A DNA stretch of 46,949 nt. Origin: Clostridia bacterium. Lineage in GTDB: Bacteria > Bacillota > Clostridia > Christensenellales > Aristaeellaceae. How positions within the stretch are numbered: the first letter of the stretch is position 1; every line of letters begins with the position of its first letter. Location: positions 1 to 46,949 of the forward strand of contig JAFXVJ010000057.1 in assembly GCA_017524615.1 (NCBI GenBank). The letters run 5' to 3'. This document shows positions 1 through 46,949 of this stretch, one piece after another. Both the position numbers and the translations under genes were made by a program. Below the pieces are notes generated by a model, which saw only the letters and a program-made list of their open reading frames with translations, did no database searches and was not told where the DNA came from.

Positions 1-10
1 CCCCGAAGGG

Positions 11-86
11 TGGTGACCCATCGGGGACTCGAACCCCGGACACCTTGATTAAAAGTCAAGTGCTCTACCACCTGAGCTAATGGGTC
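11..86 (-). tRNA. tRNA-Lys(TTT)
   Basis: Full cloverleaf on the minus strand. The acceptor stem GACCCAT pairs with ATGGGTC, followed by discriminator A and an encoded CCA at 11-13. The anticodon stem CTTGA/TCAAG encloses loop CTTTTAA, giving anticodon TTT. The T-arm contains GGTTCGAGTCC. It is the last gene of a four-tRNA operon; a short CCC-TTCG-GGG hairpin follows and runs to the window edge. Confidence 0.97.
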
Positions 87-90
87 AGAA

Positions 91-165
91 TGGCTGGGGT
101 GGCAGGGATCGAACCTACGAATGAGGGAGTCAAAGTCCCTTGCCTTACCGCTTGGCTACACCCCA
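91..165 (-). tRNA. tRNA-Gln(TTG)
   Basis: Minus-strand cloverleaf with acceptor TGGGGTG/CACCCCA, discriminator G and encoded CCA at 91-93. The anticodon stem AGGGA/TCCCT encloses CTTTGAC, giving anticodon TTG. The U1-A72 pair is typical of tRNA-Gln. It is the third gene of the operon, four bases from tRNA-Lys. Confidence 0.97.
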
Positions 166-177
166 ATAGCGAAAAGG

Positions 178-255
178 TGGGGTGGGTGGTGGGACTCGAA
201 CCCACGACCTCCAGAGCCACAATCTGGCGCTCTAACCAACTGAACTACACCCACC
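178..255 (-). tRNA. tRNA-His(GTG)
   Basis: Minus-strand cloverleaf with acceptor GTGGGTG/CACCCAC and an encoded CCA at 178-180. The anticodon stem CCAGA/TCTGG encloses TTGTGGC, giving anticodon GTG. An extra 5' G (G-1, position 255) faces discriminator C, the hallmark of tRNA-His. It is the second gene of the operon. Confidence 0.97.
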
Positions 256-265
256 ACGAGCGGAT

Positions 266-342
<77 letters not shown>

Positions 343-403
343 ATTTGCCGCGTGCCTTCGTCGAGGCCGGTTCCAGCGGAACCATCCCTGCTGACAAGGA
401 TAG

Positions 404-432
404 ATTTTACCACAGGATCGCGGGGCTGTCAA
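404..432 (-). promoter_or_regulatory. Promoter of tRNA operon
   Basis: On the minus strand TTGACA (427-432) is followed after exactly 17 bases by TAAAAT (404-409). It lies about 60 bases upstream of tRNA-Arg, a position and strength expected for a stable-RNA operon read by the housekeeping sigma factor. Confidence 0.85.
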
Positions 433-579
433 GCCCCTGTTTTGGAAAACTTTGCGTATTCACGAAAAATTGCAAAAAACGCAAAAAGCCGCGAAAACGC
501 CCCATCAGCCCCACAGGCCGGCTTGCAGGAAAAACCGATGCGCAGGGACGCACGCAGTTTCCTCTTTTCCCGCCGTTTC

Positions 580-608
580 TTGACTTTTTCTTCCATTATC
601 CGTATAAT
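580..608 (+). promoter_or_regulatory. Promoter of DUF2804 gene
   Basis: TTGACT (580-585), a 17-base spacer and TATAAT (603-608), ending 53 bases before the start codon. The region 433-579 otherwise holds no recognisable feature. Confidence 0.8.
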
Positions 609-661
609 AACAACAAGCACAGGAAGCGCATACGGGCTGATACAAAAAAAGGAGGATGCTT

Positions 662-1693
662 ATGCAGCGCCGCATCACCCAGGAGGGGCCCCTGCACGAC
701 GGCCAGGGGCGATTGGCGGAAACGGGCTACGCCACCAGTCTGCTCCGCCAATATGACCGGCAGCGGATCCGGGCGGGAAAACTGCGCATCAAAGAATGGG
801 ATTACTACTGCATCACGTCGGATCGCTACGCCCTGGCCCTCACCATCGCCGACAACGGCTACATGGGCCTGGACAGCGTGTCCCTGCTGGATTTTGACGG
901 GCCCTGGGAACAGACCGTGTCCCCCATGTGCCTGCTGCCGCGGGGAAAACGCGGCCTGCCCGCCACCAGCGAGCGGGGAGACATCCGGGTGTCCGGCAAG
1001 GGCTACGAAATGGCTTTCCTGAACGACGGCAGGATCCGGCGGCTGTACGGCCACATGGATCATTTCCGGGATGGGCAGCCCATCCAGTTCGATGTCACCC
1101 TGTCCGCGCCGCCCCGGGATTCCATGGTGATCGTCACCCCGTTTCCCAGCAAGCCCCGGGCCTTTTACTACAACCAGAAAATCAACTGCCTCCGCGCGGA
1201 GGGCAAGGCGGAATGGGGCGGCAGGGAATACCTGTTCGCGCCGGCCCACTCCTTTGCCGTGCTGGACTGGGGCCGGGGCGTATGGACCTATGACAACACC
1301 TGGTACTGGGGCTCCGCCTCCGGCCTGGCCGACGGCGTACCCTTTGGGTTCAACATCGGCTACGGCTTCGGCGACACCTCCGCCGCCACGGAGAATATGC
1401 TGTTTTATAACGGCCAGGCGCACAAGCTGAGCCAGGTGCGGTTTGAAATCCCCATGAAAGACGGCGCGGAGGATTACCTGTCCCCCTGGCGCTTCACCAG
1501 CGACGACCACCGGTTTGAGATGGATTTTTCTCCTCTGCTGGATCGGGCGGCCAAAACGGATTTCAAGGTGCTTTGCTCCGATCAGCACCAGGTGTTCGGC
1601 CGTTTCAGCGGCACGGCGGTGCTGGATGACGGGCGGAAGATCCGCATCCGGGATCTTCTGGGCTTTGCCGAAAAGGTGCGCAACAAGTGGTGA
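662..1693 (+). CDS. DUF2804 family protein
   Basis: A 343-residue protein matching DUF2804, a family of uncharacterised proteins whose whole length forms one domain rich in Trp, Tyr and Gly (e.g. the TYDNTWYWGSASG stretch in the second half). No signal peptide or membrane segment is visible, so it is probably cytoplasmic. The ATG at 662 is preferred over the ATG at 656 because the Shine-Dalgarno AGGAGG (650-655) is then six bases away. It is transcribed alone from the promoter at 580-608; the next gene has its own promoter. DUF2804 has no established biochemical role and I do not assign one. Confidence 0.85.
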   Translation: MQRRITQEGPLHDGQGRLAETGYATSLLRQYDRQRIRAGKLRIKEWDYYCITSDRYALALTIADNGYMGLDSVSLLDFDGPWEQTVSPMCLLPRGKRGLPATSERGDIRVSGKGYEMAFLNDGRIRRLYGHMDHFRDGQPIQFDVTLSAPPRDSMVIVTPFPSKPRAFYYNQKINCLRAEGKAEWGGREYLFAPAHSFAVLDWGRGVWTYDNTWYWGSASGLADGVPFGFNIGYGFGDTSAATENMLFYNGQAHKLSQVRFEIPMKDGAEDYLSPWRFTSDDHRFEMDFSPLLDRAAKTDFKVLCSDQHQVFGRFSGTAVLDDGRKIRIRDLLGFAEKVRNKW

Positions 1694-1781
1694 AGAAACT
1701 GCCGGGGCCGGCAAAAGGCGTCATCCGCCCCCCGCTGCGCATATTTTTTGTCCTGAAAGCAGGCAGAAAGTGCGTAAGGCG

Positions 1782-1810
1782 TTGAAAACGCAGGGGAATT
1801 GTGGTATACT
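1782..1810 (+). promoter_or_regulatory. Promoter upstream of xpaC
   Basis: TTGAAA (1782-1787), 17 bases, TATACT (1805-1810). A second, weaker candidate with the same spacing lies just downstream: CTGGAC at 1877-1882 and TATACT at 1900-1905. Either could drive the XpaC-TelA-TPM run. Confidence 0.65.
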
Positions 1811-1934
1811 GCATGAGTGGAAAAACGCCGTTTTGCTGTTTTGAAGCAAACGGATAGCCGGTTTGGGCGAAAATGTCTGGACCGGCGCCTGCGATGCGGT
1901 ATACTGAACGCGCATTGCAATGAAAGGGGGACAA

Positions 1935-2612
1935 ATGATGCAGCAAAACAAAAAGAAAAAAATCAGTCCCTACGCCGCGTCCTTTCTGGCCATGGGCGTG
2001 GTGGTGGTGCTGTATATGCTGATTTTCGGTTTGACCCATCTGTCGGATTATCTCATCGCCGCCGGCGTGATGATCCTGGTGGGGCGGATCGCCTATATCA
2101 TGGCCCAGGGGCTGGACGTGAGCAAAACCGCGCCGGTGCAGCAGGTGATCCCCAAAACGGGCGACGCGGCCGTGGACAGCCTGGTGGAAAAGGGACAGGA
2201 AATGCTTTCCAAAATCCGTCAGGAAAACGATCTGATCCCCGACGCTGAACTGACCGGCCAGATGGATCAGTTGGAGGATGTGGCCAACCGCATCTTCCAC
2301 ACCGTGGCGGAGCAGCCGGGCAAAGCCCCGCAAATCCGCCGCTTCATGGATTATTACCTGCCCACCACCCTGAAAATGCTGGCCGGATACCGGAAAATGG
2401 AGGAGCGGCAGGTGGCCGGCGAAAGCGCCCAGGCCACCCGTGCCCAGATCCGGGACGCCATGAGCGTGGTGCTCAAGGCGTTTGACAAGCAATTGTCCGC
2501 CCTGTATCAGGATGATATGCTGGATCTGTCCACCGATATCGACGTGATGGAGGCCATGCTGAAGCAGGATGGCCTGGTGGACAGCGGTATCAAGGACCAG
2601 GACAGGGCCTGA
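1935..2612 (+). CDS. xpaC: XpaC-like membrane protein
   Basis: 225 residues. Basic N-terminus (QQNKKKKI), then two close hydrophobic segments at about residues 12-32 and 40-55, then a soluble helical C-terminal region. This is the layout of the XpaC family (annotated in databases as 5-bromo-4-chloroindolyl phosphate hydrolysis proteins), which is nearly always next to telA, as here. The molecular role is not established; the family is linked to membrane stress and toxic-anion resistance modules. Start at 1935 (or the adjacent ATG at 1938) because the Shine-Dalgarno AAAGGGGG at 1923-1930 sits just upstream; an in-frame ATG at 1920 overlaps that site and is rejected. TelA follows after 58 bases. 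Confidence 0.82.
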   Translation: MMQQNKKKKISPYAASFLAMGVVVVLYMLIFGLTHLSDYLIAAGVMILVGRIAYIMAQGLDVSKTAPVQQVIPKTGDAAVDSLVEKGQEMLSKIRQENDLIPDAELTGQMDQLEDVANRIFHTVAEQPGKAPQIRRFMDYYLPTTLKMLAGYRKMEERQVAGESAQATRAQIRDAMSVVLKAFDKQLSALYQDDMLDLSTDIDVMEAMLKQDGLVDSGIKDQDRA

Positions 2613-2670
2613 CGGAAGAACCCATGGATGTTTGTTCATAGAGAATGCGTATTGAAAGGAGATCATCCCC

Positions 2671-3870
2671 ATGTCTGAAAGCAATGCCGCCCAGCAAGCC
2701 GCGGAAAACCAGGTGCATTCCGCTCCCATCCTCACCCTGCATTCCTCCGAAGCGGAGGATCGCCAGACATTAGAAAAAGCGGTGGAAATGCTCAACGAAC
2801 TGAAGGTGCCCGCCGCTCCCGACGCCAAGGAGGCCGTGGAGGCGCTGGATTCCTCCCTGACCGACGAGGAAAAGGTGCAGGTGGCCGCCTTCGCCAAGAC
2901 CATTGACCTGACCAACCCCGACCACGTGATGCTCTACGGCGCGGACGCCCAAAAGAAAATTTCTTCCTTCGCCGATACCGTACTGGCGGGCGTGCGCACG
3001 GATGAAACCGGCGACGTGGGCGATATGCTGGCCAGCCTGATCACGGAGCTCAAGGGCTTCAACGCCGCCGGGGAAAGGCCCAAGGGCATCCGGGGCCTGT
3101 TCTTCCGGGCCAAGAAGCAAATCGCCACCATCCAGGCCAAGTATGAGGATGTATCCGCCAACGTGGAGAAAATCGCCGGCAACCTGGAGGATCATCAGGT
3201 GCAGCTGCTCAAGGATGTGGCGATGTTCAACCGCCTGTATGATATGAACCTTTCCTATTTCCATGAATTGACCATGTACATCGTGGCCGGCGATCAGCGG
3301 CTGAAGGAAGTCCGGGAGACCGATCTGAAGGAACTGCAGGAAATCGCGGCCAAGAGCGGCGACGCCATGGACGCCCAGAAGGCCAACGACCTGGCCGCCC
3401 ATTGCGACCGTTTTGAAAAGAAGCTGTACGACCTGAAGCTCACCCGTCAGATTTCCATGCAGATGGCGCCCCAGATCCGTCTGCTGCAGAACAACAATTC
3501 CCTGCTGGTGGAGCGCATCCAATCCACGCTGGTGAACACCCTGCCCCTGTGGAAGAACCAGATGGTGCTGGCGCTGGGCCTGCATCACAGCCAGCAGGCC
3601 ATGAAGGCCCAGCAGGCGGTGACCAATATGACCAACGATCTGCTCAAGAAGAACGCCGAAACCCTGAAGATCGGCACCATCGAAACCGCCAAGGAATCCG
3701 AGCGCGGCATCATCGACCTGGAAACCCTGGTGTCCACCAACCAGAGCCTCATCGAAACCATCAACGAAGTATCCCGCATTCAGCAGGAAGGCCGCCAGAA
3801 GCGCGCCGAGGCCGAAAAGACCCTGGCCAACATGGAACGGGAGCTGAAAGAAAAGCTGCTGACCATGTAA
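2671..3870 (+). CDS. telA: TelA/KlaA toxic anion resistance family protein
   Basis: 399 residues, a cytoplasmic, almost all-helical protein with long amphipathic helices, matching the TelA family (PF05816) over its whole length. Typical family features seen are the central region RGLFFRAKKQIATIQAKYED, the LxxHQVQLLKDV stretch and the conserved QIRLLQNNNSLLVERIQS block followed by LPLWKNQMVLAL. It was named for tellurite resistance but usually accompanies XpaC in Firmicutes, where it is thought to act at the membrane under envelope stress. Shine-Dalgarno AAAGGAG at 2655-2661. It is the middle gene of the xpaC-telA-TPM run. Confidence 0.9.
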   Translation: MSESNAAQQAAENQVHSAPILTLHSSEAEDRQTLEKAVEMLNELKVPAAPDAKEAVEALDSSLTDEEKVQVAAFAKTIDLTNPDHVMLYGADAQKKISSFADTVLAGVRTDETGDVGDMLASLITELKGFNAAGERPKGIRGLFFRAKKQIATIQAKYEDVSANVEKIAGNLEDHQVQLLKDVAMFNRLYDMNLSYFHELTMYIVAGDQRLKEVRETDLKELQEIAAKSGDAMDAQKANDLAAHCDRFEKKLYDLKLTRQISMQMAPQIRLLQNNNSLLVERIQSTLVNTLPLWKNQMVLALGLHHSQQAMKAQQAVTNMTNDLLKKNAETLKIGTIETAKESERGIIDLETLVSTNQSLIETINEVSRIQQEGRQKRAEAEKTLANMERELKEKLLTM

Positions 3871-3957
3871 CCGCGGGCGCGGAGAAAAATCCGCCGGGGC
3901 GGCCCGCCCATCGGGTCCGCCCGGCCGCTTGCCTTCCGATTGGATCGGAAAGGCGCT

Positions 3958-3995
3958 GGGGGAACCCCTCCTGCCTGGTCAGGGTGGGTTCCCCC
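3958..3995 (+). terminator. Inverted repeat, possible attenuator
   Basis: A perfect 10-bp inverted repeat, GGGGGAACCC (3958-3967) and GGGTTCCCCC (3986-3995), lies between telA and the LemA/TPM gene. Only a weak T run (GCTATTTT) follows, so partial termination or an mRNA stabilising hairpin are both possible. Confidence 0.45.
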
Positions 3996-4023
3996 GCTAT
4001 TTTCCAAGTACAAGGAGGAAGCC

Positions 4024-5352
4024 ATGAAACTGCGTACAGGAACAGCGTTCGTGCTCATGATCTGCCTGATTGTGTTCAGCGTAGGCTTCGGCGCCTATCG
4101 GGGCTGGAGCCGGGAACGGGCGGAGGTGGAAAAGGCCTATGACGGCCTGAATGAATTGGTGAGCAGCTCCAATTCCCGCTTGGAGGATATGCTCTCCCGC
4201 CGCGTCGAGGCGGCCAACAGCCTGCTCACCGTGGCCCGCCGGCACCTGCCCGACACGGACGAGGCCATTCGCGCCCTGACAGAGGATCGGGACACCCTGG
4301 CCAATCAATCCTCCCTGGCGGAAAAAGCGGAGGCCAACCGCAGGTTCGCCCAGCACGCCGAGGCGCTGTTGGCCCTGCTGGCGCAGCAGCCCTCCGTGCA
4401 GCAGAATGCCCGGGATCTGGCCTACGTGGCCCAGCCCGGCTACCTGCGCACCGTGCTGCAAAACAGCGAGGCGCAGGCCAGTGAGGATCAGTTCACCCAG
4501 GCCGTTCAGTCCTTCAGCGACGCCGTGGCCCAGTACAATCTGGCGGCAGACGATTACAACCGCGAATTGAACGGCTCCTTCAGCGGCTGGGTGGCCCGGC
4601 TGCTGGGCGTGAAGGCCATCGACCGCTTTTCCGACGCCACGCAGATCAGCTTCTCCGTATCCCCCGCGCTGCGCATTCCCCCGCGTCCCCAGGGCGCCGT
4701 GGCGGACATGACGCTGATGAGCGTGCTGGATGAGCAAACCGTAACGGATCTGGAAACCCTGTCCCAGCGGCTGGAGCAGGCCACGGGCGGCCGGCTGTAC
4801 GTGCTGGCGGTGGATTTCCTCAACAAAGCCAGTCCCGAGGATTATGCCCGGGCGACGTTTGAGCAGTGGGGCCTGAAAAGCCGCGACGCGCTGCTGGTCA
4901 TGGCGGTGGGCGATCACAGCCGCGTGATCACCGGCGGCAGCGACGCCCTGAAGGTGCTGGATCAGATCACCCTGGATCGGCTCTTCGGCCGGTATTTTGA
5001 TCCCCTGTATCAGAATCTGGAATACAGCCGCGCCGCGGCCACCCTGGCCCAGGCGGCGGCGCAGGAGCTGGCCAAACCGAAAACGCTGGATGTGTCCGGC
5101 CTCTTTGGTTCCTTCGCCGAAGCGGATCTGACCGAAAAAGAGCCGGAAAAGGAGCCTGGCCAGTCCGCGCAGAAGCCCGCCGAGGAGGGCGGCGCCAGCC
5201 TGACCCACATCCTCAATACCATGCTGAACAATGTGCAGCAGCTGAACGAAAGCAAGGCTTCCGCCCGTCGCTTCAATTGGCGTGGCGTGCTGATCTGGGG
5301 CCTGGTGATCTACTTCATTTTCTTCCGCAAGAAGAGCCGGAAGCGGAGGTAA
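4024..5352 (+). CDS. LemA-like/TPM domain membrane protein
   Basis: 442 residues. An N-terminal signal anchor (5-27) is followed by a LemA-like helical region (about 28-205: EVEKAYDGLNELV, MLSRRVEAANSLL, then a QYNLAADDYNREL helix as in LemA), a TPM domain (about 235-350: LETLSQRLEQATGGRLYVLAV, then DALLVMAVGDHSRVITGG and FDPLYQNLEYSRAA), a low-complexity Glu/Pro/Lys linker, and a second membrane segment (418-436) with a basic RKKSRKRR tail. Both domains would be outside the membrane between the two anchors. LemA and TPM proteins are usually separate neighbours; here they are one chain. It follows XpaC and TelA, suggesting a membrane maintenance role. Start at 4024 fits AAGGAGG at 4012-4018. 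It ends next to the phosphodiesterase gene. Confidence 0.8.
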   Translation: MKLRTGTAFVLMICLIVFSVGFGAYRGWSRERAEVEKAYDGLNELVSSSNSRLEDMLSRRVEAANSLLTVARRHLPDTDEAIRALTEDRDTLANQSSLAEKAEANRRFAQHAEALLALLAQQPSVQQNARDLAYVAQPGYLRTVLQNSEAQASEDQFTQAVQSFSDAVAQYNLAADDYNRELNGSFSGWVARLLGVKAIDRFSDATQISFSVSPALRIPPRPQGAVADMTLMSVLDEQTVTDLETLSQRLEQATGGRLYVLAVDFLNKASPEDYARATFEQWGLKSRDALLVMAVGDHSRVITGGSDALKVLDQITLDRLFGRYFDPLYQNLEYSRAAATLAQAAAQELAKPKTLDVSGLFGSFAEADLTEKEPEKEPGQSAQKPAEEGGASLTHILNTMLNNVQQLNESKASARRFNWRGVLIWGLVIYFIFFRKKSRKRR

Positions 5353-5356
5353 CGCT

Positions 5357-6544
5357 GTGCGGCTGTGCATGATTTCCCTGGACGCCGTGGCCCAGCCGGA
5401 CGCGCCGCGGCTGCTGGCGCTGCCGGCGCTGGGCGCTTTGCGGGATCGGGGGGTATTCTGCGATCAGGTGAAAACGGTGTATCCCACCCTCACCTATCCC
5501 ATCCATGCTTCCCTCCTCACCGGCTGCTATCCCGCCGTTCACGGCATCGGCCACAACCAGCCCTTCCAGCCCGATACGGATCCCGCCATGCGCACATGGT
5601 ACTGGTCCGCGAGGGATATCCGGGTGAAAACGCTGCATCAGGCCGCCCGGGAAAAGGGCATGGACGTGGCCTCCATCCTGTGGCCGGCATCGGGCAAAAA
5701 CCGGGCCGTGCGCCGGAATTTTCCCGAAGTGCTGCCCCTGCCCGGGGAAAACGCGGTGTTCAAAATGCTGCGCTACGCCTCTCCCCTGTGGATCCTGCGG
5801 ATGGAGGCGCTGTATGGCAAACAGCGGAAATCCGTCCATCAGCCTGATCTGGACGATTATGCCGCCCTGCTGTGCGAAAAGCTCTACGCCTCGCGCCGCC
5901 CGCCCCACGTGCTCACCGTGCACCTGGTGGACTGTGACGCTATGCGGCACCAATACGGCACGGACAGCCCCCAGGCGCATGCCGCCATGGAACGGCTGGA
6001 CGCCCGGGTGGGCCGGATCGTGGAAGCGGTGCGCCGGGCGGGACTGATGGAGGAAACCCTGTTCTGCGTGGTCAGCGATCACGGCCAGCAGGACGCGCCC
6101 CGCGGCGTGCCGCTGGATCGGCTGCTGAGGGAAGCCTGCGGGGCCCGGGCCCAATCCCTGGGCATGGGCGCCTATATTTTCGGAGAGGATCTCACCGCCG
6201 CCTGGCGTGCCCTGACGCAAAACAAGCAGGAGTGGGGCATCAGCCGCATCCTGGGGGCGGAGGAAATCCGCGCCTTGCGGGGGCCGGATCATGTGCGCCT
6301 GGCGGTGGACGCTATGCCGGGCTGCTGCTTTATCGACAAGCCGGGAGAAACCCGGGGGGAGCATGGCTTTTCCCTGGACTGCCCGCAGGCCCGCACCCTC
6401 CTGTGGCTGGCGGGGCCCGGGATCCGGCAGAATGAAACGCTGGCGGAAGCCGATCTGGTGGATATCGCGCCCACCCTGGCCCGGGCCTTGGGGCTCTCGC
6501 TTCCCCAGGCGGAAGGCCAAGCGATCATGCAGGCGTTTGAATGA
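5357..6544 (+). CDS. Type I phosphodiesterase/nucleotide pyrophosphatase family protein
   Basis: 395 residues in the alkaline-phosphatase superfamily, phosphodiesterase branch (PF01663). The N-terminus has the metal-binding Asp in MISLDAV, and the nucleophile Thr lies in YPTLTYPIHASLLTG, the usual TxP-x-HxS-x-TG block. Later metal ligands are seen in HLVDCDAMRH (Asp and His), VVSDHGQQ (Asp-His) and EHGFSLD (His). No signal peptide, so it is probably cytoplasmic; the substrate (a phosphodiester or pyrophosphate) cannot be read from the sequence. It starts with GTG at 5357, six bases after GGAGGT, and only four bases after the stop of the LemA/TPM gene, so the two are cotranscribed. An MBL-fold hydrolase follows within 20 bases. 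Confidence 0.88.
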   Translation: MRLCMISLDAVAQPDAPRLLALPALGALRDRGVFCDQVKTVYPTLTYPIHASLLTGCYPAVHGIGHNQPFQPDTDPAMRTWYWSARDIRVKTLHQAAREKGMDVASILWPASGKNRAVRRNFPEVLPLPGENAVFKMLRYASPLWILRMEALYGKQRKSVHQPDLDDYAALLCEKLYASRRPPHVLTVHLVDCDAMRHQYGTDSPQAHAAMERLDARVGRIVEAVRRAGLMEETLFCVVSDHGQQDAPRGVPLDRLLREACGARAQSLGMGAYIFGEDLTAAWRALTQNKQEWGISRILGAEEIRALRGPDHVRLAVDAMPGCCFIDKPGETRGEHGFSLDCPQARTLLWLAGPGIRQNETLAEADLVDIAPTLARALGLSLPQAEGQAIMQAFE

Positions 6545-6563
6545 CACGATGAAGGAGGAAACC

Positions 6564-7418
6564 ATGGCCAATCAGGCGACGGTGACCTATTATCACCATT
6601 CCGGGTTTTCCGTGGCAGTGGAGGATACCCTGCTGATTTTTGATTACTGGCGGGGGGAGGACGGCGCGCTGCCGGAAAGCTGCCAAATCCGGGTCCACGA
6701 TTTCGACGGATTCAAGCAGGTGCTGGTGTTCGTCTCCCACGATCACGAGGATCATTTCGATGAGATCATCTATACCTGGAAATTTGACGCGCCGGTGACC
6801 TACATCGTATCCGACGACCTGCCCATCGGCAAACGGGGCAAACGGGTGAAGCCCGGGGACGAAATGGAGATCGGCGGGGCGGATATCCGTGTGTTTTCTT
6901 CGACAGACAAAGGCGTGTCCTTCTATGTCACCGTGCACGGCCTGCATGTGTTCCACGCCGGAGACCTGAACCTGTGGCACTGGCGGGAGGAAAGCACCCT
7001 GCGGGAAATCGCCCAAGCGGAAAAGGATTTCTATGCCGCCATGGCGCCCATCGAGCATCTGCCGGTGGATATTGCCATGTTCCCGGTGGATCCGCGCATG
7101 GGCGGGCTGTACGACGCCGGGGCCAATTATTTCGTCATGGCGGTCAAGCCCCGGCTGTTCATCCCCATGCATTGGCAGGGCCGCCCGGAGGTGGCCACCA
7201 GCTATGCCCGGAAGGGGCGCACCAAATACACCGAGGTGCTGGCCCTTACCAAGCCCCGGGAACGGGCGGAGCTGAGCTTCGAGGAGCATGAATTGCACAT
7301 CCACGTGTTCACCGCGCCCCGGGATCCTTTGGCCGGCCAGCCCGGCCCTCAGGTGCAGTTGGATGTCTATACCCCCGGCGATCCCTTCTCCGATACCGAT
7401 CTGCCGGTAAAAATGTGA
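6564..7418 (+). CDS. MBL-fold metallo-hydrolase (UlaG-like)
   Basis: 284 residues. The N-terminus YYHHSGFSVAVEDTLLIFDY is the typical opening of MBL-fold hydrolases of the UlaG/YcbP type. The metal motif H-x-H-x-D-H is at residues 59-64 (SHDHEDH), and further ligands are probably in HVFHAGDLN (His, Asp) and PMHWQG (His). Members act on varied substrates (lactones, phosphoesters) and the substrate here is unknown. Start at 6564 with AAGGAGG five bases upstream; it follows the phosphodiesterase gene by 19 bases, and is the last gene before the terminator at 7504-7541. Confidence 0.88.
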   Translation: MANQATVTYYHHSGFSVAVEDTLLIFDYWRGEDGALPESCQIRVHDFDGFKQVLVFVSHDHEDHFDEIIYTWKFDAPVTYIVSDDLPIGKRGKRVKPGDEMEIGGADIRVFSSTDKGVSFYVTVHGLHVFHAGDLNLWHWREESTLREIAQAEKDFYAAMAPIEHLPVDIAMFPVDPRMGGLYDAGANYFVMAVKPRLFIPMHWQGRPEVATSYARKGRTKYTEVLALTKPRERAELSFEEHELHIHVFTAPRDPLAGQPGPQVQLDVYTPGDPFSDTDLPVKM

Positions 7419-7445
7419 CCCGACGGGATCCTGTGTGGATTTATA

Positions 7446-7504
7446 ATAATTTCAGACACAAAAAATAATTACAGACGCAAACAAATAATGATTGACACAA
7501 AATG
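7446..7504 (+). repeat. Three degenerate 20-bp tandem repeats
   Basis: Three head-to-tail units of 19-20 bases begin at 7446, 7465 and 7485. They share the pattern ATAATNNNAGACRCAAANAA, with the third unit reading TTGACACAAA. The repeat is AT-rich in a GC-rich setting, between the MBL gene and its terminator. Confidence 0.5.
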
Positions 7505-7541
7505 CAATCCACGTTGCAAGAAGCAAGTGGATTGCTTTTTT
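7504..7541 (+). terminator. Rho-independent terminator
   Basis: Perfect 9-bp stem GCAATCCAC (7504-7512)/GTGGATTGC (7527-7535) followed by TTTTTTG. It ends the operon that closes with the MBL-fold gene. Confidence 0.85.
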
Positions 7542-7562
7542 GTTTGGAAAGGAAGGGGCTTC

Positions 7563-7746
7563 ATGGCCGGGAAGGCCCAGAAAATGACCGATGAAAAAAC
7601 AGCAAAGATGCTTCCGGAAGGACGCGGCCAAGGCGAAGGTGCAGCGTATCGTCCCTTTTTGCAAATTGGCGATTTTTCCAATCTGGGGCGCGGTCATCGG
7701 ATACAGGACCATAGAACAGGTCGTGTGCACCATCTTTTTTCTGACT
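7563..7746 (+). pseudogene. GPH sugar transporter, N-terminal fragment (frameshifted)
   Basis: This is the 5' end of a glycoside-pentoside-hexuronide family transporter gene. An ATG at 7563 follows a GGAAAGGAAGG site and encodes MAGKAQKMTDEKTAKML. Removing one T from CTTCCGG at 7611-7617 restores RKDAAKAKVQRIVPF and a first membrane segment ending in IEQVVCTIFFLT, which reads in another frame at present. Homology stops near 7746, where the antisense GH3 piece begins; the rest of the transporter resumes at about 8004 in the original frame. About 30 residues between the two halves are missing. The transporter role comes from the C-terminal part; the N-terminal assignment is inference from frame and context. 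Confidence 0.6.
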
Positions 7747-7761
7747 TGGAAGCCAACTAGC

Positions 7762-7998
7762 GGTCACGCCGGTAAAGCCCCATTCTTCGCGGAGCACCCC
7801 GTTGAGCAGCGCGCCGCACGCGCCGGCCCACTGATTTCCGATGTAGTTATAGCTGGTCATCACGGAGTGTGTGCCGCCCTGCTTGACCGCCATATCAAAG
7901 GGCCTCAGGTAGATTTCACGAATGGCCTGTTCGTTGCTCCAGGTCAGCAGCATGCCGGTGCGCCAGGTCTCCTGATCGTTTAGGGCAAAATGCTTGAT
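7762..7998 (-). pseudogene. GH3 beta-glucosidase internal fragment
   Basis: Read on the minus strand this gives about 79 residues of a glycoside hydrolase family 3 protein: IKHFALNDQET, then TWSNEQAIREIYLRPFDMAVKQ, VMTSYNYIGNQWAGA and LLNGVLREEWGFTGV. These match the KHF, REIYLxPFE, MTSYN and LRxEWGFxG motifs of the GH3 N-terminal barrel. The fragment has neither start nor end of the gene, and the catalytic Asp that follows GFxG (in a T/SDW motif) is lost at the left junction. It sits antisense inside a transporter gene and cannot be functional. Confidence 0.8.
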
Positions 7999-8003
7999 TC
8001 TTC

Positions 8004-9566
8004 GTGGTGATGGGCAACATCATCGTGGGCCGGCTGATGGACAAGAGCAGATCCCGGGCGGGCAAGGCGCGTCCGCTGCTGCTGATCTCCGTGCCCATTT
8101 CCTTCCTGGCGCTGCTGATCCTGTTCGTGATCTCGCCCCTGGCGACGGACACCATCAACACCCAGGGACAGTCCCTGGCGCTGGTCTTCATCGCCATCGG
8201 GTATAACCTGTGGTTCGCCATCGCCTATCCCATGTACTATACGCCTCACCCCGCCCTGGTGAACCTATCCACCCGCAACAGCAAGGACAGGACGCTGCTG
8301 GCCACCCTGTCCAACGCCACCGCCCTGGCCGCCATGGGCCTGAGCACCATGATCCTGCCCTTCTTCCTGAACCTGCTGTTCGTCTATGATATGAGCGGCG
8401 CGGGCGTGGCCGTGAAGGACAGCGGCGGAGCCATCCAGTACTACGTGAAGGATCTGGAATCAAAAACCGTTCTATACGACGCCCAGGCGTCCTATGAACA
8501 CTGGAAGATCTTCGTCATCGCCCTGATCGCCATTACCGTGGTGGGCGCGCTGGTAGAATTCATGTTCACCCGCAAGCGCGTCACCGAGGAATCCATGGCC
8601 CAGAGCCAGGCCGCCGCTCCCAGAAAGGCGCTGCCGGTCCGCCAGCAGGCGAAAATCTGCTTTGCCGATAAATTCTGGATCATCATGATGGTGTTCTTCT
8701 TCTGCTATCAGCTGGGCGGCATGATCAAAAACGTCAGCCAGCTCTACTTCTGCCAGGCGATGTTCCCCGATGAAAACGGAGCGTACACCATTGCCAACGG
8801 CGGCAATATCTCCGGCTTCCTGGCCATCATCGGCGCCGTTCCCACGGCGGTGGGCATGGTGCTGGCCCCCATTCTGGCCAATAAGATCGGCAAGGGCAAG
8901 GCCATCCTCTGCGGCGCGGCCCTGGCCGTGGCCGGCGGATTGATCGGCATGCTCTTCCCGGATCGTCTGGCGATGGTGTATGTTTCCTTCGTGGTCAAGG
9001 CCCTGGGCTCCACCCCCGCCATGTACCTGAGCATGGCCCTGCTGGCCGATGTGCTGGATCACCAGGAGGCCCTTCATAACAACCGCACCGACGGCTTCAC
9101 CATGACGGTTTACGGGGCGATCATGGCGGGCATGACCGGCGTTGCCACCGGTATCCTGAATATCGTGCTGTCCAACGTGGGCTATTCCGCTTCCAGCATC
9201 TCTTCCGAAGCGATCCGCGCCGCGATGCCGTGGGTCTTCATCGGCGGCGAAACCCTCTGCTACGTCGCCATCTTCCTGTGCTTCCTGTTCATGGCCGTTG
9301 AAAAATTCGGCAAATTCGACCATGAGGCCATCGTGATGGAGCAGAAGGCCGCCGCGGAGGCCGAAGGACGGGAATACCTCTCTGCCACGGACAAGATCCG
9401 GCAGGAAGAAGGCGAAGAGGCCTATCAGGCGGCAATGAAGCGGCTGGCGGATGCGAAAGCAACTGAAGCCAAGCGTCTGGCCAACCCCGAAGCAGCCCGG
9501 AAGGACGCTGCCATCCGGGCAGAATTCAATCTCCTGCGCAAAGCGCACGGCAGGAAGGAAATCTGA
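8004..9566 (+). pseudogene. GPH family sugar transporter, main part
   Basis: 520 codons are open from a GTG at 8004. It opens abruptly with VMGNIIVGRLMDKSRSRAGK, the loop between membrane segments 2 and 3 of MFS transporters of the glycoside-pentoside-hexuronide:cation symporter type, so the first two segments are absent. About ten hydrophobic segments follow, then a charged helical tail (residues about 430-520, rich in Glu, Ala and Lys) that is longer than usual. No ribosome binding site precedes 8004. Together with 7563-7746 it is one gene broken by a frameshift and a GH3-derived replacement. The ancestral substrate was probably a glycoside or oligosaccharide. Whether any product is made is doubtful. 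Confidence 0.75.
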
Positions 9567-9606
9567 CCCCGGCAACGAATATGCCCCATGAAAAGGAGGA
9601 TATGAA

Positions 9607-9843
9607 ATGGACGACAGGGAAAAGCTGCTATCCGCGCTCAAAGAAGTGCGGGACGACGTGGACTTTGAAGGCCAGTACGGCCTGGTGGACGAAGGGGTCA
9701 TCGACTCCCTGGACCTGACCCAGATCATCGCCGCCTTGGACGAGGCCTTCGATATCCACATCCCCGCGGGGGAAATCGAGCCGGAAAACTTCAACAGCGT
9801 GGACGATATGCTGGCGATGGTGCGCCGGTATCAGCAGCAATGA
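9607..9843 (+). CDS. Acyl carrier protein (DltC-like)
   Basis: 78 residues with the phosphopantetheine attachment motif GVIDSLDL; the modified Ser is residue 34. Size and sequence are those of stand-alone carriers that serve amino-acid-activating enzymes, such as D-alanyl carrier protein. AAAAGGAGG precedes the ATG at 9607. Its TGA overlaps the ATG of the adenylation gene (ATGA at 9840-9843), so carrier and enzyme are translationally coupled. The likely role is to accept an aminoacyl or acyl group from one or both adenylation enzymes and pass it to the MBOAT transferase. Confidence 0.9.
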   Translation: MDDREKLLSALKEVRDDVDFEGQYGLVDEGVIDSLDLTQIIAALDEAFDIHIPAGEIEPENFNSVDDMLAMVRRYQQQ

Positions 9844-11330
9844 GCACCCGGAACGTACTGGACTGGCTCTCGGATGCGGCCCGGCTCTCCCCGGACGCCG
9901 TGGCTTTTGAGCAGCCGGAGAGGATAATCACCTAGAAGCAGACGGAGCGGCGGGCCCGGGCCGTCGGGAGCCATTTGGCGTCCCGGATCACGCCCCAAAG
10001 CCCCGTGCTGATCCTCATGGAAAAAAGCCCGGACTGCCTGTGCGCGATGTTTGGCGCGGCGTACGCGGGGTGCTTTTACACGCCCCTGGATTCCTCCATG
10101 CCGGAAAATCGGATGCGCTTGATCGCCGACACCCTGCGCCCCGCCGCCGTCCTTTATGAAGAAAAGTTTGCCGAAACAGCGAAACGTATCGCCGGGGACG
10201 CGGCGCTTTTGTGCGATGCGGAAATCCCGGATGAAGTGAATGGCGCATTGCTTTCCGAACGGCGGAAAGGGCACATTGACAACGATCTTTTGTACGTGCT
10301 CTTTACCAGCGGCTCCACCGGCAACCCCAAGGGCGTGTCCATCACCCACCGCAGTGTGATCGACTTTGCGGAATGGGCCTGCGGCGCGCTGCGCCTGCCT
10401 GAAGGCCTGCGCTTCGGCAGCCAGGCCCCCTTCTATTTCGATAATTCCGTGCTGGATATTTACTGCGCCATGCGCATGCGGGGCAGCCTGTATCTCATTC
10501 CCAAGGGGGACTTCATGTTCCCCAAACGGCTGCTGGCCCGCTTGCAGGACGCGCATATCGACACGGTTTTCTGGGTGCCCTCGGCGCTGACGGCGCTGGC
10601 GAAAGCGGACGTGCTGTCCGAAGGCTGCCTGCCGGAATTGAAGCGGGTGTTTTTCTGCGGTGAGGTCATGCCCTGCGCCACGGTGAACCGATGGAAAAAA
10701 GCCCTGCCCGACGCGGACTACGTGAACATGTACGGTCCCACGGAGATCACCGACGTGTGCGCCTGGTATCGGGTGGACCGGGACTTTTTGGATACCGACA
10801 GCCTGCCCATCGGCTTCCCCTGCGAGAACACCCGCATCCATCTGATCGACGGGGAAATCTGCGTGGGCGGCACGTGCTTATCGCCCGGCTATTACAACGC
10901 GCCGGAAAAGACCGCCGCGGCGTTCGTGCAAAATCCCCGGCGCCCGCAAATTCCCGAAATCATCTACAAGACCGGCGATTTGGGGGCATACAACGAGCGG
11001 GGCGAGCTCATGTTCCTGGGCTGCCGGGACAGCCAGATCAAGCGCAGCGGCTATCGCATCGAATTAGGCGAAATCGAGTGCGCCCTCCAGAACGCGGCGG
11101 GGATCGAACTGGCCTGCTGCTATTACGACGCGGACAAAGAAAAGATCATTGCGGCCTACACCGGAAATCCGGACGAAAAGGCCCTGAAAGCCGCCCTGAA
11201 AGCGGCGCTGCCCAAATATATGCTGCCGGACGTGCTGCTCAGGCGGGACGCCCTGCCCCGCACCGGCAGCGGTAAGATCGACAGGCTCGCCCTCAGGCGG
11301 GAGGCGGAACGTGAGCATCTTATCCCTTGA
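9840..11330 (+). pseudogene. Adenylation enzyme 1 (DltA-like), in-frame amber stop
   Basis: A 496-codon reading frame for an AMP-forming acyl/aminoacyl ligase, intact except for TAG at codon 32 (9933-9935) where related sequences have an aromatic residue (ERIIT[stop]KQTERRA). Downstream motifs are complete: LFTSGSTGNPKG (codons 154-165), NMYGPTEITD, YKTGDLGAYNERGEL, RDSQIKRSGYRIELGEIE and the terminal catalytic Lys motif PRTGSGKIDRLAL. The frame starts by overlapping the carrier gene and ends overlapping the MBOAT gene by 20 bases, so this is an operon. A TTG at 9975 could restart translation, but the first 45 codons would be lost. It resembles DltA, which loads D-Ala; the true substrate cannot be told. 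Confidence 0.8.
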
Positions 11331-12759
11331 GTTTCTGGCATTGGCGGCGGGCGTGATGCTGGTATATTACCTGCTGCCGCTAAACATCCGGTGGATCGCG
11401 CTGCTGTGCGGCAGCGCGGCTTTCGTCGCGCTTTCCGGGTGGCAGAGCGCCGCTCACCTGTCTGCCGTAGCTCTCATTATGTGGGGCGGCGGGCTGCTTT
11501 TGCAAAAGAAAAAAAGTCGCCTGCTGCTGGCGCTTTTCCTAATTCTGGATTTGGGAGCCATGGCCTTTTTGAAGTATTATCCCGCCCTGTCCGGGGCGCA
11601 GTGGATCCTGCCCCTGGGGTTCAGCTATTTCACCTTCCAGTCCGCGGGGTATCTCGTCGACGTGTGCCGGGGCAAAGCGGAAGCGCAGAAGAACCCGCTG
11701 AAAGCCTGGCTGTTCGTGGGCTATTTCCCGCAGCTCAGCCAGGGCCCCATCTCCACCTGGAAGGAACTGGGCGGGCAGCTTATGACCGGCCACCGATTCG
11801 AGCCGGACGCCTTCGTTTCCGGCTTTCAGCTGCTGCTATGGGGCTTTTTCAAGAAAATGGTGATCACGGACCGCTTGGCGGCCACGACGGACGCGCTGCT
11901 CAAGGGCGGCGACCTGCCCGGCTGGTTCATTTTAGGCGGGGTGATCCTGTACGCCGTGCGGCTGTATGCGGATTTTCCCGGGGGCATGGACGTGATCCGG
12001 GGCGTTTCCCGGATGCTGGGGATCGAGCTGCCCGAAAACTTCCGTCGCCCCTTCTTTTCCCAAAGCGTATCGGAATACTGGCGGCGGTGGCATATCACCC
12101 TGGGGGCCTGGTTCCGGTCATATCTGCTCTATCCGCTGACCACCTCCAAAGCGGGCATTGCCCTGGGGAAAGCCGCGTCCAAGGCCTTTGGGTAAAAGAC
12201 GGGCCGGGCGGTGCCCAGCGCCCTGGCGACGCTGCTGGTGTTCCTGCTGATCGGCGTCTGGCACGCCGCCAACTGGAACGCGGTGGTATTCGGGGCGTAC
12301 TTCGGGCTGGTGATGGGCGCGTCCATGCTGCTGGAGCCGGTGTGGAAAACGATGCGCGCCGCATTGAACCTGCCGAAAAAGGGCTGGATGGCCCCGCTGC
12401 GGCTTACGCGCACCTGGATCCTGATCCTTTTCGCCCAGTACTTCGCCTTTACCCTGAGCCCCGCCCAGGGGCTTTCCCTGCTGGGCGGCACGTTCCAAAA
12501 CTGGAGCTTTGCCGGCTTCGCGGAAAAAATCACGGAGGTCATGGCGGCGCTGGAATGGCTCATCGCCGGAGCGGGGTGCCTCGTCGTGCTGATCGTGGAC
12601 CTTTTGTGCGAAAAGAAGATCGACGTGTGCGGCGGGCTTGCCAAAACGCACTTCTTCATCCGCTGGCCCGCGCTGCTTCTGCTGATCCTGGCCATCGTGG
12701 TTTTCGGCATGTATGGCGAAGGATATGACAGCGCGGCATTCCTGTACACCCAATTCTGA
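11311..12759 (+). pseudogene. MBOAT O-acyltransferase (DltB-like), in-frame ochre stop
   Basis: 482 codons for a multi-pass membrane-bound O-acyltransferase, starting with GTG at 11311 (GGGAGG seven bases upstream). DltB-like motifs: GFSYFTFQSAGYLVD, LSQGPIS, ENFRRPFFSQSVSEYWRRWHITLGAWF (H261) and the catalytic block LIGVWHAANWN (H318). A TAA at codon 295 (12193-12195) separates the two His motifs, in a place where relatives have Lys (KAFG[stop]KTGRAV). The truncated product lacks the catalytic His and the last membrane segments. No frameshift or other damage is seen, so the mutation is probably recent. In DltB-type enzymes this protein moves the group from the carrier to an exported acceptor. 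Confidence 0.82.
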
Positions 12760-12808
12760 ACGATAGATTTGCTTACCCAGTATCATAGAGAATGGAGGAG
12801 GAAGCATC

Positions 12809-14323
12809 ATGAAAGCCAACATGCTGGAATACTTAGAGGAAACGGCGAAGCGGCTGCCGGACAAGACCGCCTTTTACGACGATCACGAAAAAATGACCTT
12901 TGCGGCATTGCGGGAAACAGCCCAAAGCATCGGCTCCCGCCTGGCGGAGGCAGCCGCGCCCCGGCAGAGCGTGGCCCTGCTCCTGGACCCCCGCAGCATC
13001 CGCAATATCCCGGCCATGTTTGGCGCGTTGTACGCGGGCTGCGCTTACGCGCCGCTGGATATTGCGATGCCCCCCGAAAGGCTGCGGCTGCTGCTGGACC
13101 TTTTGCAGCCCGCCGCGGTGCTGGCGGATGAAAAGGGGAGCAAAGCGTATCAGGGTTGCGGCCTCAACGGCGTTCCCCTGATCATGTATGACGACGCCGC
13201 TGCCTGCGCCGTGAACGAAGAAACGCTGGCCGCCGTCCGCAGGCAGGCCAGCGTGTACGACCCCCTGTCCATCCTCTACACCTCCGGCTCCACGGGCATC
13301 CCCAAGGGCTCCATCCAGACGCATTTCAGCTATATTCACTGGACGGAAGCCACCATCGAGATGTACGGCCTCACCGGGGATACCGTGTTCGGCAATCAGT
13401 CGCCGTTTTTCTACGCCAATTCCATCCTGGAAATCTTCCCGCCGGTGGCCTTGGGCGCCACGGTGTATCTGCTGCCCGCCGGGGCGCTGACCTTCCCCAA
13501 GCGGCTGATCGCCAGCCTGAACGAGCAGCACGTCAGCGTGTTCTGCATGACGCCCTCCAGCTTCATCAGCGTGGTGAATGGCGGCGTGCTGACGGCAGGC
13601 TGCCTGCCGGAACTGAAATGGGGCATCATGAGCGGGGAATCCATGCCCTGGGACCCCCTGAAGGTCTGGATGGACGCCACACCCAATGCCGACTGGTGGC
13701 ATTTTTACGGGAGCACCGAAATGTTCTCCGTGGCGGTGGGCAAGGTGGATAAGAACCACCAAAGCGGCGACCGGCTGCCGGTGGGCAAGCCCTTTTCCCT
13801 GGCGCACATCCTGTTCCTGGACGATAACGGCGACGAGGCCAAGCCCGGGACCCCGGGGGAAATGCTGGTATCCAGCCCCTGGATCGCCAGCGGCTATCAC
13901 CGGGACCCGGAGCGCACCGCCGCGTCCTGGGTGGTCGATCCTTTGAACCGGGGTTGGCAGGAGCGCTTCTTCCGGGGCGGGGACATGGGCTACATCCGGG
14001 AGGATGGGCAGCTCATGGTGCTGGGCCGCAAGGACGCGCAGATCAAGCACATGGGCTACCGCATGGAGATCGGCGAAGTGGAGGCCGCCCTGCAGCAGAT
14101 TCCCGGCTGGCGGGAGGGCTGCGTGCTGTTCGACCGGGAGAACGACAAGCTGTGGTGCTTCTATACCGGGGATTTGCAGGAAAAAGAAATCAAGGCCGCG
14201 CTGAAGGAGCGTCTGGCCCGGTATATGCTGCCGGATCAATACGTGCATCTGGACGAAATGCCCCACACCGCCACCATGAAGCTGGACAGGAAGAGCCTCC
14301 TGGCGAGGATCGGAACTCCCTGA
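12809..14323 (+). CDS. Adenylation enzyme 2 (amino acid/acyl-AMP ligase)
   Basis: 504 residues, intact. ANL-superfamily motifs: LYTSGSTGIPKGS (157-168), HFYGSTEMFS, GGDMGYIREDGQLMVLGRKD, QIKHMGYRMEIGEVEAAL, and the C-terminal Lys motif ATMKLDRKSL. It is clearly a paralogue of the broken enzyme encoded at 9840-11330 (shared AMFGALYAGCAYAPLD-type segment), but it replaces the GPTE motif by GSTE and lacks the usual Asp-Val after it, hinting at a different substrate. GGAGGAGG precedes the ATG at 12809. It follows the MBOAT frame by 49 bases. It could charge the carrier protein at 9607 in place of the damaged enzyme. Confidence 0.88.
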   Translation: MKANMLEYLEETAKRLPDKTAFYDDHEKMTFAALRETAQSIGSRLAEAAAPRQSVALLLDPRSIRNIPAMFGALYAGCAYAPLDIAMPPERLRLLLDLLQPAAVLADEKGSKAYQGCGLNGVPLIMYDDAAACAVNEETLAAVRRQASVYDPLSILYTSGSTGIPKGSIQTHFSYIHWTEATIEMYGLTGDTVFGNQSPFFYANSILEIFPPVALGATVYLLPAGALTFPKRLIASLNEQHVSVFCMTPSSFISVVNGGVLTAGCLPELKWGIMSGESMPWDPLKVWMDATPNADWWHFYGSTEMFSVAVGKVDKNHQSGDRLPVGKPFSLAHILFLDDNGDEAKPGTPGEMLVSSPWIASGYHRDPERTAASWVVDPLNRGWQERFFRGGDMGYIREDGQLMVLGRKDAQIKHMGYRMEIGEVEAALQQIPGWREGCVLFDRENDKLWCFYTGDLQEKEIKAALKERLARYMLPDQYVHLDEMPHTATMKLDRKSLLARIGTP

Positions 14324-14370
14324 AAACGATTTGGAATTTAAGCGGAACACCGGAAAGAGGGATGAAAAGC

Positions 14371-15474
14371 ATGTGTGAAAAAACCGGAAAACCTGTACGG
14401 GATCTGTTTGCCGCGAACGGACGGGCGTTTCGGCGGCGCTTTTCAGCGCTGCTCGTCCTTCTCATTCTGATCAATCTCTTTTCCTGCTGGCCGGCAATGG
14501 CGGAAGAAGCCGCCGAAGAGAACGGCGACTTCTCGGCTTCCCCGGACGGCTCGTTTGCCGAAGGGCTGGGTTTTCCCATGCTGACGGAGGATTCCTTTGC
14601 CGTGGACGATCTGCCGGACGGGTGCCTGGAAGCATGCAGTCAGCCGGGGCGCGTGGAAAAGCTCACCTACACCGTGTCGGACGGAAGCGGCGATAAAAAA
14701 TACGTTATGGTGTATCTGCCGGCGGGATATGACGATTCGGATACCTGCTACGATATCCTGTATCTCCTTCACGCCGCCAACGGCACGCCGAAAAACTATC
14801 TGAATTCCAAAAAAACCACAAAATTCCAATGCCTGCTGGACAATATGATTGCGGAGGGGAGCCTGAAGCCGCTGATCGTTGTGGCGGCTTCCTATTATAC
14901 CTCAGAAGGGATCACGGGATTTATGCCGTTGGATCGGCAGGTGGTCATCACTTCTTCCTTCCCCCGGGAACTGGTGGAGGATATTATTCCCACCGTGGAA
15001 AGCGTGTTCAGGACCTACGCCGCGACTACTGATCCTGACAGCATCCGCGCATCGCGCGATCATCGGGCCGTCGCCGGCTTCTCCCTGGGCGGCGTGGCCA
15101 CCTGGTACGTCTTTTTGCAGCAGATGCAGGCGTTCCGCTGGTTCCTGCCCATCAGCGAGGCCAGCTGGGCCGATGAAAAAGGAGGCACCAGCGGTATCTG
15201 GGACAGCGACGTTTCCGCCCAGGTGCTCTATGACGCCGTGCTGGATCAGGGCTTCGGCAAGGACGATTTCAGATTATTCGTTGCCACGGGCACGGAGGAT
15301 GAGGCTTTCGATATATCCACCAGCCAGATGGTGCCCCTGCTGGAATACAACGATCTGTTCAGGCTCGGTGAAAATACCGGCTGTTCCATGATGATCGGCG
15401 GCACGCATACGATGGACGCGCTCTACACATATCTGTATCATATCCTCCCCTGCCTTTTCCTGCCGCAGGATTGA
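14371..15474 (+). CDS. Secreted CE1-type esterase (alpha/beta hydrolase)
   Basis: 367 residues. The N-terminus is basic (FRRRF), followed by a hydrophobic core at 24-40 and a likely signal peptidase site after PAMA (44). The mature part is an esterase-D/CE1 (PF00756) domain: YVMVYLPAGYDDSDTCYDIL and LLHAANG (oxyanion region), VAGFSLGG with nucleophile S238, and probable Asp in ATGTEDEA and His in GGTHTMD. CE1 proteins remove acetyl or feruloyl groups from xylan. In this cluster it may instead deacylate the polymer that the MBOAT system decorates; that is inference. ATG 14371 is ten bases from GGAAAGAGG; ATG 14362 would be only one base from it. Confidence 0.85.
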   Translation: MCEKTGKPVRDLFAANGRAFRRRFSALLVLLILINLFSCWPAMAEEAAEENGDFSASPDGSFAEGLGFPMLTEDSFAVDDLPDGCLEACSQPGRVEKLTYTVSDGSGDKKYVMVYLPAGYDDSDTCYDILYLLHAANGTPKNYLNSKKTTKFQCLLDNMIAEGSLKPLIVVAASYYTSEGITGFMPLDRQVVITSSFPRELVEDIIPTVESVFRTYAATTDPDSIRASRDHRAVAGFSLGGVATWYVFLQQMQAFRWFLPISEASWADEKGGTSGIWDSDVSAQVLYDAVLDQGFGKDDFRLFVATGTEDEAFDISTSQMVPLLEYNDLFRLGENTGCSMMIGGTHTMDALYTYLYHILPCLFLPQD

Positions 15475-15506
15475 CCCGCGCGGATCACGGCGGAAATGGG
15501 GAATCT

Positions 15507-15740
15507 GTGCCTGATAACGCAAAGGAGAATCGGTTTGTAAATGATCCCTGGATCGATGAATATCTGATGCCAAAACACAGCATTACGAAGACCCTGCAGG
15601 CGGAATGGACCCGGATCAGATACCATGTCGGTGGAAAGCCGATGCAAATTGTGACGCATCTTGAAATAGGCGACAGCAAAAAACCCTTATGGTTTAAGCA
15701 GAACGGAGGCGTTCAAGAGATTCTGCTATCATATGGTTGA
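15507..15740 (+). CDS. Small protein, possible MmcQ/YjbR-like remnant
   Basis: An open frame of 77 codons from GTG 15507 (or 89 from a TTG at 15471 that overlaps the esterase stop). The part WIDEYLMPKHSITKTLQAEW...RIRYHVGGKPM resembles the start of MmcQ/YjbR family proteins (EYLLSKPGV-x-K-x(3)-EW, RYxVGGKMF), which are normally about 115 residues, so this may be a shortened or decayed copy. The base composition is lower in GC than the neighbours. No good ribosome binding site fits the frame: an AAAGGAG at 15520-15526 has no in-frame start after it. Confidence 0.35.
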   Translation: MPDNAKENRFVNDPWIDEYLMPKHSITKTLQAEWTRIRYHVGGKPMQIVTHLEIGDSKKPLWFKQNGGVQEILLSYG

Positions 15741-15823
15741 ATTGGGCGCCTTTTTTCAAGGCAAATGAGATCCCGCGCAGGGCGAGAAAAAACCAAAAAA
15801 TGAATTTTTTATCCCTGCCCCAA

Positions 15824-15858
15824 ATTTACAAATAAGCATAATGGCGTTGATTGTAAAT
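15824..15858. repeat. Short inverted repeat in AT-rich gap
   Basis: ATTTACAA (15824-15831) and TTGTAAAT (15851-15858) lie in the AT-rich stretch 15741-15932, which holds no gene I can support. It could be an operator-like site or chance in AT-rich DNA. Confidence 0.3.
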
Positions 15859-15932
15859 ATATACATCGAATTGCAATAAGTTAATGACATTCGGATCACT
15901 TCCTTTTCTCCTTTTGGTTTTTCATTTTTTAT

Positions 15933-15965
15933 GACAAAATCCCGCCTAAATGGCGGGACTTTGTC
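15933..15965. repeat. 14-bp stem-loop
   Basis: GACAAAATCCCGCC (15933-15946) pairs with GGCGGGACTTTGTC (15952-15965) with a single mismatch and a TAAAT loop. No T run follows on either strand, so it is not a classic terminator. Confidence 0.6.
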
Positions 15966-15973
15966 GATGCTCT

Positions 15974-16016
15974 GACCCCCGGGAAAACGCTGACGTTTTT
16001 CCAGGGGTCGTTTTTT
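15974..16016 (+). terminator. Rho-independent terminator
   Basis: GACCCC...GGAAAA (15974-15987) pairs with TTTTTCC..GGGGTC (15996-16009) and is followed by a run of six T at 16011-16016. It is placed to stop transcription from the left before the convergent transporter gene. Confidence 0.75.
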
Positions 16017-16097
16017 CCATGGGTGTTTCCCTTGTGCCCGGAGGAACGCGCCTGACAGCGCCGGGGCCGCGAAGGCCCCAGCGCCGTCACGCGATGC

Positions 16098-18170
16098 TCA
16101 GGCAAGCGGCACCAGGAACTGAGCCAGCACAGAGAGCATCAGGCTGGCCAGCAGCAGGATCACCGCGCCGCCCAGGCGGGAGGAGATCTGCGCGAAGGGC
16201 ATCAATTCCATTCGGTTGGCGGCGGACAGCACGGCCACGTCGCCGGTGCCGCCCATGTTGCTCATGCACAGGCCGGCCGTGATGCCGGACTCGAAGGGAT
16301 AGAAGCCCACCAGACGGCCGATGAAGGCAGCGCCCACAAACGCGCCGATGCAGGTGGCCGCGCACAGCAGCAGGTAGGTGATGCTGAAGGAGGAGATGAC
16401 GGTGGCGATTTCCAGATAGCACACGCCAATGCCCAGCAGCAGCACGTTGGTCAGGTTCTTCATGATGAACTGGAACCACTGGTAGCAGGCCACTTCAATG
16501 TTTTCAGGCACGATATTGGTGATTTTGCAAATGGCCACGGTGATGATCATCCAAGCGTAGGCGTGCACGGTAATGCCGGTACCCAGGGCATCCCAGCAGC
16601 CCTGCAGGATATAGCCGATGGCGAAGAACGCGCCGGACACCAGCAGGCCGATGCCCAGGTTCTTCAGCTCGATATGATCGCGCTTTTGCTGCATTTCGGG
16701 GCTGATTTCCAGCTCCTTGGGGTCGATGCTGCCCGCCTGCATCAGCGCGCCGTTGCCGTTCAGCTTGCCCCGCAGCACCTTCACCAGCACGCCGGCCAGC
16801 ACGATGGAGATGGCGTTGCCGATGGCCACGGCGGGGGTCATGACGGACAGGGCCTGGGCCGCGCTCATGGAGCCGCTGCCCTCAAAGATCTTGGAAAGCG
16901 GCGACGCGCCCGCGCCCATGCCGCCGCCCATGATCGGCAAGCCGATCAGCAGCAGCGCGTTCATCACCGGGTAGCCCATCAGGGAGGCCACGCCCATGCA
17001 CAGGCCGAAGGCCAGGATCAGGCCGCCGAAGATGGCGGGGAAATATCGGGCCGCGGCTTTGATCAGCAGCTTGCGGTTCATGCCCAGGATGGAGCCGGTG
17101 ATCAGGGCGGCGATGTACCAATCCAGGAAGCCGCCGGTGGTTTTGAAGAAGGTGCCGATGTTGCCAAGCAGATCCAGATCGCCGAAGGGCAGGAACATGT
17201 TCCAGCCTTTCTGTCCGATAAACTTCTTGGTGTAATCCCCTGTCGGCAGGCCGTTGAATTCGCCCGCCAGATACCGGGTCACTTCTTCCGGCGCATCCTG
17301 CGGGAGCACCGTGATCTCACTGATGGCCTTTGATTCGTCAAACTTGACCTGCACGGTCACGGGCTTATCGCCGTATCCCTTGCTCACCGCGGTATACACC
17401 TTGCCCGCTACGCGCTTGGAGCTGGCGGTATCCTTGAGGATGCTGCTCACCGCGCTGTTGACGGCGGTCAGGGTTTTGCCGATGGGATCGTTTTTGTCGG
17501 CTGATTTCGATTTCTTGAGGTAGTATCCGGTGAAGGTATCGCTGGTGATATAATCCCGGACGTTGTCCGCTGCGATCCCCTTCTCCTTGTCTTCCGCGAT
17601 GTTCTGAATGGCGTCGTTGGGCTCCACCTTCATGGCGTTGATTTTTCCGACTGTTTCTTTATTCTTGTTTTCTTCCACAGCCACTTTCAGCGTGACGGTG
17701 ACCTGGCCGGGCTTATTTTCATCCGTGGTTTCGGGATAGGAATAAGTGTATTCATACTCCTGGCCCGCTTCCACCTTCTTGTCCCGGATGTCCTTGTCCA
17801 GTTCAACCAGCATGATATGGTCCACCGCTTTGTCGACCATCTCCACGGCCGCTTTCGTTTCCTTGGGCAGCGCGAAGCTGGCGGAGGGGGCCTTGAAGGC
17901 CGGGATCAGCCCGAAATATACCAGCAGCGCCGAGCCGAAAATGACCACGATGGCGCCGCCGCCCAGATAGGATTTGATGATGGGGGTATGGTCGCCGATC
18001 CAGGCCAGGATGTCGCCCACCACGATCATGAAGATGAAGCAGCCGGCCATGCCCTTGGGCAGCACGCCCAGGAACGTGGCAATGAGCACCACCACGGTGA
18101 TGATCAGGAAAATCTGCCAGGGCAGATGGAACAGACGCAGGGGTTTTTTCTCCTTGGTTTTTGCGCTCAT
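16098..18170 (-). CDS. 2-hydroxycarboxylate transporter with inserted extracytoplasmic domain
   Basis: 690 residues; CitS/MaeN-type carriers have about 440. Residues 1-92 hold the first three membrane segments (YLGGGAIVVIFGSALLVYFG). About 345-690 is the remainder of a CitS-like carrier: WYIAALITGSILGMNRKLLI, the LPIMGGGMGAGASPLS hairpin loop and the second hairpin motif SNMGGTGDVAVLSAANRM. Between them (about 95-345) lies a soluble insert rich in Lys, Asp and Thr that contains a stretch resembling FMN-binding domains (YTAVSKGYGDKPVTVQVKFDES-type, about 259-280). No S/T-GAT flavinylation motif was found. The carrier probably takes up malate or citrate with Na+ or H+, as the malic enzyme gene lies 85 bases upstream in the same operon. 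AAGGAGG precedes ATG 18170. Confidence 0.88.
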   Translation of the reverse strand: MSAKTKEKKPLRLFHLPWQIFLIITVVVLIATFLGVLPKGMAGCFIFMIVVGDILAWIGDHTPIIKSYLGGGAIVVIFGSALLVYFGLIPAFKAPSASFALPKETKAAVEMVDKAVDHIMLVELDKDIRDKKVEAGQEYEYTYSYPETTDENKPGQVTVTLKVAVEENKNKETVGKINAMKVEPNDAIQNIAEDKEKGIAADNVRDYITSDTFTGYYLKKSKSADKNDPIGKTLTAVNSAVSSILKDTASSKRVAGKVYTAVSKGYGDKPVTVQVKFDESKAISEITVLPQDAPEEVTRYLAGEFNGLPTGDYTKKFIGQKGWNMFLPFGDLDLLGNIGTFFKTTGGFLDWYIAALITGSILGMNRKLLIKAAARYFPAIFGGLILAFGLCMGVASLMGYPVMNALLLIGLPIMGGGMGAGASPLSKIFEGSGSMSAAQALSVMTPAVAIGNAISIVLAGVLVKVLRGKLNGNGALMQAGSIDPKELEISPEMQQKRDHIELKNLGIGLLVSGAFFAIGYILQGCWDALGTGITVHAYAWMIITVAICKITNIVPENIEVACYQWFQFIMKNLTNVLLLGIGVCYLEIATVISSFSITYLLLCAATCIGAFVGAAFIGRLVGFYPFESGITAGLCMSNMGGTGDVAVLSAANRMELMPFAQISSRLGGAVILLLASLMLSVLAQFLVPLA

Positions 18171-18255
18171 GAGTTTCCCTCCTTCTTATGGGATCGACCA
18201 GGGGAAAGGGAAGCGGGCCGCGGCGGCATGCACGGTCAGCGTCCGCCCGCTTTCA

Positions 18256-19425
18256 TTACAGCCTTGCCACGCCGCTGTCCCGCGCGGCCTGGGCCACGGC
18301 GGCGGCCACGGCGGGCCCCACCCGCTTGTCAAAGGCCAGGGGCAGGATATATTGGGCATTCAGTTCTTCAGGGGATACCAGATCCGCCAGGGCGTGGGAG
18401 GCGGCCTGCTTCATTTCCTCGTTGATATCCTTGGCGCGCACGTCCAGGGCGCCGCGGAACAGGCCGGGGAAGCACAGCACGTTGTTGATCTGGTTGGGAT
18501 GGTCGCTGCGGCCGGTGCCCACCACCGCCGCGCCGGCGGCCAGGGCCTCATCCGGCTCGATTTCGGGCACGGGATTGGCCATGGGGAACACGATGGCGCC
18601 CGGGGCCATGGAGCGGATCATATCCTGGGATACGATATGCGGCGCGCTGACGCCGATGAACACATCCGCGCCCTTCAGGGCGTCGGCAAGCTTTCCGGAG
18701 AATTTTTCGGGGTTGGTGATTTTCGCCATTTCCTCCTGGGCGGGGTTCATCTGTTCGCCCTCGCACAGCACGCCGAAACGGTCCACCATTTTCAGGTGCT
18801 TCACGCCCAGGTTCATCAGATGGCGGCCGATGGCGATGCCGGCGCTTCCCGCGCCGTTGATGACCACCTTCGCCTCGCCGATCTCCTTGTCCACCACCCG
18901 CAGGGCGTTGAGCAGGGCCGCGCCCACCACCACGGCGGTGCCGTGCTGGTCGTCGTGGAACACGGGGATATCGCAGATTTCCTTCAGCCTGCGCTCGATC
19001 TCAAAGCACCGGGGCGCGGCGATGTCCTCTAAGTTGATGCCGCCGAAGGAGCCGGAAATCAGGTAGACGGTGCGCACGATCTCGTCCACGTCCTTGCTGC
19101 GGATACAGAGCGGGAAAGCATCCACGTCGCCGAACGCCTTGAACAGGGCGCATTTGCCTTCCATGACGGGCATGCCGGCTTCCGGCCCGATATCGCCCAG
19201 GCCCAGCACCGCGGTGCCGTCCGTAATGACAGCCACCAGGTTATGGCGGCGGGTCAGGCTGAAAGATTTGCTGTAATCCTTCTGGATTTCCAGGCACGGC
19301 TGGGCTACGCCGGGGGTATACGCCAGGGACAGATCCTCTTTGTTCTCCACAGGAACACGGGAAACAACCTCGATCTTGCCTTGCCATTCACCATGCAGGC
19401 GCAGGGACTCTTCCGCGTAATTCAA
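18256..19425 (-). CDS. NAD(P)-dependent malic enzyme
   Basis: 389 residues, the size of short bacterial malic enzymes that decarboxylate malate to pyruvate. Motifs: the substrate region [31 protein letters not shown], the metal site [12 protein letters not shown], the dinucleotide-binding [15 protein letters not shown], and [10 protein letters not shown] with [13 protein letters not shown] near the C-terminus. The start is TTG at 19425, nine bases after AGGAGG (19435-19440); no ATG lies in a suitable place. It heads the operon with the 2-hydroxycarboxylate transporter, so the pair can import malate and turn it into pyruvate. Cytoplasmic. Confidence 0.93.
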
Positions 19426-19462
19426 TGAAGGACACCTCCTGTGATATTGTTTTCTTGCTTTC

Positions 19463-19491
19463 ATTATATAGTATCTATCCGGAATAATCAA
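19463..19491 (-). promoter_or_regulatory. Promoter of malic enzyme operon
   Basis: On the minus strand TTGATT (19486-19491), a 17-base spacer and TATAAT (19463-19468), 38 bases upstream of the TTG start. Confidence 0.8.
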
Positions 19492-19587
19492 GCCCAAATT
19501 ATGCATTATGCTTGCGCGCTGCGGGCCTTCGCGCCGTCCTGCGCCCCTCCAGCGCAAATTCCGTGCACGTTTTTACTGCCTCTCATC

Positions 19588-19616
19588 TTGCGAAGCAAGG
19601 CGAGAACTGATAGAAT
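19588..19616 (+). promoter_or_regulatory. Promoter of ketopantoate reductase gene
   Basis: TTGCGA (19588-19593), 17 bases, TAGAAT (19611-19616), 34 bases before the start codon and divergent from the malic enzyme promoter. Confidence 0.6.
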
Positions 19617-19649
19617 AAAGTGAATTTTCGCAAGCGAGGGGGATCAGCC

Positions 19650-20663
19650 ATGCAGTACGCGATTTACGGAGCCGGGTCTCTGGGCACGGTGCTGGGCGCT
19701 TATTTGACGAAAAACGGGGTGGACATTGAACTGGTGAACCGGAACCGGGCCCACGTGGAGGCCCTGCGGGAGAAGGGCGCGCATATCACTGGCACAGTAG
19801 AAATGACCGTACCGGTCCGGGCCATTTTTCCCGAAGAAATGAAAGGCCCTTACGATATCATTTTTCTGATGACCAAGCAATTGCACAATGATGAAATCGC
19901 CGCCTCATTGAAGCCGCTGCTATCGCCGGAGGGCGTGGTGGTCACGCTGCAGAACGGCATTCCGGAGCCGGGGCTGGAAGCCATTTTGGGCCGGGGCCGG
20001 GTGCTGGGCTGCGTGGTGGAGTGGGGCGCCACCCTGGGCGCGCCCGGCTGCTCCGCGCTGACCAGCGTGCCGGACAGCCTGTCCTTCCACATGGGCCGCA
20101 TGCCGGGGGTGTCCGATCGGCAGTTTGAGCGGGTGAAGGAGCTGCTGGAAAAAATGTGCCCCGTACACACGGAAGACAACCTGCTGGGCGCCCGGTGGAG
20201 CAAGCTGCTGATCAACGCCACCTTTTCCGGCCTGGGCACCGCCATCGGCGGGGTGTTCGGCGACGTCAGCGAGGGCCGGGATATGAAGGATGTGGCCCTG
20301 GCCTGCATGAAAGAGTGCATCGATGTGGGCCGTTCCGCCGGCGTCACCTTCGCCCCGGTGCAGGGCAAGGACATTACCAGGCTGTTTTACTATACCGGCC
20401 CCCTCAAGAAAGCCGTCGCCCGGATGATCCTGCCCATCGCTATGAAGAAGCACAGGGACATTGAGCCCTCCATGCTCCAGGATCTGAAAAATGGCAAGCC
20501 CTGTGAAATCGACGCCATCAACGGCGTGGTGTGCCGGGTGGGAAGGGAGCACGGCGTCGCCACCCCCGTCAACGACCGGATCGTGGAGGTCATTCACGGC
20601 ATCCAGAACGGGCAGCTCCGGCCGGAAAAGAAAAACGTAGCCCGCTTTTCAGATTTGAAGTAA
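19650..20663 (+). CDS. panE: Ketopantoate reductase (ApbA/PanE) family protein
   Basis: 337 residues. The N-terminal Rossmann fold shows YGAGSLGTVLGAYL (GxGxxG) and LVNRNRAHVEAL, indicating NADPH. The middle has FLMTKQ with the substrate-contact Lys region, TLQNGIPEP, and the C-terminal helical domain opens with RWSKLLINATFSGL, whose Lys is the expected catalytic residue. PanE reduces 2-dehydropantoate to pantoate for coenzyme A synthesis. No other pantothenate gene is nearby and the family also contains other 2-oxoacid reductases, so the exact substrate is not certain. Start at 19650 after GAGGGGGATC; an in-frame ATG at 19620 lacks a ribosome binding site. Confidence 0.82.
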   Translation: MQYAIYGAGSLGTVLGAYLTKNGVDIELVNRNRAHVEALREKGAHITGTVEMTVPVRAIFPEEMKGPYDIIFLMTKQLHNDEIAASLKPLLSPEGVVVTLQNGIPEPGLEAILGRGRVLGCVVEWGATLGAPGCSALTSVPDSLSFHMGRMPGVSDRQFERVKELLEKMCPVHTEDNLLGARWSKLLINATFSGLGTAIGGVFGDVSEGRDMKDVALACMKECIDVGRSAGVTFAPVQGKDITRLFYYTGPLKKAVARMILPIAMKKHRDIEPSMLQDLKNGKPCEIDAINGVVCRVGREHGVATPVNDRIVEVIHGIQNGQLRPEKKNVARFSDLK

Positions 20664-20689
20664 TGGAACAGAAAAGCAGGGCGAAACGC

Positions 20690-20710
20690 GCCGGCGTCGT
20701 GCACGCCGGC
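20690..20710. repeat. 8-bp GC hairpin after panE
   Basis: GCCGGCGT (20690-20697) and ACGCCGGC (20703-20710) form a perfect stem with a five-base loop. No T run follows, so it may only protect the 3' end of the transcript. Confidence 0.45.
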
Positions 20711-20745
20711 AGGAAAAACCGCCCCTCCGCCGCTCCTGATTCCCC

Positions 20746-20774
20746 TTGCGGAGGCGTGCGTTTTCCGATATAAT
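20746..20774 (+). promoter_or_regulatory. Promoter of GH31 gene
   Basis: TTGCGG (20746-20751), 17-base spacer, TATAAT (20769-20774), 56 bases upstream of the GH31 start. Confidence 0.75.
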
Positions 20775-20830
20775 GGATCCGTGAACAGTGAGATGCCCTT
20801 GTTCGGACCAACAGACGGGAGGAAAGCGAT

Positions 20831-22858
20831 ATGATTTTTCTGGAGGAAAAAAATGCCCTGATCGCGAAACGCCAGGGGGAAACCATCCGCATCGAAGCCT
20901 GGGGGAAAAACGCCCTGCGCGTGCGCGCCACCATGTATCCGGAATTCAGCGGCCGTGATTGGGCCCTGACCGAGGCTGTGCCGGAGCAGCCCGGCGTCCG
21001 CGTCGCCATCGGCGAGGAAAAGCTGCGTGCCGGGGACGGCAGCTTCTATTCCGTGCCCCTGGCGTCCATCGAAAACGGCCGGATCAAGGCCGTGATCAAC
21101 CACAGCGGGGTTTTGTCCTTCTATCGGGACGGCCAGCGCATTCTGAAGGAATATTACCGCTTCTACGACGGCTCCGTCACCCGGGAAAGCCATTGCCTGA
21201 AGGTGGTCAGCCGGGAATGGCGGCCCTACACCGCCGGGGATTATCAGCTCACCGTGCGCTTTGACGGCAATGACGGGGAAAAGCTGTTCGGCATGGGCCA
21301 GTATCAGCAGCCGTATATGGACATGAAGGGCTGCGTGCTGGAATTGGCCCAGAAAAATTCCCAGATCACCGTGCCCTTCGCCGTATCCAATCTGGGCTAT
21401 GGCATGCTGTGGAACAACCCCGCCGTGGGACAGGTGTCCTTTGGCAAGAACCGCACCGAATGGGTGGCCGGGGCCTGCCGGGAGATGGATTACTGGATCA
21501 CTGTGGGGGCCTCCCCCAAGGAAATCCTGTTCAATTACACCGCCGTCACCGGCCGCGCCCCCATGATGCGGGAGGACTGCATGGGGCTGTGGCAGTGCAA
21601 GCTGCGCTACCGCACCCAGGAAGAGGTGCTGTCCGTGGCCCGGAAATACAGAGAATTGAACATCCCCATCGACATCATCGTCATCGACTTTTTCCATTGG
21701 ACCGTGCAGGGCGACTGGAAATTCGACAAAACCTACTGGCCCGATCCCAAGGCCATGGTGGATGAATTGCACGCCATGGGCATCAAGGTGATGGTGTCCG
21801 TGTGGCCCAGCGTGGACCGGCGCAGCGAGAATTTCGGCGAAATGATGGAACGCGGCCTGCTCATGCGTACTGAGCGGGGCGCGGCGCAGACCTTTGACTA
21901 CCAGGGCGACTGCGTGCAGATCGACTCGACCAACCCGGAAACCCGGGCCTATGTGTGGGAAAAGTGCAAGCAGCATTATTATGACCTGGGCATCGACTTC
22001 TTCTGGCTGGACAATTCCGAGCCGGATCTGACCAAATACGATTTCGACAACTTCCGCTATTGGATGGGCCCCGCCCTGGAATGCAGCAACATCTATCCCC
22101 AGTATTACAGCCGCGTGTTCTTCGATCCCATGAGTCAAACGGACAAGCAGCCCGTCAATCTGCTGCGCTCCGGCTGGGCCGGCAGCCAGAAATACGGCAA
22201 TGTGCTCTGGAGCGGCGATGTGCCCTCCTCCTGGGAATCCCTGCGGGACCAGGTGATGGCCGGGCTGAACATCGGCCTGGCGGGCATCCCCTGGTGGAAC
22301 ACCGACATCGGCGGATTCATGGAAGGCAATGTGTTTGATCCGGAATTTGAACAATTGCTGCTCCGCTGGTATGAATGGGCCGTGTTCACCCCCGTCATGC
22401 GCCTGCACGGGGACCGGGAGCCCTTCACCATCCCCGCCCTGGACGACAGGGAACGGGGCGGCGGATACCTGCACACCGGCCAGCCCACCGAAATGTGGGC
22501 TCTGGGCGACAGGGCGTTCCAGATCATGAAGCAGGGCTATGACCTGCGGGTGGCGATGAAGCCTTACCTGAAGGAAATCTTCCGGGAAGCCCATGAAAAC
22601 GGCTCGCCCCTGATGCGCGCCATGTTCTATGAGTTCCCCGACGACGCGCCGTGCTGGGACCTGGCCGATCAGTATATGTTCGGCCCGGATTACCTGGTGG
22701 CGCCCGTGCTTGCCCCCGATACGTTCGAGCGCGATGTGTATCTGCCCGGCGGCTGCGAATGGGAGGATATCCACACCGGCGAAACGTACCCAGGCGGGCA
22801 GACGATCCGCGCGTCCGCCCCGCTGGCCTATATTCCCGTGTTCAAAAAGCGCGGGTGA
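20831..22858 (+). CDS. GH31 alpha-glycosidase (xylosidase/glucosidase type)
   Basis: 675 residues. An N-terminal beta-sandwich (about 1-240) precedes the GH31 barrel. DIIVIDFFHWTVQGDWKFDK is the typical strand-3 segment; the nucleophile is D394 in FFWLDNSEPD and the acid/base is D463 in LWSGDVPSSW. FTPVMRLHGDREP and the C-terminal PGGCEWEDIHTGETYPGG follow the family order. The WLD-x-x-EP form and the TYWPDPKAMV segment are those of alpha-xylosidases and related enzymes rather than starch glucosidases, but substrate is not decided. No signal peptide, so it acts on oligosaccharides in the cytoplasm. GGGAGGAAAG precedes ATG 20831. Confidence 0.92.
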   Translation: MIFLEEKNALIAKRQGETIRIEAWGKNALRVRATMYPEFSGRDWALTEAVPEQPGVRVAIGEEKLRAGDGSFYSVPLASIENGRIKAVINHSGVLSFYRDGQRILKEYYRFYDGSVTRESHCLKVVSREWRPYTAGDYQLTVRFDGNDGEKLFGMGQYQQPYMDMKGCVLELAQKNSQITVPFAVSNLGYGMLWNNPAVGQVSFGKNRTEWVAGACREMDYWITVGASPKEILFNYTAVTGRAPMMREDCMGLWQCKLRYRTQEEVLSVARKYRELNIPIDIIVIDFFHWTVQGDWKFDKTYWPDPKAMVDELHAMGIKVMVSVWPSVDRRSENFGEMMERGLLMRTERGAAQTFDYQGDCVQIDSTNPETRAYVWEKCKQHYYDLGIDFFWLDNSEPDLTKYDFDNFRYWMGPALECSNIYPQYYSRVFFDPMSQTDKQPVNLLRSGWAGSQKYGNVLWSGDVPSSWESLRDQVMAGLNIGLAGIPWWNTDIGGFMEGNVFDPEFEQLLLRWYEWAVFTPVMRLHGDREPFTIPALDDRERGGGYLHTGQPTEMWALGDRAFQIMKQGYDLRVAMKPYLKEIFREAHENGSPLMRAMFYEFPDDAPCWDLADQYMFGPDYLVAPVLAPDTFERDVYLPGGCEWEDIHTGETYPGGQTIRASAPLAYIPVFKKRG

Positions 22859-23013
22859 CCCACTCCCTGTCACGAGGCGCCTCCAGCGCATCCCTGGATT
22901 TCAATAAACGGGACAGGCAGCTGTCCATGCTCAGCTAAGCGTGCCAGCATATGAGAAATCAGGCGGTAAACCGAACGCCGTCAGCCGCAGTCCGCAGGAA
23001 AGGAGGACCCGCC

Positions 23014-24396
23014 ATGCGCAGATCCGGCACGCCTCAGCCGGAAGGCACATTTACCACCCGGGCGCTGCTTGCCCTGATCCTGCCCCTGATCGCGGAGCAG
23101 TTCCTGGCCGTGCTGGTGGGCATGGCGGACACGGCCATGGTGTCCGGCGTGGATCCCAACGGCAGCGCGGTGGCCGCCGTATCCACGGTGGACACGCTGA
23201 ACCTGCTGTTCATTCAGCTGTTCACCGCGATGAGCGCCGGCGGCGCGGTGGTGGCGGCCCAGTATTTGGGCAGGGGCGACCGGAAAAACGCCTGCGCCGC
23301 CGCCAAGCAATTGATGCTGTCCACCCTGGCCCTGGCCACCGCGGTGACCGCGGTGATCGCTGTGTTCCACCGGCAGATCATCGGCCTGATGGACAACGGC
23401 AGCGACCAGAACACCCTGAATCAATCCTATACCTATCTGCTGATCACCGCTTTTTCCTATCCGTTCCTGGGGCTGTACAACGGCGGCGTGGGCCTGCTGC
23501 GGGCCATGGGCAATTCCAAAACCTCCATGTGGACCAGCGCGGCCATGAACGTGATCAACATCGGCGGCAACGCCCTGCTGATCCACCCTTGCGGGCTGGG
23601 GGTCATGGGCGCGGCCATTTCCACCCTCACCAGCCGCATGGTGTCCGCCGTGGTGATCCTTTACGTGATGTTCAACCCCCACATGCCCATCCATCTGGAT
23701 GTCCCCCGGCGTCAAAAGGGTTATTTCCGCTTTGACTTTCCCATGATCCGCCGCATTTTCCGGGTGGGCGTGCCCAACGGCCTGGAAAACAGCCTGTTTC
23801 AGGTGGGCAAGGTGCTCATCATGGGCATCATCACCACCTTTCCCACCGCCATCCGCGCGGCCAACGGCATCGTGAACAGCATTTCCAGCGTGGTGAACAT
23901 CCCCGGCGGCGCCATCGGCCTGGCGGCCATTGCGGTGATCGGCCAGCTGGTGGGCGCCGACAAAAAGGACGAGGCCCGGCGCTACGGCAAAAAGCTGATG
24001 ACGCTGATGTATCTGGGCGTGCTGCCCCTGAATGTGGCGCTGTTTTTCGTGGCGGAGCCGGTGGTGCGCCTGTTCAGCCTGGCGGAGGCCGGGGTGCCGG
24101 TGGCGGTGCAGATGCTGCGGCTGTACGCGGTATGCTCTGTTTTCACCTGGGCGCCGTCCTTCGGCATGCCCAATATCCTGCGCGCGGCAGGCGACGCCCG
24201 GTATACCATGCTCGTGTCGGTGATCAGCATGCTGGCGCTGCGTCTGGGAGCCAGCTATCTGCTGGTGTACGCCGTCCAGCCCTCCCTTTCCCTGCTGGGC
24301 GTGTGGATCGCCATGCACCTGGATTGGATCGCCCGGGGCGTGTGCTTCGTGGGCCGGTTCATGGGGAAGAAATGGCTGGAAAAGAAAGTGATCTGA
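23014..24396 (+). CDS. MATE family efflux transporter
   Basis: 460 residues, twelve hydrophobic segments in two similar halves, as in multidrug and toxic compound extrusion antiporters. Typical early motif LPLIAEQFLAVLVGMADTAMVSGVD, then AQYLGRGDRKNA at the end of helix 3, and in the second half VGVPNGLENSLFQVGKVLIM and IGQLVGADKKDEARRYGKK. These proteins export organic cations or metabolites using Na+ or H+. Start 23014 chosen because GGAAAGGAGG (22998-23006) is placed correctly; an in-frame ATG at 22951 has none. A single gene 155 bases after GH31. Confidence 0.9.
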   Translation: MRRSGTPQPEGTFTTRALLALILPLIAEQFLAVLVGMADTAMVSGVDPNGSAVAAVSTVDTLNLLFIQLFTAMSAGGAVVAAQYLGRGDRKNACAAAKQLMLSTLALATAVTAVIAVFHRQIIGLMDNGSDQNTLNQSYTYLLITAFSYPFLGLYNGGVGLLRAMGNSKTSMWTSAAMNVINIGGNALLIHPCGLGVMGAAISTLTSRMVSAVVILYVMFNPHMPIHLDVPRRQKGYFRFDFPMIRRIFRVGVPNGLENSLFQVGKVLIMGIITTFPTAIRAANGIVNSISSVVNIPGGAIGLAAIAVIGQLVGADKKDEARRYGKKLMTLMYLGVLPLNVALFFVAEPVVRLFSLAEAGVPVAVQMLRLYAVCSVFTWAPSFGMPNILRAAGDARYTMLVSVISMLALRLGASYLLVYAVQPSLSLLGVWIAMHLDWIARGVCFVGRFMGKKWLEKKVI

Positions 24397-24450
24397 TCCT
24401 GTTCGCCTGCGAGCATGCGGGTAAGGCGAGGCCTGTCTGATCGCCTTCAC

Positions 24451-24511
24451 GCAGAATCTGACGGCTTTCTTTTTGTTTTTTTCCGGGATTTCAGGCAGAA
24501 TCTGCCTGAAA
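24451..24511. promoter_or_regulatory. Paired operator-like palindromes
   Basis: A perfect palindrome TTTCAGGCAGA-A-TCTGCCTGAAA spans 24489-24511. Its core GCAGAATCTG recurs at 24451-24460, 44 bases upstream, about four helical turns. Both lie upstream of the promoter at 24539-24567 and look like a pair of binding sites for a dimeric regulator. Confidence 0.45.
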
Positions 24512-24538
24512 TGGTAAAGATTCAATACAGATGGCACA

Positions 24539-24567
24539 TTGTATCCAACATCTTCCTGTGATATGAT
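24539..24567 (+). promoter_or_regulatory. Promoter of small protein gene
   Basis: TTGTAT (24539-24544), 17 bases, TATGAT (24562-24567), 79 bases before the start codon at 24647. Confidence 0.6.
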
Positions 24568-24646
24568 GGGGACGGCGTGAGCAGACTTGTTTACGCGAGA
24601 TATCATGACGGCGCGCAGCGTTTGTGCGCGAAAGGGAGAAACGATC

Positions 24647-24874
24647 ATGAAGAAGATCATCTGCAAAGTCGAATATGATACCGAAGCCTCCGAATTGATC
24701 CGGAAGAAGGCGTTTGGCGAATTCGGCGACCCCAAGGGCTATGAAGAAAGCCTGTACAAGACGCAGGACGGCAAGTTCTTCCTGTATGTCAACGGCGGTG
24801 AAGAATCCCCCTATAAGGAAGAGGGCATCAAGCGCATGGCCGCTGCCAAGGCGGAAGAATGGCTAAAGGCGTAA
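24647..24874 (+). CDS. Small conserved hypothetical protein
   Basis: 75 residues, charged, with no membrane segment. The pattern KVEYDTEASELI...ESLYKTQDGKFFLYVNGGEESPY resembles a family of short clostridial proteins with the layout (K/I)xYDT-A-x-L-I...E-x-LY+T-x-G-x-(F/Y)FL-x-GEGG-x-x-S-x-Y, of unknown function and often found near mobile DNA. It has its own promoter with an upstream palindrome pair, and ends at a strong terminator, so it is a monocistronic unit. Start 24647 follows AAAGGGAGAAA; an in-frame ATG at 24587 is rejected for lack of a ribosome binding site. Confidence 0.7.
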   Translation: MKKIICKVEYDTEASELIRKKAFGEFGDPKGYEESLYKTQDGKFFLYVNGGEESPYKEEGIKRMAAAKAEEWLKA

Positions 24875-24895
24875 CAGCGCCTCCTTCACAGACCG

Positions 24896-24933
24896 AAAAC
24901 GCGCTCCATCGGAAAGGATGAAGCGCGTTTTTT
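24896..24933 (+). terminator. Rho-independent terminator
   Basis: AAAACGCGCT (24896-24905) pairs perfectly with AGCGCGTTTT (24922-24931) and runs into a T stretch. Confidence 0.85.
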
Positions 24934-25036
24934 CTGTCCCGGTATCCCTTCGGTCCCGCACGGAACCGAGCCGGAAACAGCATCATGACCGCCGCGGTGT
25001 TTTCCGCGCTTGGCGAATGGCAGCGCGCGCCGCTCC

Positions 25037-25065
25037 TTGACAGCCATTTTTCTCATGGATATAAT
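25037..25065 (+). promoter_or_regulatory. Consensus promoter of U32 gene
   Basis: TTGACA (25037-25042), 17 bases, TATAAT (25060-25065): a full consensus match, 44 bases before the start codon. Confidence 0.9.
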
Positions 25066-25108
25066 GGAACCGCGCAATACAAAGACGTTTTCGGCAAGGA
25101 GAGGAAGC

Positions 25109-26332
25109 ATGCTGCCTGAATTGTTGGCCCCCGCCGGGGGCATGGCCCAGCTGCGGGCCGCGCTGCGCTTTGGGGCGGACGCCGTATACGGGGGGCTGCC
25201 CCGCTTTGGCCTCAGGGCTTTTGCGGGAAATTTTACCTGGGAGGAGCTGGAGGACGCGCTTCGGCTGACCCACGGCCTGGGAAAAAAATTCTATCTCACC
25301 CTGAATATCCTGCCGTATCAGGATGAAATGGAGGCCCTGGTGGACGCAGCCCGGCACGCCCGGAAACTGGGGGTGGACGCGGCGCTGGTCAGCGATCTGG
25401 GGGCTTTTTTGGCGCTGCGCCGCGCGGTGCCGGAGCTGAAGCTGCACATCAGCACCCAGGCCAACACCCTGAACGCCGAAGCGGCGCTGTTTTATTACGC
25501 GCATGGGGCGGAAAGGATCGTGCTGGCCCGGGAGCTGTCCCTCAAGCGCATTGCCGATCTGCGACGGGCGCTGCCGGACGGACTGCAATTGGAATCCTTC
25601 GTCCACGGAGCCATGTGCATGAGCTATTCCGGGCGATGCATGCTGTCCGATCACCTGACGGGCCGGGGCGGGAATCGGGGCGCCTGCGCCCAGCCCTGCC
25701 GCTGGGAATACGCCCTGGTGGAGAAAAAAAGGCCGGGGGAATACTGGCCCATCGAGGAGGATGCGCGGGGCACCTATCTTTTGTCCGCCTACGATCTGAA
25801 CATGCTGTCCCACCTGCCGGACTTAGCGGCCGCCGGCGTCGGCAGCCTGAAAATCGAGGGCCGCATGAAAACGGAATACTACGTGGCCACCGTGGTGGGC
25901 GCGTACCGCCGGGCGCTGGACGCGCTGGCAGTCAGCCGGGAAGCCTATGACGCGCTGCTGCCGGAATTGGAGGGCGAGGTGCGCAAGGCCAGCCACCGGG
26001 CCTTCAACACCGGGTTTTATTACGGCCCGCCCGCGCCCATGGCCGGCGCCGCCGGCTTCACCCAGGATATGGAATACGTGGCCCGGGTGGAGGATGCCCG
26101 GGACGGTCGGGCGCTGCTTCACCTGAAAAACCGGTTTTATGTGGGCGATATCCTGGAATTGCTGTGCCCCGCCGGCGCGTTTCCCTTCCGGGTGGAAAGC
26201 ATCACGCTGGCCGATACCGGCGAGCAAAGGGACACGGTGTCCGTGGCCGGGCAGCGGGTGTGGATCCCCTTGCCCCACCCGGCGGCGGCAGGCGATTTCC
26301 TGCGGGGCCCCAACCGCAACCATCAGGGCTGA
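25109..26332 (+). CDS. Peptidase U32 family protein
   Basis: 407 residues. N-terminal ELLAPAGGMAQLRAALRFGADAVYGG is the signature opening of U32 proteins. The centre has the family signature ESFVHGAMCMSYSGRCMLSDHLTGR-type block followed by NRGACAQPCRW; the cysteines here match the iron-sulfur cluster ligands in U32 proteins that hydroxylate RNA. KIEGRMKTEYYVATVVGAYR follows. Characterised members (TrhP, RlhA) help form 5-hydroxyuridine in tRNA or 5-hydroxycytidine in rRNA using prephenate; older annotation calls them collagenase-like proteases. A role in tRNA hydroxylation is the more likely one. ATG 25109 follows AAGGAGAGG; expression is from a consensus promoter. Confidence 0.9.
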   Translation: MLPELLAPAGGMAQLRAALRFGADAVYGGLPRFGLRAFAGNFTWEELEDALRLTHGLGKKFYLTLNILPYQDEMEALVDAARHARKLGVDAALVSDLGAFLALRRAVPELKLHISTQANTLNAEAALFYYAHGAERIVLARELSLKRIADLRRALPDGLQLESFVHGAMCMSYSGRCMLSDHLTGRGGNRGACAQPCRWEYALVEKKRPGEYWPIEEDARGTYLLSAYDLNMLSHLPDLAAAGVGSLKIEGRMKTEYYVATVVGAYRRALDALAVSREAYDALLPELEGEVRKASHRAFNTGFYYGPPAPMAGAAGFTQDMEYVARVEDARDGRALLHLKNRFYVGDILELLCPAGAFPFRVESITLADTGEQRDTVSVAGQRVWIPLPHPAAAGDFLRGPNRNHQG

Positions 26333-26504
26333 CCCCCCTTTCCCGTGTATGCTGCCGATGCGCAGCGGAAAAGCCGGGATTTGTGTGACGTGTAGGATCA
26401 GCGCGGCTTTGGCGCGGAACCTGAGACCCGCGTGGATCTGTTCATACTATTTCGCGTTCTAAAACACAATTCGCAAAGAGTGAGATAAGATCGGTAGGAC
26501 GAGG

Positions 26505-26749
26505 CAGGGGCCTTCGCGGCCCCTGAACCCCGCGCCAGGGGATGATCCCCTGGACCCACTCCTCGCGAAGCTGCTTGATCGATAGACCCAAGAAATCGTC
26601 GCGTGTTACGCTGGAATTACGGAAAGCTTGAGAGCTTCTGGCCCAATGAAAGCCGGGATCATCCTCAGAAAAAAGCGAGCTTTTCCCTGGGGATGATCCC
26701 CCGGCTTTCCCCGGATGCATCGCATCCGGGTTGGCCGCTTTCAGCGGCC
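26505..26749. repeat. Hairpin-rich intergenic segment
   Basis: Four strong stem-loops lie in the gene-free stretch 26333-27088: CAGGGGCC/GGCCCCTG (26505-26525), the perfect palindrome CCAGGGGAT-G-ATCCCCTGG (26535-26553), CCCGGATGC/GCATCCGGG (26710-26730) and GGCCGCT/AGCGGCC (26733-26749). GGGGATGATCCCC also recurs at about 26690-26702. Open frames here are short, without ribosome binding sites or recognisable domains. The segment may be a structured RNA, the remains of a mobile element or a folded repeat; I see no gene. Confidence 0.5.
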
Positions 26750-27088
26750 GGGCCAGAAGCTATACGATGATCACCGCCGTTATAGCGCCCTTTCTGGTTC
26801 TCTTTCGGGCTAAAGAGAATGCCCCGTCGTCCCTTTGCTCTTTTTTCATCCTTGCCAATTTGGAGCTTAAATGGTTGAAAGATACGGAGCGTTTTTTTCG
26901 TGCTGGCTAAGCGGAACGAAGGAAGGCGCAGCATCGCCGCGTTCACCGCAGGGATGCACTGCCTGAACGAAAAAGACGCCCAAAGATGTAAGATTTCAGA
27001 AGAAGAATAGCATCAGTCCGCAAGAGCAGATACAAACAGTATAAAATTTCCCCTTTGGCGCATGCTACAGCCGAAGGGGTGATTTTGT

Positions 27089-27550
27089 ATGCGGAAAGCG
27101 CGCTGGGCCGCGTGGCTGTTATGCCTTCTGGTGATCGCAAATGTGGCGGGCGGCGCCCTGGGAGAAGAAACGCTGTATATCCGGGTGGTGGGCCGGGACG
27201 ATTCAGTGGCGGGGCAGGCGGAAAAGCTGCGGGTGCGGGACGCGGCGCTGCTCCTGTGCCATGGGGATCGGGCGGCCGTCATCGCCGCGCTGCCCCGTGT
27301 TTCCCGGGCGGCTCAGGCCATCGCTCCCTGCCGGGTGTCGCTGCGTCCCTGGCGGCCTGCCGATGACCTGCCCGCGGCCATGACGCTGTATATCACGGTC
27401 GGGCCCGCACGGGGCCGCAACTGGTGGGGGGTCCTGTATGACGGCGCTCTGCGCATGGCCCGGGCGGGCGGCGATGCGCCGGAAAGCGAACAGGTTCAGT
27501 TCGTGTGGCCGGTGTGGGACTGGCTCCGGAGCCTGCTGGGTATTTTCTGA
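27089..27550 (+). CDS. spoIIR: Stage II sporulation protein R (SpoIIR)-like
   Basis: 153 residues. A signal peptide (hydrophobic 7-23, possible cleavage near GGALG) precedes a domain with the SpoIIR pattern: YIRVVGRDDSVAGQAEKLRVRDA matches the IRxHVIANSDS-x-x-DQ-x-LKxxVRDA block, and GRNWWGVLYDGA matches the invariant NWWCVLFPP segment, followed by VQFVWPVWDW. SpoIIR is secreted from the forespore and triggers SpoIIGA to process pro-sigma E. The protein is shorter than usual (about 200) and the Cys of NWWC is Gly here, so it may be diverged. GAAGGGGTG precedes ATG 27089. The likely sigma-F promoter was not identified. Confidence 0.72.
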   Translation: MRKARWAAWLLCLLVIANVAGGALGEETLYIRVVGRDDSVAGQAEKLRVRDAALLLCHGDRAAVIAALPRVSRAAQAIAPCRVSLRPWRPADDLPAAMTLYITVGPARGRNWWGVLYDGALRMARAGGDAPESEQVQFVWPVWDWLRSLLGIF

Positions 27551-27586
27551 TCAAACGGGCGTTTTCCTCCTCCGGCTGTGAACCAT

Positions 27587-27615
27587 TTGCTTTTCTCCAC
27601 CGTCTTATGTATAAT
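27587..27615 (+). promoter_or_regulatory. Promoter of CapA-like gene
   Basis: TTGCTT (27587-27592), 17 bases, TATAAT (27610-27615), 22 bases before the start codon. Confidence 0.75.
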
Positions 27616-27637
27616 GAGGGGGGAGGGGATACGCGCC

Positions 27638-28687
27638 ATGAAACGGATACTGACACTGCTGATGGGATGTCTGATGACGCTTTCCATCGCCCGGGCGGAC
27701 ACGGTAACCCTGTCCTTCGTGGGGGACTGCAGCATCGGCGAGCGGGTGGAAAGCGCCGAGCTGCCGGGCAATTATACCCTGACCCTGGCCGAAAAGGGCT
27801 ACGAATGGCCCTTTTCCCTGGTACGGGACTGCCTGGAGGCGGATGATTTCACCTTCGCAAACAACGAGGTGGTGTTCACCGCCCGGAAAAACCACCTGGA
27901 CAAACGCACCAATCTGAAGGGGCCGGGGGAAAACGCGCAGGCGTACCTGTATTCCGGCATTGACGCGGTGAACACCGCCAACAACCATGCCATGGATTTT
28001 TATCTGGAGGGCTACGACGATACCCTGACTGCCCTGGACACCTATGGCATCAACCATTTCGGCACCCTGTACCCCGACACCAACCGGGAGCGGGATTATC
28101 TGGGCATTTATGATGTGGGCGACCTCCGGATAGGCGTCATGGGCTTTTCCTATCCCCAGGACAGCGACATAGACCGCATTTCCATGCGGGCACAGGCCCT
28201 GCGCGGCGCCGGCTGCGCCCTGGTGATCGTCAGCCTGCACTGGGGCCGGGAGGTGAGCGACACGCCGGAAAACTGGCAGTTTTCCTACGCCCGGAAGGTG
28301 ATCGACGCCGGGGCTGACGTGCTGTGGGGCCATGGGCCCCATATCCTGCAGCAGGTTCAGTTTTATCAGGGCAAGCCCATCTTCTACAGTACCGGCAATT
28401 TTACCTTCGGCTCCATGAGCGCCGTGGACCCCGATACCGGTATTTTCCAGCTGCGTTATGAAGTGACGGAAGGGACGCCTCAGCTGGTGAATTTCACCGT
28501 CATCCCCTGCCGCACCCAGGGCCACGCCGATTTCCGGCCCTATCCGCTGACCGATGCCGATGAACGGCGCAAGCTGCTGACCAAGCTGATCTATCGCCGC
28601 TGGGTGGACGGCATGCAGAACCTGCCCGCGTCCTTTGCCGATACCGGCAGCGTGGATCTGCAGAACGGTTTCCTGCCGCAAGAGTGA
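27638..28687 (+). CDS. CapA family protein (PGA-synthesis-type phosphoesterase)
   Basis: 349 residues. A short signal peptide (hydrophobic 5-18, cleavage probably near ARA) precedes a CapA domain (PF09587), a calcineurin-like metallophosphoesterase relative: LSFVGDCSIGE, FANNEVVFT, VNTANNHAMDFYLEG, LVIVSLHWGREV and WGHGPHILQQVQFYQGKPIFYSTGNF are the ordered family motifs with their Asp, Asn and His metal ligands. CapA takes part in poly-gamma-glutamate capsule synthesis in Bacillus, but many clostridial members stand alone with unknown role; no capBC is here. ATG 27638 follows a GGGGGGAGGGG run; an in-frame ATG at 27578 is upstream of the promoter. A terminator follows. Confidence 0.9.
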   Translation: MKRILTLLMGCLMTLSIARADTVTLSFVGDCSIGERVESAELPGNYTLTLAEKGYEWPFSLVRDCLEADDFTFANNEVVFTARKNHLDKRTNLKGPGENAQAYLYSGIDAVNTANNHAMDFYLEGYDDTLTALDTYGINHFGTLYPDTNRERDYLGIYDVGDLRIGVMGFSYPQDSDIDRISMRAQALRGAGCALVIVSLHWGREVSDTPENWQFSYARKVIDAGADVLWGHGPHILQQVQFYQGKPIFYSTGNFTFGSMSAVDPDTGIFQLRYEVTEGTPQLVNFTVIPCRTQGHADFRPYPLTDADERRKLLTKLIYRRWVDGMQNLPASFADTGSVDLQNGFLPQE

Positions 28688-28700
28688 CGATATAGCCGGA

Positions 28701-28738
28701 CGCCGGGGGCCTGATCTCCCCCGGCGCTTTCCTTTTCA
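28701..28738 (+). terminator. Rho-independent terminator
   Basis: Perfect 9-bp stem CGCCGGGGG/CCCCCGGCG (28701-28709, 28718-28726) followed by CTTTCCTTTTC, just after the CapA-like gene. Confidence 0.8.
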
Positions 28739-28790
28739 TCCGGTCATAACCAACCGCACGGCCGCATACCCTGCTCCGGGAGGCGGAGCC

Positions 28791-29606
28791 ATGGGTTACG
28801 CGGCTTTCTTCGGTGTCCTGGCGGGGGCCATGATCGCATATCCATCGGAGGCGGTCCGGGCGGCGTCCGATGCGCTGGGGCTTTGGGCCGGGGCCATCGC
28901 GCCGGTGCTGGGGCCCTTCATGGCCTGCATGCTGATGATCGTCTCCCGGCTGCCGGTGCGGCCGTGGGCCCGCGTGCTGCTGTCCTGGCTGTGCGGATCA
29001 CCGGGCGGCGCGAAGCTGATGCGGGCGGCGGGGGTATCGGGCCGCGCCGCGCTGCGCATGGCGGCCATGACCGGCACCATGAGCCCCATGTTTTTTCTGG
29101 GCACGCTGAGCGTCTGGCTGGGAGATCCCGCCGCGGGGCGGCTGATGCTGGCCTGTCATCTGGTAGGGGCGCTGGCGCTGGGGCTGTGCATTCCCGCCGG
29201 AGAAGCGGCTCCCGGCCCGCCGCCTGCGCCTGTGCCGCTGGCCGCGGCTCTGCGGGACACCGCCCTGGCCCTGATGGCTGTGGCCGGGTGCATGATGCTG
29301 GGCAGCGTGGCGGCCCGCATGGCTGTCTGCGCGCTGCCGGGGATGCCCCCCGCCGTGAGCGCCGCACTGCAGTGCATGCTGGAAATCACCGCCGGGGTCA
29401 AGGCGCTCATCGCCCTGAGCCCTCCCTTTGCCGTGCCGCTGGTCTGCGCCGTCTGCTCCTTTGGCGGGCTTTCCCTGCTCATGCAAAACGCCGCCTTCTG
29501 GCAGGAAGGCGGCGTAGGCATGGGTTCATTATGCGCGCTGCGGGCCATGCACGGCATTCTGTCGGGAGCGCTGTGCTTTCTGGCCTGGCAGCTGATGGGA
29601 TTATGA
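28791..29606 (+). CDS. ylbJ: YlbJ-like sporulation integral membrane protein
   Basis: 271 residues with about eight hydrophobic segments. GLWAGAIAPVLGPFMACMLM, then GSPGGAKLMRAAGVSGRAALRMAAMTGTMSPMFFLG, matches the nucleoside-recognition (Gate) domain pattern of YlbJ/SpmA-type proteins (GxPxGAKL...E-x(4)-T-x-SPLF-x-G), and HLVGALALGLC matches their next helix. YlbJ is required for spore cortex formation in Bacillus. It is shorter than YlbJ (about 400), lacking part of the C-terminus. With the SpoIIR-like gene 1.7 kb upstream it supports a spore-forming lineage. ATG 28791 follows GGGAGGCGG. A general Gate-domain transporter is an alternative. Confidence 0.68.
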   Translation: MGYAAFFGVLAGAMIAYPSEAVRAASDALGLWAGAIAPVLGPFMACMLMIVSRLPVRPWARVLLSWLCGSPGGAKLMRAAGVSGRAALRMAAMTGTMSPMFFLGTLSVWLGDPAAGRLMLACHLVGALALGLCIPAGEAAPGPPPAPVPLAAALRDTALALMAVAGCMMLGSVAARMAVCALPGMPPAVSAALQCMLEITAGVKALIALSPPFAVPLVCAVCSFGGLSLLMQNAAFWQEGGVGMGSLCALRAMHGILSGALCFLAWQLMGL

Positions 29607-30515
29607 TCCGGCATAAGCCAGTATGCCGGACGGTATGAATCCCCGGGCCTGCTGACCGTTGATGGTGGTTTCGATATAATCCCAATTCTGGCCCTGGGGC
29701 GTGGTCACGGTGGTCAGGAAGGTCACCGCCGCGCCTTGCTGCAGCCAGATCATGGCGGTGTTGGCCACCATGGGATCGTCCGTCATGGGGCAGGCCTGGG
29801 TAACGGTTTCCGGCTGATAGGCAAATTTCAGCGTGGGCAGATTGGCGGCATAGCCGGGGATCAGCGCGCCGTCAATGTACCCCACCCGCATGGCGTTGGT
29901 ATCCGTTCCGCAGCAGATCAGCAGCCATCCGTTTTCCCAGCCGCAGGACCAAACCGCGCTGCTGGTATCCACCTGCGCCCGGCCGTCATTGCCCCGCCAG
30001 GCCTGATAGCTCGGCGCGGCATACACGGGCAGCTGATTGCCCCGGGGCAGGGAAACGCGCTGGAAGCCCAGCAGGATCACGGAATCATCCGCGGTGTTCA
30101 CCGGCGCGGGGATTTCCATGTTCCTGTAGCATTTCCGATCGGGATTGTGCCACGGTTCGCCATTGGCATCCATCTGGGCCGCCACCTTTTTGATGGTGGT
30201 ATAATTGTCCCATTCCAGATTGGACAGCACATTGTATACCATCGTTTGGTTGTCCGGATTGTCATTGGGCGTGTACCAGGAGAACTGGCGGAACCAGGTA
30301 TCGTATTCCCCGCCCTCCCCGAACACAAATCCGTGCCGGGCCATGATTTCGTTGAACATATAGGACAGGGATTCCCGGTCCCACACCCACAGTTCCTCTT
30401 CGGTGATGACCCGGGTGTCGCTGCCCGGCAGCAGATATGCGGATTCCTCCGCCGCGGCAGAGCAAACCAGCACCGCGCAAAGCAGCAGCACAAAGAAACG
30501 CAGAAAGACCTTCAT
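29601..30515 (-). CDS. Secreted YARHG-domain protein
   Basis: 304 residues. A signal peptide (hydrophobic 5-20, cleavage near SAAA) precedes a YARHG domain (about 25-95: YLLPGSDTRVITEEEL, FNEIMARHGFVFGEGGEYDTWFRQFSWY), which is the family signature. A linker and a C-terminal SH3-like region (about 160-304) end in TPQGQNWDYIETTINGQQARGFIP, where SH3b domains have a G-W-x-Y motif. YARHG proteins are exported cell-wall or surface proteins of unknown role; SH3-like domains often bind peptidoglycan. AAAGGAGC precedes ATG 30515. The stop overlaps the last bases of the convergent YlbJ-like gene by six bases. Confidence 0.8.
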   Translation of the reverse strand: MKVFLRFFVLLLCAVLVCSAAAEESAYLLPGSDTRVITEEELWVWDRESLSYMFNEIMARHGFVFGEGGEYDTWFRQFSWYTPNDNPDNQTMVYNVLSNLEWDNYTTIKKVAAQMDANGEPWHNPDRKCYRNMEIPAPVNTADDSVILLGFQRVSLPRGNQLPVYAAPSYQAWRGNDGRAQVDTSSAVWSCGWENGWLLICCGTDTNAMRVGYIDGALIPGYAANLPTLKFAYQPETVTQACPMTDDPMVANTAMIWLQQGAAVTFLTTVTTPQGQNWDYIETTINGQQARGFIPSGILAYAGS

Positions 30516-30574
30516 GATCCGATGCTCCTTTCTATGCGCATCAAGCGTGAATGATTCAGGTTACTTGCGTCTTG

Positions 30575-30603
30575 ATTGTATAATAACGGACACGGCATGT
30601 CAA
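30575..30603 (-). promoter_or_regulatory. Promoter of YARHG gene
   Basis: On the minus strand TTGACA (30598-30603), 17 bases, TACAAT (30575-30580), 60 bases upstream of the ATG. No other feature was seen in the divergent gap 30604-30805. Confidence 0.85.
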
Positions 30604-30805
30604 TAGCCTGGGCCGCGATATTGCCTCCGGGGATGTAAATTTTCCTGTTTTGCATGGCGGAGAGAAAAACCGGCGGCCCGGCGCAGCCCTGCACACAGGC
30701 AGCCTCTTCCTCCGGCAGTCCATGCATTCTTTTCCCCGATAAAGAAAGGAAATCCATCAAAAACGGAGAATGAAACAAGGAATACGCGCCTGAAAGGAGC
30801 CCCCT

Positions 30806-31486
30806 ATGCGGATCTTACTGGTGGAGGATGAAAAAGGCATTTCATCAGCGATATGCCAGGTGCTGAAGAAAGGGAATTTCTCCGTGGACCCGGTATATAC
30901 GGGCACCGACGGGCTGGACTACGCCCTGTCTGGCATATACGACGCCATCGTCCTGGACGTGATGCTGCCGGGAATGGATGGCTTTTCCGTGCTGAAGCGG
31001 CTGCGGGCGGAGGGGGTGAAAACCCCGGTGTGCATGCTGACGGCCCGATCCGGCCTGGAGGACCGGGTGCACGGCCTGGAGAGCGGGGCGGATTATTACC
31101 TGCCCAAGCCCTTTCAGATGCAGGAATTGACCGCCTGCCTGCGGGCCATTACCCGCCGCAAGGAGGACATGCCGGTGATGGAGCTGGCCTTTGGCGACAT
31201 TGCCCTGAACCAGCAGGAAGCCAGGCTGGTCTGCAAAACCACCGGCCAATCGGTGAAGCTGGGCGCCAAGGAATACCAACTGCTGGAATTGTTTTTACGC
31301 AATCCCCGTCAAATCCTGCCCAGGGAAACGCTGTTCGATCGGGTTTGGGGCTATGAAAGTGAAGCGGATTACAGCAATCTGGAAGTCTATTTGTCCTTTG
31401 TGCGCAAGAAGCTCAGCTTTGTGGGCTCCACCCTCAAAATCAAGGCGTCCCGGGGCATTGGCTACGGGCTGGAGGAAAACGCATGA
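30806..31486 (+). CDS. OmpR/PhoB-type response regulator
   Basis: 226 residues. A receiver domain (1-115) shows acidic VEDEKG, phospho-acceptor D51 in AIVLDVMLPGMDG, Thr in MLTAR and K101 in YYLPKPF. A winged-helix DNA-binding domain (about 130-224) contains LGAKEYQLLELFLRNPRQILPRETLFDRVWG and SFVRKKLSFVGS...GIGYGL, the OmpR/PhoB signature. AAAGGAGC precedes ATG 30806. The stop codon overlaps the histidine kinase start (ATGA), so both are translated together. Target genes cannot be read from the sequence; neighbours encode surface proteins and hydrolases. Confidence 0.95.
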   Translation: MRILLVEDEKGISSAICQVLKKGNFSVDPVYTGTDGLDYALSGIYDAIVLDVMLPGMDGFSVLKRLRAEGVKTPVCMLTARSGLEDRVHGLESGADYYLPKPFQMQELTACLRAITRRKEDMPVMELAFGDIALNQQEARLVCKTTGQSVKLGAKEYQLLELFLRNPRQILPRETLFDRVWGYESEADYSNLEVYLSFVRKKLSFVGSTLKIKASRGIGYGLEENA

Positions 31487-32769
31487 TCAGAAAGCTCAGG
31501 CTCAGGCTCACCCTGCTGGTGCTGGCGGGTCTGCTGCTGGCGTCCGCGGGGGTGGTGGCGGCCATCAACGCCATGAACTGGCGGGACCTGCAAGCCCAGG
31601 CCAGCACCGTGCTGGATATGCTGGCGGAGAACGGCGGGGCGCGTCCGCTGCCGGGAGAGGGCAATCCGGAATGGAACGGCAAGCGCTGGAACGGTGCGGA
31701 TAGCCGAACGCCGTCCGCCGACACGCCGAATACGAACGGCAATCCGCGCGCCCGGTCCCGGGAAACGATGAACGCCGCCAGCCTGTCCAATTTTTACACG
31801 GTACAGCTGGACGAAGCCGGGGAAATCACCGGCTGGACCAGCGACCGCACGGAACTGTATTCCGACGAGGACGTGGCCGGGACCGTCGCGGCGGCCCGGG
31901 CGGCGGGCACGGAAACGGGCCGCATCGGCACGCTGTTTTTCCGCTGGGCCCAGGACGGCCGCATGCTGATCGTGGTGGACCAGCAGCTGGAAATCCGGAA
32001 TGCCCGAAATGTGCTGCGCCTGACCGTGCTGGTGGCCGTGATCGAGGACGCCATCCTGAGCGCCGGCGCCGTGTGGCTCATCCGGCGCATGGTCCGCCCG
32101 GTGGATGAGGCCATGGAAAAGCAGAAGCAATTCGTGTGGGACGCCAGCCACGAATTGAAAACGCCCCTGGCGGTCATTTCCGCCAACGCGCAGGCGCTGG
32201 CCGAAGAAACAGGGCCCAGCAAGCCCCTGGCATACATTCAGTCCGAGGTGGAGCGCTCGGATCAGCTGATCCAAAGCCTGCTCACCCTGGCCCGGATGGA
32301 AAAGGGCGCCGCGCCTGCCATGCATGAAAAATTCGACCTGAGCCGGGCGGTCATGGAGGTGGCCCTGCCCTTTGAAAGCGCGATGTTTGAAGCCGGCAAA
32401 CGCATGGAAACGAACGTGCCCGACGGTATTTTCTATACCGGCGACGAGGGCATGATCAAGCAGCTTGCCGTGATCCTGCTCAGCAATGCCCAGAAGTATT
32501 CCGATGAACACGGGCAGGTGTTTCTGTCCCTGGAAGCCCGGGGCGATCGGCGAACGCTGACGGTGCGCAACACCGGCCCCGCCATTCCCCGGGAGGCGCA
32601 GGCGCGCATTTTCGACCGCTTCTATCGGGTGGATTCCTCCCATAACCGGGCCATTGAAGGCAACGGCCTGGGCCTGGCCATCGCCCAAAGCATCGTCCGC
32701 GCTCACAAAGGGAAAATCTCCGTCCATAGCGAAGAAGGAAAGGGAACTGCTTTTACGGTCACTTTATAG
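31483..32769 (+). CDS. Sensor histidine kinase
   Basis: 428 residues. Membrane segments at 8-28 and about 178-200 bracket an extracytoplasmic sensor region of about 150 residues that has an odd Asn/Arg/Gly-rich stretch (about 55-92). HisKA follows with phospho-acceptor H223 in DASHELKTPLAV, and a HATPase domain with N-box LLSNAQKYSDEHG, F/G boxes IFDRFYRVDSSHNRAIEGNGLGLAIAQ and the final GKGTAFTV. There is no clear HAMP domain between the second segment and HisKA. Cognate to the regulator encoded immediately upstream. The signal it senses is unknown. Confidence 0.95.
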   Translation: MIRKLRLRLTLLVLAGLLLASAGVVAAINAMNWRDLQAQASTVLDMLAENGGARPLPGEGNPEWNGKRWNGADSRTPSADTPNTNGNPRARSRETMNAASLSNFYTVQLDEAGEITGWTSDRTELYSDEDVAGTVAAARAAGTETGRIGTLFFRWAQDGRMLIVVDQQLEIRNARNVLRLTVLVAVIEDAILSAGAVWLIRRMVRPVDEAMEKQKQFVWDASHELKTPLAVISANAQALAEETGPSKPLAYIQSEVERSDQLIQSLLTLARMEKGAAPAMHEKFDLSRAVMEVALPFESAMFEAGKRMETNVPDGIFYTGDEGMIKQLAVILLSNAQKYSDEHGQVFLSLEARGDRRTLTVRNTGPAIPREAQARIFDRFYRVDSSHNRAIEGNGLGLAIAQSIVRAHKGKISVHSEEGKGTAFTVTL

Positions 32770-32844
32770 CTGCCTGCCGGCATGATGGGAGGAGCGCGCC
32801 GAACCTGCGCGCCCCCGGACGCATCCCGGGAGTATGAACCGTCA

Positions 32845-32880
32845 AAATGGCCATAGCGGACATGCCCGCTATGGCCATTT
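32845..32880. terminator. Bidirectional terminator-like hairpin
   Basis: Perfect 15-bp stem AAATGGCCATAGCGG (32845-32859)/CCGCTATGGCCATTT (32866-32880) between the convergent kinase and carboxylesterase genes. T runs are short on both strands, but position and stability argue for a shared terminator. Confidence 0.65.
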
Positions 32881-32933
32881 GTAATTCATATCAAGGGCCA
32901 AGCCCCCATTTTCCCGGTCTGTCCTGATAATGC

Positions 32934-34469
32934 TCAGGCTTTCTTTTGCTTTTCCAGGTAATGCCGCAGCAGCACTTCCTTGAGGGGGCCGGCGGGGCAT
33001 TCCTCAGCCGCGGCGGTATCGCCGAAATTCATACGGGCGGGATGATCGGAACGGAACTGAGGCCATGCGGGCAGCTGCTCGCCGTGACTGCCCAAGCCGT
33101 TGGGATCGCCGGTTTTGATGAAGTTGGCCCAGTAATCGCACATCTGCCGGGCCAGATCGTAATGCTTGCCGGTGAAGGGCCGCCAGCACTTGGCCAGCGT
33201 TTCAAAGAAAAACCACAGATCCACGGAATGGAAGGTACCGGGGTGATCCCAGCCGGGGATGTCGGCGGAGAACAGGTAATTGTACAGCGGCACGGGATCC
33301 TTGCCCGCGTCGTTCACCTCCGCGGCGGCACGGGCGGCGAATTCGATGGAATTCACCGCGCCGTCCCGGCGGATGCTGTCGGCGGTCCGGGGCGCGGAGA
33401 AGCAGGACAGGAACCGATCGGCGTCGGGGCCGTATTCCTTTTGGGCCAGCGCGATCAATTCCTCCTCCGTCTGTACGGGCGGGAAGCCAAAGAATTCACT
33501 GTCGGTGGAGCCCAGCAGCACGGGTACCCGCACCCGGTCTTCCTGCAGGAACCACTGCTGGCTGCTGCGGGTGGAAAACACGCCGTCCACCGCTTCGCCA
33601 AAGGTTTTGCCCCAGCCGTATATGCCGTCCCATTCCAGGGCCTTGTTCCGCAGGGTGACGGCGTCGATCTGCCTGGCTTCTGCCAAACTGCTGACGCCCA
33701 GGAAATCGAAGAAGGCCTTGCCGCTTTTTTCCGCGCTTGCCATATCATTGCACAGGCCGAAGTTGAAGGGATAGGGCGGGGCAAAGGCGCCGCTCTGGAT
33801 GATGGCCCGCTGGAACAGGCCCTGATTGGCCGGGCAGGTCATTTGAGCGGACACGCTCATGCCACCGGCGGACTGGCCGCCGATGGTGATGTTGTTCGGA
33901 TCGCCGCCAAAGGCCGCGATGTTCCTTTTCACCCACCGCGTGGCCGCCTGCTGATCCAGGAAGCCGAAATTGGCCGGGGCGTCCGGCGCCTCGGCGGTGA
34001 TTTCCGGATGGGCCAGGAAGCCGAACACGCTGACGCGGTAGTTCACCGTCACCACCACGATGCCGCGGCGGGCCAGGCGTTCCCCGTCAAATTCCATTTC
34101 GGCGCTGTAGCCCACCTGCAGCCCGCCGCCAAAATACCACACGAACACCGGCAGGCCCGTCCGTCCGTCTGCCGGGGCCCAGATATTCAGGGTCAGGCAA
34201 TCCTCGCTCATGGGGATTTCCCTGTCCACGTGCCATTCCCGGTCGTACAGGTTTTTGGGATCAGCGCTGATCGGCGCCTGCATGGGGATGGGAGAAAACT
34301 CCGCGGCGAACCATTCGCCCTCCCAATCGGGGCAGGGCTGGGGGGCGCGCCAGCGGTTGTCCCCCACCGGGGGCGCGGCATAGGGAATGCCCTTATAGCT
34401 GGTGATGCGGGGATCGGCGGCGGCTAGGCCGCGAACCCATCCGTTTTCTACCTTGACCTTTCGAATCAT
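32934..34469 (-). CDS. Carboxylesterase type B family protein
   Basis: 511 residues in the cholinesterase/carboxylesterase alpha/beta-hydrolase family. SEDCLTLNIWAPA is the type-B second signature, VWYFGGGLQVG forms the oxyanion loop (112-120), and GGQSAGG carries nucleophile S200 (type-B signature FGGDPNNITIGGQSAGG). The expected acid and His lie in GSTDSEFFG and PGTFHSVDLWFFF. No signal peptide is present, so it acts in the cytoplasm on small esters; acetylated or feruloylated sugars are plausible, given the GH43 and arabinose genes next to it. AAAGGAGG precedes ATG 34469. Confidence 0.93.
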   Translation of the reverse strand: MIRKVKVENGWVRGLAAADPRITSYKGIPYAAPPVGDNRWRAPQPCPDWEGEWFAAEFSPIPMQAPISADPKNLYDREWHVDREIPMSEDCLTLNIWAPADGRTGLPVFVWYFGGGLQVGYSAEMEFDGERLARRGIVVVTVNYRVSVFGFLAHPEITAEAPDAPANFGFLDQQAATRWVKRNIAAFGGDPNNITIGGQSAGGMSVSAQMTCPANQGLFQRAIIQSGAFAPPYPFNFGLCNDMASAEKSGKAFFDFLGVSSLAEARQIDAVTLRNKALEWDGIYGWGKTFGEAVDGVFSTRSSQQWFLQEDRVRVPVLLGSTDSEFFGFPPVQTEEELIALAQKEYGPDADRFLSCFSAPRTADSIRRDGAVNSIEFAARAAAEVNDAGKDPVPLYNYLFSADIPGWDHPGTFHSVDLWFFFETLAKCWRPFTGKHYDLARQMCDYWANFIKTGDPNGLGSHGEQLPAWPQFRSDHPARMNFGDTAAAEECPAGPLKEVLLRHYLEKQKKA

Positions 34470-34557
34470 GAGGCTTGCCTCCTTTATGCGGAAATACAGA
34501 ATGAACGCCTTTTCGGGCCGGGCCTTGGAACCACGCCCGCGCCTGATCGCTGCTTTC

Positions 34558-34566
34558 ATTATATCA
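34558..34566 (-). promoter_or_regulatory. Extended -10 promoter of carboxylesterase gene
   Basis: TGATATAAT on the minus strand, about 90 bases upstream of the start codon, with no good -35 box. It faces the similar element of the GH43 gene at 34659, so the two genes share a divergent regulatory region. Confidence 0.6.
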
Positions 34567-34658
34567 TACAAAACGGAGTGGAAACATATACAAAATGTGC
34601 GGTGATCCCTCAAAAAATGCAATGATCCACCGGAAAAATGGCGTGACAGGCGAATGTG

Positions 34659-34667
34659 TGATATAAT
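34659..34667 (+). promoter_or_regulatory. Extended -10 promoter of GH43 gene
   Basis: TGATATAAT with poor -35 sequence, 73 bases before the GH43 start. Weak -35 boxes often go with activator dependence. Confidence 0.6.
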
Positions 34668-34740
34668 GAAGCCGTCCGGCCGTGCCGCGTGATTGGAGCG
34701 CGTCCGGCATCATGGGATCATCGTTGAAGGAGGAATCATC

Positions 34741-36282
34741 ATGCTGAAAAAATGCGCCGCGGCGCTGATGGCCCTGCTGCTTATGCTGGCGGGCCTGGCC
34801 GCCTCGTGGGCGGAGGATGCAGCCCCCGTCTCCCAGGATCCTGTCAATAAGGAGGAAATCACCGTGAAATCATTCAAGCCCCTCAGTCAGCACAATCCCG
34901 TGATGGTGCAGCGCTTTGGCGCGGATCCCTGGGCCATGGTATACGATGGCAGGGTATACCTGTACATGACGGGAGACGAGCCCGTGATCGGCAAGGACGG
35001 AAAGCCCGCCGTCAATAACTATGGCAACATCACCACCCTGCGGATCCTGTCCAGCGACGATCTGGTGAACTGGACGGATCACGGCTCCGTCAAGGCGACA
35101 GGCTTATTGGGCGCGGCGCGGTGGGCCGCCAATTCCTGGGCCCCCTGCGCGGCCTGGAAAAACATCAATGGGCAGGATAAATTCTTCCTGTATTTCGCCA
35201 ATTCCGGCGGCGGCATCGGTGTGCTGACCGCCGACAGCCCCACCGGCCCCTTCACCGATCCCCTGTTTGGGCCGCTGATCAGCAGAAACACGCCCACCTG
35301 CGACACCGTTACCTGGCTGTTTGACCCGGCCGTGCTCATGGATGACGACGGCAGCGCCTACCTGTACTTCGGCGGCGGCATCCCGGACGGCATGGCGGCC
35401 GCTCCCGGCACCGCCCGTGTGGTCAAGCTGAGAGACAATATGATCAGCCTGGATGGCGACCCCATCGTCATCGACGCGCCCTGGCTGTTTGAGGACTCCG
35501 GCATCAACAAAATGGGCGACACCTATGTGTATTCCTACTGTTCCAATTTCAATGTGCCCGGCGCGGGCAGCGAGCAGGGCTTTTTCAGCGGGGAAATCGT
35601 GTACATGACCTCCGATTCTCCCTTCGGTCCCTTCCAGTACGCGGGCCGCGCCCTGAAGAATCCCGGCAGTTACTTCGGCGTGGGCGGCAACAACCATCAC
35701 TGCATGTTCCGCTTCCAGGACGAATGGTATATCACCTATCACGCCGCCACCGTCGACCGGGACCTGGGCTGGAACGCCGGGTATCGCAGCACGTTTGTGG
35801 ACAGGCTGGAATTGAATGACCAGGGTCTGCCCGCCCTGAGCCGGGGCACCCTGACCGGCGTGTCCCAGCTGCTTCCTTTCTCCCCGTACCGGGAGGTGAA
35901 CGCCGCCACCCTTTGCTCCCTGGCCGGGGTGGACACCCAGCTGGCCCGTGCGGAGGACAGCCGCGCGGGTTCCGGTCCCATGGCTGTGCGCAGCGTGGAA
36001 AAGGGAGGCTGGATCGGCATCGCGGGGGTGGATTTCGGCGAGGAAGGCGCCGCCGAGGTCGCCCTGCGCTGGCAGAGCGCCCAGGACGCCCGGGTGGCCC
36101 TGGTGCTGGATGATCCGTTCGGCAATCCCGCCGCGGTGCTGGATCTGGCCGCCGCCGGGGAAGCAGCAGAGCAGCGCTGTCCCCTGCCCGAGGCGATCAC
36201 CGGCGTTCACGACCTGTACTTCCGCTTTGAGCAGCCCGAAACTGTGCTCTATGCCTGGGAGTTCTTCCGGGTGGCCAAATAA
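34741..36282 (+). CDS. Secreted GH43 family glycosidase with C-terminal beta-sandwich
   Basis: 513 residues. A signal peptide (hydrophobic 8-20, cleavage near ASWA-ED at 24) precedes the five-bladed GH43 domain: D62 in RFGADPWAMV (general base), D195 in WLFDPAVLMDDDG and E251 in LFEDSGINKMG (general acid) fit the family. GYRSTFVDRLELND marks the end of the propeller. About 395-513 is a CBM6-like beta-sandwich (GWIGIAGVDFGEEGAAEVAL, then GVHDLYFRFEQ). Such enzymes usually release arabinose or xylose from arabinoxylan outside the cell. The kinase and AraD genes downstream support an arabinose function. Start 34741 after GGAGGAATC. Confidence 0.9.
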   Translation: MLKKCAAALMALLLMLAGLAASWAEDAAPVSQDPVNKEEITVKSFKPLSQHNPVMVQRFGADPWAMVYDGRVYLYMTGDEPVIGKDGKPAVNNYGNITTLRILSSDDLVNWTDHGSVKATGLLGAARWAANSWAPCAAWKNINGQDKFFLYFANSGGGIGVLTADSPTGPFTDPLFGPLISRNTPTCDTVTWLFDPAVLMDDDGSAYLYFGGGIPDGMAAAPGTARVVKLRDNMISLDGDPIVIDAPWLFEDSGINKMGDTYVYSYCSNFNVPGAGSEQGFFSGEIVYMTSDSPFGPFQYAGRALKNPGSYFGVGGNNHHCMFRFQDEWYITYHAATVDRDLGWNAGYRSTFVDRLELNDQGLPALSRGTLTGVSQLLPFSPYREVNAATLCSLAGVDTQLARAEDSRAGSGPMAVRSVEKGGWIGIAGVDFGEEGAAEVALRWQSAQDARVALVLDDPFGNPAAVLDLAAAGEAAEQRCPLPEAITGVHDLYFRFEQPETVLYAWEFFRVAK

Positions 36283-36424
36283 GAAAGGGGCCTGCCGGAC
36301 GGCCCTCCCCAGGATCTGTATCCTCCCTCCGGCCGCCCGCTTTGGCCGTTCCCTGGAAAAAACGAGATCGGCTCTGCCGACGAATGAACCGTTGCGAAAA
36401 ATGGATGAAATCACTGCCCGGGCA

Positions 36425-36454
36425 TGGACAAGCCGCCCGTTCATCTGGTATAAT
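36425..36454 (+). promoter_or_regulatory. Promoter of FGGY kinase-araD operon
   Basis: TGGACA (36425-36430), 18 bases, then an extended -10 TGGTATAAT ending at 36454; the kinase starts 80 bases later. The remaining part of the 252-base gap has no further feature. Confidence 0.65.
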
Positions 36455-36534
36455 GGCTTCAGGATCCGCTGAGCGGCTGTGTCCGCCGGCGCAGCGTCAC
36501 ATTGCACATACGACACTCAAGGGAGGCACGCAAT

Positions 36535-38103
36535 ATGGATTTTCAGAATACCGCCCTGGGCCTGGAATTTGGTTCCACCCGGATCAAGGCCGTGCTCATC
36601 GACCGGGCCAATAAGCCCATCGCTCAGGGCAGCCACGAATGGGAGAATCAGCTGGAAAACGGCATCTGGACCTATTCCATGGACGCCATCATCGGCGGGC
36701 TGCAGCATTGCTTTCAGGATCTGAAGCGGGATGTGAAGGAAAAATTCGGCGAAACGCTGACCACCGCAGGCGCCATGGGCATTTCGGGCATGATGCACGG
36801 CTATCTGCCCCTCGACGCGGCGGGGCAGCCCCTGACCGCCTTCCGCACCTGGCGCAACACCATGACCGGCCCCGCGGCGGCAGAACTGACAGAGCTGTTC
36901 GGCTTCAATATCCCTCAGCGCTGGAGCATCGCGCACCTGTATCAGGCCATTCTCAACGGGGAGGAGCATCTGCCCCGGGTGGCCCGGCTGACCACCCTGG
37001 CGGGCTACATCCATGAACGGCTGACGGGCCGGGCCGTGCTGGGCATCGGCGAGGCCAGCGGCGTCATGCCCGTGGACAGCGCGAAGCTGGACTATGATGA
37101 AGGCATGATCGCCAAATTCGACGCGCGGATCGCCGACCGCGGCTTTGGCTGGAAGCTGCGGGACATCCTGCCCCTGGCCATGCCCGCCGGGGAAAACGCG
37201 GGCTGTCTCACCGCGGAAGGGGCCCTGCTGCTGGATCCCACCGGGGAATTCCAGCCCGGCGTGCCCTTCGCGCCGCCGGAGGGCGACGCCGGCACCGGCA
37301 TGGCCGCCACCAATTCCGTTCGGGCGCGGACGGGCAATGTGTCCGCCGGCACGTCGGATTTCGCCATGATCGTGGTGGATCATCCCCTGAATGTGCATCG
37401 GGAGATCGACATGGTCACCACCCCCGCCGGGCTGCCCGTGGCCATGGTGCACTGCAACAACTGCACCAGCGATATCAACGCCTGGGTGAACCTGTTCGGG
37501 GAATTCGCCGGGCTGATCGGCGCGGAGGTCAGCAAGGGCGATCTGTACGTGAAGCTGTTCAACAAGGCGCTGGAGGGCGATCCCGACTGCGGCGGCCTGA
37601 TGAGCTACAATTACTTCTCCGGCGAGGGCGTCACCGATCTGGACGAGGGCCGGCCCGTGTTTGCCCGGGCGGAGAACGCCAGGATGACGCTGGCCAATTT
37701 CATGCGCACCCATCTGCTCTCCGCCCTGGCCACGCTGAAAATCGGCCTGGATATCCTGACCCAGGAGGAAAACGTGCCCATCGACAAGCTGTACGGCCAC
37801 GGCGGCTACTTCAAAACCCCCGGCGTGGGCCAGCGCATGCTGTCCGCGGCGGTGGCCAGCCCCGTATCCGTGATGGAAACGGCGGGCGAGGGCGGCCCCT
37901 ACGGCATGGCGCTGCTGGCGGGCTATATGCTGTGGAAGCGGGAGGGCCAGTCCCTGGAGGATTACCTGGATCAAACGGTGTTCGCGGACGCGGTCTCCTC
38001 CACCCTGACGGCGGACGTGCGGGACATCGCCGGCTTCGCCGCGTTCCTGGAACGGTATAAAAACTCGCTGCCTGTGGAAAAGGCGGCCATTGCCCATATG
38101 TGA
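36535..38103 (+). CDS. FGGY-family carbohydrate kinase (probable L-ribulokinase)
   Basis: 522 residues. The N-terminal ATPase domain opens with [16 protein letters not shown], the FGGY phosphate-1 motif; [17 protein letters not shown] and FRTWRNTM contact the sugar. The C-terminal domain has [14 protein letters not shown] and [20 protein letters not shown], with [10 protein letters not shown] near the adenosine site. FGGY kinases phosphorylate ketoses or polyols; because araD follows within ten bases, L-ribulose is the best guess (the AraB step). It is shorter than enterobacterial AraB (about 560) and differs from it, as in many Clostridia, so xylulose is an alternative. Start 36535 follows AAGGGAGG. 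Confidence 0.85.
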
Positions 38104-38111
38104 GGTGCGGT

Positions 38112-38807
38112 ATGTTAGAGCAATTAAAAGAACAAGTCTGGAAAGCCAACCTGCTTTTGCCCAAGTATCATCTGGTCACCTTCACCTGGGGCAATGTCAG
38201 CGGCATCGACCGGGAAAAGGGCCTGTTCGTCATCAAGCCCTCCGGCGTGGAATATGACGTCATGACGCCGGACGACATGGTGGTGATGGATCTGGACGGG
38301 AATGTGATCGAGGGCAAGTGGCGTCCCTCCAGCGATACCCCCACCCATCGGGAATTGTACAAGGCGTTTCCCGCTTGCGGCGGCATCGTGCACACCCATT
38401 CCCGCTGGGCCACCACCTTCGCCCAGGCGGGACGGGATATCCCCGCCATGGGCACCACCCAGGGAGACTATTTCTACGGCGCCATTCCCTGCACCCGGCC
38501 CATGACCGAGCAGGAGATCAAAGGCGAGTATGAAAAGGAAACCGGCACCGTCATCATCGAAACCTTCCGCACCCGGGGGATCGATCCGGCCCAGGTGCCC
38601 GGGGTGGCGGTATTCTCCCACGGGCCCTTCGCCTGGGGAAAGGATGCCCTGGAAGCGGTGCACAACGCGGTGGTGATGGAGGAAGTGGCGTTCATGGACT
38701 GGCACGCCATGATCCTCAATCCCAAGCTGGGCCCCATGCAGCAAACCCTGCTGGACAAGCACTACCTGCGCAAGCATGGGAAAAACGCCTATTACGGCCA
38801 GAAGTAA
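38112..38807 (+). CDS. araD: L-ribulose-5-phosphate 4-epimerase
   Basis: 231 residues, the normal length for AraD. WGNVSGID (substrate loop), [41 protein letters not shown], the zinc ligands [26 protein letters not shown], and the third His in [10 protein letters not shown] are all present. It turns L-ribulose 5-phosphate into D-xylulose 5-phosphate, feeding the pentose phosphate pathway. Start ATG 38112 after GAGGTG; it lies eight bases after the kinase stop and is cotranscribed with it. No araA isomerase or arabinose regulator lies in this window. Confidence 0.94.
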
Positions 38808-38814
38808 CAAAAGC

Positions 38815-38858
38815 GGTAAAAAATACGGGCTTTCACAGCATCCTGTGAAAGCCCGTTC
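38815..38858 (-). terminator. Terminator shared by araD and CDF genes
   Basis: Perfect 13-bp stem CGGGCTTTCACAG (38826-38838)/CTGTGAAAGCCCG (38843-38855). On the minus strand it is followed by TATTTTTTACC, a good terminator for the CDF gene; on the plus strand only TTC follows, so it is weaker for araD. Confidence 0.82.
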
Positions 38859-38927
38859 AAACTGTCAACAAACCCCGGGGATGCATCGAAGGGGCCACGT
38901 TCAGAAAGCGATAAACTGGAATTTGTC

Positions 38928-40079
38928 TTATTCTTCCGCGAAATCGGTGTCCATTGCAACCTGAAGTTCATAGTCCGGGAACGATTTCTGTACATCAGCG
39001 ACAACTTCATTGCACACAGCCCTGCGATCCTTTGCGTCAAAGCTGATCACAAGATCGAAGCGCATTGTTTTCTGATCCTTCAATAAGTAGAAGCCATGCA
39101 TCTGCCTGACATGTTCATGGGTAAAGACGATTTCTTCAACCTGCCGTTTTGTCTGGATGATTTCCTCATCCTTCGTATTCACCGAGTAGACGCCAATAGC
39201 CGTCAGGATAACCTGATGCTCGTGGATCACCTTCATAGTAATCTCGCGGAGAAGTTGATCCAACTGATCTGCGGAATATGTATCAGGAACCTCAATATGG
39301 ATGGAGCCATTCCACGTGTCCGGCCCGTAATTATTCAGCACAAGGTCATAGGCTCCCTGTACATCCGGAAAGCTCATGACCGTGTCATGGATCGCCTTGG
39401 CCAACTCAGTATCATTGCGCTCTCCGAGGATTTGGGAAATCGTTTCACGGAGCATTTCAATACCGGATTTGATGATCACGACGGAAATGATCGCGCCGAG
39501 CCACGCCTCAAGGGAGATGTGGAAGATGAGAAAGATTCCCGCAGCGACCAACGTGGAGGCCGAAATGACGGAATCCAGTGTGGCGTCCTCACCGGAATTG
39601 ATCAGGGAATCCGAATTCACCTTGACGCCTACACCTTTGACGTAGCGACCCAACAAAATCTTGACCACTACCGCAACGGCGATGATGATCAGTGAAACCA
39701 CATTATAATCGGATGTTTCCGGATGGATGATCTGCTTTACGGATTCCCCGAAGGATGTTATGCCTGCGTACAGCACAATCACAGAAATGATCATGGCGCT
39801 CAGGTATTCAATCCGCCCATACCCAAACGGATGCTTTTTATCCGGTTCTTTGCCGGCCAGTTTCGTTCCGACAATGGTGATCAATGAACTGCCCGCGTCG
39901 GAGATGTTGTTGACCGCATCCAGCACGATGGCGATGGAGTTGGTCATCAGCCCGATCACAGCTTTGAAGCCAGCGAGGAATACATTTGCTATGATTCCGA
40001 TAATGCTGGTCTTGACGATTGTTTTTTCACGAGAAATCGCATTGTCTCCCGTTCCTCTGGCTTCTGATAATGTAGCCAT
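38928..40079 (-). CDS. Cation diffusion facilitator (CDF) transporter
   Basis: 383 residues. Six hydrophobic segments lie in about 20-215. Metal-site motifs are AIVLDAVNNISDAGSS in helix 2 (Asp-x(6)-Asp) and NSGEDATLDSVIS in helix 5 (Asp-x(3)-Asp). A cytoplasmic dimerisation domain (about 225-300: AKAIHDTVMSFPDVQGAYDL) is followed by a further similar domain to the C-terminus (HVRQMHGFYLLKDQKTMRFDLVISFDAK). The Asp-rich sites suit Mn2+, Fe2+ or Zn2+ export; the metal is not certain. The gene is visibly less GC-rich than its neighbours. GGAGG precedes ATG 40079. Confidence 0.92.
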   Translation of the reverse strand: MATLSEARGTGDNAISREKTIVKTSIIGIIANVFLAGFKAVIGLMTNSIAIVLDAVNNISDAGSSLITIVGTKLAGKEPDKKHPFGYGRIEYLSAMIISVIVLYAGITSFGESVKQIIHPETSDYNVVSLIIIAVAVVVKILLGRYVKGVGVKVNSDSLINSGEDATLDSVISASTLVAAGIFLIFHISLEAWLGAIISVVIIKSGIEMLRETISQILGERNDTELAKAIHDTVMSFPDVQGAYDLVLNNYGPDTWNGSIHIEVPDTYSADQLDQLLREITMKVIHEHQVILTAIGVYSVNTKDEEIIQTKRQVEEIVFTHEHVRQMHGFYLLKDQKTMRFDLVISFDAKDRRAVCNEVVADVQKSFPDYELQVAMDTDFAEE

Positions 40080-40112
40080 ACTTACCTCCACAAATCCCGA
40101 TTTGTCGCTATC

Positions 40113-40141
40113 ATCATATCATGGGGAAGAATAGAAAACAA
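40113..40141 (-). promoter_or_regulatory. Promoter of CDF gene
   Basis: On the minus strand TTGTTT (40136-40141), 17 bases, TATGAT (40113-40118). The -35 box directly abuts the terminator hairpin of the upstream operon at 40142. Confidence 0.65.
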
Positions 40142-40178
40142 GGGCGCAATTATACACCGTACCGGTGAAATTGCGTCC
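40142..40178 (-). terminator. Terminator of VanZ-NUDIX-LDT operon
   Basis: GGGCGCAATT (40142-40151) pairs with AATTGCGTCC (40169-40178), extended inside by CACCG/CGGTG. On the minus strand TTGTTTTC follows; on the plus strand CTTTTGTATTTT follows. Confidence 0.7.
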
Positions 40179-40263
40179 TTTTGTATTTTATCGCTCAATG
40201 AATGAGACCGTGGCCGCAGCCCCTTCGATTATGATCCGCAGGCGCCTCTATCTGCTTTTCATC

Positions 40264-40707
40264 TCACGGCACGATCGAAATCTCCGTCCCCACGGGCGTC
40301 AGGTCATACAGCGCCTGAGCGTCCTGATCGGCCAGCGCCACGCACCCCGCCGTCCAGTCGGAGGCCGTACCCCCGCCGTGCACATAGATTTCACCGCCCA
40401 GGGCAGTGCCCCAGGGCGGTCTTTCCTTGCGTTCTGCCCGCCGGCGGATCACTTCGACGGTTTCGGGCGGCAGGCCGGCCCGCAGGGCGTCGCCTGCGTT
40501 GGGATAGCTGACCCCCAGGGACGGGCCATATTTCCCTTGCTTTTTCAGGCAGATGAAGTATTCGCCCTCCGGCGTCTTCCCGTCCCCCTCCTGTTTTTTC
40601 GCGCCCACCGGGCACTTTCCCAGGGCGATTGGACAGCTCAGGATCACCCGCTCCCCGCCATCCGTCAGCGTCAGCCGCCTTTTTCCTTTTTCGATCAGGA
40701 TCCGCAC
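40264..40707 (-). CDS. L,D-transpeptidase (YkuD) family protein
   Basis: 147 residues, essentially one YkuD domain without signal peptide or anchor. The catalytic motif is IYVHGGGTASDWTAGCVAL (HG-x(n)-G-C with nucleophile Cys; the usual SxGC(I/V)R is WTAGCVA, so the Arg is missing). The N-terminal part KTPEGEYFICLKK is typical. These enzymes make 3-3 peptidoglycan crosslinks or attach proteins; a lone cytoplasmic form without the Arg may have another role. Its start overlaps the NUDIX gene by 13 bases. Confidence 0.87.
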   Translation of the reverse strand: MRILIEKGKRRLTLTDGGERVILSCPIALGKCPVGAKKQEGDGKTPEGEYFICLKKQGKYGPSLGVSYPNAGDALRAGLPPETVEVIRRRAERKERPPWGTALGGEIYVHGGGTASDWTAGCVALADQDAQALYDLTPVGTEISIVP

Positions 40708-41177
40708 GTCTGCGCCTCCCCGCCGTCCAGCCGGTATCCCGCCAGCCGGCCGCCCGCTTCATAGATCAATTTGAGGGAAAAGCAATCCGTCCGCGTCCGC
40801 AGCAGGGGCAGAAAAATGCGGTCCCCCTCCCACAGCGGCAAATGCGCCACCTGCTCCGCCGGCACCCATTGCAGCACCCCCTCCGCGCAGGGCGGCAGCT
40901 GCGTTTCGTCGGTGTGGGCGGTGTACAGGAAGGTCAGTTCGTCTCCCCAGTCAGGCAGGATAAAGGTCAGTATCCCCCGCAGCCGCAGGCCGGTCACCTG
41001 CAGGCCCGTTTCCTCCCGGATCTCCCGCAGCACGCACTCCTCCGGCGATTCTCCGCTTTCCAGATGCCCGCCGATGCCGATCCATTTGCCCGCGTTTTCA
41101 TCCCGGGCTTTTTTCACCCGGTGCAGCATCAGGTACTGTCCTTCCCGCTGGATATAGCACAGTGTGGTCAGTCTCAT
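40695..41177 (-). CDS. NUDIX hydrolase (MutT-like)
   Basis: 160 residues. The Nudix box GGHLESGESPEECVLREIREETGL matches G-x5-E-x7-REUxEExGU completely. N-terminal TTLCYIQREGQYLMLHRVKK and the NAGKWIGIGGH approach are those of 8-oxo-dGTP diphosphatase-type clostridial proteins, so cleaning of oxidised nucleotides is likely but not certain. GAGGGGG precedes ATG 41177. It lies 12 bases after VanZ and overlaps the L,D-transpeptidase gene, so the three form one operon. Confidence 0.92.
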   Translation of the reverse strand: MRLTTLCYIQREGQYLMLHRVKKARDENAGKWIGIGGHLESGESPEECVLREIREETGLQVTGLRLRGILTFILPDWGDELTFLYTAHTDETQLPPCAEGVLQWVPAEQVAHLPLWEGDRIFLPLLRTRTDCFSLKLIYEAGGRLAGYRLDGGEAQTCGS

Positions 41178-41189
41178 CGCGCGTCCCCC

Positions 41190-41672
41190 TCATGTCGTGT
41201 TTTCCGGCGCCCGTTTTCGCCACAGGCGGATGATTCCCGCCATCAGCGCCACCCCTGCCAGCACCCCCAGGCTGTCAATGCCCACGTCGAGGGGCTGGGG
41301 GCCCCGGCCATCCACAAACATTTGATGGATTTCGTCCGATACGGCGTACAGCGTGCCCGCCACCCAGGAAATGATGTTTTTGTGCCGGCAGCGCAGCCAC
41401 TTCAGCAGCAGCCGAAGAAACAGCCCCAGCAGCATGAATTCGCTGAAATGCGCCGCTTTCCGCACCGCCAGCTGGTATTGCTGCCGGATCATCCGACGGG
41501 CTTTGGCTTTCAGGGAATCAAACTCGGGGTGGAACCAATGGATCAGCCTGTCCACCAACACGCCGCTGGTCTGGCTGGAGCTTTCCGCGTCCTGGGCGGA
41601 AAAAATGAATATCATGGCCGCCACCGCCAGCACGGCCAGCGCCGTGATGACGATCCATCGTCTGATCTTCAA
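41190..41672 (-). CDS. VanZ family membrane protein
   Basis: 160 residues with four hydrophobic segments and VanZ signatures: FSAQDAESSSQTSG after the first segment, VRKAAHFSEFMLLG, and YAVSDEIHQMFVDGRGPQPLDVGIDSLGVLAG. VanZ gives low-level teicoplanin resistance in Tn1546, but most members stand alone and their function is not known. The start is TTG at 41672, about nine bases after AGAAAGGG; no ATG is suitably placed. First secure gene of the minus operon. Confidence 0.88.
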   Translation of the reverse strand: MKIRRWIVITALAVLAVAAMIFIFSAQDAESSSQTSGVLVDRLIHWFHPEFDSLKAKARRMIRQQYQLAVRKAAHFSEFMLLGLFLRLLLKWLRCRHKNIISWVAGTLYAVSDEIHQMFVDGRGPQPLDVGIDSLGVLAGVALMAGIIRLWRKRAPENTT

Positions 41673-41958
41673 TGTCCAGGCCCTTTCTGTCCCTCTGTGG
41701 GACATCCCGCATTGCCGCCCGGCGCACCCCGCGCCCGACCCGGTTGTATTCGTCGCCTTCCCTGTTATTTCCTGCATGCGGATGCAGGGACTGGCGATCA
41801 GCTTTTGCGGACGGCAGATGCGCGCCGCCGGTTTTCCATTGATGCAAATTGCCGGGCTTGATGTTCGCCGCCGCAATATCTTTGACGCTGCGGCCCGGAA
41901 GCCCGATAGCGGTTTGTAACAGGGTTTCGGTTTCCGCGAATGTTGTTTTTTTCATCAA
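41518..41958 (-). CDS. Possible small HTH-like protein, perhaps decayed
   Basis: An open frame of 146 codons with a strong AGGAGG-type site in front (41964-41970 on the minus strand). The first 45 residues (KTTFAETETLLQTAIGLPGR, then SVKDIAAANIKPGNLHQWKTG) look like a short DNA-binding helix-turn-helix protein. After about residue 60 the sequence becomes low-complexity Arg/Gly and it runs out of frame over the VanZ start, so the true gene may have ended earlier and lost its stop by frameshift. It stands divergent from the HEPN gene. Confidence 0.4.
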   Translation of the reverse strand: MMKKTTFAETETLLQTAIGLPGRSVKDIAAANIKPGNLHQWKTGGAHLPSAKADRQSLHPHAGNNREGDEYNRVGRGVRRAAMRDVPQRDRKGLDIEDQTMDRHHGAGRAGGGGHDIHFFRPGRGKLQPDQRRVGGQADPLVPPRV

Positions 41959-41984
41959 AAAACCACCTCCCAGATGGAAGGTGG
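41954..41984 (-). promoter_or_regulatory. Hairpin covering a ribosome binding site
   Basis: On the minus strand CCACCT (41979-41984) can pair with AGGTGG (41963-41968), masking the GGAGG of the small HTH-like frame, and is followed directly by TTTTTTG and the ATG. It has the form of a terminator or attenuator that overlaps a ribosome binding site. Confidence 0.4.
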
Positions 41985-42033
41985 CGGGATTGGAAGGGGA
42001 TTCAGGTTTTTTCTTCTGGAAAACAAATGATTA

Positions 42034-42062
42034 TTGACTTTTTCTAAATAATTAGAAATAAT
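42034..42062 (+). promoter_or_regulatory. Promoter of HEPN gene with internal palindrome
   Basis: TTGACT (42034-42039), 17 bases, AATAAT (42057-42062). The spacer holds a perfect palindrome TTTCTAA-ATAA-TTAGAAA (42041-42058) that reaches into the -10 box. A protein bound there would block transcription, so this is a candidate operator. Confidence 0.55.
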
Positions 42063-42100
42063 GAGATAGATACTCTACCATGTAAGTGAGGAACGCGATT

Positions 42101-42679
42101 ATGAACACCGAGAAGAAAGCACTTTTATCTGTTAGCTATCCCTATGAATCAGTTTCAAAGAATCAGTGTTCAACAGAAAAAAACGAATTGGAGTTATACT
42201 TTCTAATACTTGATTGTTTGAGTATACATGGTGCTATTATCGTTTATGATCATATTTGTAATTTGAATAAAGATTCACAATTTATTTTATATTACAATAC
42301 ATTAGAAGAAGCTCTGATATACAGAATCATGATGGGGTTATCGAAACTGTTTGAAAACAGTGGCAAAGCAAGAACGTGTATGAGAGTGATAAATGCCATT
42401 GAACAAAAGCAACAGTTCAAATTGAATAAAATAATAGGAGAAGCAATAAGTAGAATACATATTATAGTGAAACAATTTCAAGAAACATATAATTTGCATG
42501 ATTTAAGAGACTCTTTCTTTGGTCACTTAGATAATGAAATGTCCATTTCCACTCTGCGGTTTCATTTGAAGCTAAATTATTATGATGAATTACAATTATT
42601 ATTGTTTCAGTTAGTTGAAAGATTAGTAGATCTATATAACTTATGTTTTCCCGAATATAAAATAATTCTTTTATCGTAA
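42101..42679 (+). CDS. HEPN-domain protein (AbiU2-type)
   Basis: 192 residues, all-helical, no signal or membrane segment. YRIMMGLSKLFENSGKARTCM is followed about 40 residues later by LHDLRDSFFGHLDNE, in which R136-x5-H142 fits the HEPN R-x(4-6)-H ribonuclease motif; the arrangement (A/S-R/K-L-F/D helix, then L-R-D/N-x-x-x-x-H-x-D) is that of AbiU2 proteins. AbiU2 comes from a lactococcal phage-abortive system, and HEPN domains with this motif are usually metal-independent RNases. The gene is strongly AT-rich, unlike the flanking operons, indicating transfer. It lies 199 bases upstream of the helicase gene. Start 42101 after GTGAGGA; a GTG at 42086 overlaps that site. Family assignment is by eye. 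Confidence 0.62.
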   Translation: MNTEKKALLSVSYPYESVSKNQCSTEKNELELYFLILDCLSIHGAIIVYDHICNLNKDSQFILYYNTLEEALIYRIMMGLSKLFENSGKARTCMRVINAIEQKQQFKLNKIIGEAISRIHIIVKQFQETYNLHDLRDSFFGHLDNEMSISTLRFHLKLNYYDELQLLLFQLVERLVDLYNLCFPEYKIILLS

Positions 42680-42878
42680 AGAGAACGGAACTTCATTTTC
42701 AAGCAAATGGGTAACAACATCACAGGCATCAACAACAAGGTATTCAAGAAAGCGTACTTTATAGAATTGCCCTTCTAAATTTTTACCTAATATAGAAAAA
42801 ACTTGACCATAAAAAATTCAAAGAATATAATAATTAATGACATAATTCCTTCCAAGAACTATTCGGGAGGTTAGATAA
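42680..42878. other. AT-rich gap between HEPN and helicase genes
   Basis: No clear gene. A minus-strand frame of about 47 codons (ending at 42677) reads GQVFSILGKNLEGQFYKVRF followed by EYLVVDACDVVTHL, and a plus-strand frame of 23 codons begins MGNNITGINNKVFKKAYF at 42708. Neither has a convincing start signal. The minus-strand frame looks protein-like and could be the tail of a lost gene. Confidence 0.3.
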
Positions 42879-45653
42879 ATGATTCGAAAACGTAAGCTCC
42901 AAGAAGAAATTAATCAAAGAGACATCTCAATTTCTGCTTTACATGCATCAATAGACAAAAAGGAAAGGGAATTGAGAGATATTATACAAAAACTCAACAA
43001 AGCCATAGGGCAGATAGATTCTTTGATGAATGAAAACAGAACCATAAAAAATAAATATGAGACGCAACAAAATAGAATACAAGATTTACAAAAGCAATTA
43101 ACTTCTGCTGCTATTGCTGCTGCTGATAGTGACAAACAGATTTCATTTTTAAAAAGAACAATATCGGAAAAAGAACAAAGAATAGAACAGGTAGAAAAAC
43201 TTGTTTCTGAATCCAAATCTATCATTTTGGTCAAGAAACAGGAATTAGAATCGGCGACACAACAACTATTTGTATTGCAATCACAAATCATAGCAATACA
43301 AGCCGATAGAGATAGGATTAATGAAGAATTGACCAACGCTAATCAAAAGCTCAAAGAAAGAGAAACAACTCAAAAAACCAGACCTGTTCCAGAAGTAATT
43401 GCATCTAATCTATCATCTGTTTCCTGTAATGAATCTGATGATGAAATACAACATTCCGAATCCCTGCCTGAGATACCTTCGTACCTTCAAAAGCTTAATG
43501 AAGAGCAAATAGATGCAGTAAAAACAACCGAAGGCTATGTTCGTGTAATTGCAGGCGCAGGTTCAGGAAAAACTCGCGCATTAACAAATCGGTATGTATA
43601 TCTTGTGGCTGAATTGGGCGTCAGCCCTGCTAGCATTCTTTGCGTGACTTTTACCAATAAAGCGGCAAATGAAATGAAAAAGCGTATCAGACAGATGATC
43701 GGAGATAATGATTTGTCCCTCATTTGTACATTCCATAGTTTTTGTGTACAAGTGTTGAAGGTCGATGCTCCGCGAATCAACTATCCAAGAAACTTTATGG
43801 TGTTAGATGAGGAAGACACTGAATCAATTCTGAAAAAAGTATACAAAGAAAAAGGATTAACATCAAATGAATACACTTTCAAAGAAGCAGGAAATGAAAT
43901 CAAACGTTTCAAGGGCCTAAACATGGAACTGTATATTGGATTGCTCACTAATCCTGATCCGACACCACTATCAAAAAGATATGAGGAAGCTTCCACACCT
44001 CTTGAAGAGATTATTTGGGGATATATTTATGAACAAAGGAAAAACTTCGGTTTTGATTTTGATGATCTGATACTAACAACTTTCTATATTTTTGAACACT
44101 ATCCTGATATTCTTGAAAAATGGCAAAAGAAACTGGAATACATCATGGTAGATGAATTCCAGGATGTTAGTAAACGTCAGTTTGGACTTTGCTACATGCT
44201 ACAAGAATATCATAAGAATCTATTCGTTGTTGGCGATCCAGACCAAACAATTTATTCTTTCCGTGGTGCAGATATATCTATTATTCTAAATTTTGATAAA
44301 ACGTTCCCTGGAACAAAAACCATAATGATGACAAAAAACTATCGGTCATCTCCAAATATCATTGATGTTTCTAACAATCTGATAGAACATAACGCTTCCC
44401 GAATCAAAAAAGACTTAATCCCAATTAAGACGCAAGATGTTCAAACAATTTATAATCACGCTAAATCATCCGTAGAAGAAGCGGAATGGATTGCAGAAAC
44501 TATTGTCAAGTTAAACAAAGTGGGTGTTGAACTAAATAGTTTTGCTATATTATACCGAGCGCACTATGTATCACGTCCAATAGAAGAATCGTTGATGAAA
44601 AGAAAAATATCTTACACAATTTATAGTGGCATAAGTTTTTATGAGAGAAAAGAAATAAAGGATGTTCTTTCCTATCTTCGCATGTTGATTTATCAAGATG
44701 ATTTGTCTTTTTTGCGCACGGTGAATGAGCCAAGGCGTAACATCGGAGAAACAAGAATCAATAGACTAAAAGAATATGCAAAAGCCGTTGGATGCACATT
44801 ATATCAAGCATTACAGCAGTTATTGGATCAAGGAGACCCCTTGTTTATTCGAGGGAAAGGAGCTGATTATGTATCCTTGATTGAAAAATACAGAAATATT
44901 TACCAGCAATACACATTGACCGATCTGCTTGAAGCAATCATGCGCGAAAGCGGATACGAAGAAATGATGCAGACACAAGGAGAAGATGAACGCCTGGAAA
45001 ACATTGCAGAATTACGGCAATCAATGGTAGATTATGAGGATTCTTCACAAGAAGATTTCGGTCTGGAAGACTATCTATCAAAAATCGCCTTGTTCACCAA
45101 TATCGACAAAGAAGAAAAAGGGAAAACGGTTCGATTAATGACGGTGCATAGCGCAAAAGGCTTGGAATTCCCATACGTATTTGTGTGTGGACTAAGTGAA
45201 GGCATTTTCCCCAGCAGCAAAACAGATACAGTTGAAAAACTGGAAGAAGAGCGAAGGCTTGCTTACGTTGCTTTTACTCGTGCTGAAACAGCGCTATTCT
45301 TGTCTGATGCAGAAGGATATAACTATAATCTGTCCTATCGTTATCCATCCAGATTTATATTCAATATCAATAAAAACCTTTTGATATATACAAAAGAGTT
45401 AGAAGAATCTTTGGTATCAAATGCTGTATCACAGATTCAACAAAACGAGCATAGAATCCAGCAAAAAGAAAACTTACCAACAATTCATGTGGGAACTACA
45501 ATAGTACATCCGTTATTTAAAACAGGAAAAGTAATCAGTATTGATGAAACCAATGGTATATATGAAGTTGAATTTTACAATGGTCAAGTGCGCCATTTAA
45601 CTAAAAATGGATTGAGTAATTGTAGAATAGTAGATATAAGCGAAGAGGAATGA
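42879..45653 (+). CDS. UvrD/PcrA-like SF1 helicase with N-terminal coiled coil
   Basis: 924 residues. About 1-165 is a continuous coiled coil (Lys/Glu/Gln-rich heptads), then a flexible linker to about 195. The helicase follows: Q-motif LNEEQIDAV, Walker A AGAGSGKT (225-232), motif Ia VTFTNKAANEM, motif II VDEFQD (424-429), motif III GDPDQTIYSFRGA (452-464), KNYRSS, VRLMTVHSAKGLEFPYVFV and EERRLAYVAFTRA. The C-terminus (about 870-915: VGTTIVHPLFKTGKVISID...YEVEFYNGQVRHL) is the Tudor-like tail of PcrA that binds RNA polymerase. PcrA has no coiled coil, so this is a separate, accessory protein: a 3'-5' translocase on DNA. AT-rich like the HEPN gene before it. GGGAGGTTAG precedes ATG 42879. Confidence 0.92.
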   Translation: MIRKRKLQEEINQRDISISALHASIDKKERELRDIIQKLNKAIGQIDSLMNENRTIKNKYETQQNRIQDLQKQLTSAAIAAADSDKQISFLKRTISEKEQRIEQVEKLVSESKSIILVKKQELESATQQLFVLQSQIIAIQADRDRINEELTNANQKLKERETTQKTRPVPEVIASNLSSVSCNESDDEIQHSESLPEIPSYLQKLNEEQIDAVKTTEGYVRVIAGAGSGKTRALTNRYVYLVAELGVSPASILCVTFTNKAANEMKKRIRQMIGDNDLSLICTFHSFCVQVLKVDAPRINYPRNFMVLDEEDTESILKKVYKEKGLTSNEYTFKEAGNEIKRFKGLNMELYIGLLTNPDPTPLSKRYEEASTPLEEIIWGYIYEQRKNFGFDFDDLILTTFYIFEHYPDILEKWQKKLEYIMVDEFQDVSKRQFGLCYMLQEYHKNLFVVGDPDQTIYSFRGADISIILNFDKTFPGTKTIMMTKNYRSSPNIIDVSNNLIEHNASRIKKDLIPIKTQDVQTIYNHAKSSVEEAEWIAETIVKLNKVGVELNSFAILYRAHYVSRPIEESLMKRKISYTIYSGISFYERKEIKDVLSYLRMLIYQDDLSFLRTVNEPRRNIGETRINRLKEYAKAVGCTLYQALQQLLDQGDPLFIRGKGADYVSLIEKYRNIYQQYTLTDLLEAIMRESGYEEMMQTQGEDERLENIAELRQSMVDYEDSSQEDFGLEDYLSKIALFTNIDKEEKGKTVRLMTVHSAKGLEFPYVFVCGLSEGIFPSSKTDTVEKLEEERRLAYVAFTRAETALFLSDAEGYNYNLSYRYPSRFIFNINKNLLIYTKELEESLVSNAVSQIQQNEHRIQQKENLPTIHVGTTIVHPLFKTGKVISIDETNGIYEVEFYNGQVRHLTKNGLSNCRIVDISEEE

Positions 45654-45691
45654 AGAAATCCTCTTCCTGGCTTGCAGAAAGAGGGATTTTG

Positions 45692-45850
45692 TTATGTCAT
45701 CAGCTTAATATACTTGTACGCAGTAGGTCTTGACAGCTTACATATCCTCGCCAGCTCCGTCACGCTCATGGTGCCGTTGGTGTAAGCGGGATAATACTTG
45801 ATGAACACAGCGGGAAGGTCTGCCCTGGTGGTGGGCCTTCTTTCACAAGG
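45692..45850 (-). pseudogene. Serine recombinase (resolvase), C-terminal fragment
   Basis: On the minus strand, about 52 codons to a TAA at 45692 read RRPTTRADLPAVFIKYYPAY then MSVTELARICKLSRPTAYKYIKLMT. This matches the C-terminal end of resolvase/invertase-type serine recombinases: a G-R-P-x(n)-LP linker, then the DNA-binding helix-turn-helix (x-VTE-A-R-x-x-x-SRPT-x-YKY-I). The catalytic domain is gone; upstream sequence (45851-46050) is unrelated and has no convincing gene. It is a mobile-element remnant at the right edge of the AT-rich island. Confidence 0.7.
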
Positions 45851-46054
45851 GCCATTTGATTGCGGCTGTCCCCGAAAAAACAGTCCGCTTTGTGAAGCCT
45901 GGATCCATAACCCTCCCCCAGACCCCCCCGGCTGCTGTTCCGCTCATGAGCTTTTCGCCTCGGCTGTCGCTGCCTGATCATGGGCCCGATTCGCTATCGC
46001 AATTTGCGAGCAATTTTCGGTGAACGATTGCCCTGATTTTGTTCATTTTAAGCC

Positions 46055-46083
46055 TTGACAGCGCATAAAACCTGTGGTATAAT
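46055..46083 (+). promoter_or_regulatory. Consensus promoter upstream of tRNA-Val region
   Basis: TTGACA (46055-46060), 17 bases, TATAAT (46078-46083): perfect consensus. The transcript would first cross about 110 bases of GC-rich leader, then the tRNA-like repeat at 46196, then tRNA-Val at 46356. Confidence 0.85.
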
Positions 46084-46195
46084 CAATTTCGCCGTCAGAA
46101 AGCCGGGCCTCCGGCGTGCGGTGCCGCTTGTCCGATGCGGCGGGTGCCTGTGGATGTGACATGGGCCGTAAACCCGAAAATCGGTTCACATATAT

Positions 46196-46220
46196 GGTCG
46201 CATGGCTCAGTTGGTAGAAC
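46196..46220 (+). repeat. Duplicated 5' part of tRNA-Val
   Basis: The 25 bases GGTCGCATGGCTCAGTTGGT plus AGAAC repeat the first 25 bases of tRNA-Val (46356-46380) with one difference (A for G, which breaks a D-stem pair). The following bases do not complete a cloverleaf. It could be a truncated tRNA copy or an attachment-site remnant of an integrated element. CCCACTGGT occurs twice in the 135 bases between the copies (46223 and 46273). Confidence 0.7.
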
Positions 46221-46355
46221 CCACTGGTCAAGTTATCAAACTGCCGGTTCATGAGTATCTCAAGTGACTGGCCCACTGGTAGACAAGACCGACATGCGCA
46301 GGAAGCTGAAATAACCGAACGATTTCAGCGGATAAGGCTAAAAAGTTCGGAATTA

Positions 46356-46431
46356 GGTCGCATGGCTCAGTTGGTAGAGCACATCGTTCACATCGATGGG
46401 GTCACAGGTTCGAGTCCTGTTGCGACCACCA
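46356..46431 (+). tRNA. tRNA-Val(CAC)
   Basis: Complete cloverleaf: acceptor GGTCGCA/TGCGACC, discriminator A and encoded CCA (46429-46431). The anticodon stem CATCG/CGATG encloses TTCACAT, giving anticodon CAC. T-arm ACAGGTTCGAGTCCTGT. It is followed at once by a strong terminator. Confidence 0.96.
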
Positions 46432-46432
46432 T

Positions 46433-46470
46433 AAACCCTTGAAAACACTACGTTTTCGAGGGTTTTTCAT
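46433..46470 (+). terminator. Terminator of tRNA-Val
   Basis: AAACCCTTGAAAAC (46433-46446) pairs with GTTTTCGAGGGTTT (46452-46465) over 14 positions with one wobble, and continues into TTTTTC. Confidence 0.85.
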
Positions 46471-46490
46471 TTTCTCCGGAAGCCGACATG

Positions 46491-46514
46491 TTCATTTTGG
46501 AGAACCAAAATGAA
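46491..46514. repeat. Perfect 10-bp stem-loop
   Basis: TTCATTTTGG (46491-46500) and CCAAAATGAA (46505-46514) around an AGAA loop. It lies in the gene-free right end (46471-46949), which also holds GCCATGCA/TGCATGGC (46766-46790). Confidence 0.6.
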
Positions 46515-46628
46515 TGGAATCCATCACGCCGTTCACATCGAAAAAACAGATGATTTCCGAACGATACATTCTTCTCCCCTGCCCGGAGGGGTGTTCAAAA
46601 TCCAGGGTGTTCACCGTCCTGCATAACA

Positions 46629-46685
46629 AAGCGCCTGCCTCTTGAGATACACGCGTCGGTGTGGCTCAAGTGACAGGCACTTTGT
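46629..46685. repeat. Long imperfect inverted repeat
   Basis: Two arms of about 25 bases, beginning AAAGCGCCTGCCTCTTGAGA and, on the other strand, AAAGTGCCTGTCACTTGAGC, match at about four of five positions with a short centre. A related element, GTGTGGCTTAAG, recurs at about 46713. This could be the end of a mobile element or a structured RNA; no gene is visible around it. Confidence 0.45.
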
Positions 46686-46949
46686 GTCGAGGTGAACGAT
46701 GTGATAGAAATCGGTGTGGCTTAAGAGCCGGAAATCGAGTATAACAATGGGATGGCATCGAAAAAGCCATGCACTTTCTTTATGCATGGCCGTCAATGAC
46801 AGACTGATGTTTGTACGATTATCTTCCGATATTCCTTGCCAATGAGCATCTCAACAAATTGGATTTATCGACGTATCAAAACGCCTTTCATATACTGCGT
46901 TTCATTATGCGTTTGATATACTTCCATCTTCTCCGCTTCTGTACAGCCA

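Follow-up and report, generated by a model that had tools for sequence, protein, structure and literature searches.

Two adjacent, co-directional genes, 199 bp apart, are found in an AT-rich stretch of the window, the term used here for the whole 46,949-nucleotide stretch of DNA that was analyzed. It is somewhat probable that this AT-rich stretch represents a small, laterally acquired cargo island, and that its two genes are probably independent in function. The upstream gene (42101-42679, plus strand) encodes a HEPN_AbiU2-family protein of 192 residues from the ATG, and the downstream gene (42879-45653, plus strand) encodes a PcrA/UvrD-like SF1A helicase of 924 residues with an N-terminal coiled coil. 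The helicase is most likely an accessory PcrA-like enzyme with a new N-terminal fusion, and the HEPN protein a solitary AbiU2-type effector. Both open reading frames occur where the original prediction had placed them, and the sequence observation from which it started is confirmed.

The AT-rich island and its host flanks

The GC content falls from about 0.60 in the surroundings to 0.29-0.37 inside the island. The GC and GC3 values are 0.285 and 0.27 for the HEPN gene and 0.354 and 0.29 for the helicase gene, compared with a GC3 of 0.60-0.85 for six genes nearby, which bears out the earlier description of an AT-rich island in a GC-rich chromosome. The two genes are the only long ORFs of the island without a longer overlapping one; taken together with their common unusual composition and identical direction, this is compatible with a single transferred module. 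The genes had also been described as sitting as a unit, which is correct as to their adjacency and direction; a common transcription unit is putative at most, with a 199-bp gap and a weak promoter-like match between the genes. That match (TTGACC-17-TATAAT; 42803-42831, plus strand; 11/12 consensus positions) ends 47 bases before the helicase ATG and is the best of the region 41900-45900, and a further promoter-like site (TTGACT-17-AATAAT; 42034-42062, plus strand; 10/12) precedes the HEPN gene. The region contains 16 promoter-like matches versus 14.8 (sd 3.0) in shuffled sequences, a number no higher than chance, and the promoter evidence is therefore weak. A short open stretch that follows the HEPN stop codon (42680-42775, plus strand) has no Pfam or plasmid match, and is possibly the remnant tail of a lost gene.

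Host chromosome is represented on the left by a VanZ-like gene (41190-41810, minus strand; PF04892, E 9.5e-21) and on the right by a tRNA-Val (cac) gene (46356-46431, plus strand). A NUDIX-like gene region in the left flank is up to 78% identical to genus mates, and positions 46193-46769, the tRNA-Val region, share 95% identity with one genus mate (G695). The island is thus enclosed by host-like DNA. On its right edge lies what is left of a serine recombinase, a decayed C-terminal (HTH) portion (45692-45841, minus strand). It shares 58% identity with the terminal part of a resolvase-like ORF from another genus mate (G704) and 47% with a Natranaerobius recombinase family protein, and its top Pfam matches are several HTH families, each under its cut-off. 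This remnant hints at a mobile past of the island. The GC content around 45700-45850 is about 0.48-0.57, above that of both island genes, so the recombinase tail may be host-side. No empty site was found in genus mates among the loci fetched, in which homologues of the left and right flanks never occurred on one stretch; because of this separation, the island boundaries stay putative. Comparison of 41850-42110 with 45640-46300 revealed no 9-14-base words in common, in either direct or inverted orientation.

The HEPN_AbiU2 protein and the coiled-coil helicase

The HEPN protein passes the Pfam gathering score of PF18734 (32.4 bits, cut-off 26.8; E 8.1e-8). The first start codon of its ORF is a GTG at 42086, but the ATG at 42101 is the likelier start because it is preceded by GAGGAA (by eye). 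The R-x5-H motif, RDSFFGH at residues 141-147, aligns with RDNLYAH, RDNYFAH, RDKMIAH, RDNVFAH and RNRLLAH in five of six PF18734 relatives, while the sixth (G651) has no R-x4-6-H motif. The profile score and the motif alignment uphold the assignment as an AbiU2-type HEPN protein. A single-sequence structure model is helical, with poor confidence (mean pLDDT 42.7). Relatives by sequence, other than the protein itself, were found neither in phages, plasmids and IMG/VR nor in 297 genomes of the order and 398 of the phylum, and exact 8-residue patterns retrieved only the protein itself from 84,980 genomes. Ten other phylum matches, with E values of 0.02 or worse, were treated as noise. The gene is an additional, divergent member of the AbiU2 family.

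The neighbors of six PF18734 genes elsewhere comprise Type I R-M genes (hsdM/S/R) in two cases, the HEPN relatives L095 and L097, and a DNA methylase, an AIPR gene and a NikA-like mobilization gene in one case each; the remaining locus has no recognized neighbor. The NikA-like locus also carries DUF4007 and PAPS-reductase genes at a greater distance. With three of the six genes beside R-M genes and one beside AIPR, four of these loci are defence loci, which makes a defence role for this protein reasonable. Around the window pair (38000-46949), no hsdM/S/R genes were recognized by eye. A member of the family with an intact R-x5-H motif, the protein is likely a ribonuclease which, upon a trigger, would cut RNA and thereby shut down the infected or stressed cell.

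The helicase matches the Pfam families UvrD-helicase (E 1.5e-75) and UvrD_C (E 2.5e-66), and its ATG is preceded by GGGAGG (by eye). The core (residues 203-836; 43485-45386, plus strand) contains the intact SF1A motifs GAGSGKT, DEFQD, GDPDQTIYSFRG, NYRSS, TVHSAKGLEF and AFTRA, which we take to have the roles of the respective motifs in SF1A helicases. A phmmer alignment to PcrA (1pjr) spans residues 203-851 with an E value of 1.2e-134. The C-terminal tail (45387-45653, plus strand) is PcrA-like, and its general form is common to relatives, as judged by eye against the tails of L139, L069, L073 and L132. The N-terminal coiled coil (residues 1-170; 42879-43388, plus strand) displays heptad periodicity: residues 1-168 have a hydrophobic periodicity of 3.5 residues that none of 2000 shuffles equalled, and include no proline and a single glycine. 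The Pfam matches, the shuffles and the tail comparison thus agree with the predicted UvrD/PcrA-type helicase with an N-terminal coiled coil and a PcrA-like tail.

The enzyme scores below the NCBIfam cut-off for the PcrA equivalog TIGR01073 (598.1 versus 911.2 bits), and the same genome contains a separate PcrA-like gene (C25). The helicase is only 39% identical to this gene, and is closer (44-54%) to a second helicase group, defined from identity only and without a tree, whose members are scattered across the order and the phylum. The coil is present in none of the helicase relatives with a visible N-terminus; an 894-aa ORF in L134 runs off the end of its record, which places its N-terminus outside view. 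Exact-pattern scans of genome and viral contigs with the coil alone returned no relative, and a search of the viral contigs with a C-terminal stretch of the helicase returned none either. Among 80 viral helicase ORFs at 79 loci, three have in-frame leaders longer than 60 residues (63, 85 and 131), none coil-like by eye, and ORFs cut by a contig end might conceal one. A 981-aa match (G204) was discarded as a coil carrier, as its core begins at residue 46. The coil-bearing helicase is an architecture that none of the relatives compared here displayed. We infer that this extra PcrA-like helicase would translocate 3'-5' and work alongside the other PcrA-like helicase of the genome in DNA repair, or in the removal of blocked forks, transcription complexes or foreign DNA, and that the coil fusion would dimerise the enzyme or dock it to a partner. 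PcrA-like helicases with partner-docking extensions would reveal the conversion of a housekeeping motor into a sensor.

Recurrence of the pair and alternative explanations

The original prediction of a two-gene HEPN-helicase system is not supported. Its own refuting condition, a lack of neighborhood conservation between the homologues, was put to the test with an outcome against the prediction, and recurrent adjacency of the families was not observed. No UvrD-type gene (blastp, E<1e-10) was found within 2.5-6 kb on each side of the PF18734 genes at the six other loci. Likewise, none of 162 loci of helicase relatives, some overlapping and mostly with flanks of 1.5-6 kb, has a HEPN-like frame (profile E<=0.01). 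The latter search covered all stop-to-stop frames of at least 60 residues with a profile built from seven HEPN proteins, which recovers its own sources (the six HEPN loci and the gene of the window). In the order sample, the helicase occurs in 31 other of 297 genomes (E<=1e-130) and PF18734 in 4 other of 297 (E<=1e-3), and no genome except that of the window has both. In phylum draws of unequal size, the helicase was found in 9 other of 259 genomes (E<=1e-150) and PF18734 in 2 other of 398, with no genome common to the two lists. The adjacency test relies on distant HEPN family members, as a close relative was not found; with no close relative of either the HEPN protein or the coil, a rare conserved pair would escape detection. 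Since there is no sign that the two genes recur together elsewhere, they may simply be separate imports. No description of this pair was found in the literature among the matches listed.

A two-gene anti-phage system, which we consider possible but rather unlikely, would have the helicase survey DNA ends, forks or transcription while the coil keeps the HEPN RNase inactive; motion of the helicase on invading DNA would then free the RNase, and translation would stop. Consistent with this, the adjacent co-directional genes occupy almost all of the AT-rich island, the HEPN family has its defence loci, and the coil is missing from relatives with a visible N-terminus, as expected if it was gained for docking this partner. 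Precedents come from Hachiman, where an N-terminal helical bundle of HamB binds HamA (PMC12278908), and from Gabija, where GajB, a UvrD-like helicase, promotes GajA activity (PMC10952713). Against it, the arrangement is a single instance, with no counterpart at the six other HEPN and 162 helicase loci, the families co-occur solely in the genome of the window within the order sample, the HEPN protein has no PADLOC match, and a promoter-like site, albeit weak, separates the genes. A more specific form is considered unlikely: a rare defence system whose PcrA-like helicase would sense invading DNA, while the newly fused coil would hold and release the AbiU2-type HEPN RNase. If true, it would constitute the SF1A equivalent of Hachiman, directed at RNA instead of DNA.

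The recombinase tail at the island edge could instead point to a mobile element, whether plasmid, phage or integrative element, with the helicase as its own DNA-processing gene and the HEPN gene as its addiction or exclusion cargo, now stranded. Helicase relatives do reside on a Selenomonas plasmid (47.7% identity), on a scaffold of a faecal phage (47.6%) and, at 54% identity, on an IMG/VR contig, and the NikA-like gene adjoins one other PF18734 gene. However, the neighbors of helicase relatives mostly resemble ordinary cellular genes (20 stretches listed, names by eye), as they do by eye at the IMG/VR locus L150, and several relatives are located on contigs of 0.1-3 Mb. Moreover, none of the ORFs of at least 80 aa in 38000-46949 was recognizable by eye as a replication, relaxase or phage structural gene, and we regard such an origin as distinctly improbable. 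A contig end lies 1.3 kb away from the island, in an assembly that is 81.6% complete and comprises 59 contigs, as would suit an assembly join of a foreign organism's DNA at a draft contig end. The same-genus homologues on both sides of the island argue against such a join, which appears very improbable.

Comparison with known systems

AbiU2 is reported to be a HEPN family associated with abortive infection in lactococci, encoded in operons together with a Sel1-repeat gene as well as in R-M operons (PMC3710099). The HEPN protein of the window resembles the family in its PF18734 score and in the R-[DN]-x3-[AG]-H signature aligned with five of six relatives. It differs in length (192 aa versus ORFs of 219-251 aa in the six relatives) and in context, as the pair has no R-M or Sel1 neighbor by eye, and a UvrD-like helicase instead. 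The helicase, in turn, shares with PcrA and UvrD the SF1A core, motifs and tail, but falls under the equivalog cut-off and has a coil, about 170 residues long, that no compared relative displayed.

A UvrD-like helicase as one of two components is also a feature of Gabija, and PADLOC profiles of GajB match the helicase core, ranking next after the RTasHel profile. Both matches look general to UvrD helicases. By contrast with Gabija, no GajA-type (OLD/TOPRIM) partner was recognized by eye among the ORFs of at least 80 aa in 38000-46949, and the upstream gene is HEPN_AbiU2. The Helicase+DUF2290 system similarly combines a UvrD-type helicase with a small partner (PMC10952713), but the Pfam scan of the HEPN protein shows no match to DUF2290. 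Hachiman offers a possible analogy only, in that an effector gene has as its neighbor a helicase whose N-terminal part is helical (PMC12278908). HamB is of the Ski2/Brr2 type and HamA a DUF1837 DNase, whereas the window combines an SF1A helicase with a HEPN protein (P0001), for which the Pfam scan lists no DUF1837 match. If the HEPN protein and the helicase bind each other, they would represent a new helicase-RNase system; if they do not, the island would caution against equating adjacency in acquired islands with a system.

HEPN protein and its relatives

Two neighbouring genes lie on the forward strand within an AT-rich stretch of the window. The first, which begins at a GTG at 42086 or, likelier, at an ATG at 42101 and extends to 42679, encodes a protein that scores 32.4 bits with the Pfam family HEPN_AbiU2 (PF18734), above the curated cut-off of 26.8. 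Its RDSFFGH segment lines up with the R-x5-H motif in five of the six other HEPN_AbiU2 members aligned, the sixth (from sampled genome G651) lacking the motif. These data bear out the proposal of an AbiU2-type HEPN protein carrying R-x5-H. The published family description presents HEPN_AbiU2 proteins as predicted abortive-infection RNases, encoded in operons with Sel1-repeat and restriction–modification genes (PMC3710099), and thereby supports, through family membership, a putative RNA-cutting effector role for this protein. No match was found in NCBIfam or PADLOC at E≤1, and no relative by tblastn in phages and plasmids or by exact-pattern scans, which reach close relatives only, of viral contigs and 84,980 genomes. 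Directly after the HEPN stop codon, the frame stays open from 42680 to 42778; this stretch, which may be the end of a gene since lost, gave no match.

PF18734 was detected in 4 other genomes of the 297 sampled in the order (E≤1e-3; three above the cut-off) and in 2 other genomes of 398 in the phylum (E≤1e-4; both above), and stretches of 9–13 kb were taken around all six genes. In genomes G178 and G029, the HEPN_AbiU2 gene is flanked by hsdM and an hsdS-like gene (the latter named by eye in G029, whose protein, below the PF18734 cut-off, fell short of E 1e-5 when rescanned). It adjoins a DNA methylase in G042, and is followed in G651 by a gene with an AIPR domain, a domain linked to abortive infection. 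Its neighbour in G008 (locus L094, 1420–6524) is a NikA-like mobilization gene, and PAPS-reductase and DUF4007 genes follow at a greater distance on the same strand. The neighbours scanned on both sides in G671 are a trypsin-like protease and a protein without a match. The two loci with hsdM and hsdS-like genes are Type I restriction–modification loci, L095 (HEPN_AbiU2-type gene at 5917–6651) and L097 (2530–3285), and belong to two different genera of the order.

Coil-fused helicase

The second gene (42879–45653, forward strand) encodes a protein of 924 amino acids in which Pfam recognizes both UvrD domains. The alignment with PcrA (1pjr) covers residues 203–851, and the SF1A motifs are kept. 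The protein remains under the PcrA equivalog cut-off of NCBIfam (598.1 vs 911.2 bits). Residues 1–168 contain no proline and a single glycine, and display a 3.5-residue hydrophobic periodicity that none of 2000 shuffles reached; judged by sequence, the coiled coil is thus real. The UvrD domains, the 1pjr alignment and this periodicity uphold the original prediction of a UvrD/PcrA-type helicase with an N-terminal coiled coil. Collectively, they show a predicted PcrA-type motor with an added coil, and are silent on its substrate. Exact-pattern scans, which reach close relatives only, revealed no relatives of the coil. Because a second, PcrA-like gene (39% identical) is found at C25 of the same genome, the island helicase is an additional one.

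In the order sample, 31 other genomes of the 297 contain helicase matches at E≤1e-130 (33 matches in all), and the stop-to-stop frames span at most 787 amino acids in 32 of the 33, two being short (622 and 496). The remaining frame, of 981 amino acids in G204, was considered as a coil carrier and rejected, since its core begins at residue 46; this match and one of two in G126, both only 39–40% identical, are probably ordinary PcrA. Nine other genomes of 259 in the phylum draw have matches that reach E≤1e-150; their frames measure 723–781 amino acids. Viral contigs yielded 80 helicase ORFs in 79 loci, of which three have in-frame leaders of 63–131 residues, none coil-like by eye. One relative in a 28% GC IMG/VR locus (L150, 3974–6709; 911 amino acids, 54% identical over the core) carries its long extension at the C-terminus, not the N-terminus. 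Of the whole locus, this PcrA-like helicase with its fused coil stands out as most unusual.

Island and its edges

The GC3 values of the HEPN (0.269) and helicase (0.292) genes contrast with the 0.60–0.85 of six nearby genes. The left neighbour of the island is a VanZ-like gene; other left-side genes, named by eye, are a sugar kinase, an aldolase, a cation efflux gene, an L,D-transpeptidase and a NUDIX gene. To the right lie what remains of the C-terminal (HTH) end of a serine recombinase (45692–45841, reverse strand) and a tRNA-Val. Over 48 residues, the remnant shares 58% identity with the end of a longer resolvase-like ORF of genus mate G704, and it is 47% identical to a Natranaerobius protein of the recombinase family; in Pfam it reaches HTH families and one DUF only, each below its cut-off. 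Genomes of the same genus match the left flank with up to 78% identity, and one of them, G695, matches the right flank with 95%. Host-like DNA thus lies on both sides of the island, although the island is near a contig end of an assembly that is 81.6% complete. No empty site was found, as none of the fetched loci had both flanks. A partial copy of the tRNA-Val 5' end (46197–46218) lies 160 bases upstream of the intact one (46357–46378), and two genus mates show this kind of repeat as well: G695 has three copies of the word, at spacings of 160 and 325 bases, and in G706 the spacing is 168 bases.

The two genes are separated by 199 bp, a gap that contains the best promoter-like match in the 4 kb scanned (42803–42831); a further match lies upstream of the HEPN gene. 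Since the 16 matches observed hardly exceed the average in shuffled sequence, 14.8 (sd 3.0), separate promoter-like sites before each gene are only a hint as to whether the pair forms a unit.

Conservation of the pair and known systems

None of the frames in the six other PF18734 stretches gave a helicase match at E<1e-10. Conversely, a HEPN profile built from seven proteins and run on all frames of at least 60 residues gave no match at E≤0.01 in 162 helicase loci, and neither did blastp with the HEPN protein of the window. The loci comprise 29 and 20 from the order (mutually overlapping), 9 from the phylum, 7 named records, and 18 and 79 viral (partly overlapping); some were scanned with 1.5 kb of flank, the rest with as much as 6 kb, and with less where a contig ended. 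The profile recovered the window's gene and all six HEPN loci; as these are its own members, this only confirms that the search ran. In the order sample, only the window's own genome appears in both the helicase and PF18734 lists; approximately 0.4 shared genomes are expected by chance (31 × 4/296), and the zero overlap is therefore an absence of support, not avoidance. The phylum lists share no other genome, in draws that differ in size and with the two PF18734 genomes maybe outside the helicase draw. The original prediction, a good reading of the sequence, had proposed that the two genes form one anti-phage system; this claim failed the test of conservation as neighbours that the prediction itself had set, as far as the collections allow, and rests on a single unreplicated adjacency.

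Precedents exist for single features of a HEPN–helicase pair: the N-terminal helical part of the Hachiman sensor helicase binds the effector (PMC12278908), and Gabija has a UvrD-like partner (PMC10952713). The defining parts of Hachiman and those of Gabija are both missing from this locus, which places a true pair second, as an unlikely reading, behind independent cargo, the somewhat favoured account of the two genes.
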